A stretch of DNA of 64,000 nucleotides from Halolamina litorea (GTDB lineage: Archaea; Halobacteriota; Halobacteria; Halobacteriales; Haloferacaceae): the NCBI RefSeq assembly GCF_026616205.1, contig NZ_JANHGR010000001.1, positions 1,736,001 through 1,800,000 on the forward strand, read 5' to 3'. Below, in pieces: positions 1 through 64,000 of this stretch. How positions within the stretch are numbered: the stretch's first letter is position 1; each line of letters starts with the position of its first letter. A program made the translations under genes and the position numbers. A model generated the notes under the pieces. It made no database searches. It was not told the DNA's origin and was given only the letters and a program-made list of their open reading frames with translations.

Positions 1-1500
1 ACGGTGACCGACGCCGTGCTGTTCCGCGACGGCCGGGTCGCCGCGCTCGGCGACGACGCGGGAGACGCCGCGGGCGACGCCGAGACCATCGACCTCGACG
101 GCCGAACCGTCCTCCCGGGGTTCAACGACGCCCACACGCACGTCTTCTCGGTCGGTATCGGCCTGCTGGAGACCGACCTCTCGGCGGCCGACGACCGCGA
201 GGAAGCGATCAGCCTGCTCGGCGAGAACGCCGCATCGACGCCCGCGGGAAAGTGGGTGCTCGGGTTCAGCTACGACGAGAGCACGTGGCCCGCCGGCGAG
301 CGCGGCTACCTCACGAAATCGGAACTCGACGCCGTCTCGGAGGAGCACCCCGTCGTCGCCGTCCGCGTCGACGGCCACTCGGCGACGCTGAACAGCGCGG
401 GGCTCGACGCGGTCGATTTCTCCGGCGTCGAACACGACGTACGGACCGAGAACGGCGAGCCGACGGGCCGGGTCGTCGAGGACGCCACCGGCCGCGTGCG
501 GGCGGCCTCCTACCCCGACGTACCGAAAGCCCGCGACGCGCTCGACGCCGCCATCGACCACTACCACGAACTCGGCGTCACGTCGATCCAGACCGTCGCC
601 GGCCTCACGCGGGTTCGGGACCACGGCTACGTCCAGCAGGAGGCGCTGTTCGCCCACTGGCGCGAGGACGCCCTCGACCTCCGGACGACGTTCTACGTCC
701 CGCAGTGGCAGGCGAAGTCGCTCTCTGACCTCGAGATCGCCTCGGGGTTCGGCGACGAGATGCTCCGACTGGGCGGGCTCAAGACGTTCTCCGACGGCTC
801 CATCGGCTCGGAGACGGCCAAGACCCACCGCGAGTTCGTCGGCGGCGGCCACGGGGAGATGGTCAACGACCGCGAACAGCTACGGGAGTGGTTCGCCCAC
901 GCGGCGCGCACGAACCAACAGATCGTCACCCACGCCATCGGCGGCGAGGCCATCGACGTCGTGATCGACGAGTACGAGCGCGCCCTCGAGGCGTACGAGG
1001 ACGGCTTCGATCCGCGGCTCCGGATCGAACACGCCGAACTGGCCACCGACGAGGCCATCGAGCGCATGGCCGAGTCCGGTATCGTCGCCTCAATGCAGCC
1101 GAACTTCCTCCAGTGGAACGGGGAGGACGGCCTCTACGAGAACCGCCTCGGCAGCGAGGTCCGGTCCGAAAACAACCGCTACCGCGACGTGCTGGACGCC
1201 GGCGTCCCGCTGGCGTTCGGCAGCGACAAGATGCCGCCCGGACCGCTCTACGGGATGGGCTTCGCCGTCGGGTCGCCGTACGAGAGCCAGCGTCTCTCCG
1301 TCGACGAGGCGCTCGCGGCCTACACCCGCGACGCCGCCTACGCGGAGTTCCAGGAGGACGAGAAAGGCACCCTCGAACCGGGTCGCGTCGCCGACGCCGT
1401 CGTGCTCGACACCGACCCCTACGAGAACCCCGAGTCGTTCGACGACATCGGCGTCGACCTCACGATACTCGGCGGCGACGTGGTCTACGACGGGCGCTGA
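1..1500 (+). CDS. YtcJ-type amidohydrolase, 5' end truncated
   Basis: Metal-dependent hydrolase of the amidohydrolase superfamily (amidohydrolase_3/YtcJ group), which cleaves an amide or similar bond of an unknown substrate in the cytoplasm. The reading frame is open from base 1; the first in-frame GTG is at 4. The visible N-terminus begins directly in the strand that family members usually reach after about 10-20 residues (FRDGRVAALG), so the true start probably lies before the window. Seen: the metal motif NDAHTH near residue 41, TFSDGSIGSETA in the middle, FGSDKMPPGP near the end and the closing composite-domain segment. The stop is 2 bases before the next gene, so the two are co-transcribed. 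Substrate not predictable. Confidence 0.88.
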   Translation, partial: TVTDAVLFRDGRVAALGDDAGDAAGDAETIDLDGRTVLPGFNDAHTHVFSVGIGLLETDLSAADDREEAISLLGENAASTPAGKWVLGFSYDESTWPAGERGYLTKSELDAVSEEHPVVAVRVDGHSATLNSAGLDAVDFSGVEHDVRTENGEPTGRVVEDATGRVRAASYPDVPKARDALDAAIDHYHELGVTSIQTVAGLTRVRDHGYVQQEALFAHWREDALDLRTTFYVPQWQAKSLSDLEIASGFGDEMLRLGGLKTFSDGSIGSETAKTHREFVGGGHGEMVNDREQLREWFAHAARTNQQIVTHAIGGEAIDVVIDEYERALEAYEDGFDPRLRIEHAELATDEAIERMAESGIVASMQPNFLQWNGEDGLYENRLGSEVRSENNRYRDVLDAGVPLAFGSDKMPPGPLYGMGFAVGSPYESQRLSVDEALAAYTRDAAYAEFQEDEKGTLEPGRVADAVVLDTDPYENPESFDDIGVDLTILGGDVVYDGR

Positions 1501-1502
1501 CC

Positions 1503-2168
1503 GTGCAGGACCTCACTCACCCCGTCGAGAGCGGGATGCCCGTCTACCCCGGCGACCCCGAGGTGACCGTCGAGGCGGCCGACACGTTCGAGGCCGACGG
1601 CTGCCGGGTCAGCCACCTCTCCATCGGGAGCCACGCCGGCACCCACGTCGACGCGCCCGCCCACACCGAGGCCGAGGGGAACACGCTCGCGGACTACCCC
1701 GTCTCGGCGTTCGTCCGCGACGCGGCCGTCGTCGACTGTACGGACCTGGACGCGCGGGAGCCGATTCCTGCCGACCGAGTGCCGAGCGGGGAGCGCGCGG
1801 GCGACGCCGACTGCATCCTCTTCCGAACCGGCTGGGACCGCTACTGGGGGAGCGATCGGTACCGGGATCACCCCTACCTCTCGGTCGAGGCCGCCGAGCG
1901 CTGTGGGCAACGGAACCTGGCCGTCGGGATCGACGCGTTCAGCCCCGATCCGACGCCGCCGGCGGAGGGCTCGCTATCGATCGGCGACCGTGATCCGTTC
2001 GGCGCTCACCACGCGCTGCTGGGTGCCGGGGTCCTCGTCTTCGAGAACCTCGCGAACCTCGACAGTGTGCCCGAGCGCGTCGAACTCCGGGCGCAGCCGA
2101 TCGCGTTCGGGGGTGACGGCGCCCCGGTCCGAGCAGTGGGTGTCGAAGCCGCGGCGGACCGGGAGTAG
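1503..2168 (+). CDS. Cyclase-family (KynB-like) metal hydrolase
   Basis: A 221-residue protein of the cyclase family, whose best-known members are arylformamidase/kynurenine formamidase and isatin hydrolase. The family signature H-x-G-T-H-x-D-x-P-x-H is complete (SHAGTHVDAPAH, about residue 40) and supplies the metal ligands. The opening QDLTHPVESGMPVYPGDP is the normal family N-terminus and supports the GTG start 2 bases after the amidohydrolase stop. The pairing with an amidohydrolase suggests two hydrolytic steps on one amide or lactam substrate (inference). A kynurenine pathway role is possible, but no other kynurenine gene is present. Confidence 0.88.
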   Translation: MQDLTHPVESGMPVYPGDPEVTVEAADTFEADGCRVSHLSIGSHAGTHVDAPAHTEAEGNTLADYPVSAFVRDAAVVDCTDLDAREPIPADRVPSGERAGDADCILFRTGWDRYWGSDRYRDHPYLSVEAAERCGQRNLAVGIDAFSPDPTPPAEGSLSIGDRDPFGAHHALLGAGVLVFENLANLDSVPERVELRAQPIAFGGDGAPVRAVGVEAAADRE

Positions 2169-2222
2169 TACGAACGCCGAACGGGCGAAGCCTGTATCGG
2201 CGCGGCCGGCGTGAGAGGTGGC

Positions 2223-3083
2223 ATGGACCGACGTGCGTTCCTCGCCGCGCTCGGAGTGGCGTCGACGACGGCCGTCGCGGGCTGTGCCTCCAGCGGCGTC
2301 GATACGGCCGCCCCCGGTTCCGGCGAAGGGACCCCGACGGGCGCTCCCTTCGAACACCCCGGTACCCTCGACGAGACGTTCGTCACGAACGGCGACTACC
2401 CCGACGACAGCGACCCCGCAGACGGTCTGCCGCCGGCGTTCCCCGATCCCCCGGACGCGCCGGGGATCGACACGGCCGCGCTGGCGACCCTCTCGGTGAA
2501 CGACGAGACGGTACGGCTGCTCCCCATCGACGCCGCGCGAGCGTGGTACCTGCGAGGCTCGGCTCGGTTCGTCGACGCCCGCGGACTGACCCAGTACACG
2601 CGCTCACACCTCTACGGGAGCGTGCTGTCGAGCGCCCAGCAGGGGTCGACCGGTGGCGGAATCGACGGCTGGGGGACCGACGAACGGGTCGTCGCCTACT
2701 GTGGCTGCCCCCACCACCTCTCCTCCGTCCGCGCCGCCGGGCTGCAGAAAGCCGGCTTCACGGACGTGTACGTCATCGACGAGGGGTTCCGCGAGTGGGT
2801 CGACCGCGGCTACCCGATGGCGGGAACCGCGTTCGGCGACGGCGGTTCGGCGGCGGTCTCGGAGTGGCGCTTGGACGGCGAGGTCGACGCCGACTACGCT
2901 GGCGAGTACGCGTGGGCGTCCGTCGGCCGGCAGTACGAAGCCGCACCGATCGGCGACGACGGCGCGTTCTCGATCCACCTTCGGTTCTCCGGTGTCGACG
3001 CCGAAACGCCGGTCCGGGTCTCCACACCGGCGTTCACACGGACCGGCCCGTTGGGCGAGTTCGCGGATGGAACGATCCGCTGA
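2223..3083 (+). CDS. Rhodanese-domain Tat lipoprotein
   Basis: A 286-residue exported protein. The N-terminus has a twin-arginine start (MDRRAFLAAL) and lipobox VAGC with Cys21, so it should be a lipid-anchored cell-surface protein. Residues about 95-205 form a rhodanese fold, with the entry motif FVDARG and a Cys-containing loop AYCGCPHHLSS (Cys160), then the closing helix GFREWVDRGYPMAG. Rhodaneses transfer sulfur or act as redox or scaffold domains; the two-Cys loop differs from the usual single-Cys loop. The C-terminal about 80 residues have a beta-rich look but are not recognised. ATG 2223 is preferred over GTG 2211 because it gives the intact Tat signal and has a GAGGTG purine stretch before it. 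Confidence 0.85.
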   Translation: MDRRAFLAALGVASTTAVAGCASSGVDTAAPGSGEGTPTGAPFEHPGTLDETFVTNGDYPDDSDPADGLPPAFPDPPDAPGIDTAALATLSVNDETVRLLPIDAARAWYLRGSARFVDARGLTQYTRSHLYGSVLSSAQQGSTGGGIDGWGTDERVVAYCGCPHHLSSVRAAGLQKAGFTDVYVIDEGFREWVDRGYPMAGTAFGDGGSAAVSEWRLDGEVDADYAGEYAWASVGRQYEAAPIGDDGAFSIHLRFSGVDAETPVRVSTPAFTRTGPLGEFADGTIR

Positions 3084-3101
3084 TCGCGCCCGCTGTGTCT
3101 C

Positions 3102-4331
3102 TTACTCCGTGCCCTCGAACGCGACGACGCGGCCGTCGCTGTAGATGACGTAGACCTCCGCCGCCCCGTCGTCGTCGGTATCGACGACCGACGGATAGGT
3201 GTAGATCGGAACGTTCCGCTCGTGGGTGCTCAGAACCGAGCCGTCCGTCGGATCGACGAGCGAGACCAGCCCGTCGTTGGTGACGGCAACCAGTTCCTCG
3301 CTGCCGTCGCCGTCCACGTCGCCCAGCGTCGGCGGCGGCGTCATCTGCACGTCGGCGCCGGTGAGCGTCGTGGTCCACTCGACGTCCCCGCTCGCCCCGT
3401 CGATGGCCCGGAGTTCCCCATCACGGGCGACGGCGTACACCTCCGCGGTCCCGTCCCCGTCACCGTCGCCGATGGCGTTGACCGCCGCGTAGCGGCCGAA
3501 ATCGTGCTGCCAGCGGCGCTCGCCCGTTGCGGCGTCGAACAGGCCGACCTGCCCGCCGGCCGTCGCCGTGGCGAACACCGTCTCGTTTGCCACCGTGCCG
3601 GCGCTGCTCCACAGCACCCGGCCGACGTCCGTACGCTGCCACGCCACCGAGCCGTTCCCCTCGAAGGCCGTCAGCCTGCCGCCGTCGGTGGCGACGAGTA
3701 GTTCGGTCGCACCGTCGGCGTCGGCGTCGACCGCCGCGGGTTGCCCCCACGCGCGGTCGCCCAGCCGTTGGCGCCAGCGAAGCGACCCGTTCCGGTCGAA
3801 GACGGAGAGCGCGCCCCGAACGTCCACGACCGCTACCTCCGCGGCCGGCCCGCCGACGAGGTCGGCGACGACGGGCTTCGAGTAGCCGTAGCTCGTGAGA
3901 GCCCCGCGGAGTTCCTCCCGACCGGTGGCGGCGTCGAGTGCGACCACGTCGCCCTCGGTCGTCGCGCCGAGCACCTCCGTCTCGCCGTCGCCGTCGAAGT
4001 CGGCGAGCGCCGGCGTCGCGATGGAGTGGACGGTACAGTTCGGCGCCGGCACGCGGTAGCGCCAGTCGGCGCCGCCGGTCCCGGCGTCGAGCGCGACCAG
4101 CGCGCAGGCCGTCGTGTCGGCCCGGCCGCTGATCGGCGCGTACACCATGCCGCGGCCGTCGACGACGCCGGCGGCGGGGGCGTGGTGGTTGGCCTTCACA
4201 TCGCGGCCCGTGTCGCTCACCCACGTGCGTTCGAGCGTCGGGCCGCCGCCCCCGGCCCCGAGCGCGAACGCGCCGGTGGCGCCGACGAGGACGAGCACGA
4301 GCGCCAACGTCGCCGCCGTCGCAGTACGCAT
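3102..4331 (-). CDS. Secreted FG-GAP/VCBS beta-propeller protein (paralog 1)
   Basis: A 409-residue protein with a Sec-type signal or membrane anchor (residues 1-25) followed by a propeller of repeating blades. Blades contain calcium-loop-like acidic motifs such as DFDGDGETEVL, GDGDGDGTAEVY, GDVDGDGSEELV and DTDDDGAAEVYV, alternating with PQQ-like W-containing strands (GGADWRYRVP, GDVEWTTTL). No enzymatic residues were identified, so the role is probably binding or surface structure. A TATA-like box (CTTTTTG near 4359) sits about 27 bases before the ATG, indicating a leaderless transcript. It is similar along its whole length to the protein at 4963-6216; a regulator gene lies between them, all on the same strand. 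Confidence 0.85.
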   Translation of the reverse strand: MRTATAATLALVLVLVGATGAFALGAGGGGPTLERTWVSDTGRDVKANHHAPAAGVVDGRGMVYAPISGRADTTACALVALDAGTGGADWRYRVPAPNCTVHSIATPALADFDGDGETEVLGATTEGDVVALDAATGREELRGALTSYGYSKPVVADLVGGPAAEVAVVDVRGALSVFDRNGSLRWRQRLGDRAWGQPAAVDADADGATELLVATDGGRLTAFEGNGSVAWQRTDVGRVLWSSAGTVANETVFATATAGGQVGLFDAATGERRWQHDFGRYAAVNAIGDGDGDGTAEVYAVARDGELRAIDGASGDVEWTTTLTGADVQMTPPPTLGDVDGDGSEELVAVTNDGLVSLVDPTDGSVLSTHERNVPIYTYPSVVDTDDDGAAEVYVIYSDGRVVAFEGTE

Positions 4332-4396
4332 TCAGTCTCGGTAGGTGCCTCGCGGGCAAAAAGGCGCCACTCCGCGCGCGGCGTTCGAGAGCCGCG

Positions 4397-4909
4397 CTAC
4401 TCCGAGAGGAGGCTGTCGACGAGCCGCGTGAACCGGTCGAGGAAGCGGTCCGGGATCGACGGCGACACCGTCCGGAGCAGTTCGCGGGTCCGCTCCGGGT
4501 CGGTCAGTTCGACGGTGACGCGGTTGCGCAGGTCCCGCTCCTTGCGCGCGACGTCCTCGGCGACGAGTCGGTCGAGGTGCCACTCGAGCGTGCTCCGGGC
4601 GACCCCGAGTTCCTCGACCAACTCAGTCGGCGTCGCACCGTCGTTCTCGAGCAGGGAGCCGATGATGCCGCGGGCAGTCTCACGCCGGAACAGCGCGAGC
4701 AGTCGGCGCTCCCAGGGCTCGAACTCCCGCGTGAAGAAGTGCGTCTTGCCGTACACGTCCTCGCGGACGAGATCGCCGTCGTCGACGAGCTTCCGGGTGT
4801 GGTACTGCACCTGCCCGGACGCGAAGTCGAGGTCCCGGACGAGGGCGCTGAAGTGGACTCCGGGGTTGCGCTCGACGTGCAGGGCAATGCGCGTTCTCGT
4901 CTCGGACAT
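4397..4909 (-). CDS. Tandem winged-helix transcriptional regulator
   Basis: A 170-residue DNA-binding protein with two winged-helix modules. The first spans about residues 5-65 (the segment HFSALVRDLDFASGQVQYHT is the recognition region) and the second about 80-140 (PTELVEELGVARSTLEWHLD). It resembles haloarchaeal MarR/ArsR-like regulators with duplicated domains. ATG 4909 is chosen because a TATA-like element (TACTAAACC, 4939-4947) lies about 30 bases upstream and the open frame beyond it overlaps the neighbouring gene. It lies between two FG-GAP paralogs, which are likely but unproven targets. Confidence 0.85.
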   Translation of the reverse strand: MSETRTRIALHVERNPGVHFSALVRDLDFASGQVQYHTRKLVDDGDLVREDVYGKTHFFTREFEPWERRLLALFRRETARGIIGSLLENDGATPTELVEELGVARSTLEWHLDRLVAEDVARKERDLRNRVTVELTDPERTRELLRTVSPSIPDRFLDRFTRLVDSLLSE

Positions 4910-4962
4910 CTGTTCGCTGAAGATTCGGTGGTCGACGGTACTAAACCCGACGGTTCCGGCGC

Positions 4963-6216
4963 CTACGCGTCGAGCGCGGCGACGCGCCCGTCGTTGTAGA
5001 TGACCAGCGCCTCCGGGTCGCCGTCGCCGTCGAAGTCCACGAGGGGGACGAACGTGTTGATCTTCTCCTCCCGGCTGTAGCTGTCGATCAGCTCCCCGGT
5101 GGTCGGATCGAGGACGCTGACCGAGCCGGTGTTGCTCGGCGCGACCAACTCGAGCGAGCCGTCGCCGTTCAGGTCGCCCAGCGAGGGCGGCGGCATCGGC
5201 GCGACCGGTTCGAGCGTGAGCGTCGTCGTCCACTCGACGCTCCCGTTGCGGGCGTTCAGGCTCCGAACCTTCCCGTCCCGGGCGGCGACGTAGGCCTCCG
5301 GAACACCGTCGTCGTCGCCGTCGCCGACCGCGTAGACGCTCGTCCCGCGGGCGTCGAAGCCACGGCGCCACTGGGTCTCCCCGGTCCGACCGTCTATCGC
5401 GTAGACGTTCCCCGAGAAGCCGGCGGCGACGAGTTCGACAGCCGGGTCGTCGTCGATCTGTGCCGGGACGATCCAGCGGAGCGTGAGGGCGTCACTGAGG
5501 TTTCGCTGCCAGCGGGTCGACCCATCCCCGTTCAGCATGACGACCGACCCCCCGGTCTTCCCGACGGCCAACTCCGGGTCGCCGTCGGCGTCGAAGTCCT
5601 CGACTCGGGGCTGTCGGACCCGCGCGTCCCCGACATCGCGGTTCCAAACCCGGCTACCGTCGGGGCGGAACACCGAGACGCCGCCGAGCAGGTCGACGAC
5701 GACCGTCTCGGGGGTCTCGTCGCCCGTGAGGTCGGCGACGACGGGCGTCGAGTAGCCGAAGGAGGTGAGGTTCCGGCGCAGTTCGACGCGGCCGTCGAGC
5801 GAGTAGGCGACGAACTCGCGGGCGCTCGTCGCCGCGAGGATTTCGGGCTCGCCGTCCCGGTCGTAGTCGGCGATCGTCGGGTCCGAGATCGAGTGGACGT
5901 TGCAGTCAGCCTCGGAGAGGGTGTCGGCCCACCGCTCCTCGCCGTCGCCGTCCAGGACGCTCATCCGACAGACCGTCCCCTGTCGGCTGTTGATGGGGAC
6001 CGCGATGTAGGACTCGCCGTCGATGGCCACCGCCGCGGGCGAGTGGTGGTTCGACTCCAAGGCCTCGGGCAGGCTACTGATCCACCGTTCGGCGAGTTCC
6101 ACCGGCTCCGCCGCGCCGGGACCGCTCGCCGCCGGGCCGTCGGTGAGGCCGTACGCACCGACGCCGGCGAAGACGAGCAACACAGCCACCAACAGGCCGA
6201 TCGTTCGTGGACGCAC
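4963..6216 (-). CDS. Secreted FG-GAP/VCBS beta-propeller protein (paralog 2)
   Basis: A 417-residue protein with an N-terminal hydrophobic signal or anchor (residues about 5-25, LLVAVLLVFAGVGAYGLTDG) and a propeller with acidic loops (DYDRDGEPEIL, DFDADGDPELAV, DLNGDGSLELVA, DFDGDGDPEALVIYNDG). Both this protein and the one at 3102-4331 share landmarks such as NHHSPAA/NHHAPAA, TVHSI/NVHSI and SYGYSKPVVADL/SFGYSTPVVADL, so they are duplicates. The start is GTG 6216; a T-rich promoter box near 6245 lies about 28 bases before it. Function unknown; probably extracellular. Confidence 0.84.
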   Translation of the reverse strand: MRPRTIGLLVAVLLVFAGVGAYGLTDGPAASGPGAAEPVELAERWISSLPEALESNHHSPAAVAIDGESYIAVPINSRQGTVCRMSVLDGDGEERWADTLSEADCNVHSISDPTIADYDRDGEPEILAATSAREFVAYSLDGRVELRRNLTSFGYSTPVVADLTGDETPETVVVDLLGGVSVFRPDGSRVWNRDVGDARVRQPRVEDFDADGDPELAVGKTGGSVVMLNGDGSTRWQRNLSDALTLRWIVPAQIDDDPAVELVAAGFSGNVYAIDGRTGETQWRRGFDARGTSVYAVGDGDDDGVPEAYVAARDGKVRSLNARNGSVEWTTTLTLEPVAPMPPPSLGDLNGDGSLELVAPSNTGSVSVLDPTTGELIDSYSREEKINTFVPLVDFDGDGDPEALVIYNDGRVAALDA

Positions 6217-6308
6217 GGCGGGAACTCGCCGGGCACGCGAAAAAAGCGGTCTGGTGCGTTCCTCGAACCACGAGCGGGTTTTTCACTGGGCGGGGGGTAG
6301 CTGATGAC

Positions 6309-7697
6309 GTGTTCCGTCTCCGCCGTACGCGTGGCGCGACTGCAGTCGCCAGTGTCCTGCTGTTCGGCCTCCTCCCCGGAACCGCGAGCGCACACGCCCT
6401 CGGCGGCTCGCGGTTCGACTCGCCGCTCCCCCTGCCGCTGTTGTTGCTCGGCGCGGGCGCGACCGTCGGCCTGACGGCGCTCTGGCTGGGCCGGACCGAC
6501 CGCGACACGCCGCCGGAACTCGATCGGGAACTGACGACGCTGCCCGCGCCGGCCGTCGACGCCGCGAAGCGGGTGGCCGCGGTCGGCTTCCTCGGCTGCG
6601 TGCTGGCGGCGCTCGCGGCCGGCGCCTTCGGCCCCCAGATCGCCGCGGAGAACCCCGCGACCGTGTTCACTTGGGCCGTCTGGTTCCGCGGGCTGGCGTT
6701 CGTCGCCATCGTCGCCGGAACCCCGTGGCCGGTGCTCTCGCCGTGGCGGACCATCGCCGGCGTGCTCGCCTGGATCGAGGGGGAGGAGCTCTCGGTGCTG
6801 TCGCCGCCGCGAGTCGGCGCGTGGCCGGCGACGGTCGGGTTCCTGCTCGTCTTCGGCGTCGTCGAGAACCTCACGAACGTCTCGCTCGTCCCGCGGCTTA
6901 CAGCGACGCTGCTGGCCGCGTACGCCCTCTTGATGCTCTCGGGGGGCGTCCTCTTCGGCACGTCGTGGCTCGCCCGGAGCGACCCACTCGCGGCCTTCTA
7001 CCGCCTCTTCGGCGCCGTCGCACCGCTCACGGTGGAGCGCCGGGGGGGCGCGTACGCGGTCTCGCTGCGCTACCCCTGGGAAGGGACGCTGCGGCCGGTC
7101 GCCGGCCCGGCGCTCGTCGCGCTCGCGGTGGCGATGGTGTACGTCGTGAGCTTCGACGGCTTCACCGACACGGCGGCGTTCCAGGGGCTCCTCTTCCGGG
7201 CGCGCAACGTCGTCGGTCTCGGCGACGCGACGGCGACCCTGCTGTTCCTCGTGGGCTTCGCCGGCTTCATCGGCCTGTTCGTCGTCGGCTGTGGACTCGC
7301 CGAGCGCCTCGGTGGCGCCCGCGCGGGGCTGCCGAGCGCCACGCGGGCGTTCGCGCCGACGTTACTTCCGATCGCGGCGGCCTACGAGATCGCACACAAC
7401 TACCCCTACGTGCTTCGCAGTCTCGGCCAGTTGGTCGCGATCGCCCTCGAACCGGTCGCGCCGGGGATCGGGACCGTGCGGCCGCTCTCGTGGCTCCCGC
7501 TCCCGGTCTTCTGGGCGTCACAGGTCCTGCTGATCGTCGCCGGCCACGTCGTCGCCGTCGTCGCCGCGCACTTCGTCGCCGTCCGGCGCTACGGCTCGCT
7601 GTGGGCCGCACGCCGGGGGCACCTCCCGCTCGTGGTGCTGATGATCGGCTACACGGTGCTCTCGCTCTGGATCGTCTCGCGGCCGGTGATCGCGTGA
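6309..7697 (+). CDS. Polytopic membrane protein, unknown family
   Basis: A 462-residue integral membrane protein. It begins with a cleavable-looking signal (VASVLLFGLLPGTASAHA) followed by a small extracellular segment and roughly ten hydrophobic segments (for example LPLLLLGAGATVGLTALWLG, FVAIVAGTPWPVLSPW, LLFLVGFAGFIGLFVVG and VLMIGYTVLSLWIV). The charged loop WRTIAGVLAWIEGEEL and the His-containing EIAHNYPYVLRS are distinctive. No transporter or enzyme family was recognised. The GTG start at 6309 is supported by a TATA-like box (GTTTTTCAC near 6281) about 27 bases upstream. It is divergent from the FG-GAP gene at 6216. Confidence 0.75.
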   Translation: MFRLRRTRGATAVASVLLFGLLPGTASAHALGGSRFDSPLPLPLLLLGAGATVGLTALWLGRTDRDTPPELDRELTTLPAPAVDAAKRVAAVGFLGCVLAALAAGAFGPQIAAENPATVFTWAVWFRGLAFVAIVAGTPWPVLSPWRTIAGVLAWIEGEELSVLSPPRVGAWPATVGFLLVFGVVENLTNVSLVPRLTATLLAAYALLMLSGGVLFGTSWLARSDPLAAFYRLFGAVAPLTVERRGGAYAVSLRYPWEGTLRPVAGPALVALAVAMVYVVSFDGFTDTAAFQGLLFRARNVVGLGDATATLLFLVGFAGFIGLFVVGCGLAERLGGARAGLPSATRAFAPTLLPIAAAYEIAHNYPYVLRSLGQLVAIALEPVAPGIGTVRPLSWLPLPVFWASQVLLIVAGHVVAVVAAHFVAVRRYGSLWAARRGHLPLVVLMIGYTVLSLWIVSRPVIA

Positions 7698-7776
7698 GCG
7701 ACCCAGTAACACTCGTGTCACCCGGTTACCTGAGGGTCAAGAACGGCTTAAGGGTCGCGCACGCGTACGGACGTTC

Positions 7777-7869
7777 GTGCGCGAGACCAACATAGCGCGG
7801 AACCGTACGACGCCGACGGCGAGCCGGCGCCAGTCCACGACCACCGACCTCGCGGGGGCAGGGTCGTGA
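7777..7869 (+). CDS. Putative leaderless 30-codon leader ORF
   Basis: A short frame beginning with GTG at 7777, 27 bases after the centre of a clear TATA-like box (CTTAAGG, 7747-7753). A leaderless mRNA would start at this codon. The stop TGA overlaps the GTG of the following regulator gene (GTGA, 7866-7869), a classic arrangement for coupled translation. The predicted peptide of 30 residues is rich in Arg and Thr, unlike the acidic proteome, so the act of translation may matter more than the peptide. It could also be a chance frame in an untranslated leader. Confidence 0.4.
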   Translation: MRETNIARNRTTPTASRRQSTTTDLAGAGS

Positions 7870-8156
7870 GCGAAGTCGCCTCCGAGGCGGAGATGGCCGA
7901 CCTCCCCCCGAGCGCGAAGCTGGTCCACCTGGTGTTACAGGAGAACGACCGGATGACCCAGAGTCAGGTCACCGACGAGACCCAACTGGCCGGTCGTACC
8001 GTCCGTGACGCGCTCGGCCGACTCGAGTCGGCCGGGCTGGTGACCGAAGAGATCTGCCTGAAGGACGCCCGCAAGCGCGTCTACACCGCGAACGGGCCCG
8101 AGCCCACCGAGGCCGACACGGCCGAGGCCGCCGAGGGCGCGGCCACCGGCGACTGA
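7866..8156 (+). CDS. Small winged-helix (MarR/TrmB-like) regulator
   Basis: A 96-residue protein with one winged-helix domain at about residues 15-75. The helix-turn-helix is in the stretch MTQSQVTDETQLAGRTVRDA and is followed by the wing (LKDARKRVYTA). The last 20 residues are an acidic, Ala-rich tail. Similar small HTH proteins are widespread in haloarchaea and act as DNA-binding regulators. The promoter lies about 116 bases upstream, so this gene is not leaderless itself; translation probably depends on the short ORF that ends at its start codon. Confidence 0.8.
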   Translation: MSEVASEAEMADLPPSAKLVHLVLQENDRMTQSQVTDETQLAGRTVRDALGRLESAGLVTEEICLKDARKRVYTANGPEPTEADTAEAAEGAATGD

Positions 8157-8157
8157 C

Positions 8158-8658
8158 TCACTTCCGTCCAGCGATCGTCTCCATGCCGTCGGGGAACAGC
8201 TTCTCGATAGCGTCGTGTTCGATCGAGCCGAGCGACTCGCCGTTCAGCCGCGTGAGATGCGTCTCCACGACGCCCTCGCGACTCGCCTGCCGGTAGAGCG
8301 GGACGGCGTCGGCGGCGCGGTACGTTCCCGCAACGAGTAGGGCCGTCTCCGTCTCGGGGTCGAGCAGTTCGACGACGAAAAAGAGGTCCCCGCCGACCGA
8401 TCGGCGGTAGGCGTCATAGCGCGGGAACGCCGCGCGCTCACAGGCCGCCGCCACCTCGTCGGCGAGGCTCTCGGGAACCACGTGGACGAACCCGGAGTAG
8501 CCCTGCTCTGCGTCCGCCGGGACCGGCGACGTGTCGACGGCGGGGACGACGGTGGCTTCCCAGCCGGCCTCGCGGCGCTGATCGGCGATCGATCGGGCGT
8601 CGTCGACGGCGGCCGCGGTTCCCTCCTTGCGCGTGCCGTGGTCGGCGTCTTCGTCCAT
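8158..8658 (-). CDS. Conserved haloarchaeal hypothetical protein
   Basis: A 166-residue soluble acidic protein of no known function. It has an alpha/beta pattern: a helical N-terminus (AVDDARSIADQRREAGWEAT), then strands VHVVPESLADEV, DLFFVVELLDPETETALLVAG and a C-terminal helix ending EHDAIEKLFPDGMETIAGRK. ATG 8658 is chosen because a TATA-like box (GCTTTTCC near 8685) sits about 27 bases upstream and gives a leaderless start; the longer open frame upstream is low-quality Arg/Gly-rich sequence. Its 3' end meets the regulator at 8156 tail to tail with a one-base gap. Confidence 0.72.
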   Translation of the reverse strand: MDEDADHGTRKEGTAAAVDDARSIADQRREAGWEATVVPAVDTSPVPADAEQGYSGFVHVVPESLADEVAAACERAAFPRYDAYRRSVGGDLFFVVELLDPETETALLVAGTYRAADAVPLYRQASREGVVETHLTRLNGESLGSIEHDAIEKLFPDGMETIAGRK

Positions 8659-8693
8659 GTCCGGACAGGAGGGGAGCGGGCGGAAAAGCCTGA

Positions 8694-9158
8694 CTACCAG
8701 AACAGCAGCGCCTCGAGCAGCACCGAGGCCGCCAGCATCGTCGCCCCGGCGACGAACAGTTTCGCCGCCGGCGAGAGCCGCGCCTCGACGGGCAGACCCA
8801 CCCACGGGAGCGGCGGCACCCGCTGGACGGACGCTTGGAACCGCGACTCCTCGCGGGAGCCGAGCACCCGCCCCCCATCGCCGGGACGAGTGATCCGGTA
8901 GCCGTCCTCCTCGAAGGAGACGTCCCAGCGTTTGGCCGGGCGGAGTTGGAACGACGCGTAGGCAAGCAGCGCGGCGCCGCCGACGAACAGCGCGAACTCG
9001 ACGCCGAACCAGCCCCCGCCGAGGGCGAACGAGAGGCCGGCCGCGACGACGCCGGTGACGAGCGTGAACGCAACCCCGTACACCAGCGCGTCGAGGGCCT
9101 GTCGGAGGCGGAACCGGGCGCCGCCGCCATCACCGGGCGGCTGCCAGCCGTCGGCCAT
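8694..9158 (-). CDS. Small membrane protein at the end of the peptide ABC operon
   Basis: A 154-residue protein with two adjacent hydrophobic segments near residues 25-75 (ALVYGVAFTLVTGVVAAGLS and a second, FALFVGGAALLAYASF), a cytoplasmic or surface loop with WDVSFEEDGYRITRPG, and a C-terminal segment (LFVAGATMLAASVLLEALLF). Its start codon overlaps the stop of the upstream ATPase gene by one base, so it is the last gene of the transporter operon. No family recognised. It may have no role in transport. Confidence 0.75.
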   Translation of the reverse strand: MADGWQPPGDGGGARFRLRQALDALVYGVAFTLVTGVVAAGLSFALGGGWFGVEFALFVGGAALLAYASFQLRPAKRWDVSFEEDGYRITRPGDGGRVLGSREESRFQASVQRVPPLPWVGLPVEARLSPAAKLFVAGATMLAASVLLEALLFW

Positions 9159-10510
9159 CAGTCCTCGCCGACGGAGGGCCCGACCGCCGACGGGTCCGCG
9201 TACTCGGCCTCGTGGCGGTGACAGCGGCTCTCACGCCCCGCGGCGTCGACGCCGTGGGCGCCGGGCGACTCGTGGTCACAGACGCTGCCGAGCTCCGCCT
9301 TCAGGTGTTCGAGCGCGTCCGCCTCGTCGCCGTTGCGGGCGAGTTCTGTGGCGTGATCGACCGGCTCGCGGATGGAACCGGGCAGCTCCCGGTCGGCGAA
9401 CAGCTCCTCGACCACCTCGTCGACGGTTGCAAAGCGCGTCTCGAAGCCGAGGAGTTCCCGCGCCCGCTCCGAGAGCGAGCGTTCGGTGCGGTCACGGGCC
9501 CGGAGCGTCTCGCGGAACACCTCGACGGCCTCCCACGTCGCGTCGTCGACGTCGTCGACGTCGTCGAAGCCGTCGGGCCGGATCTTGACCGGACAGCGCG
9601 TCGAGAACGCACAGCCCTCGGGCGGGTCCCGGGGACTGGGCGGCGTCCCGCGGAGCGTCATCCGCTCGCTCTCGACAGTCGGGTCCGGCTCCGGCACGGC
9701 CGAGAGCAGCGCCCGCGTGTAGGGGTTCGCCGGGTCCTCGAACAGCTGTTCGGTCGGGCCGAGTTCCATCACGTTGCCCAGATACATGACCGCCACCCGG
9801 TCACAGATGTGCCGGACGACGCTGAGGTCGTGGGCGATGAACAGGTAGGTCAGCCCGAGGTCGTCCTGGAGATCCATCAGGAGGTTCAGGATCTGGGCCT
9901 GCACGGACACGTCGAGCGCCGACACCGGTTCGTCGAGGACGACGAACTCGGGTTCGAGCGCGAGCGCGCGGGCGATCCCGATCCGCTGGCGCTGGCCCCC
10001 CGAGAACTGGTGGGGGTAGCGGTAGTAGTGCTCCTCCTGGAGGCCGACCTTCTGGAGCAGGTCCCGCACCCGTGCGCGGCGCTGGGCGGGCGTCCCCCAG
10101 TCGTGCACGTCCAGCGGTTCCCGGACGATCTCGCCGATCGTCATGCGGTCGTTCAGGCTCGATTCGGGGTCTTGGAAGACGACCTGTGCGTTCCGGCGCC
10201 ACGCCTGCAGGTCCTCCCCCGAGAGCGTCGTCACGTCGTCGTCGCCGACGCGGACTTCGCCGTCGGTGGCGGCTTCGAGTCGGACCAGCGTCCGCCCGAG
10301 CGTCGTCTTTCCACAGCCGGATTCGCCGACGACGCCCAGCGTCTCGCCTTTCTTCACGTCGAAGCTGACGCCGTCGACGGCTTTCACGGGCTGGCCCCCG
10401 ACGAGGTCGCCGGACTCGTAGTACGTCCGGAGGTCACGGACCGACAACAGCGTCTCACCGGGCGCACCGTCGAGACCCGCGAGGCCGGTCGCCCCGGTGC
10501 CCTCGCTCAT
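9158..10510 (-). CDS. Peptide-type ABC importer ATPase, DppF/OppF class
   Basis: A 450-residue ATP-binding subunit of a dipeptide/oligopeptide-class importer at the inner face of the membrane. Seen: Walker A GESGCGKTT, signature FSGGQRQRIGIARAL, Walker B FVVLDEPVSALD and the switch His in LFIAHDLSVVRHI. The C-terminal Cys-containing oligopeptide domain starts at GCAFSTRCP but is interrupted by about 100 extra acidic residues before its closing Cys/His part (CDHES, SRCHRHE), making the protein over 100 residues longer than usual. It overlaps its neighbours on both sides, so stoichiometric translation of the operon is likely. Confidence 0.93.
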   Translation of the reverse strand: MSEGTGATGLAGLDGAPGETLLSVRDLRTYYESGDLVGGQPVKAVDGVSFDVKKGETLGVVGESGCGKTTLGRTLVRLEAATDGEVRVGDDDVTTLSGEDLQAWRRNAQVVFQDPESSLNDRMTIGEIVREPLDVHDWGTPAQRRARVRDLLQKVGLQEEHYYRYPHQFSGGQRQRIGIARALALEPEFVVLDEPVSALDVSVQAQILNLLMDLQDDLGLTYLFIAHDLSVVRHICDRVAVMYLGNVMELGPTEQLFEDPANPYTRALLSAVPEPDPTVESERMTLRGTPPSPRDPPEGCAFSTRCPVKIRPDGFDDVDDVDDATWEAVEVFRETLRARDRTERSLSERARELLGFETRFATVDEVVEELFADRELPGSIREPVDHATELARNGDEADALEHLKAELGSVCDHESPGAHGVDAAGRESRCHRHEAEYADPSAVGPSVGED

Positions 10511-11643
10511 CGGCGATCACCCCCGCCGTCGCCGGCGGTACCGGGGGTCTTCCCGCCTTCGCCGCCGGCCGCGTGGCGGTCGATGGCCCGCTTCTCGGGT
10601 TCGTCCTCGGGGTAGAGCAGGCAGGCCGCGGTGTGGCCCGCGTCGACGCCGGCGCCGCCGCCGACCTCGACCGGCACCGGAACCGGGTGGACCGCCTCGC
10701 AGGCGTCGAACGCCTTCGGACAGCGCGGCGCGAACCGACAGTCAGTCGCCGGTTCGTTGGGTGTCGGCACCTCCCCCTCGATGGTCTCCAACCGATCGGC
10801 ACCCAGCTGGGTACTCGGGATAGAGCGCAACAGTCCCTCCGTGTAGGGATGACGGGGGTTCTCGTACAGCGTCTCGACGGGGGCCTGTTCGACGACCTCG
10901 CCGGCGTACATCACGGCGACGCGGTCGGCGACCTCGGCGATCACGCCCATGTCGTGGGTGATAAAGAGGATGCTCAGGCCGTGTTCGTCCTGCAGGTCGT
11001 CCAGCAGTTCGAGGATCTGGGCCTGAATGGTCACGTCGAGCGCCGTCGTCGGCTCGTCACAGACCAACACCTCGGGGTCGCAGGCGAGCGCCATCGCGAT
11101 CACGGCGCGCTGGCGCATCCCGCCGGAGAACTCGTGTGGGTACTCAGAGACCCGACGGGCCGCGTCGGGGATACCCACGTCCTCCAACAGTTCGATCGCC
11201 TTCTGGGTCGCGTCGATGCCCGAGAGCCCGCGGTGGAGTTCGAGCGCCTCCTCGATCTGGTTGCCCACCGTGTAGACGGGGTTGAGCGTCGAGAGCGGGT
11301 CCTGAAACACCATGGCGATGCCGCTGCCGCGGACCTCCTCGTAGCCCTTCTCGGAGAGCCCGGTCAGTTCCCGGCCGTCGAAACGGACTGAACTCCCCGG
11401 CAGGAGCTCGCCGGGGTCGTCGACCAGCCCCATGATCGAGCGGGCGGTTACGGACTTCCCCGAGCCGGACTCGCCGACGAGGCCGAGCGTTTCGCCCTCG
11501 CCGATGCCGAAGGAGACGCCGTCGACGGCGCGGATCGTCTCGCGTTCGGTGTGGAACACGGTCTGGAGGTTCTCGACCTCCAGCAGGCGGTCGGCGGCGG
11601 CGCGGCCCGCGTCGGCGGGCGTCGACGGCGTATCGGCGGCCAT
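10507..11643 (-). CDS. Peptide-type ABC importer ATPase, DppD/OppD class
   Basis: A 378-residue ATPase that pairs with the DppF-like subunit. Seen: Walker A GESGSGKSVTAR, Q-loop FQDPLSTLNP, signature FSGGMRQRAVIAMAL, Walker B VLVCDEPTTALD, switch His in FITHDMG, and the terminal Cys domain CRFAPRCP...AACL typical of oligopeptide importers. It overlaps the downstream ATPase by four bases (ATGA) and the upstream permease by one base. Substrate could be di- or oligopeptides, or nickel or sugars, since all use this subfamily. Confidence 0.94.
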   Translation of the reverse strand: MAADTPSTPADAGRAAADRLLEVENLQTVFHTERETIRAVDGVSFGIGEGETLGLVGESGSGKSVTARSIMGLVDDPGELLPGSSVRFDGRELTGLSEKGYEEVRGSGIAMVFQDPLSTLNPVYTVGNQIEEALELHRGLSGIDATQKAIELLEDVGIPDAARRVSEYPHEFSGGMRQRAVIAMALACDPEVLVCDEPTTALDVTIQAQILELLDDLQDEHGLSILFITHDMGVIAEVADRVAVMYAGEVVEQAPVETLYENPRHPYTEGLLRSIPSTQLGADRLETIEGEVPTPNEPATDCRFAPRCPKAFDACEAVHPVPVPVEVGGGAGVDAGHTAACLLYPEDEPEKRAIDRHAAGGEGGKTPGTAGDGGGDRR

Positions 11644-13136
11644 CAGGCACCACCCCCTGCGGCGGCGGTCTCGCTCTGTTGGGCGGCATCAGCCTCGCCG
11701 CTGGCCGACACGTCGCTCTGTGGGTCGATGGCGTCGCGGATCCCGTCACCCAGCGCGTTGAAGCCGGTGACGACGATGACGACGACGATGCCCGGCAGCA
11801 GCGAGATGTGCCACGAGGGCGTCGCCACGTAGGGCTGTCCCGCGCTGACCGCGCGACCCCACTCGGGCGTCGGGGCGTTGATCCCCAGTCCGAGGAAGGA
11901 GAGCCCGGCGACGCCGATGATCACGCCGCCCAGCGTGAGCGAGGCGTAGATCAGCAGGTAGCCGACCACGTAGGGCAGCATGTGTTTCCGCATCGTGACC
12001 GACGGTCGCTGACCGAAGCTCTTGGCGGCGTCGATCCACTCGCGTTCGGACACCTGCAGCGCGGGGCCACGAACCGCCCGCCAGAGGCCGGGCCAGCCCG
12101 TGAGGCCGAACAGCAGCGCCAACACCACCCCCCCGTTGTAGAACTCCGCTAACCACGTCCCCGAAAGGACGAAGGAGGCGAGCATGATGAACAGCAGTTG
12201 GGGGAGCGACTGGATCGAGTCGCTGGCGATCACGACGCCCAGGTCGACCAGCCCCTTGTAGTAGGCCGTCGCGAGCGCGAACGCCACCGCGATGCCGCCC
12301 GCGATCAGCAGGCTGAGGACCCCGATGAACAGCGACACCCTCGCGCCCGCCGCCATGAACGTAAAGAGGTCCTTGCCGCTCGGTAGGGTGCCGAAGGGGT
12401 GGAAACGGTCGAACTTGTCGTAGGAGAGCGGCCCCACGTTGTCCCCGCCCTGCCCGCGGGACTGGGAGCCGCTGTTCGCTTCACCGACGTATATCTCCTG
12501 GACGGAGCCGGTCTCCTCGTCGAAGTACTCGACGGAGTGGAGGTACGGGTCTGCGATGTTCGCGTCGACGGTCGTCGGCCCCAGCGCCGGGGCGAACAGC
12601 GCGAGCACGACGAACCCGAAGATCACCGCCAGCCCGAACAGCCCCCACGAGTGGTTGCGGAAGCGGTTGACCACGTCGTCGATCGGCGCCCAGTCGGCGT
12701 GGCGGTAGTTGTCGCGGTAGACGAGGTAGACCCACCAGCCGACCGCCATCCACGCGAAGCCGTAGGCGTAGACCAGCAGCACCCGGAGTATCCACGCGAC
12801 CGCCGGGGAGAGCCCCATCGTCGTCCCGACCCACTCCCCCGACGGGAGTTGGTAGCCGGAGTTGTCGATCACCGACCGCGAGAGCAGCGTCGGCAGCCCC
12901 GCGAGCGCGTCGCCGACGCCGGCGAGCGCGCCAGCGAAGCCCTGGAGCGCGCCGGGGAGCGCCGCGCCGACGGCCTCCCACGGGAGGCTCATGATCAGGC
13001 TGGCGACGGCGCCGAACTCCACGGCGATCAGCGGAACCACGACCGCGAGCACGCGCAGCGCGGGCCCGGGGTCGTCGCCGATCCGCTCGCGGAGGGTCGG
13101 CTCGTCCTCCTCGACGGGGTAGTCGACGGCGCTCAT
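11643..13136 (-). CDS. Peptide-type ABC importer permease, DppC class, N-terminally extended
   Basis: A 497-residue inner-membrane permease. The standard DppC core is the C-terminal part, with GVLSLLIAGGIAVAFALAT, the cytoplasmic coupling loop (WRAVRGPALQVSEREWIDAA, then KSFGQR) and the closing helix (VVIVVTGFNALGDGIRDAID). The first about 160 residues are extra: an acidic start followed by about three hydrophobic segments (VLAVVVPLIAVEFGAVASL, WILRVLLVYAYGFAWMAVGW) before the normal start of the family. It overlaps DppB by four bases. The extension is unusual compared with bacterial DppC of about 300 residues. Confidence 0.92.
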   Translation of the reverse strand: MSAVDYPVEEDEPTLRERIGDDPGPALRVLAVVVPLIAVEFGAVASLIMSLPWEAVGAALPGALQGFAGALAGVGDALAGLPTLLSRSVIDNSGYQLPSGEWVGTTMGLSPAVAWILRVLLVYAYGFAWMAVGWWVYLVYRDNYRHADWAPIDDVVNRFRNHSWGLFGLAVIFGFVVLALFAPALGPTTVDANIADPYLHSVEYFDEETGSVQEIYVGEANSGSQSRGQGGDNVGPLSYDKFDRFHPFGTLPSGKDLFTFMAAGARVSLFIGVLSLLIAGGIAVAFALATAYYKGLVDLGVVIASDSIQSLPQLLFIMLASFVLSGTWLAEFYNGGVVLALLFGLTGWPGLWRAVRGPALQVSEREWIDAAKSFGQRPSVTMRKHMLPYVVGYLLIYASLTLGGVIIGVAGLSFLGLGINAPTPEWGRAVSAGQPYVATPSWHISLLPGIVVVIVVTGFNALGDGIRDAIDPQSDVSASGEADAAQQSETAAAGGGA

Positions 13137-14149
13137 GCGCCCTCACCCCCGTAGCCGACGCGCGGGTCGATCACGGTGTAGAGCAGGTCCTGCAGGATGT
13201 TGATCCCCACCGAGAGCAGGATGAAGAAGAACATCAGCGAGCCGACCAGCGGCAGGTCGGCGTTGATCGTCGCCGAGTAGAAGAGGTAGCCCAGCCCGTT
13301 GATGCTGAACACCGTTTCGACGAGCACGCTGCCGCCGAGCAGCAGGAACGCCTCCCCGGTGATGATCGGCACCAGCGGGATCAGGGCGTTCCGGAAGACG
13401 TGTTTCGAGACGATCGTACGGCGCGGGACGCCCTTCGCGCGGGCGGTCTCGACGTAGTTCTCGTTTTTCGTCTCCAGCACTGCGGTCCGGCCGATACGCA
13501 TCTCGTTCCCCATCGACGCCGAGCCGAGGACGAGCGCGGCCGGGAGGATCGCCTTGAACGCCGCGAGGAAGTTCTCGGGCACCCAGAGCCGTTGTAGCTC
13601 CGGCGGCGTGACGATCTGTGTCTCGACGAGCCACGACTCCCAGTTGAAGCCGAACAGCTGATCGGACTGGGTCAGCACGGCGACGAGGATCACTGCGAGC
13701 CAGAAGTTCGGCATCGCCCGCCAGACGATGCCGCCGAAGGAAGCGACGTAGTCGCTGAGAGTGTTGGGGTTCAGCCCGGCGTAGAAGCCCAGCGGCAGGC
13801 CGATGAACAGCGGCAGCATCACCGACCAGAACCCCAGCCAGATGGTTCGGGGGGCATAGACCCCGATCAGTTCCCAGACGGGGCGCCCCCGGTTCACCAC
13901 CCACGAGTAGCCCAGTTGTAAGGTAAAGAGGTCCCGAAGGTAGTCCACGTACTGCAACCAGAGTGGCTGATCGAGCCCGAGACTCCGTCGAACGGACGTG
14001 TAGGCCTCCGTGTTCCCCGACGGGCCGATCACGGCCGCGGCGGGGTCGATCGGACCCATCCGGAGGACGACGAACGTGATCGTCGTCCCGAAGAAGACGA
14101 TGGGGATCATCAGGAGGACCCTGCGTGCGAAGTAGCTCCAGCGACTCAT
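13133..14149 (-). CDS. Peptide-type ABC importer permease, DppB class
   Basis: A 338-residue permease with the typical N-terminus (ARRVLLMIPIVFFGTTITFV), about six membrane segments and the coupling loop RTAVLETKNENYVETARAKG. It is the first gene of a five-gene operon on the minus strand. A TATA-like box (GTTAATACG, 14174-14182) lies about 28 bases before ATG 14149, so the transcript is leaderless. The binding-protein gene is transcribed away from the same 136-base intergenic region. Confidence 0.94.
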   Translation of the reverse strand: MSRWSYFARRVLLMIPIVFFGTTITFVVLRMGPIDPAAAVIGPSGNTEAYTSVRRSLGLDQPLWLQYVDYLRDLFTLQLGYSWVVNRGRPVWELIGVYAPRTIWLGFWSVMLPLFIGLPLGFYAGLNPNTLSDYVASFGGIVWRAMPNFWLAVILVAVLTQSDQLFGFNWESWLVETQIVTPPELQRLWVPENFLAAFKAILPAALVLGSASMGNEMRIGRTAVLETKNENYVETARAKGVPRRTIVSKHVFRNALIPLVPIITGEAFLLLGGSVLVETVFSINGLGYLFYSATINADLPLVGSLMFFFILLSVGINILQDLLYTVIDPRVGYGGEGA

Positions 14150-14173
14150 CCGTGGCCATCAATTCGAGTCCCC

Positions 14174-14182
14174 GTTAATACG
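14174..14182 (-). promoter_or_regulatory. TATA-like box of the dppB-C-D-F operon
   Basis: The AT-rich element GTTAATACG lies about 28 bases upstream of ATG 14149, matching the spacing seen at most genes of this window and implying a leaderless mRNA. Confidence 0.6.
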
Positions 14183-14223
14183 TCTTCCCACGTGGCTCCG
14201 TCTCAACGGCTGCTACGTGTTTT

Positions 14224-14277
14224 CTTCCGTAAAGGAGGCGCCCGACCACCGCAAAACCTAACCGTCCCCTACGGAAG
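14224..14277 (+). promoter_or_regulatory. Promoter and flanking inverted repeat of the ABC binding-protein gene
   Basis: A TATA-like element (AACCTAACC, about 14254-14262) lies about 28 bases before ATG 14286. It is flanked by an 8-base inverted repeat, CTTCCGTA at 14224-14231 and TACGGAAG at 14270-14277. The half-sites bracket the core promoter and could bind a repressor; this is inference from symmetry only. Confidence 0.45.
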
Positions 14278-14285
14278 CAAAGGGT

Positions 14286-16151
14286 ATGTCTGACACAGAC
14301 GGCGTCCGACGACGACGCTTCCTGAAAGCTACTGGAGGCGTGGCAACTGCCGGCGTCCTCGCGGGCTGTGCAGGGGGCGACGGAGAGTCGACGCCGCCCG
14401 AAGCGCTCGGCAGCGACACGGATAGCGAGGGGGAGACCGACGACGAGAGCGAGGAGACCGACTCCGCGCCCGACGACGACCTGACGACGCTCCGGCTGAT
14501 CAACGCCTCGGCCAACACGCTCGACCCAGTGGCGACGGTGCTCTCGACGGAGTCCGAGAAGGTCGTCCAGATGTACGACGGCCTCGTGGGCAAGCCCCAC
14601 GGTGGCGCCGGCATCACGAACCTGATCGCCGAGAGCGTCGACGTCTCCGACGACGGCACCGTCTACACGTTCACGCTCCGTGAGGACGTGGTCGCGCACA
14701 ACGGCGCCGAGATCGACGCGAACGCCGTGGTCTACTCCTGGGAGCGCCTCGCGGGCTCCAGTAACTCCACGTCCGACTACGTGCTACTCGACGACCTCGG
14801 CGTCGCCCACGAGACCGACGACGAGGGGAACTACGTACCCGGCAGCCTCGGCGTCGAGGCCACGGGCGACTACACCGTCAAGGTGACCCTGTCCTCGCCG
14901 TACTACGCGGGGCTGGACATCATGGCGGACGCCTCCTTCGTGATCGTGCCCGAGGGGATCGTCGGCGACATCGACGGCTACGAGGGGGAGATATCCTACG
15001 ATCAGTTCACGACCGAACCGGTCGGAACCGGCCCCTTCGAGTTCGAGAACTGGAGCCCCGACAACGAGGCGTCGGTGACGGCCTTCGACGGCTACTACGG
15101 CGAGGCGCCGACGATCGACCGGGTCCACTGGCAGGTCATGGCCGACCCGAACGCCCAGTTCAACCACGCGATGAACCGGAACGTGGACGTGTTCCCGGTT
15201 CCCAACGCGCAGTACGACGCCGAGAAGGTCAGCGTCGAGGAGACCGACGATATCGGCCGCGAGATCGGGACCTACGGCCCGCTCCAGAACGACGAGACCG
15301 CCGACTACCTCCGGATCGCCGGTCTCTCGACGGCGTTCATGCTGTTCAACACGAACAACGTGATCGAGCCGGCCCGCAAGGCCGTCGCCTACGTGATGAA
15401 CCACGAGCAACTGTCGAGCAACGCCTACAAGGGCCGTCTCACGGCCGGCTACCACATGACGCCGGTGTCGCTGTGGCCCGGCGGCCCCGAGGCCGCCGAG
15501 GAGCACGCCCGCGAGAACTACCCCTACGGCTACGACACCTCCGACATCGAGGCCGCACGGTCGCTGATGGAGGAGGCCGGCTACAGCCAGGACGACCCCT
15601 ACGAGTTCGAGATCATCAACACGCCCGGGTCGACCAACGACCTGATCTCACAGGAGCTACGCGACCAGCTCTCGGCGGCCCACATCGACCTCCAGATCAA
15701 CACCGCGGAGTTCTCGACGCTGCTCGACCGCGAGTTCGCCGGCAACCGTGACTCGGGGCTGGGCTCCTGGGGGATGTCCTGGGCGGACCCGATGAACGTG
15801 CTCGCGCTGCTCTACCCGCCGAACACCCAGACGACCAACAACGAGGGCGTCGAATCGGCGCCGCTCGTGGGGCTGAACTGGACCGGCACCGACGCCTCCG
15901 AGCGCGCCCGCGAGGCCTGGCAGACGATGCAGAACAACAAGCGTGACACCGAGGAGGACCGCCAGATCCGCGCCGACGCCATCCGGAAGCTGGAGGAGGC
16001 CAACTGGGAGGACTGTGCGCTGATCAACTACGGCTACCCCTCGAACGAGCGCTTCAGCTACGACTGGGTCGACATGCCCCTGTTCGGCGAACTCGGCGCG
16101 CTCTCGAAGTACGCCGACGTCGAGATCGACACCGACGCACAGCCGACCTGA
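14286..16151 (+). CDS. ABC importer substrate-binding lipoprotein, DppA/OppA class
   Basis: A 621-residue solute-binding protein (SBP family 5). It has a Tat start (VRRRRFLKATGG) and lipobox LAGC around residue 28, then an acidic Ser/Asp/Glu linker (residues 35-65) typical of haloarchaeal lipoproteins. The mature fold starts at LTTLRLINASANTLDPVATV and includes VYTFTLREDVVAHNGAEIDA, the family motif for peptide-binding proteins. It captures the substrate outside the cell for the permease encoded divergently. A T-rich terminator follows the stop. Confidence 0.94.
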   Translation: MSDTDGVRRRRFLKATGGVATAGVLAGCAGGDGESTPPEALGSDTDSEGETDDESEETDSAPDDDLTTLRLINASANTLDPVATVLSTESEKVVQMYDGLVGKPHGGAGITNLIAESVDVSDDGTVYTFTLREDVVAHNGAEIDANAVVYSWERLAGSSNSTSDYVLLDDLGVAHETDDEGNYVPGSLGVEATGDYTVKVTLSSPYYAGLDIMADASFVIVPEGIVGDIDGYEGEISYDQFTTEPVGTGPFEFENWSPDNEASVTAFDGYYGEAPTIDRVHWQVMADPNAQFNHAMNRNVDVFPVPNAQYDAEKVSVEETDDIGREIGTYGPLQNDETADYLRIAGLSTAFMLFNTNNVIEPARKAVAYVMNHEQLSSNAYKGRLTAGYHMTPVSLWPGGPEAAEEHARENYPYGYDTSDIEAARSLMEEAGYSQDDPYEFEIINTPGSTNDLISQELRDQLSAAHIDLQINTAEFSTLLDREFAGNRDSGLGSWGMSWADPMNVLALLYPPNTQTTNNEGVESAPLVGLNWTGTDASERAREAWQTMQNNKRDTEEDRQIRADAIRKLEEANWEDCALINYGYPSNERFSYDWVDMPLFGELGALSKYADVEIDTDAQPT

Positions 16152-16181
16152 TCGGCGAGACTCGACACCGGAATTTTTCGC
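16152..16181 (+). terminator. T-rich terminator after the binding-protein gene
   Basis: A run of five T residues (16175-16179) in GGAATTTTTCG follows the stop codon at 16151. Archaeal transcription often ends at such T-tracts. No strong hairpin precedes it. Confidence 0.45.
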
Positions 16182-16195
16182 GACATGACGGGAAC

Positions 16196-16215
16196 CGTGA
16201 GCGACCGCTCACGGA
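16196..16215. repeat. Perfect 8-base inverted repeat downstream of the parA operon
   Basis: CCGTGAGC and GCTCACGG are separated by GACC. The repeat sits in the short gap between the convergent binding-protein and partner-protein genes. No T-run follows on either side, so it is not an obvious intrinsic terminator. It could be a bidirectional termination hairpin or a centromere-like site for the adjacent ParA system. Confidence 0.5.
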
Positions 16216-16242
16216 GCGGCGACTGCGAGAAGGGGGACCGAA

Positions 16243-16599
16243 CTACTCCGACTCGCGCTCCGTGACGATCTGGTCGACGACCTCGTCGGCGTGTTCGGCG
16301 ACGACCCGGACGACGGCGTCGTGGAACTCGCGACCGGTCACGTCGCGGACGCCGTGGTCGCGTCGAAGCAGCATCTCGGCTTCGAACTCGGCGTCCTCGA
16401 GCGTCTCCAGGGTCTCCGGCCGGACGTAGATGCTCTTTGCTGTCGTCTCGTCGAACTCGAAGGCCGGACCGGCGCCGTTCTCCCCGTCATCGGGGGTCGG
16501 TTCCGTGCCGTCCTCGCCCTCGGCGTCGCCGCCTGCATCCTCGGCCGCGGCGTCCGCCTCCGCGTCCGAGAGCCCCGCAAAGCGGTTGTCGTCAGGCAT
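16243..16599 (-). CDS. Small acidic partner of ParA (ParB-position protein)
   Basis: A 118-residue protein whose ATG overlaps the last eight bases of the ParA gene, the place where a ParB or adaptor is expected. Residues 1-50 are a disordered acidic stretch rich in Asp, Glu and Gly. The C-terminal half is helical (KSIYVRPETLETLEDAEFEA, then VTGREFHDAVVRVVAEHADE). The segment IYVRPETLETLEDAEFEAE resembles a ribbon-helix-helix entry, which would fit DNA binding, but this is not certain. No classical ParB/SpoOJ domain is present. Confidence 0.72.
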   Translation of the reverse strand: MPDDNRFAGLSDAEADAAAEDAGGDAEGEDGTEPTPDDGENGAGPAFEFDETTAKSIYVRPETLETLEDAEFEAEMLLRRDHGVRDVTGREFHDAVVRVVAEHADEVVDQIVTERESE

Positions 16600-17407
16600 C
16601 GGCCTCCTCCACGATCGCCGCCAGTCTGTCGAGTCTGTCGAGCATGTCGTTGTCAGGGTCGTACTCACGCAGTGTTTGGCCGTCCCGCCACGCCCGGCTG
16701 AACGCGATCCGGTGGCGCAACCCCGGACCGGGTGAGTCGGGGTCCTCGAACTCCGCCGAGCGACAGAACTCGGGCAGGGCGTCCTCGAACGGCGACCCCT
16801 CCAAGTCCTCGATGATGCGGCGCTCCTCGTTGTTCCCCGAGAGGTCGTTGGGCACGATGGCCAGCAGGTCGAGGTCGACCTCCTTCCGGATCGGCCGGAT
16901 CTGCTGGTCCCACATGCGCTCGAAGCCGCTGACGCTCGGTTCGCTCATCAGCAGCGGCACGATCACCTGTCCGCTGCCGATCAGGGCGGCGTCCGAGAGC
17001 GGGCCGAGGCTCGGCGGCGAGTCGACGACGACGTAGTCGTACGCGTCGTCGAGCAGCGGTTCGACGATGCGCCGGCGGACCCACAGCATCCCGAACGTGG
17101 AGTTCCGGATGCGGTCCTCGATCTCGTCTAAGTCGACGTGGGCGGGGAGCACGTCGAACCCCTCGCGGTCGACGACGACCTCGGCGACATCGACGGGGTC
17201 GTCGTCGGTTAGCACGTCGCCGAGGTGGGGGGAATCCTTCTCGTACTCGTCTTTCAGCCCCACGCCCTCGGTGGCGTTGCCCTGCTGGTCGAGGTCGACC
17301 AACAACACGTCGTGGCCCCGCGCCGCGAGGGCGTCCGCGAGGTTGATCGCGAGGGTGGTCTTTCCGACACCGCCTTTCTGGAGGGAAACACTGACGGCAG
17401 CGCCCAT
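16592..17407 (-). CDS. ParA/Soj family partitioning ATPase
   Basis: A 271-residue P-loop ATPase with the deviant Walker A motif LQKGGVGKTTLAINLAD at about residues 8-24, the A' motif VVVDSPPSLGPLSDAALIG and LLVDLDQQGNAT. Proteins of this family form dynamic dimers on DNA that move or position chromosomes, plasmids or surface machines. The ATG at 17407 begins directly at the first beta strand; it overlaps the stop of an upstream short ORF (TGATG). It is co-transcribed with the small acidic protein downstream. The surrounding genes are metabolic, with no replication origin nearby. Confidence 0.92.
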   Translation of the reverse strand: MGAAVSVSLQKGGVGKTTLAINLADALAARGHDVLLVDLDQQGNATEGVGLKDEYEKDSPHLGDVLTDDDPVDVAEVVVDREGFDVLPAHVDLDEIEDRIRNSTFGMLWVRRRIVEPLLDDAYDYVVVDSPPSLGPLSDAALIGSGQVIVPLLMSEPSVSGFERMWDQQIRPIRKEVDLDLLAIVPNDLSGNNEERRIIEDLEGSPFEDALPEFCRSAEFEDPDSPGPGLRHRIAFSRAWRDGQTLREYDPDNDMLDRLDRLAAIVEEADA

Positions 17408-17490
17408 CAGCGTGCCACCCCGCGTCCCCGGACCGTCGCGGGCCGCGATCCGACGCGCTTCGTCCCACCGACCGCTCCGTCCGGTAGCAT
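17407..17490 (-). CDS. Putative leaderless 27-codon leader ORF of parA
   Basis: The ATG at 17490 is about 27 bases after the TATA-like box TCTTAAGT (17514-17521), where transcription should begin. The frame has 27 codons rich in Gly, Arg and Val and stops with TGA that shares its final A with the ParA start (TGATG, 17405-17409). This arrangement predicts termination-reinitiation coupling. The peptide matches nothing recognised. Confidence 0.42.
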   Translation of the reverse strand: MLPDGAVGGTKRVGSRPATVRGRGVAR

Positions 17491-17800
17491 ACCTGAGCAC
17501 TCCGACGGGGAGCACTTAAGAGTTCTCACGAACTGTGAACCGCCGATACACCGAAGGAATCGCAGAACGTCTGCAAAGTTGGCGAACTTTGGAAATTGCT
17601 ACTCGCGGCGCCGCGACCGTTCGTTTCCCCGCTATCGGGCGATTCCGGCGTCGTCCGTGTCGCTGCCCCGTGGATTGGTCCCAACACGGGGTGGCTCGTG
17701 GATGGACGGGAGAGCGCTTGAGACGCCCGATAACGACCGCGGCGGCGGTATCCTGTGGTTTTTACGGTACCCGGTGCTCGCTCCGTGCAGACCGACCGAT
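17491..17800. other. Divergent intergenic region between parA and the exchanger
   Basis: Contains the parA promoter elements described separately and, near 17758-17766, a T-rich box (GTTTTTACG) about 38 bases before the exchanger ATG at 17801. The remainder shows no convincing gene on either strand; open frames there are Arg-rich and lack starts. Confidence 0.5.
17514..17591 (-). promoter_or_regulatory. parA promoter with two inverted repeats
   Basis: The TATA-like box TCTTAAGT is at 17514-17521. Just upstream for the parA direction is TCAC-GAACT-GTGA (17526-17538), and further out is a perfect seven-base inverted repeat CAAAGTT-GGCG-AACTTTG (17574-17591). Both have the look of protein-binding operators; ParA or its partner often autoregulate. 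Confidence 0.5.
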
Positions 17801-19114
17801 ATGGACACGAGAAAGCTGGGAGTACTCGTCGCCGCAGCGCTACTGACCGCCCCGTGGTTGGGGAGTTGGCTCATGGGGAGTGCCGAGGGGTTCTCCGCGG
17901 GGCTGACCGTCGCCGTCGCCGGGACCGGTATCCTCGGCGCCTCCTTCCTCCTGACGTGGGGCGCCGAGACAGCCGAGAAGGACGTCCCCCGGGCGTTCGC
18001 CATCGCTGTACTCGCGGTGCTCGCCGTCGCCCCGGAGTACGCCGTCGACGCCCTCTACGCGTGGCAGGCCGGAGTGAACGCCGGTACCCCCGCCGGCGTC
18101 GAAGCCGGGAACCTCGCCGTCGCGAACATGACCGGCGCCAACCGCATCCTGATCGGGATCGGATGGGCCGGCATCGCCCTCTTCACCGTCTACCGTGCGG
18201 GCGCCGCCCGTGACCCCGCCGTGAAGGATCGGTCCGGCTTCCTCACCGACGCCGTCTCGCTGGACCGGGACATCAGCCTCGAAGTCGCCTTCCTGTTCGT
18301 CGCCACCCTGTGGGCGTTCCTCGTCCCGCTCGGGGGCGGCATCGACATCCTGGACATGCTCTTTCTCGTCGGCCTCTACGTCCTCTACATCGCCGTCGTG
18401 CTCCGGGGCGAACCGGAGGAGGACGTCGAACACGTCGGCGTCCCGGCGATGCTGGGGCGCATCCCCAACCCCTACCGGGCGCTGACGGTCATCACCCTGT
18501 TCGCGTTCTCGGGCATGATCATCTTCACCGCCGTCGAGCCGTTCGCCCACAGCCTCGAACTGCTGGGGGAGGACATCGGTGTCCCCTCCTTCTTCATGAT
18601 CCAGTGGATCGCGCCGCTGGCCTCCGAATCGCCGGAGCTGATCGTCGTCGTCGTGCTGGTCCGGAAGGCCCGCTCGACGGCCGGCTTCAACGCGCTGGTT
18701 TCCTCGAAGCTGAACCAGTGGACGCTGCTGATCGGGACGCTCGTGCTCGTCCACTCCATCGCACTGGGCGAGTACGGCGCGCTGAGCTTCGACGCCAAAC
18801 AGGCCGCGGAGATCTGGATCACCGCCGCCCAGTCGCTGTTCGCCCTCGCGCTCATCATCAACTTCGAGATCGACGTCCGCGAGGCGGTCGGGCTGTTGTT
18901 CCTGTTCCTCTCACAGGTGATCCTCGAGTTCCTCGCGCTCCGTGACATCCTCCACCTGCCGATCTCCGAGACCGAACTGCTCTACGTGTTCACGGCCGTC
19001 TACATCGCCCTCGCGCTAGTGCTGTTCGCCCTCCGCCGGGGCGCGCTGGTGCGACTCGTCAGCGACACACGGTCGATCGTCTCCGACGCCATGGACGGCA
19101 GCCCCGACAGCTAA
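17801..19114 (+). CDS. Sodium/calcium exchanger-family membrane protein
   Basis: A 437-residue polytopic antiporter of the Na/Ca exchanger superfamily, expected to expel Ca2+ or another divalent cation in exchange for Na+ or H+. Two inverted homologous halves each carry the acidic core motif: VAPEYAVDALYAW around residue 78 in the first half and ASESPELIVVVVLV around residue 275 in the second. About ten to eleven hydrophobic helices are seen, with a hydrophilic central loop (EPEEDVEHVGVPAMLGR). ATG 17801 places the first helix at residue 7; the open frame upstream is not conserved-looking. Confidence 0.88.
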   Translation: MDTRKLGVLVAAALLTAPWLGSWLMGSAEGFSAGLTVAVAGTGILGASFLLTWGAETAEKDVPRAFAIAVLAVLAVAPEYAVDALYAWQAGVNAGTPAGVEAGNLAVANMTGANRILIGIGWAGIALFTVYRAGAARDPAVKDRSGFLTDAVSLDRDISLEVAFLFVATLWAFLVPLGGGIDILDMLFLVGLYVLYIAVVLRGEPEEDVEHVGVPAMLGRIPNPYRALTVITLFAFSGMIIFTAVEPFAHSLELLGEDIGVPSFFMIQWIAPLASESPELIVVVVLVRKARSTAGFNALVSSKLNQWTLLIGTLVLVHSIALGEYGALSFDAKQAAEIWITAAQSLFALALIINFEIDVREAVGLLFLFLSQVILEFLALRDILHLPISETELLYVFTAVYIALALVLFALRRGALVRLVSDTRSIVSDAMDGSPDS

Positions 19115-19174
19115 GGTAGCCGTCAGATAGGCCGGCAAGCGTACCCTTTTGGGGAGTCCACCCACACCGCTTGC

Positions 19175-21235
19175 GTGGACGAACTCTCACCCGAACGGTT
19201 CTACGACTTCTCGATCGCGACCGGCGCCGCCGTCTCACCGGACGGCGACCGCGTGGCCTTCCTCGTCAGCGAGTTCGACAGCGAGGAGGACGACCGCCAC
19301 ACGTCGCTGTTCGTCGCCCCGACCGACGGCTCCGCCGCCCCGTACCGACTCACCCGCGCCTCCAACGCCTCCAGCCCGAAGTGGTCACCCGACGGCGACC
19401 GATTAGCCTTCCTCGCCGCCCGTGACACCGACGCGAGTATCGCCGTCGAGAACGGCGCCCCCGAGGACGACGACGAGGACGATGGCGACGACGGCGGCCC
19501 CGTCGGCGACGGCCCGAAGCCGCAGGTCTGGTCTTTCGACATGGCCCGGGGCGGCGACGCTCGCCAACTTACCGACCGCGATTACGGCGTCAGCGAGTTC
19601 GACTGGGCGCCCGACGGGGAGCGCCTCGTGATCTCGGCCCGTGACCCGACCGAGGAGGACGAGGCGTACCTCGAGCAGCGCAACGACGACGGGCCTATCG
19701 AGATCGATCGGCTCCAGCACAAGGGCGACGGCGCCGGCTGGATGGACGAGGTCACCACCTACCTGTTCGTCGTCGACGCCGAGAGCCGCGAGACGGTCCG
19801 ACTCGACAACGCCTACGACAACGAGGAGAAGGGCGACCGCCGGGGGCTCCAGCCCGCGTGGTCCCCCGACGGCAGCCGGATCGCCTTCGTCGCGCAGCAC
19901 GAGGAAGACCCCGACGACACCCACGCCCGGAACGTCTACACGATCCGGCCCGACGGCACCGGCTACCAACAGCACACCGACGCCGACCTGACCATCTCCG
20001 CGCCGGAATGGTCGCCCGACGGCACCCGGATCGCCCTCGGCGGGGGCGACCCCGACAACTGGTACAAGCCGACCGAGGCGTACGTCCTCGACGTACAGAG
20101 CGGCGACCTCGACTCGGTCTCGGCCTCGCTCGACCGCACCATCGCGTTCGGCGGGAACCCCCAGTGGCTCGACGACGACACTCTCGTCTCGCTGTTCGGC
20201 GACGAGGGGAACACCCGGATGGTCCGCCTCAACGCCGACACCGACGACCCCGAACGCGTCTTCGTCGCACAGGGCCGCAGCCGGTCTGTCTCGGGCCTCT
20301 CGGTCTCCGACGACGGTGACACCCTCGCGTTCCGAATGGACGACCCCGAAGAGGGGGCCGACATCTTCGCGATGGGCCGCGAGGGTCTCGACGCCGAGAA
20401 GGGCGCCGAAGCCGACGAGGCCGGCCTCGCACAGGTCAGCGAGGTCAACGCCGATCTAGTCGAGGAGAGCCACGACTGCGTGCGCGTCTCGTGGGAGAAC
20501 GGAGACGGCGTCACGATCCACGGCCTCGCGTACCTGCCGCCGGATTTCGACCCCGAGGACCCCGAGCCGCGGCCGGTCGTGTCGTCGGTCCACGGTGGGC
20601 CGATGTCCTACGACTCGCCGGCCTTCGGCTTCGACCAGCTGTTCTGGACGAGCAAGGACTACATCGTCCTCCGAACGAACTACCGCGGCTCGACCTCCTA
20701 CGGCCAGGAGTTCGCCGAGCGCCTCCGTGGCACCCGCGGCGACAAGGAGGTCGACGACGTGGTCACCGGCGCCGAACACCTCGTGGAGCAGGGCTGGGCC
20801 GACGAGGACCGCCTCTACCTCACCGGCTTCTCCTACGGCGGGATCACCACGGCAGCGACGGTAACGAAGTCCGACCTCTTCGCCGGCGCCGCCGCCGAAC
20901 ACGGCATCTACGACTTCTACGCCACGTTCGGCACCGACGACAACCACCTTTGGCACGAGGACGAGTTCGGCCTCCCCTGGGAGAACGTCGAGACCTACCG
21001 CGAGATCTCCTCGATCACCGACGTTGGGGACGTCGACACGCCGCTGCTGATCACCGCCGGCGAGAACGACTGGCGCTGTCCGCCCACGCAGGCCGAACAG
21101 CTGTTCGTCTCGGTCCGCAAGCAGGGCGTCGACTCCCGACTCGTGGTCTACCCGAACGAGCACCACAACATCGGCGACCCCGACCGCGCGATCCATCGGC
21201 TCGAGGAGCTCTCGACCTGGTTCGCCGATCACTGA
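19175..21235 (+). CDS. S9-family serine peptidase (prolyl oligopeptidase type)
   Basis: A 686-residue cytoplasmic acylaminoacyl/prolyl-oligopeptidase-like enzyme. Residues 1-420 are a WD/TolB-like propeller (repeated WSPDG motifs, for example PKWSPDGDRLAF, PAWSPDGSRIAF, PEWSPDGTRIAL) that gates access. Residues 430-686 are the alpha/beta hydrolase: nucleophile in TGFSYGGITT, acid in AGENDWRCPP, His in YPNEHHNIGDP. An acidic insertion (residues 92-112) is typical of salt adaptation. The GTG start at 19175 is supported by a T-rich box at about 19147 giving leaderless spacing. Confidence 0.93.
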   Translation: MDELSPERFYDFSIATGAAVSPDGDRVAFLVSEFDSEEDDRHTSLFVAPTDGSAAPYRLTRASNASSPKWSPDGDRLAFLAARDTDASIAVENGAPEDDDEDDGDDGGPVGDGPKPQVWSFDMARGGDARQLTDRDYGVSEFDWAPDGERLVISARDPTEEDEAYLEQRNDDGPIEIDRLQHKGDGAGWMDEVTTYLFVVDAESRETVRLDNAYDNEEKGDRRGLQPAWSPDGSRIAFVAQHEEDPDDTHARNVYTIRPDGTGYQQHTDADLTISAPEWSPDGTRIALGGGDPDNWYKPTEAYVLDVQSGDLDSVSASLDRTIAFGGNPQWLDDDTLVSLFGDEGNTRMVRLNADTDDPERVFVAQGRSRSVSGLSVSDDGDTLAFRMDDPEEGADIFAMGREGLDAEKGAEADEAGLAQVSEVNADLVEESHDCVRVSWENGDGVTIHGLAYLPPDFDPEDPEPRPVVSSVHGGPMSYDSPAFGFDQLFWTSKDYIVLRTNYRGSTSYGQEFAERLRGTRGDKEVDDVVTGAEHLVEQGWADEDRLYLTGFSYGGITTAATVTKSDLFAGAAAEHGIYDFYATFGTDDNHLWHEDEFGLPWENVETYREISSITDVGDVDTPLLITAGENDWRCPPTQAEQLFVSVRKQGVDSRLVVYPNEHHNIGDPDRAIHRLEELSTWFADH

Positions 21236-21294
21236 GCCGGTCCTCCGTTCGACGCCCGCGCTGACCGGCCAGAAAACGGACCCGTGGGTGTGGT

Positions 21295-22167
21295 TCAGTC
21301 GTCCGCCAGGGCGGATCGATCGGGCTGTTCGACGCTGAGCGAACCGACGAGTTCGGTGTGGGGGTACGGGAACCCGATACCGGCCTCGTCGAAGCGTCCC
21401 TTGACCTTCTCGGTGAGTTCGTGGATCACGCCGCCCGCGCCCGTCTCCTTGGGGTTGATCCACGCCCGAGCGTTGAACACGATCGCGGAGTCACCGAGCG
21501 TGGTGAGCGGCGCCGTCGGTTCGGGGTCCGCGAGCACGCCGTCGATCGCGGCGGCCTCCTCGAGGATGATCTCGCGGGCGCGGTCGACGTCGGCGCCGTA
21601 GTCGACGCCGAAGTCGACGGTGACGCGCCGGGTGTCGTTGGCCTGGACGTTCTTCACGACCGCGTTCGCCAGATCGCCGTTGGGCACGGTGAGCTGTTCG
21701 TTGTCCCAGGTATCGAGCTTCGAGACGCGGAGGTCGATCTCACGGACGATCCCGCCGTTGCCGCTCCACTCGATGTAGTCGCCGACCTCGAAGGGTTTGT
21801 CCTTGAGGATGAACACGCCGGCGACGAAGTTCTGGACGATGTCGCTGGCCGCGAAGGCGAAGCCCAGCGCGAGCGCGCCGAAGATGGTGGCGAACGCGCC
21901 GAGGATCATCGGGAACCCCGCGACGGTGGCGGCGATCGCGACGGCGCCGAACAAGGCTATCGCCCCGGCGATACTGGACGCCAAGCTGACGATCGCGGGG
22001 GAGTAGTCACGTTGGTTCAAGGCTTCCTTCGTCGTCCTGACGAGGATCGACTTCCCGACGAGGTAGAGCACGACGAACGAGACGCCGAACGTCACGACGG
22101 TGATCAGGAACGAGACGATCGAGGCGATGGGGTTGGCGAAAACGCCGCTCTGGAGTACTGTGAACAT
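21295..22167 (-). CDS. MscS-family mechanosensitive channel
   Basis: A 290-residue small-conductance mechanosensitive channel. It has about three or four membrane helices, with the pore-lining helix GAFATIFGALALGFAFAASD followed by the beta domain core (KPFEVGDYIEWSGNGGIVRE, LTVPNGDLANAVVKN) that is diagnostic for MscS. The C-terminal alpha/beta domain ends with GIGFPYPHTELVG, the usual terminal motif. The channel releases solutes on hypo-osmotic shock. ATG 22167 follows a TATA-like box (CTATATC near 22195) by 28 bases; upstream frame extension has no support. Confidence 0.93.
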   Translation of the reverse strand: MFTVLQSGVFANPIASIVSFLITVVTFGVSFVVLYLVGKSILVRTTKEALNQRDYSPAIVSLASSIAGAIALFGAVAIAATVAGFPMILGAFATIFGALALGFAFAASDIVQNFVAGVFILKDKPFEVGDYIEWSGNGGIVREIDLRVSKLDTWDNEQLTVPNGDLANAVVKNVQANDTRRVTVDFGVDYGADVDRAREIILEEAAAIDGVLADPEPTAPLTTLGDSAIVFNARAWINPKETGAGGVIHELTEKVKGRFDEAGIGFPYPHTELVGSLSVEQPDRSALADD

Positions 22168-22532
22168 CACGGTGGACGTTACAGGTGACAAAAGATATAG
22201 ATTTCTGCATAAATACTTTTCAATTTGCGGTTGCTTTTGCTCAGAGTAGTACAAATCGAATCACAGCCGGTCGCTTCCCGCATCGAGACACGATAGCACC
22301 GACACTCAGTCCCTTATTAACCTCCTCCGGGCACACTGCGTAAAGAGGGGTAGCGTTCCATCCCACCGCACGAAACCGGCCGTATTGAGCGTGACTGGGG
22401 GAGGTTTCTCCTTTCGTTGCTGCCTCCACGCGACGTCGACTCGGTAGCCAGAATCAATATCGCAGTATGTGATTTACGTGTCCGAGATGGGCCGGGAGAA
22501 ATTGACAACTGCTCCGAATTACTGTTCAGAAA
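22168..22532. other. Non-coding stretch upstream of the channel gene
   Basis: This roughly 365-base stretch is less GC-rich than its surroundings. It contains the MscS promoter at about 22195. Short open frames exist on both strands but lack codon bias, start signals or recognisable motifs. I see no gene. Together with the adjacent hydrolase relic it looks like a decayed region. Confidence 0.4.
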
Positions 22533-22811
22533 TCACGGAGAAAGCGCCGTTTCGAGCTCTCGACCCACTCGTGTGGCCACCGTCTCCACGGCGTCGATGG
22601 CCATCGTCGCGAAGCCGTGGACCTGCGCCGGGTAGTTCTCGTAGCGCACGTCGACGCCGTCGCCGACGGCGGGCCTATCACGGGTGCCGTACTTGCTGGC
22701 GAGTCAGAGGACCGGCCGGAGGAGCTTGAGCACGTAGCCGTTGTGTGGGATCGATCCACGGCGACTGTCGAGGACCGCCTTCGCCTGCGGGTCGATCCGG
22801 TCTGCCTGCAT
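22533..22811 (-). pseudogene. Relic of an alpha/beta hydrolase with large internal deletion
   Basis: The minus strand from ATG 22811 to TGA 22535 reads as one 93-codon frame containing one internal stop. The start (MQADRIDPQAKAVLD) resembles the N-terminus of alpha/beta hydrolase-3 family esterases. The end (VDVRYENYPAQVHGFATM, then DAVETVATRVGRELETALSP) resembles their C-terminal catalytic-His region. About two thirds of a normal protein of some 310 residues, including the nucleophile region, is missing. The segment between (GYVLKLLRPVL, stop, LASKYGTRD) is the junction. This is interpretation from motif memory. Confidence 0.6.
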
Positions 22812-22901
22812 ACCCGGGGAACGGTCGCCCGGCCAAAAGCATCGGCTGTTGGGGACCGATCGGAGCGCAAAATTCACACTCCTCCAGCGTCGACGGGGGG
22901 T

Positions 22902-23147
22902 ATGGCCCAGATCGAAGTCGATCTCCCCGACCGTATCACCGGTGAGCTCAACCGTCTCGTCGAGTCCGGCGAGTTCCTCAACCGCGAGCGCGCCGTCGAG
23001 GACCTGCTCCAGCGCGGCGTCTCCGCCTACGACATCGAAGAGGAGCCCGCCGAAGAACTCGAGAGCGACCTGTTCACCCAGACCGTCGAGGACCAGCAGG
23101 ACCCCGCGATGCAGGAGGGCGGCGGCGACGACGAGCCGACGTTCTAA
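22902..23147 (+). CDS. Small RHH-like conserved haloarchaeal protein
   Basis: An 81-residue acidic protein that begins with a beta strand and helix typical of ribbon-helix-helix proteins (AQIEVDLPDRITGELNRLVE, EFLNRERAVEDLLQRGVSAY) and ends in an acidic tail. Haloarchaeal proteins of this type (I believe the DUF7120 family) are presumed DNA-binding or regulatory. ATG 22902 lies about 29 bases after a TATA-like box (AAAATTC, 22869-22875), so it is leaderless. Confidence 0.75.
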   Translation: MAQIEVDLPDRITGELNRLVESGEFLNRERAVEDLLQRGVSAYDIEEEPAEELESDLFTQTVEDQQDPAMQEGGGDDEPTF

Positions 23148-23629
23148 GCGCTAGGCGGTGTTGCGAGCTTTTCTCGAAAGGTGTCGAGGCCGACGCCCAC
23201 AGTGACGGCCCCAGAACTGCATCCCGAACCACAACTCCACTGACCGACGGGTCGTCCCACACGGCCTCGCCGATCGCTGCCACGTTCGCGGCACCGGATC
23301 ACGTCATCCGAAGCACGCACTAACAGTCTGGAGCGGGAGCTACCTCACTCTGCGGCCTAACTGGTTTGGCTGCCGCCGCTGCACCGAGCAGCCGCTCGTG
23401 GAAGTAAGGGAGGTAAAACGGAGAACCGTACCCGATGTGGCTCGGGCACGGGGCGAGGATCGCCACGTCGACCGGTGGGATGTGGGGTGGGGGGGATGCC
23501 GGAATGCGTCGGCGTCAACGGTCGAATCGCTCTCCGAATTACCGCATAGGTTCAATGTATTCCGGGAGTATTGTGTTAGTGGCTATACTGACAGAACAGC
23601 CGAACCGTCCAACCCAATACTGATAGCCC
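23148..23629. other. Convergent intergenic gap without a recognised gene
   Basis: This 482-base gap lies between the tails of the RHH-like gene and the first Bat-like gene. Two minus-strand stretches keep coding-like codon choice (about 23150-23283, reading AAIGEAVWDDPSVSG, and about 23380-23480, reading VDVAILAPCPSHIGYGSP) but have no proper start, frame continuity or recognised family. They may be fragments of decayed genes. The last 100 bases near 23540-23625 are AT-rich and may hold terminators. Confidence 0.35.
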
Positions 23630-25795
23630 CTACGCGTCGACGGGCTCGGCCTCCCGGTCGGCTTCCTCGAACAGCACCGCACAGAGCTTCCGTTGGGCTT
23701 CGCGGAGGTGGTGGCTGAAGGTGGGCTGGGAGATCCCCATCGCCTCGGCGATCTCCGTCCCCGTGTGTTTCCGCGGCCGGTCGAAGTAGCCGCTGAAGTA
23801 CGCCGTACGAATCGCCTCGAGCTGTCGGTCGGTCAGCGTCTCGCTCGCCGACGCCCGCTGTTCGGCGACCGAGGGGTCGGTCCGCTGGAAGCTGCGCTGG
23901 GCGACCAGTTCCGCGCCCGGGAACCGGTCGCGGAACAGTTCGACGAACTCCCGGACCGGCGCGTCGACGCCGAGTTCGGCGACGACCGTCGCCTCGCCGC
24001 CGCCAGCACGGAGTGCGACGGGCCGGGCACCGTGTTCGAGCATCGTTGACTCCGGGCTGTCACCCGCGAGGCTGGCGCGGAACAGACAGACCGGCTCGTC
24101 GTCGACCTCGTACTCGGAGATCAGCGTGAACTCCCGCAGCGGAAGGCTCTCGGCGGCCGCGATCACCGACGCCGCCGGGACCCCGCGCGTGGTGAGGAAC
24201 CGCCTGACGCCGCCGTCGGACTCGTGGACGAAGTTCTCCGCGACCAACGAGCAGCCGAGGTCGCGGGTCAGCCGCACGAACGCCATCTCCGTCCCCGACA
24301 CGTCGAACTCGAGGCGGGTCACCTCCCCGCCCATCAGCGCCTTCTTGCTCTCGGCGGCGTTGATGGCGTAGGCGATGGTGTCTGCGAGTTCGTCGAGCAC
24401 CGCCTGCTCCAGATCACCGAACACGCCGGTCTCCTCGGCGTAGACGCTCAGGGTGCCGTACATCGCGTCCTCGTACACCAAGGGGAACGATGCGGTCGCG
24501 TGGAAGCCGCGGTCGAGCGCCGCGCGCTGCCAGTTGTGGAACTCCCCGTCGTCGAGCACGTCGTTGACGACCTGTTCGGTCCGGGTCCGGGCCGCCTGCT
24601 CGACCGGTGATCCCTCGCCACCGAGGGTTTCGAGGGACATGTCGAACCCCCCGGCGCGGTCGTCTCCGCCCGCACGCTCGCGAACGACGATGTCGCCGGC
24701 GTGGTCGCGGTCGCCGATCCACGCCAGCCCGTAGGGGCCGGCACGGGCCAACTGTTCACAGACGACGGACTCGATCTCCTCGCGGGTCGACGCCCGCACG
24801 AGCGCTCGGGAGATGCTCCGGATGATGTCGTTGATCCGGTTCAGTCGTTCGAGGGTCCGGTTCTGTTCCTCCAGAAGCTGTTCGCGGTCCTCGCGCTCGC
24901 GTTCGCGCTTGACGCGGTCGAGGGCCGCCTCGACGTTGCTCGCGACGGTCCCGACGAAGTCGAAATCCGCCGTGCGGACGCCCTCGCCGGTGGTCGTCCC
25001 GACGATGAGCACGCCGTGTCTCGCCATCGGGAACAGCGCCAACTCGGAGAGGGAGGCGGAGGTCTCGTCGCCGGAGACCGCGCGTGGACCGCCGCTCTCG
25101 GCGAACGCCCGCCAGACGGCGCCACCCCGAGTCGACAACAGTTCATCGAGGTCGAGCGTACTCGCGGCGTCGCTCGTCGCCGCCGCCGGCCGGAGTTCCC
25201 CCGCGTCCCCGTCGTACAGCGCGACGGCCATCACCGGGATGTCGAACCGCGCCTCGGCGACTTCGACGACGCGCTCGCTGACCGACGCCGGCGTCTCGGC
25301 GTCCATCAACTCCCGCGTGAGACCGTTGAGTGCCTCCAACTGCGCGTGGCGCCGGGAGCGGTCGCGCTCCTGTCGGTTCCGCTCGACGGCGTGGTGGATC
25401 GACCGGACCAACAGGTCACTCGTCACTTCGTCCTTCACGAGGTAGTCCTGTGCCCCGCGTTTGATCGCCTCGATCCCGATGCGCTCGTCCTGGATACCGG
25501 TCAGGACGATGACCGGGACCAACTCCGTGGCGTCGATGACGCCGGTCAAACTCTCCAAGCCGTCGCTGTCGGGGAGTCCGAGGTCCAACAGGACCACGTC
25601 CACGTCGGCGTCGGCCAGGCGCTCGACACCCCCGGCCAGCGAGGATTCGCTGTGGATCCGGAGGTTCTCCGGCGCGGAGGCGTCCACGTCGACGCGCTCG
25701 AGAAGCGTCTCGGCGTCGTGGAGCATCTCCTCGATCAGCCGAGCGTCGCCGGGGTTGTCCTCGATCAGCAGCAGTTCGAGTTCGTCCGCCGCCAT
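23630..25795 (-). CDS. Bat-like regulator: receiver, two GAF domains, HTH_10
   Basis: A 721-residue sensor-regulator of the bacterio-opsin activator class. Residues 1-130 are a response-regulator receiver domain with acidic pocket LLIEDNPGD and likely phospho-acceptor Asp71 in VVLLDLGLPDSDG. Residues about 165-300 and 340-490 are GAF-like sensory domains joined by a coiled coil (EEQNRTLERLNRINDIIRS). Residues 500-650 are the Bat-associated domain, and 660-710 the HTH_10 DNA-binding domain (LTDRQLEAIRTAYFSGYFD, ISQPTFSHHLREAQ). Its start lies two bases after a short upstream ORF. Confidence 0.92.
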   Translation of the reverse strand: MAADELELLLIEDNPGDARLIEEMLHDAETLLERVDVDASAPENLRIHSESSLAGGVERLADADVDVVLLDLGLPDSDGLESLTGVIDATELVPVIVLTGIQDERIGIEAIKRGAQDYLVKDEVTSDLLVRSIHHAVERNRQERDRSRRHAQLEALNGLTRELMDAETPASVSERVVEVAEARFDIPVMAVALYDGDAGELRPAAATSDAASTLDLDELLSTRGGAVWRAFAESGGPRAVSGDETSASLSELALFPMARHGVLIVGTTTGEGVRTADFDFVGTVASNVEAALDRVKREREREDREQLLEEQNRTLERLNRINDIIRSISRALVRASTREEIESVVCEQLARAGPYGLAWIGDRDHAGDIVVRERAGGDDRAGGFDMSLETLGGEGSPVEQAARTRTEQVVNDVLDDGEFHNWQRAALDRGFHATASFPLVYEDAMYGTLSVYAEETGVFGDLEQAVLDELADTIAYAINAAESKKALMGGEVTRLEFDVSGTEMAFVRLTRDLGCSLVAENFVHESDGGVRRFLTTRGVPAASVIAAAESLPLREFTLISEYEVDDEPVCLFRASLAGDSPESTMLEHGARPVALRAGGGEATVVAELGVDAPVREFVELFRDRFPGAELVAQRSFQRTDPSVAEQRASASETLTDRQLEAIRTAYFSGYFDRPRKHTGTEIAEAMGISQPTFSHHLREAQRKLCAVLFEEADREAEPVDA

Positions 25796-25797
25796 AC

Positions 25798-25905
25798 CTA
25801 CCGGTCCTCGCCGACCGGTCGTTCGGTCGTACGGCCTCGCATTCGGGGTGGTGTCTGTCGACGCACGGGGCCCCGGATGCCGTCGAGACCGACCAGTTGC
25901 GCCAT
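25798..25905 (-). CDS. Putative leaderless 35-codon leader ORF of the Bat-like gene
   Basis: ATG 25905 lies about 29 bases after the TATA-like box GTTTACG (25931-25937 on the plus strand as GTAAACC), where a leaderless transcript would begin. The 35-codon frame, Arg- and Pro-rich, stops with TAG two bases before the ATG of the Bat-like protein. The peptide is unlike any known family, and coupling to the downstream gene is inferred. Confidence 0.4.
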   Translation of the reverse strand: MAQLVGLDGIRGPVRRQTPPRMRGRTTERPVGEDR

Positions 25906-25960
25906 TCTGGCGGCTCTTGGATGGCCTCCCGTAAACCTCTGTCCCCGTGGGACGGCGGAC

Positions 25961-30822
<4,862 letters not shown>

Positions 30823-30859
30823 GCGACTCGCAGGACACCGCGGCTCTTCTTTATCAGGT

Positions 30860-31543
30860 TCAGTCCGCCCCGAACTCCCCCAGCCCCGACTGTGAGCCGA
30901 CTTCCTCGGCGACGCACGGGTCGTCGTTCGTCGGGTCGTTCACCCGCGTCGAGACCGGGAACGCCCGGAGTTCGTCGTCGGGGTACGGGTCGAACACCGA
31001 CCGCCAGTCGCCCGGGCCGGCGCCGTTCAGCCACGTCGACTCCTCGCTCGCTTCGAGCATCACCGGCATCCGGTCGTGGACCTCGCCGACGGTCGCGTTG
31101 GCCTCGGTCGTGAGGATCGTACAGGTCCAACGCTCCGCGTCGTCGCCGGCCCAGGGGGACCACAGGCCGGCGTACGCGTACGGCTCGCCGTCGATACGTT
31201 CGATCCGGTAAGGCTGCTTGCGTCCCTCGGGGCCGGCCCACTCGTAGAACCCATCCGCGAGGATCAGACAGCGGCGGGACCCGAAGGCGTCCTCGAACAG
31301 CCGGTTCTCGGCCACGCTCTCCGAGCGGGCGTTGATCGGTCTGGGCCCCTCGTCGGGGTCGTCGGCCCACGGCGGGACGAAGCCCCAGGTGAGCTCCGCC
31401 GCCCGGTCGGGCCGGTCGTCCCGGATCGCCAGCAGTTCCGAGCCGGGGGCGATGTTGTACCGCGGCTCGAACGCCTCCACGGAGACACCGAACCGGTCGG
31501 CCAGCGTCGCCGCGTCGACGGCGAGGGAGGTACGGCCGCACAT
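30860..31543 (-). CDS. HMCES/YedK-type SOS response-associated protein
   Basis: A 227-residue SRAP-domain protein. It begins MCGRTSL, so Cys2 becomes the N-terminal residue that cross-links abasic sites in single-stranded DNA. Other active-site parts are PRYNIAPG (Asn30), the acidic residue in DGFYEW and the His of EVHDRMPVML. The protein shields abasic sites during replication. ATG 31543 is fixed by the required Cys2 and by a TATA-like box about 28 bases upstream (GGTAAGAG near 31571). It is convergent with katG. Confidence 0.93.
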   Translation of the reverse strand: MCGRTSLAVDAATLADRFGVSVEAFEPRYNIAPGSELLAIRDDRPDRAAELTWGFVPPWADDPDEGPRPINARSESVAENRLFEDAFGSRRCLILADGFYEWAGPEGRKQPYRIERIDGEPYAYAGLWSPWAGDDAERWTCTILTTEANATVGEVHDRMPVMLEASEESTWLNGAGPGDWRSVFDPYPDDELRAFPVSTRVNDPTNDDPCVAEEVGSQSGLGEFGAD

Positions 31544-31625
31544 GATCGGTGGGAGGCCCGCCGGCCTCTTACCGGTATCGTCAACGGAGCGAAGCTTCAT
31601 GTTCTGAGAAACCGTACCAATATCG

Positions 31626-31868
31626 ATGGCTAATCCACTCGAACAACTCCGTGAGTTCGGCACTCGATCGTTGGTACTGCATACGCTGATGGCGCTCACG
31701 CTCCTCGCGGCGGTGGGGTCTGCGTTCCTCCTCACCGGGGAGTTACGACTCGTATCGTTCGTCGCGTTCCTGAACTTCACCGCCGGTCTCTGGATCTCTC
31801 ACTCGGTCCACTCGCTGGGGAACACGTTCCGCGGCGACGAGTACGAAGGGATCACGGGTGAGCTATGA
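31626..31868 (+). CDS. Two-helix membrane protein, N-terminal half of a split pair
   Basis: An 80-residue protein with two hydrophobic segments (LHTLMALTLLAAVGSAFLL and RLVSFVAFLNFTAGLWI). It aligns with residues 1 to about 75 of the 180-residue protein encoded at 32351-32893, sharing LREFGTRS/LREYGTRS and VSFVAF-NFTAGLWI. Its stop overlaps the next start (ATGA, 31865-31868). A TATA-like box near 31597 lies about 28 bases upstream. Function unknown. Confidence 0.75.
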   Translation: MANPLEQLREFGTRSLVLHTLMALTLLAAVGSAFLLTGELRLVSFVAFLNFTAGLWISHSVHSLGNTFRGDEYEGITGEL

Positions 31869-32176
31869 GCCGGCACGGTGACCCTCCGGGACTGTTCGAC
31901 GAGATCGCGTGGGAGCGGTTCCTCCGGATCGTCGTCGTCATCGCGTTCGCGACCACCACGTTCGCGTTCACCGCCGCGGAGGTGCTGCCGCCGAGTCTCT
32001 CGACGATCGCTATCGGGGCGATCGGCTCGGTGGCGCTGGTCACCGCCATCATCGGCTTCCTCATCGGCGCCGCGTCGACGCTCGACCACGCCGAGGCCCG
32101 GGCGAGTGCGGCCTCGACGCCGACGACGGAACCGCCCGAGGAACAGGACGGCGACAGCGCCTCCGAGAGCACCTGA
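31865..32176 (+). CDS. Two-helix membrane protein, C-terminal half of a split pair
   Basis: A 103-residue protein with two hydrophobic segments (FLRIVVVIAFATTTFAFTAA, IGAIGSVALVTAIIGFLIGA) and an acidic C-tail. It aligns with the second half of the fused paralog (SWERFVRIV versus AWERFLRIV, FTASEVLPP versus FTAAEVLPP). Translation is probably coupled to the preceding half through the four-base overlap. The two halves likely assemble into the equivalent of the fused four-helix protein. Confidence 0.75.
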   Translation: MSRHGDPPGLFDEIAWERFLRIVVVIAFATTTFAFTAAEVLPPSLSTIAIGAIGSVALVTAIIGFLIGAASTLDHAEARASAASTPTTEPPEEQDGDSASEST

Positions 32177-32350
32177 TTCCGTTCGGCCCCACGCAGGTCG
32201 GCTGACCGAATAGGCGGCGCCGCCGTCGAACGGCCGCCGAGGGTTCGGGGCCACACTGTGGCCGATACGCGGGCCGCGATGGTTCGCTTCTGTGACCAGA
32301 TACTGTTCCCGCTCGAACAGTTCATGCCGCCGGCCACGCTATGTGGTAGC

Positions 32351-32893
32351 ATGTATCGCCCACTTGCGCGGCTCCGGGAGTACGGAACGCGGTCGCGTGC
32401 GGTGTACGTGCTGATGCTCGCATCGTTCCTCGCAGCGCTGGTCTCGGCGTTCCTGCTCCCCGGACAGTTGGGGGTGGTGTCGTTCGTCGCGTTCGTCAAC
32501 TTCACCGCCGGTCTCTGGATCGCCCAGTCGGTCCACACGCTCGGACACACCTTCGAGAGCGAGTCCGCGGAGACGGTCGCGGAGCTACCCATCGAGCAGA
32601 TACCGAGCCTCTTCGAGGAGATATCGTGGGAGCGCTTCGTCCGGATCGTCGCCGTGACGGGGTTCGCGGCGGCGGTGTTCATCTTCACCGCGAGCGAGGT
32701 CCTCCCGCCGGAGATTTCGGTGGTCGCGACGGGCGCAATCGGCTCCATCGCGCTGCTCGCGGCGATGCTCGGCTTCCTCATCGCCGCGGCGTCGACGCTC
32801 AACCACGAGGGGCGGCCGGCGGCGGGAACGACCACCGTCGACCGCGAACCGCCCCCCGACGAGGAGGGGCGGCCGGCCGGGGAGAACCGCTGA
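32351..32893 (+). CDS. Four-helix membrane protein, fused paralog of the split pair
   Basis: A 180-residue protein equal to the two preceding small proteins joined by a linker (SESAETVAELPIEQIPSLFE). Four hydrophobic helices are seen. ATG 32351 is chosen because alignment with the split copy begins there and a TATA-like box (GTTCATG, 32320-32326) is 27 bases upstream. No function recognised; the acidic, Pro-rich C-tail probably faces the cytoplasm. Confidence 0.78.
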   Translation: MYRPLARLREYGTRSRAVYVLMLASFLAALVSAFLLPGQLGVVSFVAFVNFTAGLWIAQSVHTLGHTFESESAETVAELPIEQIPSLFEEISWERFVRIVAVTGFAAAVFIFTASEVLPPEISVVATGAIGSIALLAAMLGFLIAAASTLNHEGRPAAGTTTVDREPPPDEEGRPAGENR

Positions 32894-32899
32894 GGCGGG

Positions 32900-34753
32900 C
32901 TACTCCGCGGGCGCCGTCGTCGCCTCGGGCAGGCGACGCTGCAGGAAGTCATCGAGCGTGCGGAGCATCCGGATCTTCTGGTCGATGTCCGAGGAGGCGT
33001 GGCCCTCCTCGCCGAGTTCGACGTACTCGTAGTCGCCGTCCTCGCCCTGCTCGTAGCCCGCGTCGTCGAGCGCGTCCCGGAAGATACGGGCTTGCGAGAC
33101 GGGCACGCGGCGGTCGTTGACACCGTGGACCATCAGCAGCGGCGCCGCGAGGTTCTCGACGTGGGTGACCGGCGAGCGCTCGCGGTAGAGTTCGGGGTTC
33201 TCCTCGGGCGTGCCGAGGTACTTCTCCATCAGTTCGGTCCGGAAGTGGGGCATCGTGTTCGCGTGCATGTCCTCGAGGTCGGTGACGCCGATCCACGCGA
33301 TCCCCGCGGCGTAGAGTTCGGGGTGGTCGACCATCTGCCAGTACGCCGAGTAGCCGCCGTAGGAGCCGCCGAAGACGACGACACGGTCCTCGTCGACCCA
33401 GTCCTCGGCGGTCACCTGCCGGACCGCCTCGGCGATGTCCTCCTGCTCGCCGCCGCCCCAGTCGTCGTAGAGGCGCTCGACGAACTCACGGCCCCGGCCG
33501 GTGGAGCCGCGGTAGTTCACCTGCAGCACCGAGTAGCCCCGGGAGAGTAGGAACTGGGTGTACATGCCGAAGCTCCGGTAGTCGGCGGCGCGCGGGCCGC
33601 CGTGGGGGTTGACCACCAGCGGCGACGGGCGCTCGCCGGAGTCGTACAGCAGCGCGCCGATCTCGAGGCCGTCGTGGCTCTCGAAAGTGAAGTAGTCGGC
33701 GTCGACGAACCCCTCGGGGTCGAGGTCGCCGTACTCCGCCGCCAGCAGCGTCTCGGTCTCGCCGCTCGCCATGTCGTGTGCCAGCAGGTCGGGTCGGCTG
33801 TCGGGGGTGGTGTGGCTGACGAGGACGCGGTCGCCGTCGAGCATCGGCGAGCCGGCGCCGGAGAAGGCGGCGACGCCCTCGGGCACGTCGAGTTCGCGAC
33901 CTTCGCCCGTCTCGATGTCGTACACCAGCGGGACGACGGCGGCGTCGCGGGTCCGCAGCGCGAGGAAGCGCTCGCCGTCGGGGGTGAAGGCGACGGGGCT
34001 CTCCTCGACGGTCAGGTCGCCGAACCACTCGACCTCGTCCGTCCCGAGGTCGTAGACGCCGGCCCGCGAGAAGTTCTCGGTGTTGTCCGAGACCAGCAGT
34101 CGGTCGCCGTCGGGGCTCCAGTCGGCGAAGCTCGCTTCGGCGCCGTCCTCGCCGATGTTGAGGTTCCGGGGGTTCGAGCCGTCGACGTCGGCGACGTACA
34201 CGTCCTGGTTGTTGTAGTCGTCGGACTCGTTGGTCGTGAAGGCCACGCGGTCGACGCCGGGGGAGAAGCCGCCGCCGCCCGCGGCGCGCTCGTAGTCGGT
34301 CAGCTTCGTCGCCTCGCCGCTCGGGATATCGAAGCTGAAGAGGTTCATCTGGCCGTCCCGGTTCGAGCCGAGCAGCAGCGTCTCGCCGTCGTCGGCCACG
34401 TCGGCGAGGACAGTCTGACCGTCGAGGGCGGTCAACTGTTCGACCTCGCCCTCCTCGGTGCCGCGGACGCCGATGCGGTAGATGTCGTTCTGCTCGTTGC
34501 CGCCCTCGTCGTCGTGGAAGTAGACAGCGTCGCCGTCGTCGCTCCACTTCAGGTGCCAGCGGGCGTTGCGGGGCACCTCGCCGTCGCTGATCTGCCGGCG
34601 GTCGCCGGTCTCAACGTCGAGAACGTGGAGTTCGTTGCGCCCCGTCACGTCGTAGTAGAGGGCGACGCGGTCGCCCTCGGGTGAGGCGACGGCGTGCTGG
34701 AAGCTGGGAAGGCTCGCGAGCCGTTCGAGGAAGTCAGGGTCCGTGTCTGCCAT
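32900..34753 (-). CDS. S9-family serine peptidase (acylaminoacyl-peptidase-like)
   Basis: A 617-residue enzyme. Residues 1-360 form a propeller (for example FADWSPDGDRLLVS, ARWHLKWSDDGDAVYF) and 370-617 the catalytic alpha/beta hydrolase domain: VVNPHGGPRAADYRS forms the oxyanion region, VFGGSYGGYSAYW holds the nucleophile, HGVNDRRVP the Asp and EEGHASSD the His. It cleaves oligopeptides in the cytoplasm. It is only distantly related to the S9 protein at 19175. A TTTTAGG box near 34781 gives a leaderless start at ATG 34753. Confidence 0.93.
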   Translation of the reverse strand: MADTDPDFLERLASLPSFQHAVASPEGDRVALYYDVTGRNELHVLDVETGDRRQISDGEVPRNARWHLKWSDDGDAVYFHDDEGGNEQNDIYRIGVRGTEEGEVEQLTALDGQTVLADVADDGETLLLGSNRDGQMNLFSFDIPSGEATKLTDYERAAGGGGFSPGVDRVAFTTNESDDYNNQDVYVADVDGSNPRNLNIGEDGAEASFADWSPDGDRLLVSDNTENFSRAGVYDLGTDEVEWFGDLTVEESPVAFTPDGERFLALRTRDAAVVPLVYDIETGEGRELDVPEGVAAFSGAGSPMLDGDRVLVSHTTPDSRPDLLAHDMASGETETLLAAEYGDLDPEGFVDADYFTFESHDGLEIGALLYDSGERPSPLVVNPHGGPRAADYRSFGMYTQFLLSRGYSVLQVNYRGSTGRGREFVERLYDDWGGGEQEDIAEAVRQVTAEDWVDEDRVVVFGGSYGGYSAYWQMVDHPELYAAGIAWIGVTDLEDMHANTMPHFRTELMEKYLGTPEENPELYRERSPVTHVENLAAPLLMVHGVNDRRVPVSQARIFRDALDDAGYEQGEDGDYEYVELGEEGHASSDIDQKIRMLRTLDDFLQRRLPEATTAPAE

Positions 34754-34823
34754 CGGTTCCCCCTCACACGCCCCGGCCTAAAACGTTCCCAGAACGACGC
34801 TTCTGTTACCCGGGGGACCGCCG

Positions 34824-37196
34824 TCAGCGGTGGGTCTCCCAGAAGCGCTCGACGCCGAAGCCGAGCATGTCCGGCGAGACGGGCTGGAACTCCTCGCGCT
34901 CGTAGTCGGGAAGGTACTCCCGGACCGAGTTCCAGGACTCCCGGGCGTACCGGGCGTCGACGAACGCACGGATCCCGACCTCCTCGGGGCCGCGGATGAC
35001 CCGGCCGATGGCCTGTCGGGCTTTGCGCACGGCCGGAACGGTCAGGGCAGTCTCGAACCCATCGCCGAACTCGCGGTCGTAGGCCACCCGAACCGCCCGA
35101 GTTCGGGGGGAGGCGGTGTTGATGATCGGGACGCCACAGACCACCGCCGCCGAGAGCCGGTCGCCCTCGTAGTCGACCCCCTCCGTGAGCGTGCCGCGGA
35201 TGCTCGTCACCAGCACCTTCTCCGCCCCGCGGAAGAACTCCGCTTTGAGTTCCTCCGTCACCTCGTCGGAGGAGGAACTGTCGAGCAACACCGGCTTCTC
35301 CAGTCTGTCTTCCAGTTCGCCAGCCAGCCACTCCGCCTCGCCGTAACTCGGCATGCCGACGAGGACGTTCCCCGGCGAGCGCGCGATGGTCGCGGCGGCG
35401 TTGACGTGCATCCGGCGGCAGTCGTTCTCCTCGCCCGGCGCGCCGCGGTTGCCGTAGGTGAACTTCGGCACGTCGACGGCGAAGGAGGCGCGGTTCTCCG
35501 CGGGAAAGCCCAGCCCGTAGCTTCGGGTCGTCACCGGCCGCCCCTGCTCTTGGAGGTGGTTCAGTCCCGTCACCTCCCGGAACACGTCGAGCGGTTCGAG
35601 CGTCGCCGACATCAGGACGCCGCCGCCGAACTCCGCGAGTCGGTCGCCGATGGCCTCGCTCGGCACGCAGTTGTGCAGCGAGAGCCGCGCGTTGTACGCC
35701 CGGCGCCACGAGTCGGGGCGCTCGGTCTCGTCCCACGTCCGATCCAACTCGATCTCCCGGAAGAACGACTCGTGGTCCTCGCGGTACCACGCGTTCAACA
35801 CCCGGCCCACGGGCGTCACCGCGCGCGAGGCGTCCTCGTCTTCGACCTCGTTCAGGATCCGGGCGACGACGGCACCGACGACCTCCGCACGCGACCAGAC
35901 CCCCTCGCCGAAGCCCTCGCGCTCGGCCCACTCGGTGATCTCGTCGGGTTGGGGCGTCTCTGGGTCCCGCAGCGGGAGTTCGTAGTCGTCCAGTTCGGTC
36001 AGTTCCGCCCGCCAGCCCGGCCGCTCGCCGTCGAGGTGGCTCTTCACCCGACGGTCCAGTTCCTCCCGCAGCGCTTCGCAGAAATTCCGCAAATTCCGGA
36101 GTTCGTCCAGTTTCACGTCGGCCTCCTGCAGTTCCCCGCGGACCAGTTCGGCGTCATCGTTCCCGGTGGACGGCGTCGAATCATCGTCGAACTCCACGGC
36201 CTGCAGAATCCGGGTCAGTTCCGACACCGCGTCCCGCAGCGTCCGGTCGCCAACGCCGTCGCTGACGAGGTCCCGCACGCGCGGTTCGAGCATGTGGGCC
36301 TCGTCACAGACCACGAACGTCGAGTCGTCGACGAGCGCGCCGGTGAACTGCCCCGAGGTCGTCGGATCGAACGCGTGGTAGTAGTTGCCGATGACGACTT
36401 CGACGTGGCCCAGTACGGCGCCCATGATCGAGTGCGGGCAGGTGCCGTGGCCCGCCGCGAGCCCGACCAGTTCCTCCGTATCGATCAGTCCCTTGTCGGT
36501 GAAGTCGAAGGGGACCGCCTCCGCCGGATCACCGTCCTCGGGGAGGTCCGCGAGGTACTGCGCGTAGAACGGACAGTACTCGGTGCTCCCGCTGCCGGTG
36601 CCGTACGCCTCGGTGTCGGGGCGGTACGGCGTCGGTTCCCCCGCCGTTTCGAGGTAGTCCGCGCCGTCGCGTCCGGAGTCGGCGATGCCGACCTGCTGAC
36701 TCCGGGCTTGACTCGCCAGCGCCTCGGCCGTCGTCGGCCCGCCGTCGCCGGCGAGGTTCCGAGTGCGCTCGCGCAGCCCCTCACAGCGGTCGTAGACGTT
36801 CCGGTCGTCGACGCCGCCGCGGTTCTCCCGGGCGTAGGGACACACGTCGGCCTTCCCGACCAGCGTGAGCCCCGAGACGGGGTCGTACTCCTCCGGGAGG
36901 TTCTCGTTGATCGTCCGGAGGTCGCCCTCGAACTGGCGTAGCTGCTGTTTGACGCTGGTCAGGACGAGCACGCGCTCGAAGTCGGAATCGGGGTCGCGCA
37001 CGCGGTCCAACCCGGCCGAGAGCGCGAGCATCGTCTTCCCGGTCCCGCAGGCCCCTTCGAGCGCGAGGAAGCCGTCGTCTTCTGCGGCGTCGACGGCCGC
37101 CTCGATCCCGTCGCGTTGCTCGGGGTAGGGCTCGGGGTGGCCGAACAGGTCGCGCCAACTCACTACCGGAGGCTGGGGAGCGGCCAGTTTAGGCAT
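34824..37196 (-). CDS. XPD/DinG-type Fe-S DNA helicase
   Basis: A 790-residue superfamily 2 helicase. Seen: Walker A GACGTGKT at residues 48-55, DEAH box VCDEAHMLEPRVRDLVSD, late motif QAIGRVIRGPEEVG, and between motifs I and II four cysteines spaced like an Fe-S cluster domain (DVCPYA, DRCEGL, EYCPFY, GTCPHS). It unwinds DNA in repair or replication restart. The start is ATG 37196; the much longer frame upstream runs antisense to the neighbouring membrane protein gene and is not used. It is close to Rad3/XPD and DinG; which one cannot be decided by eye. Confidence 0.92.
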   Translation of the reverse strand: MPKLAAPQPPVVSWRDLFGHPEPYPEQRDGIEAAVDAAEDDGFLALEGACGTGKTMLALSAGLDRVRDPDSDFERVLVLTSVKQQLRQFEGDLRTINENLPEEYDPVSGLTLVGKADVCPYARENRGGVDDRNVYDRCEGLRERTRNLAGDGGPTTAEALASQARSQQVGIADSGRDGADYLETAGEPTPYRPDTEAYGTGSGSTEYCPFYAQYLADLPEDGDPAEAVPFDFTDKGLIDTEELVGLAAGHGTCPHSIMGAVLGHVEVVIGNYYHAFDPTTSGQFTGALVDDSTFVVCDEAHMLEPRVRDLVSDGVGDRTLRDAVSELTRILQAVEFDDDSTPSTGNDDAELVRGELQEADVKLDELRNLRNFCEALREELDRRVKSHLDGERPGWRAELTELDDYELPLRDPETPQPDEITEWAEREGFGEGVWSRAEVVGAVVARILNEVEDEDASRAVTPVGRVLNAWYREDHESFFREIELDRTWDETERPDSWRRAYNARLSLHNCVPSEAIGDRLAEFGGGVLMSATLEPLDVFREVTGLNHLQEQGRPVTTRSYGLGFPAENRASFAVDVPKFTYGNRGAPGEENDCRRMHVNAAATIARSPGNVLVGMPSYGEAEWLAGELEDRLEKPVLLDSSSSDEVTEELKAEFFRGAEKVLVTSIRGTLTEGVDYEGDRLSAAVVCGVPIINTASPRTRAVRVAYDREFGDGFETALTVPAVRKARQAIGRVIRGPEEVGIRAFVDARYARESWNSVREYLPDYEREEFQPVSPDMLGFGVERFWETHR

Positions 37197-37277
37197 GTCG
37201 GACGTGGCCGCGCTCTCCGGGATGAACGTTCGCCCGCGGGCCAAACGCTTACCCCGTCCCCCGCCCCCCACTGGTCC

Positions 37278-37349
37278 ATGTACCGTCGCATCGCCGCCGG
37301 AGCCGAGGGGCACCCCGGGCCGAACCACCGTCGGCGTCGAGGGAGGTAA
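37278..37349 (+). CDS. Putative leaderless 23-codon leader ORF
   Basis: ATG 37278 lies 28 bases after a TATA-like box (GCTTACC, 37247-37253). The 23-residue frame is basic (ends HRRRRGR) and its last codons form the Shine-Dalgarno sequence GGGAGGT of the next gene, whose GTG begins three bases after its stop. Translation of the short ORF could therefore expose or deliver ribosomes to the next start. Confidence 0.42.
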   Translation: MYRRIAAGAEGHPGPNHRRRRGR

Positions 37350-37352
37350 GCA

Positions 37353-37937
37353 GTGTCCGTAGACGAGTCGGAGGACTCGAACGGCGAGGATTCGGAGGTC
37401 GACGAACTGCTGGACGAGCTCGAAGCGCTCGAACTCGCGGTCGCCGACGAGGACTACGAGACCCAGTCCCGCGTGCGCGAGAGCATCCGCATGGCCAGAC
37501 GCATCGAGGAGACGCCGCCGGTCTTCGGGCGGGTGATCAAGGGGTTCGACCGTCACGACGCCGCCGAGGCGTTGGTCGGCAGCGTCGTGTTCGGCATCCC
37601 GATGGTGATCGAAGGCGGCACGCTGGAGGTCGGCGCGTACCTCGCCACCCACCCCGCCTACTTCCTCGGGACGCTCCTCTTCGGCGTCGCCATCGTCGTC
37701 GGCCTCCTCTACGTGGCCGAGATTCAGGACGTTCGGATCGTCGACCCGCTGTTCGGCGTGATCCCCCGCCGGCCGACCGGTCTTCTCGCCATCGCGGCGG
37801 CCACCGCGGTGGCGATGATGACTGCCTGGGGGCGCGTCGACTGGGGCGAGCCGTGGGTCGCAGCCTGCCAGACGGGGGTCTGTTTCGTCGGGATGGCGAT
37901 CGGCGGCGCGCTCGGGGACATCCTCCCCGGAAGCTGA
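37353..37937 (+). CDS. DUF2391-like integral membrane protein
   Basis: A 194-residue protein: an acidic coiled N-terminus (residues 1-55), the conserved segment VFGRVIKGFDRHDAAEALVG, then about four hydrophobic helices (AYFLGTLLFGVAIVVGLLYV, GLLAIAAATAVAMMTAWG, TGVCFVGMAIGGALGDI). This matches the DUF2391 putative membrane protein family of archaea. A GGAGG ribosome site nine bases before GTG 37353 decides the start. Function unknown. Confidence 0.82.
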   Translation: MSVDESEDSNGEDSEVDELLDELEALELAVADEDYETQSRVRESIRMARRIEETPPVFGRVIKGFDRHDAAEALVGSVVFGIPMVIEGGTLEVGAYLATHPAYFLGTLLFGVAIVVGLLYVAEIQDVRIVDPLFGVIPRRPTGLLAIAAATAVAMMTAWGRVDWGEPWVAACQTGVCFVGMAIGGALGDILPGS

Positions 37938-38050
37938 GGTGCGACGACACGGGAGTCCCGGTTCGGCGCTATCGACGCCCCCGGCGGACCTGTCGTTCGA
38001 GGCACGCGAACGGCCACGAAGTTTATGCCCGTCTCCGGAGAACTCAGCCC

Positions 38051-38665
38051 ATGAAGCTAACACGCCGAGCGGTAGGCGCGTTGACGGTCGCGGGGGTCGC
38101 GGGGCTGGCCGGCTGTAGCGGTACCACCAGTTTCAGCGCCGAGTTCGCCGAGACCGACCCGGGTGACACGGGCTACGAACAGACTGGCCAGCGGGAGCCG
38201 ACGATGACCCGAACCGTCGCGGGCCAGGAGGTCAACATCACCAACACGGTGACGGAGTACCGCAAGGAGATGGAGCTCTCCTTCTTCGGGGGGAGCTCCG
38301 ACATCGGCGTGTTCGCCGCGTTCACCTCCCCGCAGGTGGAGGTAGCCGGACAGTCGCTCAACCCCATCTCGAACATCAGCAACCGGGAGCTGATCGAACG
38401 GTTCCAGCAGCGCTTCGACAGCATGAGCAACGTCGAACGGGAGTCCGAGGAGGAAGTGGAGAGCCTCGGGTCCGCCCGGACGGTGACGAAGTTCTCGGCC
38501 ATCGTGAGCGTCGAGGGCAACGAGGTCCCGGTGTTCGTCCTGCTGGCGAACTTCAACCACGAGGGTGACGCGGTGGTCCCGATGGGCATCTTCCCGCAGG
38601 AACGCGAGGACGAGGAGGGGCCCAACGTCCGTCAGTTGATGGCGAACCTGACCCACCCGGCCTGA
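38051..38665 (+). CDS. DUF6517-like haloarchaeal lipoprotein
   Basis: A 204-residue exported lipoprotein. The N-terminus (MKLTRRAVGALTVAGVAGLAGC) carries a Tat-type twin Arg and a lipobox ending at Cys22. The mature protein contains ANVRQLMANL-type ends, VTEYRKEMELSFFGG, and VTKFSAIVSVEGNEVPVFVL, as in proteins annotated DUF6517. Role unknown; it is anchored at the outer face of the membrane. GTTTATG (38021-38027) lies 27 bases upstream, so it is leaderless. Confidence 0.8.
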   Translation: MKLTRRAVGALTVAGVAGLAGCSGTTSFSAEFAETDPGDTGYEQTGQREPTMTRTVAGQEVNITNTVTEYRKEMELSFFGGSSDIGVFAAFTSPQVEVAGQSLNPISNISNRELIERFQQRFDSMSNVERESEEEVESLGSARTVTKFSAIVSVEGNEVPVFVLLANFNHEGDAVVPMGIFPQEREDEEGPNVRQLMANLTHPA

Positions 38666-38722
38666 GGCGTCGCCGCCGAACCCGCGATAAAGTTTATCCG
38701 CTATCGGGTCCCACACAGTGGC

Positions 38723-38902
38723 ATGGTCGAAGCGTTCGTCCGTCTACTGTGCCCGGAGTGTGCCAAGGAGTGGGAATCGAACCCGACCGACCTTCCCGCG
38801 ACCGACGAGAACCTCAGTTGTCCGGACTGTCACGCGACCCGCCGCCTCGCACAGTTCATGCGGACCGACCGCGACCTCGAAGTCGTTCAGCAGTTCCAGT
38901 AG
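38723..38902 (+). CDS. Tiny zinc-ribbon protein (CPEC/CPDC)
   Basis: A 59-residue protein that carries two knuckles: LLCPECAKEW and LSCPDCHATRR, spacing about 23 residues apart, enough to bind one zinc. Haloarchaea have many such micro-proteins (this one resembles DUF7836), usually with regulatory or protein-interaction roles. A TATA-like element (GTTTATCC, about 38691-38698) lies about 28 bases before ATG 38723, and a T5 tract (38917-38921) follows the stop, so this is a complete small transcription unit. Confidence 0.8.
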   Translation: MVEAFVRLLCPECAKEWESNPTDLPATDENLSCPDCHATRRLAQFMRTDRDLEVVQQFQ

Positions 38903-38924
38903 CGTCCACTCGTCCGTTTTTCGG
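38903..38924. terminator. T-tract between the zinc-ribbon gene and purD
   Basis: CGTTTTTCGG at 38915-38924 follows the zinc-ribbon stop in a 27-base gap between convergent genes. It probably terminates the plus-strand transcript. Confidence 0.4.
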
Positions 38925-38929
38925 CCGAC

Positions 38930-40234
38930 TCAGTCCCGGAGCGACGCCATATGCGCGACCCGTGACTGCACCAGTTCCTCGGTCCCCACGTCCTCGCGCA
39001 CCCGGAGACCGTCCCCGGCAGCGTCGAGCGCGTCGGCCGCGATTGCCTCCGCGGTCGGAATGTCCGCGGCGACGCCCACGACGGCGAACGAGCGCGATGT
39101 CGTCGTGAACAGGCCGTCCTCGCGGGCGTCGACGGAGGCGTAGAACAGCAGGGCGTCGCCCCCGCCCGCCTCGGCGGCGGCCGCCACCGTCGACTCGTCG
39201 ACCTCGATCTCGGCGCCGGACTCGGGGTCGGTCGGGTAGCCAGCGGGCACCGCGTACTTACACACCGTCGCGCGGTTCTCGAACGTCGGTTCGGGGAGCG
39301 TGTCGCCGTCCCGGGCCGCCGTCACCACGTCGAGCAGCGGCGTCTCCATCACCGGGAGGACGTTCATCGCCTCGGGGTCGCCGAAACGGGCGTTGAACTC
39401 CACGACCTTCGGCCCCTCTGCGGTCAGCATGAACTGGCCGTAGAGCACGCCCGTGTAGGCAGGGAGCGCCTCGACGGTCGCGTCGAGCACGTCGACGGCG
39501 GCGAGGTAGTCGGCCTCGGTCATGAACGGCAGCGTCGGTCCGGCGTCGCTATAGCTCCCCATCCCGCCGGTGTTGGGCCCCTCGTCGCCCTCGTAGGCGC
39601 GCTTGTGGTCCTGCACGGCCGGGGTCGGGCGGACGACGCCGTCGGCGACGAACGCCTGTACCGTGAACTCCTCGCCGACCAGTCGCTCCTCGATCACCCA
39701 CTCGTCGTGGCCGCTCTCCCGGACGTACGCCGCGGCTTCCGCGTGACTCACCTGATCGCCGGTGACCCGGACACCCTTCCCGCCGGTCAGGCCCGCGGGT
39801 TTGACCGCCACGTCGTCGTCGATCGACTCGACGTAGTCAGCGGCCGCGTCGGCGGCGTCGAACGTCTCGAAGCCGGGCGTTCCGGGGATGTCGTTCTCGG
39901 CCATGAACTCCCGCTGGTAGGCCTTGTCCGTCTCGATCCGGGCAGCCTCGGCGGTCGGGCCGAACGTGAACACGCCGGCGTCGTCGAGGGCGTCGGCGAC
40001 GCCAGCCGCGAGCGCCGATTCGGGGCCGACGACGGCCGCGTCGGCGCCGATCTCCTCGGCGTAGTCGACGACCGCGTCGGTGTCGGTGCCGTCGGCGATC
40101 TCCATCCCGGCCGCGAGCGCGTCGATCCCGGGGTTACGGTTGCTCGAAAGGGCGTACACCTCGGCGTCGTCCGCCAGCGCGCGGACGATCGCGTGTTCCC
40201 GGCCGCCGCCGCCGATCACCAGAACGGTCTCCAT
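38930..40234 (-). CDS. purD: Phosphoribosylamine-glycine ligase (GAR synthetase)
   Basis: A 434-residue ATP-grasp enzyme that joins glycine to phosphoribosylamine in purine biosynthesis. Seen: N-terminal nucleotide-binding fold ETVLVIGGGGREHAIVRALA, the PESALAAG loop, central KPAGLTGGKGVRV, EEFTVQAFVADG, the substrate loop NTGGMGSYSD and metal site VEFNARFGDPE. Length is as expected. GTTTACA (near 40263) lies about 29 bases upstream. It is monocistronic here, with no other pur genes adjacent. Confidence 0.97.
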   Translation of the reverse strand: METVLVIGGGGREHAIVRALADDAEVYALSSNRNPGIDALAAGMEIADGTDTDAVVDYAEEIGADAAVVGPESALAAGVADALDDAGVFTFGPTAEAARIETDKAYQREFMAENDIPGTPGFETFDAADAAADYVESIDDDVAVKPAGLTGGKGVRVTGDQVSHAEAAAYVRESGHDEWVIEERLVGEEFTVQAFVADGVVRPTPAVQDHKRAYEGDEGPNTGGMGSYSDAGPTLPFMTEADYLAAVDVLDATVEALPAYTGVLYGQFMLTAEGPKVVEFNARFGDPEAMNVLPVMETPLLDVVTAARDGDTLPEPTFENRATVCKYAVPAGYPTDPESGAEIEVDESTVAAAAEAGGGDALLFYASVDAREDGLFTTTSRSFAVVGVAADIPTAEAIAADALDAAGDGLRVREDVGTEELVQSRVAHMASLRD

Positions 40235-40318
40235 GCTCGGTGGGTATGAGCACGGGAGTGTAAACGTTGTCTTCCGAAAGAGCCGAACGATACACGAACG
40301 CGGATACTCCGGTCGCCC

Positions 40319-41254
40319 TCAGAGGATGCGCTTGCCGAACGCGCTGGCGGCGAGTTCGACCGCCAGCTCCGCGGTTTCGTTGTGCTGGTCGAGCGTCGGG
40401 TTCACTTCGACCAGTTCCATCGAGCGCATCCCGCCGTCCTCGGCGACCTGCTCCATCGAGTGGTGGGCCTCACGGTAGGTGACGCCGCCGCGGACGGGCG
40501 TCCCGACGCCGGGCGCGATGGTCGGGTCCAGCCAGTCGAGGTCGAGGCTGACGTGGTAGCCGTCGGTGCCGTCGGTGGCGACGTCGAGGGCATCGGAGAC
40601 CACGTCGGCCAGCCCGCGACGGTCGATGTCGGACATCGTGTAGGCGCTGATCTCGCTCTCGGCGATCAGGTCGCGCTCGTCGTCGTCGACCGAGCGCAGG
40701 CCGACGATGGCAACGTTCTCCCGGGAGAGGCTCGGCGCGTTCGCCCAGTCAACGCCCGCCCACTCGTCGACGCCCAGCAGCGCCGCCAGCGGCATCCCGT
40801 GGACGTTGCCGGAGGGCGTCGTCGTCGGCGTGTTCAGGTCGGCGTGGGCGTCGAACCAGATGGCGCCGATATCGGCGTCGGCGGCGGCGCCCGCGACCGT
40901 CCCGATGGCGATGGAGTGGTCCCCGCCGAGAACGAGCGGCGTGTGGCCGTCCGCGAGGGACTCCCGGACCTCCCCGCGGAGTCGGGTACACACGTCCTCG
41001 GTCTCCCGCAGGAAGCGGGCTTTCCCCTGACTCGGCGTCCTGTAGTCCGGGTCACGCTCCTCCGCGCGCGGGACGAGCAGGTCGCCGGCGTCCTCGGTGG
41101 CGACGCCCGCCTCGGCCAGCCTGTCGCTCAGCCCGCCGTAGCGGATGGCTGAGGGGCCCATGTCGACGCCCCGTCGGTCCTGCCCGTAGTCGGTCGGCGC
41201 GCCGATCACGCGGATCGACCGTTGGTTCGGTTCGAACGTTCCGTTCTCGGACAT
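40319..41254 (-). CDS. rocF: Arginase (ureohydrolase family)
   Basis: A 311-residue binuclear manganese hydrolase that splits arginine into ornithine and urea. Metal ligands are all present: LGGDHSIAIG, WFDAHADLNTP and SLDLDWLDP. The glutamate near the C-terminus (ELVEVNPTLDQHNETAELAV) matches the family. Agmatinase is the main alternative, but GVDMGPSAIRYGGL and VHGMPLAALLG favour arginase or its formiminoglutamase relatives. The start is supported by an AACTAACT box near 41281. Confidence 0.88.
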   Translation of the reverse strand: MSENGTFEPNQRSIRVIGAPTDYGQDRRGVDMGPSAIRYGGLSDRLAEAGVATEDAGDLLVPRAEERDPDYRTPSQGKARFLRETEDVCTRLRGEVRESLADGHTPLVLGGDHSIAIGTVAGAAADADIGAIWFDAHADLNTPTTTPSGNVHGMPLAALLGVDEWAGVDWANAPSLSRENVAIVGLRSVDDDERDLIAESEISAYTMSDIDRRGLADVVSDALDVATDGTDGYHVSLDLDWLDPTIAPGVGTPVRGGVTYREAHHSMEQVAEDGGMRSMELVEVNPTLDQHNETAELAVELAASAFGKRIL

Positions 41255-41350
41255 ATCGGGCGATTGGCTCCGGCCTGAGTTAGTTTCCGGGGGTTCGCCG
41301 ACGACGGCTCGGGGGAACGGTTAAGGGCACGCTGGCCCCCAATCGGAGCC

Positions 41351-41782
41351 ATGTATCGGGTGCTACTCCCCGTGGACCACGACGACGATCGGCTCGACGA
41401 TCAGTTGGACGCGCTGTTCGATCTCCCCGGCCGCGAGGAGATCTCGGTGACCGTCATTCACGTCCACGAGGAGGTAGACGTGCCCGCCGACGAGGCCGGC
41501 GAGTACGTCATCGACAGCCTGAACCGCGACATCGCCGAGCTTCAGGGGATCCCCGAGACCGTCGACCGCGCGGTCTCGGAACTCGAAGACGCCGGCATCT
41601 TCGAGGACCTCCAGACGGCGGTCGGCGACCCGGTCGACGAAGTGATCGCCGCCGGCGAGGAACTCGACGCCAACGCCTACCTCCTCGGCGCGAAGGATCG
41701 GACCCCCGTCGGGAAGGCCATCTTCGGCAGCGTCACGCAAGGAATCATCGTCCAGTCCGACCGCCCGGTCATCGTCGCATGA
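41351..41782 (+). CDS. Universal stress protein (UspA family)
   Basis: A 143-residue nucleotide-binding-fold protein. It opens YRVLLPVDHDDDRLDDQLDA and ends GKAIFGSVTQGIIVQSDRPV, the usual UspA ATP-loop region (G-x-x-G-x-x-x-Q). It is leaderless: GGTTAAGG (41319-41326) lies 28 bases before ATG 41351. Its stop overlaps the start of the MmgE/PrpD gene by four bases, so it is likely translated in step with it, an unusual partnership. Confidence 0.9.
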   Translation: MYRVLLPVDHDDDRLDDQLDALFDLPGREEISVTVIHVHEEVDVPADEAGEYVIDSLNRDIAELQGIPETVDRAVSELEDAGIFEDLQTAVGDPVDEVIAAGEELDANAYLLGAKDRTPVGKAIFGSVTQGIIVQSDRPVIVA

Positions 41783-43167
41783 GCGGCGACACCGCGGCCG
41801 ACCGACTGGCCGCACACGCACTGGACACCGGGCGCGCTGATCTCCCCGACGCGGCCTGGGGCGCCGTCGACGACCACCTCGTCGATTGGGTTGGATTAGT
41901 TCTCGCCGGCGAGGCCGTCGCCGAATCCTCCCCGAGCGTCGTCGACGCCGTCGACGCCCTGACGACGCCGGTGGCCGCCGACGGCCGGGGCGCGACCGTC
42001 CTCCCGACGGGCGAGCAGGTCGCCCCCGACCGCGCGGCGCTGCTCAACGGTACGTTCGCTCACAGCCTCGACTTCGACGACACCCACCGGGCATCGTCGC
42101 TCCACCCCGGCGCGCCCGTGATCGCTGCCGCGCTGGCCGTCGCCGAGACCGTCGAGGCGCCCGTGGACGAACTGCGGACGGCCATCGCGGTGGGGTACGA
42201 CGTGGCCTGTGCGGTCGGCCGCGCGGTGACGCCCGAGGCTCACTACGCCCGCGGCTTCCACATCACGGCGACCTGCGGGACGTTCGGGGCGACCGCCGCC
42301 GCGGGGCGGCTACGGGGGCTCGACCGCGAGGAACTCGCCTCGGCGTTCGGCGTCAACGGCAGTCAAGCCGCCGGCTCGCTCCAGTTCCTCGAGAACGGCG
42401 CGTGGAACAAGCGGCTCCACCCCGGCCTCGCGGCCTCGCGAGCGGTGCTGGCGAGCGAACTCGCCGCCAACGGCTTCGTCGGCGCCGCCGAACCGCTGGC
42501 GGGCGAGGACGGCTTCCTCAACGGCTACTCCGACGACCCGGACCCGAGCCTGCTCGACGATCTGACGCCGGGCCGGGCGCTCGAAGAGACCGCGCTCAAG
42601 CCCTACCCCTGCTGTCGGTACACTCACGCAGCGATCGACGCGCTGCTCGAGGTCGCTGAGGGGATCGACGCCGACGACGTGGAGTCGATCCACGTCGAAC
42701 TCCCCGAGTCGGGGGTTCGACTCACCGGCGACCCCATCGACGCCAAGCGTCGCCCGGACAACTTCGTCGACTGCCAGTTCAGCATGCCGTTCGTCGGGGC
42801 GCTGGCGCTGACGGAGGGCGACGCCGGCCTCCCGGCGTTCCTCGACGCACAGGACCACCTCGACGACGCCGGTCTCCGTCGGCTGATGGACGCCACGACC
42901 GTCGAGGCGAGCGACCGGACCCGGGAGCGCTTCCCCGAAATCTGGGCCGCCGACGTGACCGTCGAGACGCCCGACGGCGACTACGAGCGCTTCGTCGAGT
43001 ACGCCCGCGGCGAGCCCGAATCCCCCCTCGGACGTGACGCCGTGGACCGGAAGTTCCGCGACCTCGCGGTCACCGCCGGGAGCGACGACGACGCCATCGA
43101 GGCCGCGCTCGCCGCCTGCCGGGGCGACGGCACGCTCTACGACGCGCTTCGGGAGCTCTCGGCCTGA
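41779..43167 (+). CDS. MmgE/PrpD family dehydratase/decarboxylase-like protein
   Basis: A 462-residue protein of the MmgE/PrpD fold. Members include 2-methylcitrate dehydratase, cis-aconitate decarboxylase and iminodisuccinate epimerase. Seen: ALLNGTFAHSLDFDDTHRAS, the family active-site region, plus HPGAPVIAAALAVAE, TCGTFGATAAAGRLRGLDRE and the lid domain opening at KPYPCCRYTHAAIDALLEVA. The four-base overlap with the stress-protein gene marks an operon. The exact reaction cannot be predicted; neighbours suggest a di- or tricarboxylate. Confidence 0.85.
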   Translation: MSGDTAADRLAAHALDTGRADLPDAAWGAVDDHLVDWVGLVLAGEAVAESSPSVVDAVDALTTPVAADGRGATVLPTGEQVAPDRAALLNGTFAHSLDFDDTHRASSLHPGAPVIAAALAVAETVEAPVDELRTAIAVGYDVACAVGRAVTPEAHYARGFHITATCGTFGATAAAGRLRGLDREELASAFGVNGSQAAGSLQFLENGAWNKRLHPGLAASRAVLASELAANGFVGAAEPLAGEDGFLNGYSDDPDPSLLDDLTPGRALEETALKPYPCCRYTHAAIDALLEVAEGIDADDVESIHVELPESGVRLTGDPIDAKRRPDNFVDCQFSMPFVGALALTEGDAGLPAFLDAQDHLDDAGLRRLMDATTVEASDRTRERFPEIWAADVTVETPDGDYERFVEYARGEPESPLGRDAVDRKFRDLAVTAGSDDDAIEAALAACRGDGTLYDALRELSA

Positions 43168-43251
43168 AACCCGGGGAGGGGCGCCCGATTCCCGGCCCGG
43201 GTAGCCGTCAAAGGTATCCTTATTGTGGGGGGGCATCCCACATCACGGACG

Positions 43252-44457
43252 ATGGTGGAGTACTTCGACGACGGCCTCGGCCTCACCGCCAAGCAGCAGG
43301 CGGTCCGGGACGCCGTCGGCGATATCTGTGACCGGTTCGACGACAGCTACTGGCGCGAACACGACAAGGCGGGCGACTACCCCCACGAGTTCGTGGAGGC
43401 GCTCGCCGACGAGGGCTGGCTCGGCGTCCTCCTCCCCGAAGAGTACGGGGGGAAGGGGCTCGGGACTCCCGAGGCAGTCGCGATGATGTACGAGATAGCC
43501 CGCCGCGGTGCGGGGTTCAGCGGGGCCCAGACGGTCCATGCGGCCATCTACAACTCCGCGCCGATCCTGAACTACGGCAGCGACGAACTCAAGGATGAGC
43601 TCCTGCCGCGTGTCGCCGACGGCGACGCCTGGATCCAGTGTTTCAGCCTGACCGAGCCCGAGGCCGGCTCGGACTCAACGGCGATGACTACCCGAGCAGT
43701 CCGCGAGGGCGATGAGTACGTCATCGACGGCGAGAAGCTCTGGACATCCCGGATCGACGTGAGCGACTACCTCGTGCTCGCGGCGCGCACGACGCCCAAG
43801 GAGGACGTCGAGAAGCGCACGGAGGGCGTCTCGCTGTTCCTCGTCGACATCGAGCGAGCCCGCGACGCCGGCCAGATCGAGTTGGAGGAGATCGACAAGA
43901 CCGCGAGCGGCATGGTCTCCTCGTTCCGCGTGACCTACGACGGCCTGCGCGTGCCCGCCGAGCGACTGATCGGCGAGGAGGACCGCGGCTTCTACCACGT
44001 GCTCGACGGCCTGAACGAGGAGCGCCTCGTCATCGCCGCCGAAGCCGTCGCACTCGGGGAACTGGCCGTCGAGAAGGGTTCGGCCTACGCGAGCGAACGC
44101 GAGGTGTTCGGCGGTCCCATCGGCGCCAACCAGGGGGTCCAACACCCGCTGGCGGCGGCGATGGCGCGGCTGCAAGCTGCCAAGCGGCTGACGTTCGACG
44201 CCGCCGCCCACGCCGACGAGCGCGAGCGAAAGGCCGTCGGCGCGTGGGCCAACGCGGCGAAGTACCTCGCCGCCGAGGCCGCCTTCGATGGCGCCGACGC
44301 GGCCGTACAGGCCCACGGCGGCCGCGGGATCGACCGCGAGTACGACGTGGAACGCTACCTCCGCGAGGCCCGCCTGACCCGGCTCGTGCCGATCACGCAG
44401 GAACTGGCACTCAACTACCTCGGCGAGAACGCGCTCTCGCTCCCCCGCTCATACTGA
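43252..44457 (+). CDS. Acyl-CoA dehydrogenase
   Basis: A 401-residue FAD enzyme that introduces a 2,3-double bond into an acyl-CoA. Seen: FAD/substrate loop SLTEPEAGSDSTAMTT, second signature AVQAHGGRGIDREYDVERYL and central GTPEAVAMMYEIARRGAGFS. The usual catalytic Glu of short/medium-chain enzymes is replaced (LTRLVPITQEL; Pro380), but Glu257 in LNEERLVIAA occupies the position used by isovaleryl-CoA dehydrogenase, suggesting a branched substrate (inference). ATG 43252 is chosen over GTG 43225 because a TATA-like box is at 43218-43224. It heads a three-gene operon. Confidence 0.9.
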   Translation: MVEYFDDGLGLTAKQQAVRDAVGDICDRFDDSYWREHDKAGDYPHEFVEALADEGWLGVLLPEEYGGKGLGTPEAVAMMYEIARRGAGFSGAQTVHAAIYNSAPILNYGSDELKDELLPRVADGDAWIQCFSLTEPEAGSDSTAMTTRAVREGDEYVIDGEKLWTSRIDVSDYLVLAARTTPKEDVEKRTEGVSLFLVDIERARDAGQIELEEIDKTASGMVSSFRVTYDGLRVPAERLIGEEDRGFYHVLDGLNEERLVIAAEAVALGELAVEKGSAYASEREVFGGPIGANQGVQHPLAAAMARLQAAKRLTFDAAAHADERERKAVGAWANAAKYLAAEAAFDGADAAVQAHGGRGIDREYDVERYLREARLTRLVPITQELALNYLGENALSLPRSY

Positions 44458-44459
44458 GA

Positions 44460-45050
44460 ATGTCCGACAACTCCGACGCCGACGACGCACCGACCGACCA
44501 CACAGCGACCGACGGCGAGACCAACGTCGTCGCCGGCTGGCACGGCCGCTACTTCGAGGACTTCGAGGTCGGTGACGTGTACAAACACCCCTTCGGCCGG
44601 ACCGTCACCGAGACGGACAACGTCTGGATGACGAACGTCACCATGAACCTCAACCCCATGCACTTCAACGAGGCCTACGCCGCCCAGACGGAGTTCGGCG
44701 AGCGCCTCGTCGACGGCACGTTCGTCATCGCGCTCGCGGTGGGGATGAGCGTCATCGACGTGTCGGTCAACGCCACCGCGAACCTCGGCTACGACCGGAT
44801 CCGCCACCACGCGCCCGTGTTCCACGGCGACACCATCTTCGCCGAGAGCGAGGTCATCGCTAAACGCGAGAGCGACTCCCGGGACCACGTCGGCATCGTC
44901 ACCACCGAGCTCCGTGCGTTCAATCAGGAGGGGACGAAGGTGCTCTCGATGGAGCGCACGCCGATGGTGCTCAAGCGCTCCCACGCCGAGCCGTCGGCCG
45001 AACAGCCCCCGGGCTGGCCCGAAGGGGTCGGCACGCAGGGTGGAGAATGA
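44460..45050 (+). CDS. MaoC-family hydratase, mesaconyl-CoA-hydratase-like
   Basis: A 196-residue hot-dog-fold enoyl-CoA hydratase. After an acidic leader (residues 1-25) the domain starts GRYFEDFEVGDVYKHPFGRT. The D/H-type active site appears as TMNLNPMHFNEAYAAQTEFG, followed by LVDGTFVIALAVGMSVIDVS and ANLGYDRIRHHAPVFHGDTI. These features resemble mesaconyl-CoA hydratases of haloarchaea and itaconyl-CoA hydratases rather than the general MaoC type. It starts two bases after the dehydrogenase stop and overlaps the CoA-transferase by four bases. Confidence 0.87.
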   Translation: MSDNSDADDAPTDHTATDGETNVVAGWHGRYFEDFEVGDVYKHPFGRTVTETDNVWMTNVTMNLNPMHFNEAYAAQTEFGERLVDGTFVIALAVGMSVIDVSVNATANLGYDRIRHHAPVFHGDTIFAESEVIAKRESDSRDHVGIVTTELRAFNQEGTKVLSMERTPMVLKRSHAEPSAEQPPGWPEGVGTQGGE

Positions 45051-46489
45051 CCGACCGGATCGCCGACGGCCTCCCGACCGTCGACGCCGAAGCCGCCGCC
45101 GAGGCCATCGGTACCGAGGACACCGTGCTCGTCAGCGGCTTCGGCGGCGTCGGCTACCCCAAAGCGACGCTGCCGGCCTTCGCCGCCCGCGACGAGGACG
45201 CCGCCCTGACGGTCGTCTCCGGGGGCGGCGTCGGCCAGGAGGTCGACGACGTACTGATCGAGGCCGACAAACTCGCCCGGCGCTACCCGTTCCAGACCCA
45301 AGCGGCCTCCCGCGAGGCGATCAACAGCCGCGAGGTGGCGTTCCACGACCGCCACATCTCCCGGGTCGGCGACGAGGTCCGGCTGGGGGAGTTCGGCGAC
45401 CCCGACGTGGCAGTGATCGAGGCGGTGAGCGTCGGCGAGGACTGGCTGGTCCCCTCGACCTCCATCGGCCACACGCCCTCCTTCGTCGCCGCGGCCGACC
45501 GGCTGATCGTCGAGGTCAACGAGGCCCAACCCGAGGAGTTGGAGCGCGTCCACGACGTCTTCCAGCGGGACCTCCCGCCGAACCGCGATCCGATCCCGGT
45601 CACGGGAGCGACCGAGCGCGTCGCCGACGCTCGGGTCCCGTTCGACCCCGAGAAACTCGTCGCCGTCGTCGAGACCGAGCAGGCCGACGACCCCTACGAG
45701 TTCCGGGACCCGACCGACGCGGACCTCGCCATCGCTGACAACCTCGGCGACTTCCTCGAAGCCGAAATCGAGCGCAACCCCGTGCTCGCCGAGTCGGTCT
45801 ACCTCCAGTTCGGCGTCGGCAGCCTGGGCAACGCGCTGATGGGCGAACTGTCGGGCATCGACTTCGGCGACCGCGAGGTCGTCTACTTCGGTGAAGTGTT
45901 TCAAGACGGCCTCCTCGACGCGCTCGACGAGGACCTGCTCGCCGGCGCGAGCGCGACCTCCCTCGCACTCTCGGAGGCGGGCCAAGAGCGCCTGTTCGAC
46001 GGCATCGACCGCTACGCCGACGACGTGGTGTTGCGCTCGGCGGACGTGTCGAACAACCCCGCGCTTATCGAGCGCTTCGGCGTCGTCGGCGTCAACAGTG
46101 CCGTCGACGTCGACCTCTACGGCAACGCCAACGCGACCCACATCGGCGGCACCGACGTGGTCAGCGGCATCGGCGGCGGCGGCGACTTCAACCGCAACTG
46201 CCGACTCGGCGTCATCGCGCTGCCGTCGACGGCCGCCGGCGGCGACGTGTCCCGGATCGTCCCGCAGGTGCCCCACGTCGACCACACCGAACACGACCAC
46301 TCCGTGATCGTCACCGAACACGGCGTCGCCGACCTCCGGGGGCTGAGCCCCGACGAGCGGATGACCGCGCTGATCGAGGTGGCCGACCCGTCCTTCCGCG
46401 ACGAACTCCGTGCGTACCACGACCGTGCGACAGCGGCGCCGGGGCACGTCCCGTTCGATCCGGAAACGGCCTTCGACTGGCGGGACTGA
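45047..46489 (+). CDS. Family-I CoA transferase (acetyl-CoA hydrolase/transferase type)
   Basis: A 480-residue CoA transferase like succinyl-CoA:acetate CoA-transferase (Cat1/AarC). The catalytic glutamate is Glu283 in VVYFGEVFQDGLLDAL. The N-terminal loop SGFGGVGYPKATLPAFAAR and the region GGTDVVSGIGGGGDFNRN match the family. It would transfer CoA to a carboxylic acid for catabolism by the two upstream gene products. It ends the operon; the next gene has its own promoter. Confidence 0.9.
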   Translation: MTDRIADGLPTVDAEAAAEAIGTEDTVLVSGFGGVGYPKATLPAFAARDEDAALTVVSGGGVGQEVDDVLIEADKLARRYPFQTQAASREAINSREVAFHDRHISRVGDEVRLGEFGDPDVAVIEAVSVGEDWLVPSTSIGHTPSFVAAADRLIVEVNEAQPEELERVHDVFQRDLPPNRDPIPVTGATERVADARVPFDPEKLVAVVETEQADDPYEFRDPTDADLAIADNLGDFLEAEIERNPVLAESVYLQFGVGSLGNALMGELSGIDFGDREVVYFGEVFQDGLLDALDEDLLAGASATSLALSEAGQERLFDGIDRYADDVVLRSADVSNNPALIERFGVVGVNSAVDVDLYGNANATHIGGTDVVSGIGGGGDFNRNCRLGVIALPSTAAGGDVSRIVPQVPHVDHTEHDHSVIVTEHGVADLRGLSPDERMTALIEVADPSFRDELRAYHDRATAAPGHVPFDPETAFDWRD

Positions 46490-46533
46490 CCGGCGCGCTC
46501 CACAATCGGTCCTCGGTTGGCCGGTTACGGTAT

Positions 46534-46564
46534 GTTTATCAAGGCCGCAATATACCTGTATATT
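46534..46564 (+). promoter_or_regulatory. Promoter and palindromic operator of the TRAP transporter
   Basis: TATA-like GTTTATC (46534-46540) lies about 29 bases before ATG 46566. The perfect palindrome AATATAC-CT-GTATATT (46549-46564) covers the expected transcription start. Such AT-rich symmetry in a high-GC genome is a strong sign of a repressor site. Confidence 0.55.
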
Positions 46565-46565
46565 C

Positions 46566-47630
46566 ATGGTAGACAAAGACAGTCTTGACCGACGGGACCT
46601 GCTGAAAGGAGCGGCGACGATGGGCGTCATCACGACCGCCGGCTGTATGGGCGGCGGCGACGGTGACGGCGACGGCGAGAGTTACAGCGTCGTCATCGGG
46701 GGGACCTCCTCGGGGAGTTCGACCCAGCAGGCCGGTCAAGCACTGGCACAGGCAGCCAGCCGAGAGAGCGACATCCTCGACATCTCGGTCCAGGTGACCG
46801 ACGGCTGGACGGCCAACCTCTACGAGTTCGACTCGGGGAACATCTCCTCGATCGGCGTCGACAACAACTCCCTCTCGAAGGCCATGAGCGAGTCCGGCCC
46901 GTTCGCCGACGAGCCGGTCGACAGCCTCCCGATGCAGGGGTTCGTCTTCACGAACCTCCAGATCTACTGGGTCGCGATGGAGGGCTCGGGCATCGAGTCC
47001 ACCGCCGACATCCGCGAAGGTGGCTACAACATCTACCCGATCCAGCCCGGCTTCGGGACCCGCCTGCTGACCGAGGAAGTGATCAAGACCGCCGGCGCGT
47101 GGGAGGGCAACGAGATCCTCAACCTCGACACCTCCGACATCGCTGGCGCCGTCGAGGAGGGCCGTGCCGACGCGCTCTGTATCTACGGCGCGAACGGGAT
47201 CAACCTCTCCAGCTGGGTACAGGAAGTCGACGTGCGGAGCGGAGGCGACCTCTACGCCGTCCCCGTCGACGACGAGTTCCGCGCGGCGATCGAGGAGGTC
47301 CCCGGGGCGCTCCTGCAGGAGTTCGAGCCCTACGGCTGGGAGCAGGACGTGACCAAACTGACCGACACCGTGACCGCGTGGACGCTGGCCGGCCAGTGGG
47401 CGTTCGGGCCGGACGTCCCCGCGGGCGCGACCGAAGAGATCGCCCGCCTCTCCAGCGAGCACTGGGAGACGATCCGCGAGTCCGACCCGACGGCGCTCGA
47501 CCACTCCGACCCCGAGACGATGACCGAAGCGGTGATCGAGGACCTCGAGGTCCACCCCGGCGTCGCCCAGTTCTTCAAGGACAACGACGTCTGGAACGAC
47601 TCGTGGACCGAAGGCTCCACTAACGAGTAG
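46566..47630 (+). CDS. TAXI-family TRAP transporter solute-binding lipoprotein
   Basis: A 354-residue extracellular binding protein. It has a Tat start (DRRDLLKGAATM) and lipobox (TTAGC; Cys at about 30). The mature start YSVVIGGTSSGSSTQQAGQA and the segment NISSIGVDNNSLSKAMSESG are typical of TAXI binding proteins, which commonly take glutamate or other dicarboxylates. It delivers the ligand to the fused permease encoded downstream. Confidence 0.9.
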   Translation: MVDKDSLDRRDLLKGAATMGVITTAGCMGGGDGDGDGESYSVVIGGTSSGSSTQQAGQALAQAASRESDILDISVQVTDGWTANLYEFDSGNISSIGVDNNSLSKAMSESGPFADEPVDSLPMQGFVFTNLQIYWVAMEGSGIESTADIREGGYNIYPIQPGFGTRLLTEEVIKTAGAWEGNEILNLDTSDIAGAVEEGRADALCIYGANGINLSSWVQEVDVRSGGDLYAVPVDDEFRAAIEEVPGALLQEFEPYGWEQDVTKLTDTVTAWTLAGQWAFGPDVPAGATEEIARLSSEHWETIRESDPTALDHSDPETMTEAVIEDLEVHPGVAQFFKDNDVWNDSWTEGSTNE

Positions 47631-47705
47631 TTCCACCCACACCTAACTTCATGATTTATCAACACAACCGACCAGCGGTACGTCCGACCTCAGCGGTGAT
47701 CCGCC

Positions 47706-49820
47706 GTGAGTGAAGCGACGGCTGACGGGGACGGCGTCCCCGGCGGCGAGGGCGGACCGAGCATCGACCGTGAACAGCCAGGGGACGCGGAACTGGTCTC
47801 GATGCGGAACGTGCTCATCCTCCTCTCGCTGATCTTCTGGGGATGGGTCATCTTCTACGCACAGACCCAACAGATCCCCCGTGGCCAGTACGCCATCGTG
47901 TTCCTCGGCGGTATCCTCTCGCTCTACATCTTCACCGAACTGATGGAGATGGCCGGCGGGGGCCGCGGGAACCTCTTCGATGACCTGAAGACCGCGTACG
48001 GGCCGGGCAACCGACTCGATGCCGGGATACTGACGTTCGCGGCGGTCGACTCGCTGATCACGACCGGTTACCTCGCGGTCAACTTCAACCAGTTGATCAC
48101 GGGCGTCGGCCGCGCAGAGGGGTACGAGTACGTCATGGCGGCGGTGTTCACGGTCGTCATGATCTACCTGACGTGGCGCTCTTTCGGCTCCACGTTCCTC
48201 GCGGTCGTCCTGCTCGGGTTCGCCTACGGCTTCTTCGGCATGTACGCGCCGGGGCCGCTCGAACACGGTGGGCTCGGCTACGAGCGCATCCTGCGGACGG
48301 TCGTGATCGGGCTCGACGGCTTCTTCGGCTTCCTGACGAAGCTCGTCGCTGCCTGGATCGCGCTGTTCATGCTGTATGCGGGGTTCCTCCGAGGGTACGG
48401 TGCCTTCGACCTCATCATGCGGCTGGCGTTCCGGTCGGCGAAGTACATCGACTCGGGCATCGCCCAGACGGCGGTGCTTGCGAGCGCGGTCATCGGCTCG
48501 GTCAACGGCAGCCAGACCGCCAACGCCGGCATGACCGGGAGTTTCACCATCCCGCTGATGAAGCGCAACGGGATGCGCCCCGAGACGGCCGGCGCCATCG
48601 AGGCCGTCGCCTCCACCTCCGGGCAGGTGCTCCCGCCGGTCATGGGCGCGGCCGCGTTCATCATGGCCTCGCTCATCAACGGGATCACCTACACCGACGT
48701 GATCATCGCCGGGCTGATCCCGGCGGCGATCCTGTGTGTGACGATCTTCGTGGCGGTTCACTACGTCTCGGTTCCGCAGCTCGAAGACACCAACGCGGAG
48801 AAGCTCCTCACGGGGTCGATGCCCCGTGCGGAGTTCATCACCGAACTCATCAAGTACGGCTTCCCGCTCGGCGTGCTGATCTACCGCCTCGGGATCGAGC
48901 AGGTGACAGTCATGACGGCCGCGCTGTGGACTGCTGGAGCGATGCTCTTTACCGGCATCTCGATGCCGCTGATCGGCGCGCTGCTCGGCCTGACTGACGA
49001 GGAGCCCGTCGAAGCGCTCAAGCGGACCCTCTGGGAGACCCTCGACGGCGCCCGTGAGGGTGTGGTCGTGCTCGCGCCCGTGACGATCATCCTCGCGGCG
49101 ATCAACGGCGTCGTCGACATCCTGACGGCGACGGGCGTGCCGACGGCCATCTCGCTGACGCTACTCGAACTCTCCGGCGGGATGCTCTGGCTCGCGGCGG
49201 TGCTGGCGATGATCATCTGCATCATCCTCGGACTGGGGATGCCGACGACGGCGTCTTACACCATCGTCGCGCTGCTGATCGCGCCGACGCTGACCAACCA
49301 GTTCTTCCTCCCGCAGTTCGCCAGCCACTTCTTCGTGTTCTACGCCGCGATCTTGGCGGGTCTCACCCCCCCGATCGCGACGTGTGTGGCGGTGGCCTGT
49401 GGGATCGCCGGCGGGGACTTCTGGGAGACCTGTCTCGAAGGGATCAAGATCTCCGCGCCGCTGTTCGTCCTCCCGTTCGTGTTCGTCTACCACCCCGAGA
49501 TCGTCTCGGCGACGTTCGGGACACAGACGTTCGTCTCGGGCACGCTGGCGCTCATCGGCGCCGTGGCGATGATCCACGGGATCAACTACGTGTTCACCTT
49601 CGACCGCCTCGTCACCGGGGCCGCCCGCGTGGTGTTCTCGGTGCTCGGCGTCGTGACGATGGTCCACCCCCAGCGGTTCGTGCAGGTCGGGGCGCTGGCA
49701 GTCATCGTCGCGCTGTACGTGATCCAGACGCTGACCGGCCGTCCGGACCCGGTCGGCGTGCTGACGAGTCTCTTCGGCAACGGGAGCAGCGAACCCGCGA
49801 CCGCAGAGAAACAGGCCTGA
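47706..49820 (+). CDS. Fused TRAP transporter permease (DctQ-DctM type)
   Basis: A 704-residue inner-membrane permease with about 16-18 hydrophobic segments. The small-subunit-like part is N-terminal (LILLSLIFWGWVIFYAQTQ) and the large subunit is C-terminal with the motifs SAVIGSVNGSQTANAGMTGS, ASTSGQVLPPVMGAAAFIMA and IILGLGMPTTASYTIVALLI. TAXI systems typically have this fusion. GTG 47706 is preceded by a GGTGAT ribosome site five bases upstream. The gene also has its own TATA-like box near 47657. Confidence 0.92.
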   Translation: MSEATADGDGVPGGEGGPSIDREQPGDAELVSMRNVLILLSLIFWGWVIFYAQTQQIPRGQYAIVFLGGILSLYIFTELMEMAGGGRGNLFDDLKTAYGPGNRLDAGILTFAAVDSLITTGYLAVNFNQLITGVGRAEGYEYVMAAVFTVVMIYLTWRSFGSTFLAVVLLGFAYGFFGMYAPGPLEHGGLGYERILRTVVIGLDGFFGFLTKLVAAWIALFMLYAGFLRGYGAFDLIMRLAFRSAKYIDSGIAQTAVLASAVIGSVNGSQTANAGMTGSFTIPLMKRNGMRPETAGAIEAVASTSGQVLPPVMGAAAFIMASLINGITYTDVIIAGLIPAAILCVTIFVAVHYVSVPQLEDTNAEKLLTGSMPRAEFITELIKYGFPLGVLIYRLGIEQVTVMTAALWTAGAMLFTGISMPLIGALLGLTDEEPVEALKRTLWETLDGAREGVVVLAPVTIILAAINGVVDILTATGVPTAISLTLLELSGGMLWLAAVLAMIICIILGLGMPTTASYTIVALLIAPTLTNQFFLPQFASHFFVFYAAILAGLTPPIATCVAVACGIAGGDFWETCLEGIKISAPLFVLPFVFVYHPEIVSATFGTQTFVSGTLALIGAVAMIHGINYVFTFDRLVTGAARVVFSVLGVVTMVHPQRFVQVGALAVIVALYVIQTLTGRPDPVGVLTSLFGNGSSEPATAEKQA

Positions 49821-49845
49821 TCGGCCGGCCCGTTTTCCTTTTTCG
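49821..49845 (+). terminator. T-rich terminator after the TRAP permease gene
   Basis: GTTTTCCTTTTT at 49832-49843 follows a GC-rich GGCCGGCC element just after the stop at 49820, as expected for an archaeal terminator. Confidence 0.5.
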
Positions 49846-49977
49846 ACGCGCATCGACGATTGACCCGGTCCGCAGTACGTATCGCCACATACGGTGTACG
49901 TGTCGACGGCGCGGCGTCGACGCCTCACAGTTTCCCCTGGGCGAGGAGTTAAGCCCTCCCGGCACCCGGCTCTCGCC

Positions 49978-51387
49978 GTGAAAGATCGACTGTTCGAAGA
50001 CGTCGACGAGCAGGCAGCACGCATGGACGAACTGGCGGTGGCGCTCTGGGAAGAACCGGAGTTGGGCCTCCACGAAGAGCACTCGAGCAAACTGCTCCGG
50101 GAGACGCTGGAGGAGGCAGGCTTCGACATCGAGGCGGGCGTGGGCGGGATGCCGACCGCGTTCGTCGCCAGCTACGAGGCGGGCGAGGGGCCGACGATCG
50201 GCATCCTCGGGGAGTACGACGCGCTTCCGGGCCTTTCCCAGTCGGTTGGCTCCGAACGCGACCCGATCGAGGCCGGTGCGCCAGGCCACGGCTGTGGCCA
50301 CAACCTTTTCGGGACCGCGGGCGTGGGCGCCGCCATCGCGGTTTCCCGGGCGCTCGACCGGGACGACGCCGGTGGCGAGATCCGCTTCTACGGCTGTCCC
50401 GCCGAGGAGACGCTGGTCGGGAAGACGTTCATGGCCCGCGCTGGCGTGTTCGACGACCTCGACGCCGCCATCACGTGGCACCCGAGCGACCACACCGCTC
50501 CCCAGCGTGGCGGCTCGCTCGCACTCGACTCGCTTGCGTTCCACTTCGAGGGGGAGAGCGCCCACGCCGCGGCGTCGCCCGAATCCGGACGTTCGGCCCT
50601 CGACGGCGTCCAACTGCTCAACACCGGCGTCGAGTACATGCGTGAACACGTCCCCGAATCGGTGCGCATCCACTACAACGTCGAGAACGGCGGGGACGCA
50701 CCGAACGTCGTGCCGGCGGAGGCGTCGGTGTGGTACTTCGTCCGCGCCCCCACTCGCGAGGGCGTCGAGCGCGTGACTGAGTGGCTCCGGGAGATCGCCG
50801 ACGGCGCGGCCGCCATGAGCCGAACCGAGGTGAGCGAGCGCTACTACACGGGCTGTCACCGACTCGTCTCGAACGGCGCCATCTGTGACACGTTCCGGGA
50901 GAACATGGCCGAACTCGGGGAGGTCGAGTTCGACGAGGCCGAGCACGAACTGGCCGGCGAGTTGCAGGAGACGTTCCCCGAAGGGGCGCTCGCTGATCGA
51001 CTCGCCGAGTTCGAACCCCCACACGCCGAGGCCGCCGACGGGGCCACGCTCTACAGCACCCCGATGGACGCCTTCGACGAGGGCGACCCCGGCGGTGGCT
51101 CGACCGACGTCGGCGACGTGAGCCAGATCACCCCCACCGCACAGTTCCGGGCGACGACCTGGGCACTCGGCACTCCGGCCCACTCGTGGCAGGCCGTCGT
51201 CGCCAACGGGGACTTCGGCCGGACCGCGCTCCCCTACGTCGCGAAACTGCTCGCCGGATCGGCTCTCGACCTGCTCACCGACGAGGCGCGACTCGCTGCC
51301 GCCCGCGAGGAGTTCGAGCAGCACGTCGACGGCTACGAGACGCCGTTGCCAGAAGGAACCGAACCACCGTTCGATCTCACGCAGTAA
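49978..51387 (+). CDS. M20-family amidohydrolase (AbgB-like)
   Basis: A 469-residue zinc/manganese hydrolase of the M20D type. Metal ligands: Asp81 in GEYDALPG, His104, Cys106 and His108 in PGHGCGHNLFG, Glu pair in GCPAEETLVG and His in ITWHPSDHT. The dimerisation domain (AFHFEGESAHAAASPESG) is complete. Closest in style to aminobenzoyl-glutamate utilisation protein B, which cleaves N-acyl amino acids. GTG 49978 follows a GTTAAGC box (49948-49954) by about 27 bases. Confidence 0.9.
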   Translation: MKDRLFEDVDEQAARMDELAVALWEEPELGLHEEHSSKLLRETLEEAGFDIEAGVGGMPTAFVASYEAGEGPTIGILGEYDALPGLSQSVGSERDPIEAGAPGHGCGHNLFGTAGVGAAIAVSRALDRDDAGGEIRFYGCPAEETLVGKTFMARAGVFDDLDAAITWHPSDHTAPQRGGSLALDSLAFHFEGESAHAAASPESGRSALDGVQLLNTGVEYMREHVPESVRIHYNVENGGDAPNVVPAEASVWYFVRAPTREGVERVTEWLREIADGAAAMSRTEVSERYYTGCHRLVSNGAICDTFRENMAELGEVEFDEAEHELAGELQETFPEGALADRLAEFEPPHAEAADGATLYSTPMDAFDEGDPGGGSTDVGDVSQITPTAQFRATTWALGTPAHSWQAVVANGDFGRTALPYVAKLLAGSALDLLTDEARLAAAREEFEQHVDGYETPLPEGTEPPFDLTQ

Positions 51388-51563
51388 TCGACGTAGCCGG
51401 GATCACACATTCCGGAAGACAGTATCGACGAATACGGGACCAATATACGGTAATCGACGTGTGCGGTCCGCACTCCGGCCGGGTATTCGGGACCGGCTCA
51501 AGGGATTAGGGCACTAATCCTCGTTTTCGGTACCTTGATGAGGGCAGCGCCGGACCGACGACT
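51388..51563. promoter_or_regulatory. Symmetric elements upstream of the recombinase operon
   Basis: Two inverted repeats are seen: GTGCGG-T-CCGCAC (51461-51473) and GGATTAG-GGCA-CTAATCC (51503-51520). The 11-base sequence GTAATCGACGT is present twice, at 51384-51394 and 51450-51460. An ACCTTGATG box near 51535 may be the promoter. These could be operators or recombination sites. Confidence 0.45.
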
Positions 51564-51968
51564 ATGCCCGGCGACGCCGACGGGACGGAGACCGTCCAAG
51601 TGAAGACGCGAGTGCCCGCTCACCAACGAGCCGCGTGGCGCGAGGCCGCGGAGGGCCTCGACATGAGCCAGAGCGAGTTCGTGCGGACGATGGTGCAGGC
51701 GGGCCGGAGAGGCTTCGAGCCTGCCGATACACCGACTTCGGGCAGTAGACCCGAGGAACCCGCTTCCAAGGGCTCGAACCCCAGGGGGGAGGCCCTGGAA
51801 GACCGCCTCCGCGAGGCCCTCCACGAGGAGGAGGCGGTCGGCTGGGACGAACTGGTCGACTCGCTACTCGGGGACTTCGAGGAGCGCTTGGAGGCGGCGC
51901 TGCAGTCGGCCGACGGCGTTCGGTACAGCGGGCCGAAAGGTGGGTACGTCTTGGACGATGGCGAGTAG
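51564..51968 (+). CDS. DUF5805-like protein preceding the recombinase
   Basis: A 134-residue protein. The N-terminus (VQVKTRVPAHQRAAWREAAE, LDMSQSEFVRTMVQAGRRGF) looks like a ribbon-helix-helix-type DNA-binding unit. A flexible Ser/Pro/Glu linker (residues 55-75) leads to a helical C-terminal part (AVGWDELVDSLLGDFEERLE) that ends SGPKGGYVLDD. Haloarchaeal genes of this kind (annotated DUF5805) commonly precede a tyrosine recombinase, here overlapping it by 11 bases. It may act as a recombinase accessory factor. Confidence 0.82.
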   Translation: MPGDADGTETVQVKTRVPAHQRAAWREAAEGLDMSQSEFVRTMVQAGRRGFEPADTPTSGSRPEEPASKGSNPRGEALEDRLREALHEEEAVGWDELVDSLLGDFEERLEAALQSADGVRYSGPKGGYVLDDGE

Positions 51969-52989
51969 GCGGCCCGCGGCGGAGGTAGACGCGCCTGTCG
52001 ACTACTACTTGGACGACATGGAGATGCACGGCCGCGCCGAACGCACCCAGGTGGCCTACGAGCGCGTGCTGCGACGCTTCGAGTCGTTCCTCGGGGATCG
52101 GTCGACGACCCCCGGCGACGCCGGCCACCGTGACTGTCTGGCGTGGGTCCACTCGCTTCGCGGGGAACTCTCCCCGAGTACCGTAGCGACCTACGCGACG
52201 ACGGTGAACCGCTTCTACGACTACATGAACCGCGTCGGCGCGTTCGACGCCAACCCGATGGCGCTGGTGATGGAGGAGATGGACGAGTCCATCGAGAAGG
52301 ACCCCGAGCGCCGGGACGTCGACGTGGCGACGATGGGGGCGTTCCTCTCGCGGATCCGCCAGCCACTGCACCACGCCGTCGTGTTGACGCTGCTGAAGAC
52401 GGGGATGCGTGTCGGGGAGCTCTGTAACCTCGACTGCCGGGACCTTCGCCTCTCGGACCCCGGCCTCGACGGCGTCGAACTGGGTGGTCGCCCGCAGCTA
52501 TCGGGCCGGGGCGACGCCGTCTACGTCGACGCGGCCCCCACCCGTGGGGCCGTATACAACGGGGAACGGCGGACGGAGTCGAACAAGCGAAAGCGCTCGA
52601 CGGTGATCCCCGTCGACGACGAACTCAGGGAGGGGCTGCGCCGCTGGCTGGCCATCCGGCCGGACACGCCGTCGGCCGCCGACCCGCTGTTCGTCTCGAC
52701 GGCCGACGAGTGGGGCCAACGACTGAGTGCCCGCTCGGTTCGCCACTACGTCCGTACCTACGCCGAGGAGATGGGCTGGTACGAGACGGGCGCGGGAGCC
52801 GGCGAGAACGTCACCCCCCACTACTTCCGGCACTTCTTCACTACCCACCTCCGCGACCGTACCGGCGACCGAGGGGTGGTGAAGTACCTCCGGGGAGACG
52901 TAGCCAGCGACGTGATCGACACCTACACCCACAACTGGGGGGACCAGGTACGGGAAACCTACCTCGAACACGTCTACCGGTTCGACTGA
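51958..52989 (+). CDS. Tyrosine recombinase (XerC/D-like integrase)
   Basis: A 343-residue site-specific recombinase. Residues 10-105 are a SAM-like core-binding domain and 120-340 the catalytic domain. Catalytic Arg151 (TGMRVGELCNL), Lys in the RKRSTVIPVDD beta-hairpin, His288 and Arg291 (HYFRHFFTTHL) and Tyr323 (DTYTHNW) are present. The third conserved position, usually His in LLGHS, reads LRGDVAS (Asp314). ATG 51958 overlaps the upstream gene. No phage or other mobile genes are near, so it may be a chromosome or element housekeeping enzyme. Confidence 0.9.
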   Translation: MASRRPAAEVDAPVDYYLDDMEMHGRAERTQVAYERVLRRFESFLGDRSTTPGDAGHRDCLAWVHSLRGELSPSTVATYATTVNRFYDYMNRVGAFDANPMALVMEEMDESIEKDPERRDVDVATMGAFLSRIRQPLHHAVVLTLLKTGMRVGELCNLDCRDLRLSDPGLDGVELGGRPQLSGRGDAVYVDAAPTRGAVYNGERRTESNKRKRSTVIPVDDELREGLRRWLAIRPDTPSAADPLFVSTADEWGQRLSARSVRHYVRTYAEEMGWYETGAGAGENVTPHYFRHFFTTHLRDRTGDRGVVKYLRGDVASDVIDTYTHNWGDQVRETYLEHVYRFD

Positions 52990-53079
52990 GCGCGGGCACG
53001 TAAACCGTATCTCACGATATCGAGACCACCGCTCGTCGCGGTCGAAAGAACGGAAAAAGTCGAGAACCGCAGTCGCTGC

Positions 53080-54417
53080 TTACTCCTCGTCGTCGCTGCC
53101 ACTCATGCGTCGGGCAGCGGCCGCACCGGCGGCTCCGAGGCCGGCGATGGCCGAGAGGCCACCGAAGCCGGGGCCGCTGGTCTCGGTCGGCTCCTCGGTA
53201 GAGTCGTCGGGCTCGTCGGTCGGCTCCTCGGTGGGCTCCTCCGTCGGCTCGGCGGTCTCCGTCGAGAGACCCGTCACGTTGATCTCGCCGATCATCGTGG
53301 TCGGGTGGACCTCACAGACGTACTGAGTCGTCTCGGCCGACGCCGTGAACGTCATCGTCTGGGTCTGGTTCTGAGTGGTGACGTTCTCCGTGGACTGGAG
53401 GGACTCGTCGGAGTCGTTCCAGATCGCGATGTTGTGCGGGACGCCGTCGGCGTTGATCCAGCCGATGGTGTACTCCTGCCCCGCCTCCACTTCGAGCGTC
53501 GGGTTCGTCGTCCCCTCGATGGAGGACGGAGCGAGGCCGCCCCAGCCCTCGGTGATGCCGTCGAGGACGAAGTCGGCTTCCTCCTCAAGCGAGGCGATCT
53601 GTTCCTCGCGGCTCGGACCCTCGGCCTCCTCGACGGTGACGGGGCCGCGGTAGGTGTCCGAGGCGTCCTCGGCGATGTACGCGGAGATCTCGGACGTCGC
53701 CGTGAACGTCACGTCGGACTCGGTGCCGTGATCGTTGACGTAGCCCGTGGCGGCGACCGCCTCGTCGTTGTCGTCGACGAAGGCGAGGTTGAGGTCGTCA
53801 CGCTCCGCACCGTAGACCAGGGCCGCGTCGTACTCCTGGTTCGCGGTCATCGTGATCTCGGGGTTCACCTGGCCCTCGATGTCCGAGGGGGTGATGCCGA
53901 CGAAGCCGTCGGCGTGAGTCACGAAGCCGAAGTCGTAGTCCGACTTGATGTCAGGGTAGTCGGTGTTGTAGTCGCCGCCGCCGCCGCTCTGGTCGCCCAC
54001 GACGATCTGGCCACGCATGGCCGACGGGTGGGGCTCACAGTAGTACTCGGCCATCTCCTCGGTGGCGGTGAACTCGATGCTCGTCGAGTCGCCTTCCGTG
54101 GAGACGGTGTCAGACCGGTGGAGGACGTCGCCGTCACCGTTGATGATAACGAGGTTGTGAGTGAGGCCGTCACCGTTCTCCCACTCGATCTTGTACTGAC
54201 CGCCGACCTCGGACATCTCGAGGGTCGGGTTCTGGGTTCCGGCGATGCTCTCCGGTTCGAGACCTTCCCAGCCGCTTCGGACGCCGCTCAGCTTGAACGT
54301 CTGGACCGTCTCCTGGGCAGCAGCCGAGCCCATGGCACCGGACATGCCGAGGCCAGCGCCAGCGACACCGAGATACTGCACGAACCGACGACGGGAACTC
54401 TCAGGGACTTCGCTCAT
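53080..54417 (-). CDS. Exported three-domain cupredoxin with PGF-CTERM anchor
   Basis: A 445-residue surface protein with a Tat signal (SSRRRFVQYLG). Three plastocyanin-like domains follow. Domain 1 (36-140) has blue-copper ligands His87, Cys127, His130 and Met134. Domain 2 (155-262) has lost all of them. Domain 3 (280-383) has His328, Cys368, His371 and Met375. Then comes a Thr/Glu/Pro stalk (385-412) and a C-terminal tripartite anchor starting SGPGFGG with helix and RR. It should carry electrons outside the membrane. A TTTTATG box near 54450 places transcription at about 54423, only six bases upstream. Confidence 0.9.
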   Translation of the reverse strand: MSEVPESSRRRFVQYLGVAGAGLGMSGAMGSAAAQETVQTFKLSGVRSGWEGLEPESIAGTQNPTLEMSEVGGQYKIEWENGDGLTHNLVIINGDGDVLHRSDTVSTEGDSTSIEFTATEEMAEYYCEPHPSAMRGQIVVGDQSGGGGDYNTDYPDIKSDYDFGFVTHADGFVGITPSDIEGQVNPEITMTANQEYDAALVYGAERDDLNLAFVDDNDEAVAATGYVNDHGTESDVTFTATSEISAYIAEDASDTYRGPVTVEEAEGPSREEQIASLEEEADFVLDGITEGWGGLAPSSIEGTTNPTLEVEAGQEYTIGWINADGVPHNIAIWNDSDESLQSTENVTTQNQTQTMTFTASAETTQYVCEVHPTTMIGEINVTGLSTETAEPTEEPTEEPTDEPDDSTEEPTETSGPGFGGLSAIAGLGAAGAAAARRMSGSDDEE

Positions 54418-54545
54418 GTAACGCTCTACGGTAGCTACTCCATACATAAAAACTCACCACTATCGGGTTAGAGAGGCCCTCAACCGTGGATTTATCAATT
54501 CTTAAGCATCAGCGTTGAATACGGGTCTACGAGGGTTGAAGTAGC

Positions 54546-54559
54546 CGTAACCGGTTACG
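54546..54559. promoter_or_regulatory. 14-base perfect palindrome in the divergent promoter region
   Basis: CGTAACCGGTTACG lies between the cupredoxin gene (start 54417) and the hypothetical gene (start 54625). It is a good candidate operator for both directions; binding partner unknown. Confidence 0.5.
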
Positions 54560-54624
54560 AGGAGACTACGTACACGGGGGTTCCGGACGAAAGTGATTCT
54601 TGTTCGGGGCTCCAGGGGTGAGGT

Positions 54625-54933
54625 ATGTTCAGGAAACGAACCGGGTACGAGACGGTCATCGTCAAGTCGGACCGACTCGCCCGTGGCCCGGAGACGGAGA
54701 TGCCCGAGATAGACACGGCCATCGACGCCGGACAGGACGACAAGATGTTCATCCCCGCGTGGGAGGACGTCAGGGAGGAGATAACCCCCGAGGACCACGA
54801 GGAGGGGACCCACGTCGCGACGATCCACTACGACATGGATGCAAAGAGCTACGAGCTCGAGTACTACGTCGAGACCGAATCCGAAAAAGAGGAAGCCGAA
54901 GCCGAAGACGAGGGCGAAGCGGACGCCCAGTAA
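54625..54933 (+). CDS. Small acidic hypothetical protein
   Basis: A 102-residue protein without membrane segments or known motifs. Residues 1-80 predict beta strands and helices (ETVIVKSDRLARGPETEMPE; EEGTHVATIHYDMDAKSYEL), and residues 80-102 are a nearly pure Glu/Asp/Ala tail. ATG 54625 follows a GATTCTT element near 54598 by about 27 bases. It is convergent with the DUF7282-like protein gene, separated by seven bases. Function unknown. Confidence 0.65.
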   Translation: MFRKRTGYETVIVKSDRLARGPETEMPEIDTAIDAGQDDKMFIPAWEDVREEITPEDHEEGTHVATIHYDMDAKSYELEYYVETESEKEEAEAEDEGEADAQ

Positions 54934-54939
54934 CGGGCG

Positions 54940-55839
54940 TTACTCCTCGTCGTCGCTGCTGCCGCCGAACCGTTTTGCCGCTGCCGCCGCACCGACCGCT
55001 GCGCCGGCGATGGTCGTCATGATGCCGAAGCCGGGACCGCTGGTCTCGGTGGGCTCGGGCTCCTCCGTGGCGTTGGCCGCGGAGTTGAGGTCGTCGACCT
55101 CGCTGCGGAGCGTCTCGACCTGTCCTTCGAGCTCGGAGATACGCTCGCTCTGGTCCTCGGAGGACCCGCGAAGCTCCTCGATCTCGGACTGGAGCGACGA
55201 GATCTGCTCCTCGTTCTGCGTGATCTGGGCCTCGACGGTCCCGGGGTTGAAGTCGGCCTGCTGCAGGTAGGCCTCACCCATCACGACCTCGTCGGCCTCG
55301 GTCGGGTGCTGGTTCTCGTTCTGGTAGCCGTACCGGTTGTCGGCTTCACCGGGGGAGAGGTTCGTGAACTCACCGTTCCCGTCGGTGTCCCGGTGCATCC
55401 AGACCTGGTAGAGCTTCCCTTCCATCTCTTCGGCCGTGTGGTGGTCGAAGTCGAGGGGCTCGTCCAGCGTGATCGTGACGTTCTCGTGGGTCCCCGGTTC
55501 GAGGAACTCCGTCGTCCCGAGGGTCATGTTGTCGATGGCCGCCTGCTCGGAGGGCATCGTCTCGCCGACCTCGGGCCACACGCGCTCGTGGGGGTTGACG
55601 GGGTCGATCAGGGAGATGAACCCACCGTCGGGCATCGTCGCCGTCTCGATGTTGATCTCGAACCCGTAGGTTTCCTGTGCCGGGATGACGATCTCTGCCT
55701 CCCCGGATTCCTGTGCCGCCACCGAGCCGGTCGCGCTCGCGCCAGTCGCGGCGGTCGCAACACCGGCTGCGGTGAGTTTGATGACGGTTCGCCGAAGCAG
55801 CTTCGGCGAGCCCTCGGATTCTGCTTGTGTTTCTGCCAT
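54940..55839 (-). CDS. Tat-exported DUF7282-like protein with coiled coil and PGF-CTERM anchor
   Basis: A 299-residue surface protein. Residues 1-43 are a Tat signal (LLRRTVIKLTAAG...VAAQ). Residues 48-195 carry a DUF7282-like beta domain (VIPAQETYGFEINIETATMP; EFLEPGTHENVTITLDEPLD; VWMHRDTDGNGEF). Residues 205-255 form a heptad coiled coil (QISSLQSEIEELRGSS, ERISELEGQVETLRSEVDDL). Residues 268-299 are the anchor, beginning SGPGFG. It begins four bases downstream of the PQQ enzyme stop, so they share an operon and are likely partners. Confidence 0.85.
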   Translation of the reverse strand: MAETQAESEGSPKLLRRTVIKLTAAGVATAATGASATGSVAAQESGEAEIVIPAQETYGFEINIETATMPDGGFISLIDPVNPHERVWPEVGETMPSEQAAIDNMTLGTTEFLEPGTHENVTITLDEPLDFDHHTAEEMEGKLYQVWMHRDTDGNGEFTNLSPGEADNRYGYQNENQHPTEADEVVMGEAYLQQADFNPGTVEAQITQNEEQISSLQSEIEELRGSSEDQSERISELEGQVETLRSEVDDLNSAANATEEPEPTETSGPGFGIMTTIAGAAVGAAAAAKRFGGSSDDEE

Positions 55840-55843
55840 TGTC

Positions 55844-57607
55844 TTAGGCGGAGTATTCCGCGGAGTAGACGTTCGTGACACCCGATTCCTGAATGGAGAC
55901 GGCGACGTACACCTTCCCCTCGGCGGGGTCGCGCCAGATGGCGGGACCGCCACCGGAGCCGCCGCCCACGTCGTCGGTCCAGACCTTCTCGCCGGTCTCG
56001 GTGTCGTAGGCGATGAACTCGCCGCCGCTGCCGTCGCCGGCACCGACGAAGGTGATACCCGTCGAGGTCGTCGCGGAGCCGCCGCCGCCACGGAAGTTGT
56101 GGTTGCGCCAGTCCTGCCACTTCACCTCGCCGGTGACGGGGTCGAGGCCGGTGATGACGCCCTCGAAGCCGTTGTACCAGTCGTGCTCGGTCGCATCGGC
56201 GCCGATCGAGGCGAAGATGTAACCGAGGTAGCTCTCACCGGGCTCGTAGGCGATCGGCTCCCAGCCGATCTGCCACGGCACGTTGGTCGCGGTGACGACC
56301 ATCGTCTGGCTCTCGGGGTGGTAGGACGGTACCTGACCACTGCTGGAGCCACCGCCTGCATAGGGGTTGTTCCAGACTGCCTCGCCGTCCTCGGGCTCAC
56401 GCGGGGGCAGCACCCACATGTTGTGCTGCTCGGTGAAGTTGTCCGAGCGCTGGATCAGCTTGCCGGACTCGGCGTCGACGGTGAACACCCATGGCACCTT
56501 CGGCGGCCACGAGACCATGCGGCGTTCCTCGCCGTTGATCTCGCCCATGTAGGTGATCGGCGGCGACGGGGAGTCGTAGTCCCAGTAGTCGTGGGGCGAG
56601 TCCTGGTGGTGCCACTGGTACTCGCCGGTCTCGATGTCCAGGGCGACCTTCCCACACGTGTAGGGGTTGAGCCCCGGCCGGACGGTCCCGTACCACGGGC
56701 CACCGTTCGCCGCGGGAACGATGATGTTGTTGTTGTCGACGTCGATCGCCGCCGACGCCCACGCGGTACCGCCACCGTGCTTCCAGGAGTCGCCGACCCA
56801 CGCGTCCTGCGGAGTCATGTTGACGCGCCACTGGGGCTCGCCGTCGAGCGAGACGGCGTCCAGCCAGCCGGTGGTCCCGTACTCGCCACCGAAGCTGCCC
56901 TTCATGATCATGCCGTCCTTGATCATCGGCGGGAACGAGGAGCTGACACCGCGCGAGCGGGTCCAGTCGATCTCCTCGTGGATGAGGCCCTCGGCGGCCT
57001 CGCCGCGGTAGGCGCAGGCGCCGTTGAAGTACCACTCCTCCTCGCCGGTATAGCGGTTCATCGCCAGCACACCGAGGTCGAGGGTGCTGATGATCACGAG
57101 GTCGCCGTGGACGGCGGCCCCACGCTGTGCGGGGGCGGTCGCCTGCGACGCGCCGGCGGCCGGCGTGTAGACGTGCGACCAGAGGATCTCGCCGGTTCGG
57201 GCGTTGACCGCGAAGACCTCGTCGGGCCCGAACGTCGTGTACATGATCGGCGGCTCGCCGTCGACGATGATCGGCGCGTTGTGAGTGTCGGTGACCGGCG
57301 GCTCGGCGGTGACCGGCATCTCCGGGTACTCCTGGGACCACTCGAGGGTCAGGTCCCCGATGTTGTCCATGTCGAGCTCGTCGCCCGGGTAGAGACGCTG
57401 GTTGTCGTAGCCGCCACCGTAGACCAGCCAGTTGTCGGGGTTGTCCCCCGTCTGCATCAGGTCTTCCTGGGTGATCTCCCGCTCCGGGATGACGCCGGTG
57501 TTGTACTGTTCGACCGTCGATTCGCCGGGCTTCTCGTCGTACGGGCCATCGAGCAGGACCTGAATGTCCTCGAGGTGGGCCCGCGGGTTCTCTTGCATTA
57601 CGTTCAT
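55844..57607 (-). CDS. PQQ-dependent alcohol-dehydrogenase-type propeller with lanthanide-type metal site
   Basis: A 587-residue eight-bladed propeller of the quinoprotein alcohol dehydrogenase family. NWLVYGGGYDNQRLYPGD (residue 59 on) is the usual start, after an extra 55 residues. Compared with methanol dehydrogenases, metal ligand Glu242 is in SFGGEYGTTG, Asn301 in AANGGPW, catalytic Asp343 and the additional Asp345 in SPHDYWDYD, PQQ-stacking Trp283 in HGGGTAW and Lys370 at the base Arg position. The vicinal Cys pair near PQQ is missing. No signal peptide is present, which is odd for this family. Confidence 0.85.
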   Translation of the reverse strand: MNVMQENPRAHLEDIQVLLDGPYDEKPGESTVEQYNTGVIPEREITQEDLMQTGDNPDNWLVYGGGYDNQRLYPGDELDMDNIGDLTLEWSQEYPEMPVTAEPPVTDTHNAPIIVDGEPPIMYTTFGPDEVFAVNARTGEILWSHVYTPAAGASQATAPAQRGAAVHGDLVIISTLDLGVLAMNRYTGEEEWYFNGACAYRGEAAEGLIHEEIDWTRSRGVSSSFPPMIKDGMIMKGSFGGEYGTTGWLDAVSLDGEPQWRVNMTPQDAWVGDSWKHGGGTAWASAAIDVDNNNIIVPAANGGPWYGTVRPGLNPYTCGKVALDIETGEYQWHHQDSPHDYWDYDSPSPPITYMGEINGEERRMVSWPPKVPWVFTVDAESGKLIQRSDNFTEQHNMWVLPPREPEDGEAVWNNPYAGGGSSSGQVPSYHPESQTMVVTATNVPWQIGWEPIAYEPGESYLGYIFASIGADATEHDWYNGFEGVITGLDPVTGEVKWQDWRNHNFRGGGGSATTSTGITFVGAGDGSGGEFIAYDTETGEKVWTDDVGGGSGGGPAIWRDPAEGKVYVAVSIQESGVTNVYSAEYSA

Positions 57608-58572
57608 TATTCGAAGCTCATGTTGTCGAAGTCGACTTCGTTCAGGGGCTTGCGATCCTCGTCGTTGATCCGGGCGACGTCGTCAGCGACCAGTTCCTGG
57701 CCGATGAACATGATCGCCTGGCTGGCGATCAGCAGCGTCGCCAGGTCCTCGTCGGAGATCGAGCCACCTGCCAGGTCCCGTGCGGCGTCACCGAGCAGGT
57801 AGACGCCGGCAAGCATCGACTTGGTGTCCCAGACACCCTTCTCGATGATGTCCTCGGTGAGGATGTACTCGTACTGCCAGAGGCGCCAGTCGAGGCCGTC
57901 GATCCAGAGCAGCGACCCGGCGACTGCGCGCTTGGGCAGCGGCGAGACGTAGGACGCGACGACCTTCTCCTCGGTCTCGGAGGGCTCCTCGGCCTGCGGG
58001 TACTCCTCGGCCTTGCCCCACCAGGAGAGGCGGTTGCTGGAGCTGACGATGTTGGTCAGCAGCGACACCTGCTCGTCCTCGGGGAAGCCGAGGTCGCCGA
58101 GCGTGTCACCGAGCTCGTCGATGGTGAGCAGCTGTCGGGTCGTGTCGGCGATGTGCTCCGGCGAGAAGCGCGGCATGTGTGCCTCCGCGCTCTCGTAGAA
58201 GCCGGTCTCGGTGAGGTGCTCGTCGATGATCCACGCCGCGTCCGTGAGGTCGGCGTAGGGGGTCTCGCCCTTGCGGGGGACGCCCATCTCCCGAAGGTCC
58301 TCGAAGTCGTCGAAAGCTCCGGCGAGCTCGTCGAGGGCCGACGAGAGGAGCTCCTCGTCGAGGGGTTCGTCCATGTCCTCGCGGATCGCCTGACCGATCT
58401 CAGCGAACTCCTCGCTGGGCATGCTCTCGACGACCGTCCGAAGGTCAGAGAGCGAGGGCTGGTCAGGTGCCGTTGTGGTGGATGCGTCCATCCGATCTAC
58501 GAATCGCTCGTAGCTTGCGGTGTTCACCACACCGTAGCTATACTTCTCGCGATTATTGGTCCCGTATTCCAT
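57607..58572 (-). CDS. Unknown helical protein heading the PQQ enzyme operon
   Basis: A 321-residue acidic, mainly helical protein with no recognised domain, signal peptide or clear membrane segment. Trp/Tyr-rich patches are notable (RLSWWGKAEEYP; LLWIDGLDWRLWQYEYIL). The TATA-like box TTAAGTA (58598-58604) is 29 bases before ATG 58572, supporting the long start over ATG 58491. It overlaps the PQQ gene by one base, so the two are translationally linked. It might be a chaperone, cofactor or export partner (inference only). Confidence 0.75.
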   Translation of the reverse strand: MEYGTNNREKYSYGVVNTASYERFVDRMDASTTTAPDQPSLSDLRTVVESMPSEEFAEIGQAIREDMDEPLDEELLSSALDELAGAFDDFEDLREMGVPRKGETPYADLTDAAWIIDEHLTETGFYESAEAHMPRFSPEHIADTTRQLLTIDELGDTLGDLGFPEDEQVSLLTNIVSSSNRLSWWGKAEEYPQAEEPSETEEKVVASYVSPLPKRAVAGSLLWIDGLDWRLWQYEYILTEDIIEKGVWDTKSMLAGVYLLGDAARDLAGGSISDEDLATLLIASQAIMFIGQELVADDVARINDEDRKPLNEVDFDNMSFE

Positions 58573-58597
58573 ACACCATAAGAGGGGGGACTGCGAA

Positions 58598-58604
58598 TAC
58601 TTAA
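58598..58604 (-). promoter_or_regulatory. TATA-like box of the PQQ enzyme operon
   Basis: TTAAGTA on the minus strand, in an AT-rich tract in the high-GC background, lies about 29 bases upstream of ATG 58572. Confidence 0.6.
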
Positions 58605-58788
58605 TTCTATTTAATGACCCATAGCTGAAGCTGTAGATTAAGCGACGGAGAAGGTCTGATTCGCCGAATCTTCCCCGTAGAAAGCCCGACGGCGCCGATA
58701 TACTGTCATCCTATACCGTGTTAATCGGCGGCGAATACCGATTACGAGCCCCGTATCGGGCCAACTGTTGTCAATGGTGAGTTAATAT

Positions 58789-60036
58789 TCACTCCCCGAC
58801 CGGAACCCCGCTGAAGACGACGATGGCGATCACCCAGTACGCGACGTAGAGGCCGCCGAGCGCGTAGCCGTGCCAGCGCTCCATCTTCCCCGTCGAGAGG
58901 AAGTAGCCAGCGAGGGCAGTGACGATGATCATCGCCGGCAAGTGGAACGTGAGCACCGTCGAACTGACCGTCACGTCCCCGAAGAACGCGACGATGCCGA
59001 TGTTGCCCGTCACGGAGAACAGGACGCTCCCGATCACGTTCCCGACGCCGATCTCGGGGAGACCACGGCGAACCGGCTCGATGGTCAGCATGATGTCCTC
59101 GAACGTGAGGATGAGCGTGAGTATCGTCGCCCCGAAGAGTGTTCCCTCGATGCCGAACGACTCCGTCACCGCCTCCGAGCCGCCTTCGAGCAGCATCGCC
59201 GCGAAGACGATCCCCACGAGCGCGAGCACGGCGAGGCCGAGCCACGCGCCGCCGGAGTCGGCGAAGCGGCCGAGGTAGCGTTCCTCGGGGATGCTGTCGA
59301 GTTCGGCCACGTTCTTCGTCCCGCCGTCGCCGCGGAGCGCCTTGCCGATCTCGGTATCGCGGAACACCGGGATGTCGCGTTGGCTCTCGCGGTAGATCAG
59401 GTAGCCGAACGTACCGAAGAAGAACAGCACGAGCACGAGCCCGTAGCCGAACGTGAGCGTTCCCGTGACCGCGAGGGGGATGATCAGGAGCGGCCCGAGC
59501 ACGAACAGCGCGATGTAGTCACGCGGGAGGTCGACCGGGAACGGTTGGATGATGGCGGCGACGGCGAGCGTGACGCCCGTGATCGCCAGCCCCGTCCCGA
59601 GCGCCGTCCCGAGGGCGGCGCCCTCCATCCCGCCGGCGGAGAAGACGAGCGCGAGCACGGTGTCGTCGAACTCGAACCCGGTGAAGATGATCGCCAGCGC
59701 GAACAGGGACAGTCGCAACTGCAGCGACGCCCGCGCGAGGTAACTGATCAGCTTCTCGGTCGAAGCGATCAGTAAGCCGATCCCGAACAGCAACACCAAC
59801 AGGGTCCCGATCGTCCCTTGGGACTCGATGAACCCCTCTATCGCCCCCTCGATCCCTCCTTCCTCCTCCTCACCCTCCTCGCCCGCTTCGTCCTCCTGGG
59901 CGCTGGCGACGCCAACGGCGCCGCCGGCGCCGTCGACGCCCGCAAGGACCGCCATCGCCGGCGACGCGACGGAGAGTAGCAGAACCGCAACTAACGCGAC
60001 AACAGTGATTCGTCGTTTCACAACTGCTCCCCTCAT
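58789..60036 (-). CDS. Na/Ca exchanger-family protein with signal peptide
   Basis: A 415-residue membrane antiporter. A cleavable-looking signal (KRRITVVALVAVLLLSVASP) precedes an acidic segment (residues 46-63) and about ten helices. The two alpha-repeat-like sites are IIFTGFEFDDTVLALVFSAG with GTALGTGLAITG, and LTLILTFEDIMLTIEPVRRG with GNVIGSVLFSVTGN. It would exchange a divalent or trivalent cation against Na+ or H+. ATG 60036 is listed, but the TATA-like box CTATTAAG (60047-60054) fits better with GTG 60021, five codons later. Confidence 0.82.
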   Translation of the reverse strand: MRGAVVKRRITVVALVAVLLLSVASPAMAVLAGVDGAGGAVGVASAQEDEAGEEGEEEEGGIEGAIEGFIESQGTIGTLLVLLFGIGLLIASTEKLISYLARASLQLRLSLFALAIIFTGFEFDDTVLALVFSAGGMEGAALGTALGTGLAITGVTLAVAAIIQPFPVDLPRDYIALFVLGPLLIIPLAVTGTLTFGYGLVLVLFFFGTFGYLIYRESQRDIPVFRDTEIGKALRGDGGTKNVAELDSIPEERYLGRFADSGGAWLGLAVLALVGIVFAAMLLEGGSEAVTESFGIEGTLFGATILTLILTFEDIMLTIEPVRRGLPEIGVGNVIGSVLFSVTGNIGIVAFFGDVTVSSTVLTFHLPAMIIVTALAGYFLSTGKMERWHGYALGGLYVAYWVIAIVVFSGVPVGE

Positions 60037-60088
60037 TCTCCCTCCCCTATTAAGTTCGGAATCGGGTACCGTCTACCCTTGAACGATC

Positions 60089-60424
60089 CTACACGCGATC
60101 GCGGTCGGCGTCGAGCGTGGCGGTTCCGGTGTCGTCGCGCCCGTCGTCGCTCTCGTCGACGGTGTCGGCGTGGAGCAGGAACAGCGAGTCTGGCTCGGGA
60201 GAGGCCCGGAGTTCGATGCGCTTGGTCAGTCGGTAGTACTTGCGCTGGCTGATGTGGTAGCTCTCGACGATGCCTTCCTCCTCCAGCGTCGAGAGGTGGT
60301 GGACCGCGGTCTTACCGTCCATCCCGACGTTCTCTGCCAGTTCCGAGACGTATCGTGGCTCGCTGACCAGCTCCCGGAGGATCTTGAGACGAGCCTTGCT
60401 GCCGAGAACGTCGAAGAGGGACAT
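60089..60424 (-). CDS. ArsR-like winged-helix regulator
   Basis: A 111-residue regulator with one winged-helix domain in residues 1-75. The helix-turn-helix is in YVSELAENVGMDGKTAVHHL and the wing in GIVESYHISQRKYYRLTKRI, followed by a disordered acidic tail. It resembles haloarchaeal ArsR/MarR-like proteins. GTG 60427 could also be used. It shares a very short (53-base) divergent region with the amphi-Trp protein and is next to the exchanger gene. Confidence 0.85.
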   Translation of the reverse strand: MSLFDVLGSKARLKILRELVSEPRYVSELAENVGMDGKTAVHHLSTLEEEGIVESYHISQRKYYRLTKRIELRASPEPDSLFLLHADTVDESDDGRDDTGTATLDADRDRV

Positions 60425-60447
60425 CACGAATGAGTAGTTGTGCCATC

Positions 60448-60456
60448 CTTTTTAGC
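60448..60456. promoter_or_regulatory. Single TATA-like box serving two divergent genes
   Basis: CTTTTTAGC is centred about 26 bases before ATG 60478 on the plus strand and about 27 bases before ATG 60424 on the minus strand. No other TATA-like element exists in the 53-base interval, so one box may direct leaderless transcripts both ways. Confidence 0.5.
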
Positions 60457-60477
60457 TCTCCCCATCCGACCCCCGCT

Positions 60478-60768
60478 ATGGCCGACCTACCCGGAACCGA
60501 CGACGAGCCGCGCCGGATCACTGAGGGCTACTTCGAGCGGGAGGTTCGACTCTCCCGCTCGGCGACGGCGACGTTCCTCCGGGACCTCGCCGACCAGATC
60601 GAGGCCGAGCCGCGGCTGACCATCTCGACGGAGGAGTGGGAGATCCCCTTCGAGTTCGACGAGCCGATCGAGGTTGAAGTGGAGTTCGTCGGCGAGAAAC
60701 ACGGCCAGTTGGAGGTGGAGTTGGAGTTCGAACACTCCCCCGCCGACGACGGCATCGACGTGAGCTGA
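60478..60768 (+). CDS. Amphi-Trp domain protein
   Basis: A 96-residue acidic protein matching the amphi-Trp family: the helix EVRLSRSATATFLRDLADQI followed by alternating strands (EWEIPFEFDEPIEVEVEFVG, HGQLEVELEFEH). These small domains are widespread in haloarchaea; biochemical role unknown. ATG 60478 is fixed by the promoter spacing; the longer open frame from 60430 is not conserved-looking. Confidence 0.8.
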   Translation: MADLPGTDDEPRRITEGYFEREVRLSRSATATFLRDLADQIEAEPRLTISTEEWEIPFEFDEPIEVEVEFVGEKHGQLEVELEFEHSPADDGIDVS

Positions 60769-60860
60769 CGGGCGCAGCTCGGCAGCACGGCTCGATCGGA
60801 GTATCGACGAACAACCGCGAAAACGTTCTCCGCCGCTGTGTGGGTGTTTCCGCCAGACGT

Positions 60861-61916
60861 CTATTCGTCGCGCGTGCGGTACGCCCGGAGCAGCGCGCCG
60901 GCGCCGATGGCCGAGAGCGCGCCGGCCGCAGTGAAGCCGGGACCGCTGGCTTCGGTCGGCTGGTCCTGCTCCTCGGGGTCCGCGGAGGTGACCTGTGCGG
61001 GCGTCCCCTCCGGCGTCGCCGTCGCCTCGGCCGTGGCCGTCCCGTCGCCGCTGCCGCCGCTGGTGAACGCCTCGTAGGAGATCGAACCCTGCTCGACGAT
61101 GTCGCTCGACGCGGGAAGCTCGCCGTCCTCGGGGTTGCTGCCCTCGGCGGGGCCGCCTGGCTCGCCGACGACGAACCGACCGATCATGCCCAGCGTCCGG
61201 TGGGGCATGCAGTAGTAGTCGTAGGTCCCCTCGGTCTCGAAGGTGAGGTCGTGGGAGCCCTCGCTGATGATCTCGGTGTCGAACGTGTCGGCCCCCTCGG
61301 GGATGCGCTCGTCGTAGGAGACGACGTTGTGGGAGCCCGAGTCGATGACCCAGCTGATGGTGTCGCCGGGCTGGACGTGGAGCCCGATCGGGTCGAAGTA
61401 GAAGCTGCCGTCGTCGCTGGAGACCATCTTGACCTCGTGGGTCTGGGGTTCGCCGGCGGGTTCCGGCGTCGGCGTCGCCGTCGAGGCGCCGCCGCCCGTG
61501 ATCTCCACGTCGCCGCGCATCGAACTGGGGTGGGCCGCACAGTAGTAGGAGGCCATCCCGGCCTCGGCCGTGAACTGGACCGTCTGACTCTCGCCCTGTG
61601 AGGAGACGAACTCCGACTCGACGAGGGCGTTGCCGTCGGCGTCCTCGATGACGACGTTGTGGGGGGCGCCGTCGCCGTTCTCCCAGTAGAACTCGTAGGT
61701 CTGTCCGGCTTCGAGGCTGAGCGTCGGGTTGGTCGTTCCCTCGATCGAACTGGGGGCGAGACCCTCCCAACCGGCGGTGACGCCGTTGAACTCGAACCGC
61801 TCAGTGACCTCGGTCTGCGCGCTCGCGCTGCCCGCGACCACCGACGTGGCGACGACGCCCGCGCCGATCGTTCGCAGGAGAGACCGTCGGGTCGCTCCGT
61901 TCGCAGGGGTATCCAT
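60861..61916 (-). CDS. Exported two-domain cupredoxin with PGF-CTERM anchor
   Basis: A 351-residue surface protein with Tat signal (ATRRSLLRTIGAG). Domain 1 (35-140) has ligands His86, Cys126, His129 and Met133. Domain 2 (158-250) is halocyanin-like with His196, Cys236, His239 and Met244. A Thr/Glu/Pro linker precedes the anchor (SGPGFTAAGAL). Domain 1 shares the motif GWEGLAPSSIEGTTNPTL with the protein at 53080-54417. It could accept electrons from the PQQ enzyme and pass them to the respiratory chain (inference). A CTAAAAC box near 61945 gives a leaderless start. Confidence 0.9.
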   Translation of the reverse strand: MDTPANGATRRSLLRTIGAGVVATSVVAGSASAQTEVTERFEFNGVTAGWEGLAPSSIEGTTNPTLSLEAGQTYEFYWENGDGAPHNVVIEDADGNALVESEFVSSQGESQTVQFTAEAGMASYYCAAHPSSMRGDVEITGGGASTATPTPEPAGEPQTHEVKMVSSDDGSFYFDPIGLHVQPGDTISWVIDSGSHNVVSYDERIPEGADTFDTEIISEGSHDLTFETEGTYDYYCMPHRTLGMIGRFVVGEPGGPAEGSNPEDGELPASSDIVEQGSISYEAFTSGGSGDGTATAEATATPEGTPAQVTSADPEEQDQPTEASGPGFTAAGALSAIGAGALLRAYRTRDE

Positions 61917-62060
61917 GTCCGAAACGAGGGTGTTGTCCGTTTTAGTGGTTGCGCATTTGGCGCGCGAGGAGGCACTGAGTCGGCGCGGATCGGGCGGTAG
62001 GGGGGTGCTGTCGAGGGTTTGTGATCATCGCGCGAACGTACGCGCGTGGACCGTCGATCC

Positions 62061-62077
62061 GCTACCCTTACGGTAGC
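62061..62077 (+). promoter_or_regulatory. Hairpin-like operator overlapping the ABC binding-protein promoter
   Basis: GCTACC-CTTAC-GGTAGC is a perfect six-base inverted repeat whose loop CTTAC coincides with the TATA-like position, about 28 bases before ATG 62098. A bound repressor would block transcription factor B/TBP access. Confidence 0.5.
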
Positions 62078-62097
62078 CGAGGACTTCCTTCAGGACC

Positions 62098-63135
62098 ATG
62101 TCGCATACTCGGCGGTCAGTTCTCGCAGCGGTCGGTTCCGGCGTGGCCCTCACCGCGGGCTGTCTCGGCGCTCCCGGTTCGGATGGGACCCAGAGCGTCA
62201 GTCTGTTGCTCAACTGGACACCCAACGGTCTTCACGTCCCCTACTACGCGGCCAAACAGCAGGGGTTCTACGAGGAAGCCGGCGTCGAGGTGACCGAGAT
62301 CGTGAGCGGCGACGGCTCGGACTTCTCGGCCCGACAGGCCGGCCGTGGCAACAACGAGTTCGGCGTCACGAGCAGCGATCAGGTACTCCTGACGGCCGGC
62401 GGCGGGATCGACGTCCAGTCGGTCGGCGTGATGATGCAGCAGTCGCCCAACGTCGTCTTCTCGACGCGGGAGGCGTTCGGCGGCGAACTCAACGACCCCG
62501 AACAGCTCGCCGGCAAGACCGTCGGCACCGGCCCGGGGATGGTCCGGATGCTGACCGAACTCTACCTCGAAGCCACCGGCGTCCGGAGCGAGGTCGAACT
62601 GGTGGACACGGGCTACGACACGGTCCAGCGCCTGCTGGCCGGCGAAGTCGACGCCGCCGGCGGCGTCTTCGGCGACGCCATCGACGCCCGGTATCAGGGT
62701 GCGACCGTCGACTCCCTCGGCGTCGCCACCGAGGTCCCCTCCTACGGTCACGTGCTGGCGACGGCACCCTCCTTCGCCGAGGAGAACCCCGAGACCGTCA
62801 ACGCGTTCCTCGAGGGGACGGCCCGGGGGGCCGCCTGGGCGACCAACAACCGCGAAGCCGGCGTCGACGCCCTCGTCGAGGCCAACGGGAGCATCAGTGA
62901 GGTTCGCGAGCAGGCTCGGGCGACGTGGGACACGCTCGCAGACGAGCACATCGTCGGCCCGGCAGTCGAGGAGCACGGCTGGGGCTGGCACAGTTCCGAG
63001 CCCTGGACGACGATGGCCGACGCCCTGGAGAGCGCCGACTCGGGCGAGGTCGCCGACCCGAGCACGGTCTGGACGAACGACCACCTCGACACCGACGCCG
63101 AGTACATCGGCGACTACACCGAACAGATCCAGTGA
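62098..63135 (+). CDS. ABC transporter substrate-binding lipoprotein, ThiY/NMT1-like
   Basis: A 345-residue lipoprotein: Tat start (HTRRSVLAAVGSG) and lipobox TAGC (Cys at 22). The mature part opens SLLLNWTPNGLHVPYYAAKQ, a hallmark of NMT1/ThiY-like proteins that bind the pyrimidine moiety of thiamin or similar ring compounds, and includes VGTGPGMVRMLTELYLEA. Other possibilities are riboflavin, nitrate or sulfonate. Its stop overlaps the permease start. No ATPase gene is within the window. Confidence 0.87.
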   Translation: MSHTRRSVLAAVGSGVALTAGCLGAPGSDGTQSVSLLLNWTPNGLHVPYYAAKQQGFYEEAGVEVTEIVSGDGSDFSARQAGRGNNEFGVTSSDQVLLTAGGGIDVQSVGVMMQQSPNVVFSTREAFGGELNDPEQLAGKTVGTGPGMVRMLTELYLEATGVRSEVELVDTGYDTVQRLLAGEVDAAGGVFGDAIDARYQGATVDSLGVATEVPSYGHVLATAPSFAEENPETVNAFLEGTARGAAWATNNREAGVDALVEANGSISEVREQARATWDTLADEHIVGPAVEEHGWGWHSSEPWTTMADALESADSGEVADPSTVWTNDHLDTDAEYIGDYTEQIQ

Positions 63136-63926
63136 GCGTCGCCGGTGACCGCCTCCGCGACCGGCTGACGCCGCCGCTCGTGGTGTTCGTGGTCACACTT
63201 GCCGGCTGGGCCGTCGCCTCGCGGAGCGCCCCGCCGATCCTCCTTCCTTCCCCGCCGGCGGTGCTGACTGCGTTCCTCGCCGAGCCAGGCGTGTTCGCCC
63301 ACGCGACCGCCGTCTCGGCGGTCACCGCCGCCGGCGGACTGGCCTTGGGGGCGGTCGTCGGGCTCTCACTCGCGTTCATCAGCGTCGGGTCGGCCCCCGG
63401 TCGCGCGGTCGTCGAACCGGCCGTCGTCGGGTTCCGGATCGCCCCCCTGACGGCGATTGCGCCGCTCGTGTTCCTCTGGTTCGGGACGGGCGTGACCGTC
63501 CGGATGGCGCTGGTCTCGGTGATGACGACGTTCCCCGTCACCGTCGCCTCCATCGACGGCCTCCGATCGACGCCGCGGGCGTACCTCGACCTGCTGGACT
63601 CCGTCGGAGCCTCCGACTCGCGGACGTTCGTCTCGGTTCGGCTGCCGGCGGCCCTGCCCAGCGTCTTCGCCGGGCTGAAACTCGGGGCCGCACTGTCGGT
63701 CACGGGCACCGTCGTCGCCGAACTCCTGACACTCGACGGCGGACTGGGTGTGGGTGTCTGGGAGGCCGGCCGGTACGCCCGGACCGCGGAACTGTTCGCG
63801 TACCTGTTCGTGATCGCCGGCTTCGGCGTCGCGTTCTACGGCGCCGCCGCGCTCGTCGAGCAGTACGCGACCCGCCGGTGGGGAATCGACGGCGGGAACG
63901 GGAACCGCGGCGTGGGCGACCCCTGA
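63132..63926 (+). CDS. ABC transporter permease, ThiX/SsuC-like
   Basis: A 264-residue permease with about six helices. The cytoplasmic coupling region (YLDLLDSVGASDSRTFVSVR, LPAALPSVFAGLKLGAALSV) is the standard BPD permease motif of the nitrate/sulfonate/thiamin-precursor class. GTG 63132 overlaps the binding-protein stop by four bases (GTGA). The next gene on this strand is not seen; instead, a convergent gene follows within two bases. Confidence 0.88.
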   Translation: MSVAGDRLRDRLTPPLVVFVVTLAGWAVASRSAPPILLPSPPAVLTAFLAEPGVFAHATAVSAVTAAGGLALGAVVGLSLAFISVGSAPGRAVVEPAVVGFRIAPLTAIAPLVFLWFGTGVTVRMALVSVMTTFPVTVASIDGLRSTPRAYLDLLDSVGASDSRTFVSVRLPAALPSVFAGLKLGAALSVTGTVVAELLTLDGGLGVGVWEAGRYARTAELFAYLFVIAGFGVAFYGAAALVEQYATRRWGIDGGNGNRGVGDP

Positions 63927-63927
63927 G

Positions 63928-64000
63928 TTACGCCATCCGCCGACGCACTCGCGTCCCGAGTACCCCTACGGCGCCGTAGAGCGAGAACCCGACGACGAAC
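63928..64000 (-). CDS. C-terminal end of a convergent membrane-protein gene (partial)
   Basis: The minus strand from the window edge reads FVVGFSLYGAVGVLGTRVRR and then RMA and a TAA stop at 63928-63930. Only 23 residues are visible; the hydrophobic segment followed by Arg residues suggests the last helix of an inner-membrane protein. It could be another subunit of the neighbouring transporter, but this cannot be decided. Confidence 0.55.
   Translation of the reverse strand, partial: FVVGFSLYGAVGVLGTRVRRRMA

Follow-up and report, generated by a model that had tools for sequence, protein, structure and literature searches.

Lanthanide-dependent enzymes are established in bacteria, and their archaeal counterparts have been inferred from sequence only. 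The published metal-ligand sets of the bacterial XoxF and PedH are identical to each other and to the Glu/Asn/Asp/Asp set discussed below (PMC11845868). The D-x-D motif is commonly read in the field as a sign of lanthanide use, and in the enzymes tested its Asp is reported to be essential; the same motif also occurs in the membrane glucose dehydrogenase (mGDH), an enzyme that forms complexes with Ca, Mg, Zn and Sr (PMC11996626). An archaeal D-x-D quinoprotein is not new by itself, because such proteins have already been reported in heterotrophic marine Thaumarchaeota (PMC7300363). In the open-licence literature, we found no haloarchaeal lanthanide or PQQ alcohol dehydrogenases of the family described here. 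The new content is a haloarchaeal module consisting of a signal-less D-x-D quinoprotein, an obligate helical partner, copper-protein neighbors and an ABC transporter, in a class with no detectable PQQ synthesis, and this setting tells more than the motif does. The reading that we prefer, and to which we give an even chance, is that of a two-subunit, lanthanide-capable alcohol dehydrogenase that would run on scavenged PQQ, hitchhike through the Tat pathway and be coupled to halocyanin.

The window, that is, the whole 64,000-nucleotide stretch of Halolamina litorea DNA analyzed here, contains a quinoprotein alcohol dehydrogenase gene of subfamily A (55844..57607, minus strand), encoding a PQQ-type beta-propeller of 587 aa with neither a signal peptide nor a Cys-Cys pair (its cysteines are limited to C198 and C318). 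Family search with the sequence assigned this protein to the methanol/ethanol dehydrogenase superfamily of quinoproteins: the best NCBIfam match, over the full length, was TIGR03075 (PQQ-dependent methanol/ethanol dehydrogenase), with 252.5 bits, which does not reach the cut-off of 480 (a subfamily B member scored 392.3 bits against the same cut-off), and the Pfam PQQ match scored 141.9 bits. Among solved structures, PedH (6zcv) was the best match by sequence (1.4e-42), the sequence identity to PedH/ExaF being about 25-29%. The AlphaFold2 model of the enzyme (mean pLDDT 83.4, pTM 0.89, with block means of 64-83, that is, moderate confidence, around the ligands and active-site loops) confirms, at the level of a prediction, the eight-bladed propeller fold of PQQ alcohol dehydrogenases (ADHs). 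VIA-align ranked PedH 6zcw first (Z 43.0, rmsd 1.9 A over 497 residues), followed by 1yiq (41.1), XoxF 6dam (41.0) and the Ca-type ExaA (40.0), and Foldseek retrieved 6zcv with an E value of 7.7e-42. Because the gaps in Z score between PedH, 1yiq, XoxF and ExaA are small, the fold by itself does not choose the metal.

The preliminary description of this DNA had proposed a lanthanide-type site built from Glu242, Asn301, Asp343 and Asp345. In the translation of the open reading frame, the four residues are found at these places, with codons that span 56573-56884 on the minus strand (56882..56884, 56705..56707, 56579..56581 and 56573..56575, respectively). Upon alignment of the enzyme with XoxF (6oc5, 6dam, 4mae), MxaF (2d0v), ExaA (1flg), PedH (6zcw) and quinohemoprotein ADH (1yiq), all four fall on metal ligands, corresponding to E172, N256, D299 and D301 of the Ce-XoxF 4MAE and to the ligands of PedH; Glu242 and Asn301 are predicted metal ligands, Asp343 is the predicted catalytic base and ligand, and Asp345 is the extra Asp typical of lanthanide-type sites. 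In the same alignment, G241 occupies the position of a Gly in XoxF and PedH that is Ala in MxaF, and W283, R162 and S222 align with positions of the PQQ site; the R326 position is Lys, as in quinohemoprotein ADH, and the columns of the Cys pair contain A156 and T157. The second D-x-D position is Asp in all compared lanthanide enzymes with structural proof and A, S or T in the compared Ca2+ ADHs. Each of the 44 distinct haloarchaeal homologues from subfamilies A and B that were read has the tetrad, most of these homologues having come from a motif-independent whole-protein search and the remainder from a motif-selecting scan; in an 18-member alignment, 15% of the columns are invariant, including all four ligand columns along with W283, R162 and K370. 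Judging from these sequences, the ligand motif is not a chance occurrence.

The choice of the metal is a separate matter. Three paralogues in the same genome retain the Asn and D-Y-D but have the metal Glu replaced by G, Y or D, so that D-x-D alone is no proof of a working site; nor does it prove lanthanide use, because mGDH has it too. The sequence supports a D-x-D site that permits lanthanides, and the use of lanthanides only in part. Accordingly, the initial proposal stands with respect to the pocket (D-x-D, Gly before Glu, PedH as the best fold) but not with respect to La/Ce/Nd being used instead of calcium. We put the chances that a lanthanide is the native metal at about half. Calcium is far more available in brines than free lanthanides. 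Somewhat short of even, although substantial, is the probability that the same enzyme natively employs Ca2+ or is metal-promiscuous, with D-x-D being an ancestral trait that the fold has retained: the range of metals complexed by mGDH (PMC11996626), the retention of D-x-D in the paralogues after the loss of the metal Glu, which argues that the motif alone is under no strict lanthanide constraint, and the recurrence of a Na+/Ca2+ exchanger gene as a neighbor are all compatible with such an enzyme, whereas the presence of Gly241 and D345, as in all compared structurally proven lanthanide enzymes, against A, S or T in the compared Ca2+ ADHs, is not what it would lead one to expect.

Whole-protein search of 292 Halobacteria genomes detected the enzyme in 50 genomes from 18 genera. 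The initial attribution to haloarchaea is correct. There are two haloarchaeal subfamilies, A, which includes the 587-aa enzyme and lacks the Cys pair, and B, which has it. In the phylogenetic tree, the haloarchaeal sequences form one clade (support 100/100) apart from both the bacterial relatives and the seven references, which grouped separately, and none of them branched within the clade of XoxF or of PedH in this tree; the bacterial relatives had been collected with a search pattern containing WDYD, which deprives their D-x-D of evidential weight. By descent, as far as the tree tells, the enzyme is neither XoxF nor PedH, and, given the separation of the haloarchaeal clade from the references, it would be XoxF/PedH-like in its working only. 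According to the tree, the Cys pair disappeared where subfamily A begins; the nearest tree neighbor of this subfamily, L142 (the same as L042), comes from the genus of the window and keeps the pair. The absence of the vicinal Cys pair, previously taken as a divergence of this enzyme from the bacterial ones, is thus valid for subfamily A but does not extend to haloarchaea in general: because the sister subfamily keeps the pair, the loss is local.

Immediately upstream of the enzyme gene, and overlapping its start by one base (TAATG stop/start overlap), lies the partner subunit gene (57607..58572, minus strand). Its 321-aa product has no significant match in Pfam or NCBIfam, and a Pfam search of the partner family yielded only weak TAT_signal matches, in three members. 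The model of the partner is all-helical (pLDDT 83.9, pTM 0.84), with no usable PDB match (the best Foldseek E value was 0.26 and the best VIA Z score 6.6, to helical proteins). A profile of the partner detects it in all 50 genomes with the enzyme compared to one of the 242 others, and that one is a fragment (Fisher p 7e-56); furthermore, all 77 compared partner genes adjoin the enzyme, at a distance of no more than 700 bp from the enzyme match. The partner gene is an obligate companion of the enzyme.

The partner also bears on how the enzyme could leave the cell. Inspection of the N-termini by eye revealed no signal in any of the A or B enzymes inspected. Among 33 partners, 20 carry an RRxFL Tat-like motif near the N-terminus (for example, DRREFLKALGVIAGG), so that at these loci, by sequence, a signal-less enzyme is paired with a Tat-motif partner; most of the partner orthologues have the form RRxFLK, which is missing in the partner encoded in the window, one of the 13 without a Tat-like motif. 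The best support for Tat hitchhiking comes from three paralogous quinoproteins of the same genome (L127, L128 and L129, at C2:452710, C1:1153929 and C1:233779, respectively): each has a PGF-CTERM-like C-terminal tail, which implies an extracytoplasmic location, yet no N-terminal signal, and each sits behind a Tat-motif partner.

The simple hitchhiker model does not explain export of the window enzyme, given that its own partner lacks the Tat motif. Separated from the enzyme gene by 4 bp, the third gene in the putative operon (54940..55839, minus strand) encodes a DUF7282 surface protein with a Tat signal (LLRRTVIKL...) and a PGF-CTERM-like tail; at this position, two other loci (L130 and L132) have a fusion of DUF7282 with a blue-copper domain. 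In 8 of the 13 loci in which the partner lacks the Tat motif, the window among them, the enzyme gene is directly followed, at a spacing of -3 to 53 bp, by a gene for a Tat-signal copper or DUF7282 protein; this holds for none of the 20 loci with a Tat-motif partner. This pattern suggests a carrier swap, whereby the Tat signal would have moved to the downstream gene. The partner changes its Tat-motif state at least 2 times on the tree, and because only two independent losses underlie the contrast, it cannot reach significance, so that the swap is a lead. Alternatively, in the lineages without the Tat motif (the clade of the window and the Natrialba/Halalkalicoccus clade), the quinoprotein could be cytoplasmic and fed by an imported cofactor, as might be surmised from the 13 of 33 loci where neither subunit has an export signal, 5 of which have no convincing Tat gene after that of the enzyme either; considering the Tat copper or DUF7282 genes directly downstream in the other 8, with the same reservation as to the two losses, we deem this unlikely and retain export as the preferred reading.

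Any such enzyme needs a cofactor. In 292 Halobacteria genomes, PqqC (TIGR02111) produced no match above the cut-off and a single chance-level match, whereas in the positive control, PqqC was recovered in three bacterial genomes; hence PQQ would be scavenged, or another cofactor would be used. Scavenging of PQQ without synthesis is documented in Gram-negative bacteria (PMC12124388). Two matches in the H. litorea genome were dismissed as indications of PQQ synthesis: that to PqqE (67.5 bits) is below the cut-off and unspecific, being found also in 14 of 14 control genomes, and the PqqB-like one (113.7 bits) is below the cut-off as well, from a family that also has matches in 6 control genomes. 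Around the PqqB-like match there is no PQQ cluster; BamB-like Tat proteins are encoded there. Within the window, PQQ_2 (BamB-like) repeat matches are scattered over several frames of 3096-5952 (minus strand), one of them continuing across a TAA; these may be the remains of a decayed or frameshifted gene.

The lack of PqqC, with PqqE and PqqB matching only below the cut-off, together with the loss of the Cys pair and a match of 186 bits to TIGR04528, would also be compatible with an "empty" quinoprotein, in which the propeller would have abandoned PQQ and taken on a different role, as is suggested for Acidobacteria by the NCBIfam name of TIGR04528. We regard this as quite improbable: the TIGR04528 score of the 587-aa enzyme (186.4 bits) is far from reaching the cut-off of 650 and is lower than that of TIGR03075, and the metal ligands, W283, R162 and K370 are all invariant, in contrast to the paralogues in the same genome, which did lose the Glu. 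A PQQ-using enzyme thus remains our preferred reading.

A candidate route for the supply is an NMT1/THI5-type ABC transporter, of which the substrate-binding lipoprotein is encoded at 62098..63135 (plus strand), followed by the permease and ATPase genes at 63928 and beyond the window. This binding protein co-occurs with the enzyme across the class: relatives (E <= 1e-60) were detected in 44 genomes, 42 of the 50 with the enzyme versus 2 of the 242 without it (p 4e-40, for genomes that are related), and at the genus level, the ratio is 17 of 18 against 0 of 59. Among the closer orthologues (>= 50% identity), 32 of 33 are encoded within 15 kb of the enzyme gene; two genomes of the same genus as the window have the transporter and no enzyme. 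The best PDB sequence match of the binding protein is a formyl-aminopyrimidine binder, and its PDB relatives bind thiamine pyrimidines. A relationship with PqqT was considered and discarded, this bacterial PQQ binder not being among the PDB sequence matches. We infer that PQQ or the product of the alcohol are candidate ligands. Near subfamily B enzymes (L045:16130-20236, L049, L051), signal-less NMT1/THI5-like proteins recur, accompanied by a cupin and by aldehyde ferredoxin oxidoreductase genes.

Copper proteins flank the enzyme operon on both sides. A blue-copper protein with Tat and PGF-CTERM features and two or more halocyanin-like domains is encoded at 53080..54447 (minus strand), and a Tat-type halocyanin-like protein with two blue-copper domains, the likely electron acceptor, at 60861..61916 (minus strand); 4 of the 15 Copper-bind domain matches in this genome fall in these two genes. 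Halocyanin is the one-electron carrier of haloarchaea (PMC8305020). Blue-copper genes are close by in about two thirds of the enzyme loci, usually within 4 kb, and the copper proteins flanking most loci have Tat or lipobox signals; at several subfamily B loci, no copper gene was found near the enzyme, so this link is common but not universal. In subfamily A, at least one copper neighbor is fused to a glucose/sorbosone (GSDH) quinoprotein: at L133:9364-11460, the convergent neighbor of the enzyme is a large Tat protein that combines a blue-copper domain with GSDH, and L134-L141 have similarly long copper-protein neighbors (the family scan was run on L133 only). Between the two operon-flanking copper genes of the window, a Na+/Ca2+ exchanger family membrane protein (PF01699; 58789..60036, minus strand), an ArsR-type winged-helix regulator (60089..60427, minus strand) and a small acidic protein (60430..60768, plus strand) are conserved neighbors, the exchanger in several loci; the three (58789-60768) are repeatedly found as a group close to the enzyme, in subfamilies A and B alike. 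The gap that separates the DUF7282 gene from the copper-protein gene contains, in the opposite orientation, a 102-aa open reading frame without a family match (54625-54933, plus strand).

Taken as a whole, the enzyme would be the catalytic subunit of a two-subunit haloarchaeal quinoprotein alcohol dehydrogenase with a lanthanide-capable site, in which the propeller would bind PQQ and a metal held by E242, N301, D343 and D345, with D343 acting as the catalytic base. The cell presumably does not make PQQ but imports it from the brine. For most of the family, the signal-less enzyme would be folded and loaded in the cytoplasm and exported by Tat on the helical partner; in the lineage of the window, whose partner no longer has the Tat motif, the role of carrier may have passed to the Tat surface protein encoded directly downstream. 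Outside the cell, electrons from reduced PQQ would pass to the neighboring halocyanins and on to the terminal oxidase. A bolder version, which we advance tentatively, is that haloarchaea possess a lanthanide system of their own: a Tat-exported ADH, loaded in the cytoplasm with scavenged PQQ or lanthanide-PQQ, an undescribed helical partner, halocyanin in place of cytochrome c and a dedicated NMT1-type importer. Should the enzyme be lanthanide-active, it would be a first for haloarchaea, in relatives of organisms that are amenable to genetics. The metal aside, the locus bears on how a class without detectable PqqC uses PQQ-type enzymes and on whether a signal-less quinoprotein leaves the cell on its partner subunit, and it provides a lead to the function of both the unnamed helical partner family and the family of the NMT1-type binding protein.

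Compared with the known systems, the acidobacterial empty quinoprotein group A (TIGR04528) is a related propeller family, from which the haloarchaeal enzyme differs in its intact active site. The quinoproteins of marine heterotrophic Thaumarchaeota are likewise archaeal, with D-Y-D and no Cys pair, and a blue copper protein has been proposed as a possible acceptor; these genomes encode a PQQ synthase, and signal peptides are present on the majority of the quinoproteins, unlike in the haloarchaeal enzyme (PMC7300363). In this comparison, made by description only, the portion of that report used here describes no partner subunit of the haloarchaeal kind (PMC7300363). XoxF (4MAE, 6DAM, 6OC5) shares the ligand tetrad and the D-Y/F-D motif, but the structure alignment gives only 23-25% identity, and the haloarchaeal enzyme lacks the Cys pair and has Pro for Thr259, with neither methanol use nor a cytochrome c partner being indicated for it. 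PedH/ExaF (6ZCV, 6ZCW), the nearest solved structure by both sequence and fold, has in common with it the eight-bladed propeller, the four metal ligands, the Gly before Glu and the Pro at the 259 position, whereas the haloarchaeal enzyme stands out by the absence of the Cys pair and signal peptide, Lys for Arg at 326, its place outside the reference clade in the tree, the helical partner and the copper-protein neighbors.
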